Part shown: piece by piece, positions 1 through 10,295 of the stretch | Numbering within the stretch: the first letter of the stretch is position 1 | How the letters are laid out: every line of letters begins with the position of its first letter | Source of the DNA: Halothiobacillaceae bacterium | GTDB lineage: Bacteria > Pseudomonadota > Gammaproteobacteria > Halothiobacillales > Halothiobacillaceae | Length of the DNA stretch: 10,295 nt | Reading direction: 5' to 3' | Assembly (NCBI GenBank): GCA_011380105.1 | Contig: DRZW01000002.1 | Coordinates: 1 to 10,295, forward strand | Position numbers and translations under genes: made by a program | The notes under the pieces: model-generated | What the model saw: only the letters and a program-made list of their open reading frames with translations | Databases searched by the model: none | Told to the model about the DNA's origin: nothing

Positions 1-2
1 GG

Positions 3-458
3 TGTGGACATACCTACCATCCGGGATTTTACCGCGGGCAGGTTCTGCTAATCAGAATGAATCGGCAAACGAACAGCACATTGCCAAACGATTTTTCCCT
101 CATCCAGCAAGCGGCTATGGCCGAGGGGTTGATTGACCGCACCTTCTGGTTCTGCCCACCAGAACATCTCAATTATTTCAACCCACAGGGGCTCAAACGG
201 CTAGTCGAGGCCTGCGGCTGGCAGGTTCAAGATGCCTTTTCGGACTTCCCGATCGATTGGTTTTTACTCAACGAGCATGCCAATTATGTCACTGACCGTG
301 CCCGCGGCGCAGAAGCACACGCGGCGCGGGAGCGAATCGAATCGCTCATGGTTCAACGCGATCCCGAGGGTACGCTCAACATTTACCGGGAGCTATTAGC
401 CATGGGCATGGGGCGGAATATCACATTGGTTGTGACTCCCATGGAGAGCAGGCGATGA
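3..458 (+). CDS. Class I SAM-dependent methyltransferase, C-terminal part (5' truncated)
   Basis: The reading frame is open from the window edge (codons from base 3) through the stop TGA at 456-458. The first ATG, at 57, is therefore probably internal and the gene begins outside the window. The visible ~151 residues look like the C-terminal half of a Methyltransf_23-type sugar or small-molecule methyltransferase. A VPND-like loop appears as LPNDFS, followed by FWFCPPEHLNYFNPQGLKRL, the characteristic PPEHLxYF helix start, and then a GW-V segment. The SAM-binding glycine motif must lie upstream and cannot be checked. The stop overlaps the pseI start by four bases (ATGA), so the two are probably translationally coupled. 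That points to O- or N-methylation of the nonulosonic acid or of a linked glycan. The substrate is not deducible. Confidence 0.82.
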   Translation, partial: CGHTYHPGFYRGQVLLIRMNRQTNSTLPNDFSLIQQAAMAEGLIDRTFWFCPPEHLNYFNPQGLKRLVEACGWQVQDAFSDFPIDWFLLNEHANYVTDRARGAEAHAARERIESLMVQRDPEGTLNIYRELLAMGMGRNITLVVTPMESRR

Positions 459-1510
459 AAAACGACTTCTGTCAGCTTTTCGATCAAGAATGGTCACAAC
501 CGCCCTGGCTGATTGCTGAATTATCAGCGAACCACAACCAATCGCTTGATCGAGCCCTAGCTCTGGTCGATGCGGCTGCTAATGCCGGCGCTCATGCCGT
601 CAAGGTTCAGACCTTCCGGCCCGAATGGATCACACTCGACTCGGATCGACCGGAATTTTTGATCCAAAATAAGTCAAGTCCCTGGTTTGGCCGCCGATTG
701 TTCGATCTATATTCTGAAGCAGCTCTGCCCTTGGATTGGCATGAACCGATCTTTAAGCGTGCTTTGAAAAACAATATCCTCGCCTTCAGCGCCCCTTTCT
801 CGTTAGAGGCGGTGGATTTTTTAGAATCGATCGACTGCCCAGCCTATAAGATCGCATCATTCGAATGCGTTGACATTCCGCTGATCAAGAAAGCCGCAGC
901 AACCGGTAAACCGGTTATCATTTCTACCGGTATGGCAACCGCAGCCGAGATAGACGAAGCTGTTCGTGCGGTACGCGACTTTCAAACTCGGGGACCGATG
1001 CTGCTCAAATGTACCTCTAGTTATCCAGCCCCGGTTGAAAACAGCCACTTGGCGACACTAAAAGCCATGCAATCGGCTTGGTCGGCACCAGTCGGTCTAT
1101 CCGACCATTCGCTCTCACCAGCACCGGCACTAGTGGCAACCACGCTGGGGGCGCGCCTGATTGAAAAACACCTGACACTAGCCCGTGCAGATGGCGGTTC
1201 GGATGCTGCTTTTTCTCTGGAGCCAGCAGAATTCACCGCCTTGGCTCAATTGATTAAAGAAGCTCATGCAGCCATCGGCACTGTGCAATTCGGCGGGACA
1301 ACAGAAGCTGAACGCCACGCTCGAAAACGACGTCGCTCCCTTTATATCAATCAGGATATGCAGGCAGGCGAAATCATCACAGAAAAAACCATTCGCTCGG
1401 TACGACCCGGCTACGGCCTGCCAACAAGGTACTACCATGAGGTTCTGGGCAAACGTGTGCGCCATAATCTCTCGAAGGGAACGCCGTTGTCATGGATCGA
1501 TATCGAGTAA
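455..1510 (+). CDS. pseI: Pseudaminic acid synthase PseI (NeuB family, with SAF domain)
   Basis: This 351-residue enzyme condenses 2,4-diacylamino-2,4,6-trideoxy-L-altropyranose with phosphoenolpyruvate to give pseudaminic acid or a derivative; it is cytoplasmic and metal dependent. The NeuB TIM barrel spans about residues 15-285: AELSANHNQ at 21-29, KVQTF at 50-54, KIASFE at 132-137, STGMA at 157-161 and KCTSSYPAP at 185-193. H218 (LSDHS) and H239 (EKHLTL) match the two manganese-binding histidines of NeuB. SPWFGRRLFDLY and DAAFSLEP are typical of PseI rather than NeuB or LegI. An antifreeze-like SAF domain follows (about 290-351). The ATG overlaps the methyltransferase stop, and a GGAG at 443-446 lies 8 bases upstream of it. 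The next gene begins 19 bases downstream. Length is normal for the family. The acyl group accepted at the amino position cannot be read from the sequence. Confidence 0.95.
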   Translation: MKNDFCQLFDQEWSQPPWLIAELSANHNQSLDRALALVDAAANAGAHAVKVQTFRPEWITLDSDRPEFLIQNKSSPWFGRRLFDLYSEAALPLDWHEPIFKRALKNNILAFSAPFSLEAVDFLESIDCPAYKIASFECVDIPLIKKAAATGKPVIISTGMATAAEIDEAVRAVRDFQTRGPMLLKCTSSYPAPVENSHLATLKAMQSAWSAPVGLSDHSLSPAPALVATTLGARLIEKHLTLARADGGSDAAFSLEPAEFTALAQLIKEAHAAIGTVQFGGTTEAERHARKRRRSLYINQDMQAGEIITEKTIRSVRPGYGLPTRYYHEVLGKRVRHNLSKGTPLSWIDIE

Positions 1511-1518
1511 AAATTGAG

Positions 1519-1522
1519 AGGA
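1519..1522 (+). promoter_or_regulatory. Ribosome binding site fixing the GTG start of the ComA-ComB fusion
   Basis: AGGA within a longer GAGAGGAAG run (1516-1524) sits 7 bases before the GTG at 1530. The first ATG in frame (M25, in the GWTMVLD segment) would cut into the ComA N-terminus, so the GTG is the better start. Confidence 0.75.
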
Positions 1523-1529
1523 AGCACCT

Positions 1530-3011
1530 GTGTCATACCTTCTACATACCGTATTTGGCCTTAAAACCAATCCGCCCGCTACACGACGCGCCGGATGGAC
1601 CATGGTGCTGGATGCTGGTCTGGGCCTGGCGGCCAGCCGCGACCTGATTGCGACTGCCCGGGAGCAAATCGATCTGATCAAGCTCGCTTACGGTTCTTCT
1701 GCGTTCTACCCTGAAGCTATCCTGCGCGAAAAGCTTAAGTTGTTCCGCGACCATGGGCTGCTAGTCTGCCCCGGAGGAACCCTGCTAGAGGCCGCTGTTC
1801 AGCGTAACCGGGTAAACGCTTTATTCGACGAATTGTCTTCGCTTGGTTTTAATGCCATCGAGGTATCAAACGGCATCGAAGGCCGCATTGACCGAGCCTG
1901 TAAAATAGACCTGATCCACGAGGCGTGCGCAAGAGGGTTTCGTGTCTTTTCTGAGGTGGGCCGCAAGCTACCACAGGAGGACGCAACCCTTTCTTATCGC
2001 GACCGGGTTGAAGAAATCCGAGCCGATCTCAAGGCGGGAGCGGAGAAGGTCATTATGGAATCACGCGAATCCGGTACTGTCGGTATTTTCGATGCAGAGG
2101 GCCAAATCAATAGTGAACTGGCCTATGAGCTGTTCCAGCACATTGATCCTGAGGACGTCATTTGGGAGGCCCCTAGACGCCCTCAGCAGATCTGGTTACT
2201 CCACCAACTCGGCCCTGAAGCCAATATCGGTAATGTTTCAACCGACGATGTGCTAAGCCTTGCCTCACTCCGCTATGGCCTCCGTGCTGACACATTACGG
2301 GATCACGCGCCACAACGCATTATCACCTATCTTGAATTAGGCGTACCCGGTGCCCTACGAGCACGAAAGCGCGGGGATGTAGTGGTCGTGGTAGACGCGC
2401 TCCGGGCTAGCTCAACCATCCTGCAATGTCTTGCTAACGGGGCTGAGAGCGTTACACCTGTACTCGGTGCAGATGAGCTAAGCGGGGATGTCACGCTAGC
2501 CGAACGCGGCGGTGCCCGCCTACCGGGCGTGGATTTCTCCAACAGCCCGACGGAGATTCTGGGAGAGAGATTTGATGGCAAGCATGTTGTTATCAGTTCG
2601 ACAAATGGAACCGAGTGCATACGAGTGGCCGGAGGCGAAGATAACCCCGTGTTGATCGGCACAGTCAACAACGCTCGCGCTGCGGCTCGGGCGGCTGAAT
2701 CGATCGCAAGATCGGAAAACCGTTCGATCACCCTGCTAGCCGCAGGCCGCAACAACCAACCTGCCATCGAGGACCGGATTGGTGTCACCTTGATACTGAA
2801 GCATCTGGAAAGCCCCTGGATTCGAGGGACGCTCAATCCGTACTATTCAGACAATCTTGCACGCGACTTCCTATCCTCGGACAGCGGTATGAATCTGGTA
2901 TCACTGGGATACGGTTCAGATGTGCTGCATTGTGCCGAAGCGGATCGTTTCGATTTTGTCGGCCGCTTTGATGGAACCACCATTCGCCGCTTTGCAAAAA
3001 CTTTGGCATGA
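1530..3011 (+). CDS. comA-comB: Fused phosphosulfolactate synthase (ComA) and 2-phosphosulfolactate phosphatase (ComB)
   Basis: This 493-residue protein has two complete enzyme domains. Residues about 1-257 are a ComA/YitD-type phosphosulfolactate synthase, which adds sulfite to PEP to give (R)-phosphosulfolactate. Visible family blocks are VLDAGLGL (26-33), LIKLAYGSS (49-57), PGGTLLE (81-87), IEVSNG (110-115), SEVGRK (141-146), AEKVIMESRESGTVGI (171-186), IWEAP (211-215) and LRYGLRADT (247-255). Residues about 266-493 are ComB, which dephosphorylates the product to sulfolactate. Its blocks are VVVDALRASSTIL (286-298), ANGAESVTPV (302-311), NSPTEI (338-343), STNGTE (357-362), LLAAGRNN (402-409) and IEDRIGVTLIL (413-423). 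Length is about the sum of separate ComA (~250) and ComB (~230) proteins. Known roles are coenzyme M biosynthesis in methanogens and sulfolactate in Bacillus spores; neither fits here. Its place between pseI and an ATP-grasp gene suggests a sulfonated acyl precursor for the nonulosonic acid. The domains are recognised with confidence; the exact nucleophile is assumed from family. Confidence 0.9.
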   Translation: MSYLLHTVFGLKTNPPATRRAGWTMVLDAGLGLAASRDLIATAREQIDLIKLAYGSSAFYPEAILREKLKLFRDHGLLVCPGGTLLEAAVQRNRVNALFDELSSLGFNAIEVSNGIEGRIDRACKIDLIHEACARGFRVFSEVGRKLPQEDATLSYRDRVEEIRADLKAGAEKVIMESRESGTVGIFDAEGQINSELAYELFQHIDPEDVIWEAPRRPQQIWLLHQLGPEANIGNVSTDDVLSLASLRYGLRADTLRDHAPQRIITYLELGVPGALRARKRGDVVVVVDALRASSTILQCLANGAESVTPVLGADELSGDVTLAERGGARLPGVDFSNSPTEILGERFDGKHVVISSTNGTECIRVAGGEDNPVLIGTVNNARAAARAAESIARSENRSITLLAAGRNNQPAIEDRIGVTLILKHLESPWIRGTLNPYYSDNLARDFLSSDSGMNLVSLGYGSDVLHCAEADRFDFVGRFDGTTIRRFAKTLA

Positions 3012-4225
3012 AACAAAAACTACTGATCATCGGAGCCGGTCGGGAGCAAGTTCCAGCCATAGAACGTGCTCGAGCGCTCGGTTTAACAGTGCTGACAACC
3101 GATATAAATCCCGCCGCTCCGGGGGCTGCTCTGGCTGATCATTTTTATCAGGCTAGCACGGATGATGCACCTGGCAATATCAATATCGCCAGACGGGCAG
3201 GAATCAATGGGGTCATGACGCTTTCATCTGAGACAGCTGTGCCCACAGTGGCAGCGGTTGCCAAAGACCTGGCTCTACCCGCGCTGTCGCCGCGCAGTGC
3301 CATGCTGGCAACCGATAAACTGGCAATGAAAGACGCTTTTCTACGTCACGGAGTGCCCACCTCGCCTTATCGCCGCATTCGTGACATTAACGAGGCACAT
3401 GATTTCACCGTCGAGCATGGATTTCCTGTTGTTATCAAACCCGCAGTAAACTCAGGGCAGCGCGGTACCAGCCGAGTCGATGACTACACCGGTCTTAAAT
3501 CAGCCGTGCGCAAAGCCTTTGCACACGCCCCGGACCAACGAGTTTTAATTGAGGTGTTTGTACCCGGCCCTGAAATCAATGTCACCGCCGTGGTTGAGGA
3601 CACCCAATCACACCTGATCTCCATCAGTGAGCGTGTGACCGCCGCCCCACCCCATTTTGGCATTGCGGTTGCACATGCCGCCCCTGCCCACCTTGGCACC
3701 GAGGACCAGGCAGCATTACGCACCGCCGTACAACGCGCTACTGAAGCGATCGAGCTTCGCGATGGCATCGTTTACCCGCAATTTATTATCGGCCCTCAGG
3801 GGCCTTGCCTATTAGAAATTGCCGCACGTATTCCAGGCGGGTTTATGCGCGAGGTGGCACTTGGGGTATCAGGCATTGATTTGATAGACGTAGCCATCGC
3901 ACAAGCATTAGGTGAGCGCGAGGTACTTAAACGTACCACCCAGCATGACATCGTCGATGGTTTGGTTGTGCGTTTTTTTACCGCCCTCGACGCTGATCGT
4001 CTCAAATCCCGCCCTGATAAGCAACGCCTAGCAGCGGTTGCAGCGATGCCGGGCATCCAAGCAGTACATTGGCAGCTTGATCGAGCAGACCCCATTCCAA
4101 CCTTGGCACATTCCGGCGCTCGTTTCGCAGCCATCATCGCCACAGGTGAGAATCGCGAACAAGCCTGGGCACGCGCTGAAGCCGCCAGCAATTATCTTCT
4201 TGGTGGGTCTGATTCAAGTGCCTGA
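3008..4225 (+). CDS. ATP-grasp carboxylate-amine ligase-like protein (candidate acyl ligase of the nonulosonate pathway)
   Basis: This 405-residue ATP-grasp protein has a Rossmann-like pre-ATP-grasp domain (LLIIGAGREQVPAIERA, 5-21; acidic TTD at 30-32). Next come the DK of ATDKLAMKDAFLRHGVP (D103-K104) and the ATP-binding strand and glycine loop VVIKPAVNSGQRGTSRV (141-157, K144). The IEVFVPGPEINVTAVVED block (181-198) and the magnesium-binding LLEIAARIPGG (268-278, E270) complete the ATP-grasp core. A C-terminal alpha/beta domain (about 312-400) resembles that of L-amino-acid ligases and PurK/CPS-like members. The family couples a carboxylate to an amine through an acyl phosphate. The ATG overlaps the comA-comB stop by four bases with no clear Shine-Dalgarno, so translation probably depends on coupling. 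The 3' end overlaps convergent pseG by 34 bases. I infer that it may amidate the 4-amino sugar with sulfolactate or a related acid in place of PseH. Other possibilities are an amino-acid ligase acting on the finished sugar, or unrelated use. Confidence 0.85.
   Translation: MKQKLLIIGAGREQVPAIERARALGLTVLTTDINPAAPGAALADHFYQASTDDAPGNINIARRAGINGVMTLSSETAVPTVAAVAKDLALPALSPRSAMLATDKLAMKDAFLRHGVPTSPYRRIRDINEAHDFTVEHGFPVVIKPAVNSGQRGTSRVDDYTGLKSAVRKAFAHAPDQRVLIEVFVPGPEINVTAVVEDTQSHLISISERVTAAPPHFGIAVAHAAPAHLGTEDQAALRTAVQRATEAIELRDGIVYPQFIIGPQGPCLLEIAARIPGGFMREVALGVSGIDLIDVAIAQALGEREVLKRTTQHDIVDGLVVRFFTALDADRLKSRPDKQRLAAVAAMPGIQAVHWQLDRADPIPTLAHSGARFAAIIATGENREQAWARAEAASNYLLGGSDSSA
4192..4225. other. 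Tail-to-tail coding overlap of the ATP-grasp gene and pseG
   Basis: The last 34 bases of the plus-strand ATP-grasp gene are also the last coding bases of pseG on the minus strand. No room remains for a conventional terminator hairpin between the two operons, and I see no hairpin with a T-run at the junction. Both transcripts probably extend into the opposite gene. Confidence 0.9.
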
Positions 4226-5217
4226 ATAATCCGATCGGCACCGAGCCCATCGACCTCGGCGGGGCCGATAGCGTGCCGCCGGCGAGATTCATCGGCGCTC
4301 GCCATAAGCTGACTGATACTATCCGCGGCCCGCTCGACCACATCCGGGTCATCAATCCACCCCAAGTCGAATGCCATACCCAATTGCGCCCAAGCAACAG
4401 CCTGTTCACGCTGATTTTCCACCAGCGAGACAACTAGAAACGGAATGCCTAATGCGGCAAGCTCAAAGGTTGTTGTTCCGCCAGCAACCAAAGCCGCACC
4501 AGCCTGACAAATCAATGGCTGCATCTGGGGCGGGTTGACATAAAGCCGGAGGCGTTCGGGGTAATCCCGCGCTAGGCGTTGGACTAAAGACAGGCCGGTG
4601 TTCTCTGCGGTGGTGACCACATCGATGGACAGAGTGGAAAACTGGTCTAACAGCGCGGGAAGTAGCCGGGCGGAAGCGCCAAAATCATCACCCCCTCCAA
4701 AAGTGACGAACAAACGTGGATTCTCAGAGAAAGGAAGGTATGGCTGCTGGCAAGGTTGATGGAACTCGGTACGCAAAACCGCAAAAGCCGGGCCAAATAA
4801 ACAGCGTGTACGACTACAGCCAGAAGGCGGGGACAACCCTGGCCGAATATTGACTAACCAATCCGGCTCCCCGAGCCAGTAAGAACGATGGGTGAAAGTG
4901 AGCCAAGGAACCCCCTGAGCAGCCAGCCAATTAGCCCAGTCCGCATCCAGATTTGGATGATCAACAATCAGACGATCGGCCCGATTGAGTAATGATCTTA
5001 ACCTTCGCCATTCTTCTTTTCTTGGCGCATCGATATCCAGGATTTCAACGTACCCAATTCCCTTTGGCAAACGCGCACTCACCGCCTGAGCAGGGCCGCG
5101 CAGCAACAAAAAAGTCGTCCAGCCCCGGCGCTGTGCTGTCTCCGCTAATACCCGACAGCGATTGAGGTGACCAAACCCCCACCTAGGTGCTCCATGGGCA
5201 ACCAAAACGAGTCGCAT
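4192..5217 (-). CDS. pseG: UDP-2,4-diacylamino-2,4,6-trideoxy-altrose hydrolase PseG, divergent
   Basis: This 341-residue GT-B-fold protein should hydrolyse the UDP-activated diacylamino altrose to the free sugar used by PseI. The GFGHLNRC motif (14-21) keeps the histidine equivalent to catalytic H17 of Campylobacter PseG. IVDHP (84-88) and the GT28-like C-terminal signatures VTFGGGDD (171-178) and AGGTTTFELAALGIPF (245-260) with NQ at 268-269 are clear. Two conserved acidic spots are altered. By ungapped alignment with the Campylobacter protein as I recall it, the Asp of the N-terminal R-x-D motif is H8, and the DD of the mid-protein SFDD segment is T109-H110. It is the last gene of pseBCFG, beginning 5 bases after the pseF stop. 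The ATG is chosen because the N-terminus aligns there, although its AAGGAG lies only one base upstream. Function as PseG is likely; the substrate acyl group may differ. Confidence 0.87.
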   Translation of the reverse strand: MRLVLVAHGAPRWGFGHLNRCRVLAETAQRRGWTTFLLLRGPAQAVSARLPKGIGYVEILDIDAPRKEEWRRLRSLLNRADRLIVDHPNLDADWANWLAAQGVPWLTFTHRSYWLGEPDWLVNIRPGLSPPSGCSRTRCLFGPAFAVLRTEFHQPCQQPYLPFSENPRLFVTFGGGDDFGASARLLPALLDQFSTLSIDVVTTAENTGLSLVQRLARDYPERLRLYVNPPQMQPLICQAGAALVAGGTTTFELAALGIPFLVVSLVENQREQAVAWAQLGMAFDLGWIDDPDVVERAADSISQLMASADESRRRHAIGPAEVDGLGADRIIQALESDPPRR

Positions 5218-5218
5218 G

Positions 5219-5224
5219 CTCCTT
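5219..5224 (-). promoter_or_regulatory. Shine-Dalgarno of pseG with unusually short spacing
   Basis: A perfect AAGGAG (reading the minus strand) ends one base before the pseG ATG at 5217 and overlaps the pseF stop codon. Normal spacing is 5-9 bases. The next possible start in frame, a TTG at codon 5, would be 13 bases away and would remove the conserved first strand. Re-initiation by ribosomes finishing pseF could compensate. Confidence 0.6.
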
Positions 5225-5926
5225 AAACTTCTTTTCTGAGCAGATATTGGAACATCGCCTCGGCACGAATCCAGTCATCCTCATCATCTATATCCTGCAC
5301 TAGATAGTGAGGCAAAATCACTGGGAAGGTATCCGGATGAATAAAGGGCTGATCATGAACAACTCCAGCCAGATCAGGCCGGATAAAATAGAACTGACCG
5401 GCATCGTGATACATCACAGGCAAATCCTGGGAACGCGCATTCATGACGGCAGGAGAAGGCGGGATAATATGGCCATTCGAATCCAAAGTAAACCCCCGCT
5501 GAGGTGGATAAGCGAATGTTGTGACAGCCATAGCCCGTTCAGGCCGTGTCTGATCATTCAGCCAACTCTTTAAACTGGCAGCAAGCCGGCGGGCTGTCAC
5601 TAAAGGCGCTGTCGGATAAAGAAATAAAGCATAGGTTATCCGCTCACCCTGGTCGATAAAATATCGCAGAGCATGGTGCAACACCGGCCGGGTACCAACT
5701 CGGTCATCGGCGAGACTGCTCGGCCGGAGAAAAGGGATCTCTGCACCATATTGTTCGGCCAAGCTTGCAAGCTCAGGATCATCCGTGGAGACGATGATCC
5801 GATCAAAGCAGCCGCTTTCGCGCGCCGCCTCAATTGACCAAGCGATCATCGGCTTGCCACAAAACTCACGGATGTTTTTACGGGGGATGCGTTTACTCCC
5901 ACCCCGCGCCGGAATCACGGCCAGCC

Positions 5927-5930
<4 letters not shown>
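5223..5930 (-). CDS. pseF: Pseudaminic acid cytidylyltransferase PseF
   Basis: This 235-residue CMP-sugar synthetase transfers CMP from CTP to the nonulosonic acid, giving the activated donor for flagellin glycosylation. The N-terminal nucleotide-binding loop IPARGGSKRIPRKNI (6-20) is intact, followed by STDDPE (48-53), FLRPSSLADD (67-76), LYPTAPL (104-110) and DAGQFYFI (176-183). An acidic C-terminal QDIDDEDDW (212-220) carries the metal-binding aspartates. MYHDAGQFY and the HYLVQDID ending are typical of PseF rather than NeuA. The length is normal. The ATG overlaps the pseC stop by four bases (ATGA, 5927-5930), with GAGG inside the pseC end (5938-5941) 7 bases upstream of it. Cytoplasmic. 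Confidence 0.95.
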
Positions 5931-8076
<2,146 letters not shown>

Positions 8077-8081
8077 TCACC

Positions 8082-8097
8082 TGGCCTGTTTTTTGCA
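8082..8097 (+). promoter_or_regulatory. Sigma-54 (RpoN) -24/-12 promoter for maf
   Basis: TGGCCTG, four T residues and TTGCA match the RpoN consensus TGGCACG-N4-TTGCA at all but two positions. The essential GG (8083-8084) and GC (8095-8096) have the exact 10-base spacing. Transcription would start near 8107-8108, giving a leader of about 113 bases before maf. The site lies just upstream of the pseB start, so bound RpoN polymerase could affect divergent pseB transcription. I cannot confirm an enhancer site for a FleQ/FlrC-type activator. Confidence 0.75.
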
Positions 8098-8208
8098 TTA
8101 ATACACGAACACCGAAAATAATATTTTGAGCCTGCTGCTAACCCATAAACTACCGCAATCGCGTTAGAGTAGGAAATATTCGCTAACATTATCGACAGCT
8201 AAATCAAT

Positions 8209-8212
8209 AGGA
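8209..8212 (+). promoter_or_regulatory. Ribosome binding site of maf
   Basis: AGGA lies 8 bases before the ATG at 8221. I see no better upstream start in frame within the intergenic region, so this site fixes the start. Confidence 0.65.
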
Positions 8213-8220
8213 CTGGTTTT

Positions 8221-10295
8221 ATGAGCGAAGAGCAAACTGAAAAAGCCCATCAGGTCATCGAGGACCAAGACTACGAATGGTTGCAAACCAATCAAGGTGA
8301 ATGGGTGATCGCCTCGCTCAATGCACGTCACTTTAGTGGCGGTCATAAACACCCCAGCAGCAGTCAACAAAGTCACGCGCTCTACATCCTTGCACGTCAT
8401 TTCGGCGAACAACTGCACCAGCAAGACCGGCTGTATGTTGTTATCGGCAGCGATTCGGGACACTTGATCCGCTTTGTACGCCAGCACAAAACCAACCTGC
8501 CACGCGGTAGTCGCTGGATTTTCATTGAGCCTGCATCGATTTATAACGCACTGCTTCAAAAAACCGATATTTCTGAACAATTAGACGAATATATCCACCT
8601 AATCACTCCTGATCAGTGGGAGGAAACATCCACCCTGTTGCAAATATCGGGCTATTTTAAGATTGATGGCGTAATCCTAAAACGCTCACTGGCCTGCATG
8701 GATGGGGCTGATCCGGAATATGACCGGTTAAGTGAAGAATTTGATCGTATTCTGACCAGCGCTCAGTTCTACCATGTTGCCCATTTGAATCAGGCACATT
8801 TTATTCAGTCGCAGTTACTCTGCGCGCCGAACTTCAATGCCAGTGTGACGCATCTAAAAAACTGTTTTGCGGGGAAAACAGTCGTTGTAATTGGCGGCGG
8901 GCCTTCTTTAGATGGACAAATTGACTGGATCAAACAACATCGTAACCAGTTGTTTCTAATCGCAGTATCGCGTGTCAGCAGGCGCCTACAACAAGATGAA
9001 ATTGTGCCCGACATCATCACCACCGTCGACCCTAACCCCATTAGTTTGACCGTTAGCCGTGAGATGTTTCAATTCCCCGAATCGACCGTGCTGGTCTGTG
9101 GCAACCATGCCTATCCGACGATAACCAACCGCTGGCCACATACCATTTTCTATACTGGCCGCAGGGTGCCATGGAGCACACCGGCCGACCATGAAGATCT
9201 AGAAGACATTCCGCCCAGTCATTTTGCCGGCCCGACTGTCACCCACATGTCGGTACAACTAGCTCACCTCATGGGGTTTGAACGCATTATTCTCTGTGGT
9301 CTGGATTTATGCCATGCCCCTGATGGAAACAGCCATGCTAGCGGTAGCGATAATGCTGATGCCGGGCCGTTACTGGATTTTTCCGCCATTGGCGTCGAGA
9401 CCAACAACGGAGATAAAGCTTGGACCAGCCCGGATTATTTTGCCGGAATCAAAAGCATGGAAAATTTAGCGTCCCTTTACGCCAACCGCTGTAGGTTAAT
9501 TAACCCCGCCGAACATGCCGCGGTAATTGAGGGCGTGGAGCACATCCCATTATCTGAGCTTAAGCTCGATCCCAACCCCCTCGACAGGCAACGGTATGAC
9601 CAATTAGTAGCCGAGGCTGGTCAGAAAGAAAGTCTGGCAAAGCTTAAATTATTAAAACAACAGGCAGAGCAAATTCTCTCGCAGATGCACAAAGTGATTA
9701 ATCTGGCGCAACTTGGGCTGGAATCAAATCAGGCATATTTCAACTTGGTCAACCCCGAACGCCAACGCATACACAAACGGCGCATGCGCGCTGTCGACCG
9801 GATGTTAAATGGCCGCTATCAACAGGCAGCGAGCCTCGCTCGGCGAGCCGCCAAGCGTGCCATTGCCAGAACAGATTTACCGCACGATTTTTTTGATCTG
9901 GACAAAAAACAAGCCGAGAAACTGGCTAATGAATATTACGATGCGATCCGTCGGGAGGCAAAAAAGCTGCTAGAGCCGCTGGCGTTAATGATTGAACGCA
10001 CCGAGACTCGTTTACTTGAACAAGACAGCAAAACGCCCAACAGCACGTTGATTGAACGCTACCTGGAATTCAACGAGCCTGAACGTGGTTTTTGGCTGCA
10101 GCAAAACCGCGGAGCCAGCGAAAATCAAGTATCCAAACTGCAAGAACAGTACCAGTGTGTTATTGACCAGCTGGTTGCCGAAATGCGAGCACGACAAAAA
10201 GCCAAACGCCGCCCTAAGTCATCACTCAAACTGGTAGAGCGTCAATTTTCTTACAAAAATGCTGATGCCTTGCAGCAACTGGCGAACACACTACA
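8221..10295 (+). CDS. maf: Motility-associated factor Maf, flagellin nonulosonate transferase (3' truncated)
   Basis: The frame stays open from ATG 8221 to the window edge: 691 codons with no stop, so the C-terminus is missing. The N-terminal ~190 residues form the Maf N-terminal region (VVIGSDSGHLI, 73-83). About residues 195-400 are the DUF115/MAF_flag10 (MptE-like, GT-A-like) domain: VVVIGGGPSLDG (221-232), DIITTVDPNP (264-273), AGPTVTHMSVQLA, and the GLDLCHAPDG stretch (from 360) with D362 in the conserved G-x-D-L position. Beyond about 440 the protein is helical and rich in Gln, Arg, Lys and Glu. Maf proteins move CMP-activated pseudaminic or legionaminic acid onto Ser/Thr of flagellin before export. 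Divergence from pseBCFG and its own sigma-54 promoter fit that role. Family identity is secure; the particular donor sugar is inferred from the neighbouring genes. Confidence 0.92.
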   Translation, partial: MSEEQTEKAHQVIEDQDYEWLQTNQGEWVIASLNARHFSGGHKHPSSSQQSHALYILARHFGEQLHQQDRLYVVIGSDSGHLIRFVRQHKTNLPRGSRWIFIEPASIYNALLQKTDISEQLDEYIHLITPDQWEETSTLLQISGYFKIDGVILKRSLACMDGADPEYDRLSEEFDRILTSAQFYHVAHLNQAHFIQSQLLCAPNFNASVTHLKNCFAGKTVVVIGGGPSLDGQIDWIKQHRNQLFLIAVSRVSRRLQQDEIVPDIITTVDPNPISLTVSREMFQFPESTVLVCGNHAYPTITNRWPHTIFYTGRRVPWSTPADHEDLEDIPPSHFAGPTVTHMSVQLAHLMGFERIILCGLDLCHAPDGNSHASGSDNADAGPLLDFSAIGVETNNGDKAWTSPDYFAGIKSMENLASLYANRCRLINPAEHAAVIEGVEHIPLSELKLDPNPLDRQRYDQLVAEAGQKESLAKLKLLKQQAEQILSQMHKVINLAQLGLESNQAYFNLVNPERQRIHKRRMRAVDRMLNGRYQQAASLARRAAKRAIARTDLPHDFFDLDKKQAEKLANEYYDAIRREAKKLLEPLALMIERTETRLLEQDSKTPNSTLIERYLEFNEPERGFWLQQNRGASENQVSKLQEQYQCVIDQLVAEMRARQKAKRRPKSSLKLVERQFSYKNADALQQLANTL

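Follow-up and report, generated by a model that had tools for sequence, protein, structure and literature searches.

The DNA analysed here, referred to as the window, is a contig of 10,295 nucleotides from a 1.19 Mb assembly that is 64% complete (genome G000). Its plus strand carries, in order, the end of a methyltransferase gene, pseI, a gene in which ComA and ComB are fused, and an ATP-grasp gene; pseG, pseF, pseC and pseB follow on the minus strand, and a Maf-like gene on the plus strand comes last (Table 1). The pseI, pseF, pseC and pseB products all score above their NCBIfam cut-offs, which agrees with an earlier note on this DNA that had placed the fusion within a pseudaminic acid (Pse) operon. 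The full-length homologue of the truncated methyltransferase in locus L002 comprises 295 amino acids and matches the Pfam family Methyltransf_23. The Maf-like protein reaches just 47.2 against a cut-off of 670 for NF050051 (FlagModPseD).

Table 1. Genes and sequence features of the window, with the evidence for each assignment.
Feature	Coordinates	Strand	Evidence
SAM methyltransferase, C-terminal part, truncated at contig end	3..458	+	44% identity to residues 174-294 of the L002 methyltransferase
pseI, pseudaminic acid synthase	455..1510	+	TIGR03586 433.9 bits, cut-off 340.25
Putative ribosome-binding purine run GAGAGGAAG ahead of GTG	1515..1524	+	sequence reading
ComA-ComB fusion	1530..3011	+	phosphosulfolactate synthase domain ~1575-2291, 2-phosphosulfolactate phosphatase domain ~2358-2969
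ATP-grasp carboxylate-amine ligase, predicted sulfolactate:amino-sugar ligase	3008..4225	+	ATP-grasp domain and three-part fold
pseG-like UDP-sugar hydrolase, diverged	4192..5217	-	TIGR03590 126.0 bits, under cut-off 153.55
pseF, CMP-pseudaminic acid synthetase	5223..5930	-	TIGR03584 268.5 bits, cut-off 205.7
pseC, 4-aminotransferase, makes free 4-amine	5927..7075	-	TIGR03588 542.5 bits, cut-off 423.5
pseB, UDP-GlcNAc 4,6-dehydratase (inverting)	7072..8073	-	TIGR03589 551.7 bits, cut-off 407.75
Maf/PseD-like flagellin nonulosonate transferase, runs off contig	8221..10293	+	PF01973 133.9 bits, cut-off 34.6

ComA and ComB are known from coenzyme M biosynthesis and from the sulfolactate of Bacillus spores. 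The fusion gene of the window is a single uninterrupted open reading frame (ORF) that starts with GTG and encodes 493 amino acids. A Pfam search assigns residues 16-254 to ComA (PF02679, 247.6 bits, cut-off 25.2) and residues 277-480 to ComB (PF04029, 133.2 bits, cut-off 26.4), confirming the earlier reading of both domains as one polypeptide. As had likewise been described, the gene lies right behind pseI and is coupled to its successor: the GTG begins 19 bases past the pseI stop, preceded by the purine run GAGAGGAAG, and the gene shares four bases with the following ORF, its TGA and the ATG of the latter merging as ATGA (3008-3011). Both domains fall below the NCBIfam equivalog cut-offs (TIGR03849 arch_ComA, 260.4 against 280; TIGR00298 for ComB, 108.7 against 175.05), and because the former is missed we name the domain ComA-like rather than an archaeal ComA equivalog. 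Structurally, the modelled folds of both domains agree with solved ComA and ComB. Among 36 fusions, 37 ComA positions are invariant, 31 of which are identical in both the solved archaeal and the Bacillus enzyme. These two enzymes (1qwg and 1u83) agree with each other at 99 positions, of which the window keeps 58 and differs at 41, the changed positions including the charged E108, E123, D199, K226 and E245. A degenerate ComA domain was considered and found unsupported, as the modelled fold and the invariant residues mostly match the solved enzymes.

Relatives of the fusion number 258 at E ≤ 0.001, and both Pfam domains are present in all 120 among the matches listed. A single-contig genome of the same genus (G269, locus L097) encodes the same fusion at 87% identity; on both counts, the fusion is no artefact of this assembly. 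A scan of genome contigs with the single protein returned no relative, and an alignment was used as the query instead. Nine fusion loci were placed, namely the window, L097, L002 (Thiomicrorhabdus Milos-T2), L003 (Methylomonas WSC-6), L004 (a beta-proteobacterial MAG), L141 (G487), L142 (G484), L253 (G1014) and L254 (G1019). They represent all single-ORF fusions recognised in the genome searches, neighbouring separate ComA and ComB ORFs being left out. Fusion, ATP-grasp gene and pseI are clustered in every one of them, with the ATP-grasp gene directly downstream of the fusion; the two ORFs overlap by four bases in seven loci and by eight bases in L002, and are separated by a 23-base gap in L253. 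PseG and PseF are labelled in all nine loci, PseC in eight and PseB in seven (in L253 the stretch read shows no gene labelled PseB, and the contig of L254 spans 7.2 kb). The 295-amino-acid methyltransferase occurs in seven of the nine, being absent from L097 and L004. Flagellin, FliD or Maf-like genes are also labelled in seven, with none labelled in the stretches of L004 and L254.

The earlier note had held that fusions lying mostly away from nonulosonate genes would speak against its reading; all nine placed fusions lie in Pse loci, which favours that reading, none of the 61 distant fusions in the list of 120 being among those placed. As this linkage recurs across nine of nine placed fusion genomes, a chance co-location of fusion and Pse genes was rejected. 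In 77 other ComA loci (among the best 80 of at least 578 relatives), whose genes were named from a small in-house reference set and otherwise left unnamed, no relative of PseI or NeuB was found, so ComA is not generally found beside Pse genes; distant PseB- or PseC-like ORFs occur in three of them (L031, L051 and L076). The distant fusions P0060-P0120, 61 of the 120 listed, show 42-48% identity, and some are named from Thermoanaerobaculia, Planctomycetota and Rhodanobacteraceae. The fusion was not found in the same-genus genomes G158 and G363, viral contigs yielded no relative, and 398 Pseudomonadota genomes sampled with the distant fusion P0114 as query returned the window's own fusion only. 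A tblastn search of plasmids gave 31 records, one of them at 80% query coverage or more, from Legionella lytica, with separate ComA and ComB features.

The product of the gene downstream of the fusion shows an ATP-grasp domain and the three-part fold of a carboxylate-amine ligase. Its best solved structural match is an L-amino acid ligase, 4dim tying with 3vot, and the fold is common to enzymes of other substrates. ComA-ComB and the ATP-grasp protein diverge in step (r 0.977, 36 pairs). A comparison of longest-contig sizes between the 120 listed fusions and 64 of 116 ATP-grasp homologues gave 16 pairs of identical size, against 0 to 3 in a control with shifted sizes. Fifteen of these pairs fall in the 59 nearest fusions (at least 49% identity), each pair sharing its source. 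The sixteenth, P0087/P0183, involves one of the distant fusions and looks like chance, because its two members come from different sources and P0183 is part of a large family, in which the two rows that name an organism read Actinomycetota and Gaiellaceae.

The classical order of pseudaminic acid biosynthesis is PseB-C-H-G-I-F. A profile built from seven hits found a PseH-like ORF in none of the nine fusion loci, the window included (E ≤ 1e-3). At the same threshold, the curated PseH family is not over its cut-off in any of the five fusion genomes searched whole (G000, G269, G369, G370 and G371); G000, G370 and G371 give weak matches (21-28 bits) and G269 and G369 none, the match of G000 reaching 27.9 bits on a contig other than the window. 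G484 and G487 have no PseH match at E ≤ 1e-10. A PseH hidden elsewhere was therefore rejected, none being over cut-off in the whole genomes searched (G000 being 64% complete, and G1014 and G1019 outside the search).

As a control set we used 237 genomes of the Methylomonadaceae, the family of Methylomonas WSC-6, 33 of which encode PseI over cut-off. A PseH-like call was made at E ≤ 1e-10, on the same contig and within 10 kb of PseI. By this measure, 24 PseI loci contain a PseH-like gene only, eight an ATP-grasp gene only and one neither; the ATP-grasp profile has no match in the stretches of the 24 PseH-like loci, which were read over 7 to 20 kb, so that an ATP-grasp gene beyond them would escape. 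Three of the nine loci lacking a PseH-like gene combine fusion and ATP-grasp, five have ATP-grasp but no fusion, and the last (G478) has neither. The mutual exclusion of PseH-like and ATP-grasp genes gives a Fisher p of 6.5e-7 for the 33 loci, of 7.6e-5 when L215 and L216 (ATP-grasp more than 5 kb from PseI) are counted as negative, and of 0.0085 for loci outside the profile training only, while fusion against PseH alone gives 0.015; as the control genomes are related members of one family, these values are indicative. The profile was built from 13 sequences including six of the eight positives (L003 and the five without ComA-ComB), with L141 and L142 as independent positives. Since ATP-grasp replaces PseH without ComA-ComB in five of the 33 loci, the ligase alone is no pointer to sulfolactate. 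PseG scores 119.7-242.6 bits in the fusion loci (seven of nine scored) versus 298.8-330.7 bits in PseH loci (four of 24 scored), a divergence that is graded and in part follows lineage, with L002 and L253 at 242.6 and 240.7. As a whole, the ComA-ComB fusion and the ATP-grasp gene form a cassette that occupies the place of PseH in the flagellar Pse pathway.

Further arrangements were seen around these genes. PseG and PseH often form a single ORF of some 500 codons, as in L222, L224, L225 and other Methylomonadaceae loci. In the Pse locus of G478 (L219, 6382-8151), which lacks a PseH-like or ATP-grasp gene, PseG carries a C-terminal formyltransferase-like domain (PF00551, 26.4 bits, cut-off 26.1); this locus perhaps makes N-formyl Pse. 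In L217 (5750-7382) and L220 (7811-9444, read by eye), a metallophosphoesterase-like gene lies directly 5' of an ATP-grasp gene, near PseI and the 295-amino-acid methyltransferase, and this phosphatase might supply a different free acid, as ComB would in the fusion loci. L148 (G516:C181, 3747-11354) holds separate genes for PIG-L, a CMP-transferase-like protein, ComA, ATP-grasp, ComB, a glyoxalase-like protein, NeuC and NeuB, near Maf-like and flagellin genes; here the sulfolactate cassette may have been assembled a second time, independently, to act on a sugar that has been deacetylated. Read by eye, L150 and L154 have ComA together with ATP-grasp in apparent polysaccharide loci. In L150 (2410-5890), which also has PIG-L, and in L151 (9451-11202), likewise apparent polysaccharide loci by eye, stand-alone ComA adjoins glyoxalase-like and histidine-phosphatase-like genes, and the latter might replace ComB. 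Stand-alone ComA genes of methanotrophs (L143-L147, L149 and L153; about 284-300 amino acids) lie by CoA-transferase-like, MetE-like and lyase-like ORFs as read by eye; these are perhaps coenzyme M-like loci.

From the genes present, the folds of their domains, the conserved residues, the linkage and the exclusion of PseH, all of which were observed, we infer each reaction, the attachment position and the glycan, and we propose that the operon probably makes a sulfonated pseudaminic acid, N-sulfolactoyl Pse, for flagellin. The ComA domain would convert sulfite and phosphoenolpyruvate (PEP) to 2-phospho-3-sulfolactate, from which the ComB domain would remove the phosphate to give 3-sulfolactate. 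The ATP-grasp enzyme would activate the carboxylate of 3-sulfolactate as an acyl phosphate and then amide-link it to the 4-amino group of UDP-4-amino-4,6-dideoxy-AltNAc, the product of PseB and PseC, a ligation that would stand in for the classical PseH step with acetyl-CoA. Subsequently, the diverged PseG would strip UDP, PseI would add PEP, and PseF would produce the CMP-activated sugar, which the Maf-like protein would transfer to flagellin. The predicted sugar is Pse5Ac with N-(3-sulfolactoyl) at C7, which the methyltransferase found in seven of nine loci may O-methylate. The linkage to Pse genes in nine of nine loci and the ComA residue match make a dedicated sulfonate building block the most economical reading, while the ATP-grasp ligase, together with the lack of PseH, points to the specific mechanism. 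The building block suggested in the earlier note is thus supported at the genomic level (linkage in 9/9, 31/37 ComA residues), but the note had overlooked both the ligase and the absence of PseH. More broadly, we lean slightly towards viewing N-acylation of the Pse precursor as an exchangeable slot, served by PseH, by ATP-grasp ligases with dedicated acids and perhaps by a formyltransferase; ComA-ComB with ATP-grasp would be its sulfonate version, yielding an N-sulfolactoyl nonulosonate, and L148, with its separate genes, would be the same cassette idea assembled a second time.

Other readings of the cassette have to be weighed. Sulfolactate could be formed, and the ATP-grasp enzyme could ligate it, yet elsewhere: at the C5 amine, on finished Pse, on CMP-Pse or at a hydroxyl. 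An amide at C5 is known from the di-O-methylglyceroyl group of Campylobacter, which the available part of that paper describes as thought to need prior acetyl removal (PMC3068675), and the separate-gene module of L148 has NeuC/NeuB and a deacetylase gene (PIG-L) as neighbours, which means that other amines are within reach of the module. Labelling of the nine fusion loci, however, gave no deacetylase, and the step lost in these loci is acylation of the 4-amine, which leaves attachment elsewhere unlikely. The ComA domain might instead use a changed nucleophile, the acid then being another PEP-derived 2-hydroxy acid, as the 41 of 99 differing positions and the missed strict NCBIfam cut-offs could suggest; we regard this as distinctly unlikely. 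Still harder to defend is an ATP-grasp enzyme that puts an amino acid on the sugar while sulfolactate is used elsewhere, for example as a cap. Such an enzyme would suit the L-amino acid ligase as best structural match and the taurine of C. difficile type B flagellin, attached via an Ala-Gly peptide according to the accessible text (PMC5207245), yet the ATP-grasp gene is coupled to ComA-ComB by four bases and the labelled genes of the loci include no further acyl-transfer gene. Finally, the idea that ComA-ComB makes free sulfolactate for another use (a metabolite or a coenzyme M-like route) and sits in the operon by chance could draw on the stand-alone ComA genes of methanotrophs, which sit in very different, perhaps coenzyme M-like loci; it is scarcely credible, though, as nine of nine placed fusions lie in Pse loci and 77 other ComA loci (from the best 80 of at least 578 relatives) lack a PseI/NeuB relative.

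N-sulfolactoylation of the Pse precursor, if true, would add a C-sulfonate to the nonulosonic acids. It would also make 3-sulfolactate a building block for surface glycans, a biosynthetic use beyond those in coenzyme M and in the spores of Bacillus. It would further explain how a Pse pathway runs without PseH, and would provide a rule for Pse loci of this kind, which is to seek a ligase and the gene making its acid. The computed mass of the predicted flagellin sugar residue is 426.094 Da (oxonium ion 427.10), or 440.110 Da if O-methylated, a prediction that applies to bacteria that can be cultured, Guyparkeria halophila and Methylomonas lenta among them.

A survey of the open literature, with most subscription papers outside its scope, returned no description of a sulfolactate-based cassette of this kind in the making of Pse or flagellin glycans. 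Compared to Methanocaldococcus ComA/ComB and Bacillus YitD, the window shares both folds and most family-invariant ComA residues; it differs in combining them in one polypeptide, in its Pse/flagellin locus and in its equivalog scores below cut-off. In C. jejuni NCTC 11168, Pse bears a 5-N-(2,3-di-O-methylglyceroyl) group, which resembles the predicted sugar as a methylated hydroxy-acid amide on an amine of flagellin Pse (PMC3068675). The acid there is glycerate and not sulfolactate, its position is C5 and not the predicted C7, and the group has been tied to Cj1295; the part of the paper available mentions no ATP-grasp gene (PMC3068675). In Shewanella, an organism without a clear PseH, loss of the ATP-grasp gene SO_3265 shifts the flagellin mass (PMC3765264). 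The sfmABCDE operon of Shewanella oneidensis likewise joins a NeuB-like enzyme, a methyltransferase and an ATP-grasp protein, and the nonulosonate substituent is methylated; in contrast, the five genes are described in the accessible text without ComA or ComB, and the outer moiety of 236-264 Da is not identified there as a sulfonate (PMC3765264). The type B flagellin of C. difficile bears a sulfonated peptidylamido-glycan with taurine (PMC5207245), and its locus holds an ATP-grasp gene (PMC5207246). As far as the available text goes, it shares with our proposal a sulfonate on a flagellin glycan and an ATP-grasp gene in the locus (PMC5207245, PMC5207246), whereas its sulfonate is taurine instead of sulfolactate, and the sugar that carries it via Ala-Gly is Fuc3N rather than a nonulosonate (PMC5207245). 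With the classical Pse pathway of Campylobacter and Helicobacter the window has PseB, PseC, PseG, PseI, PseF and a Maf-like transferase in common; it differs in lacking PseH, in whose place stand the ComA-ComB fusion and the ATP-grasp ligase.
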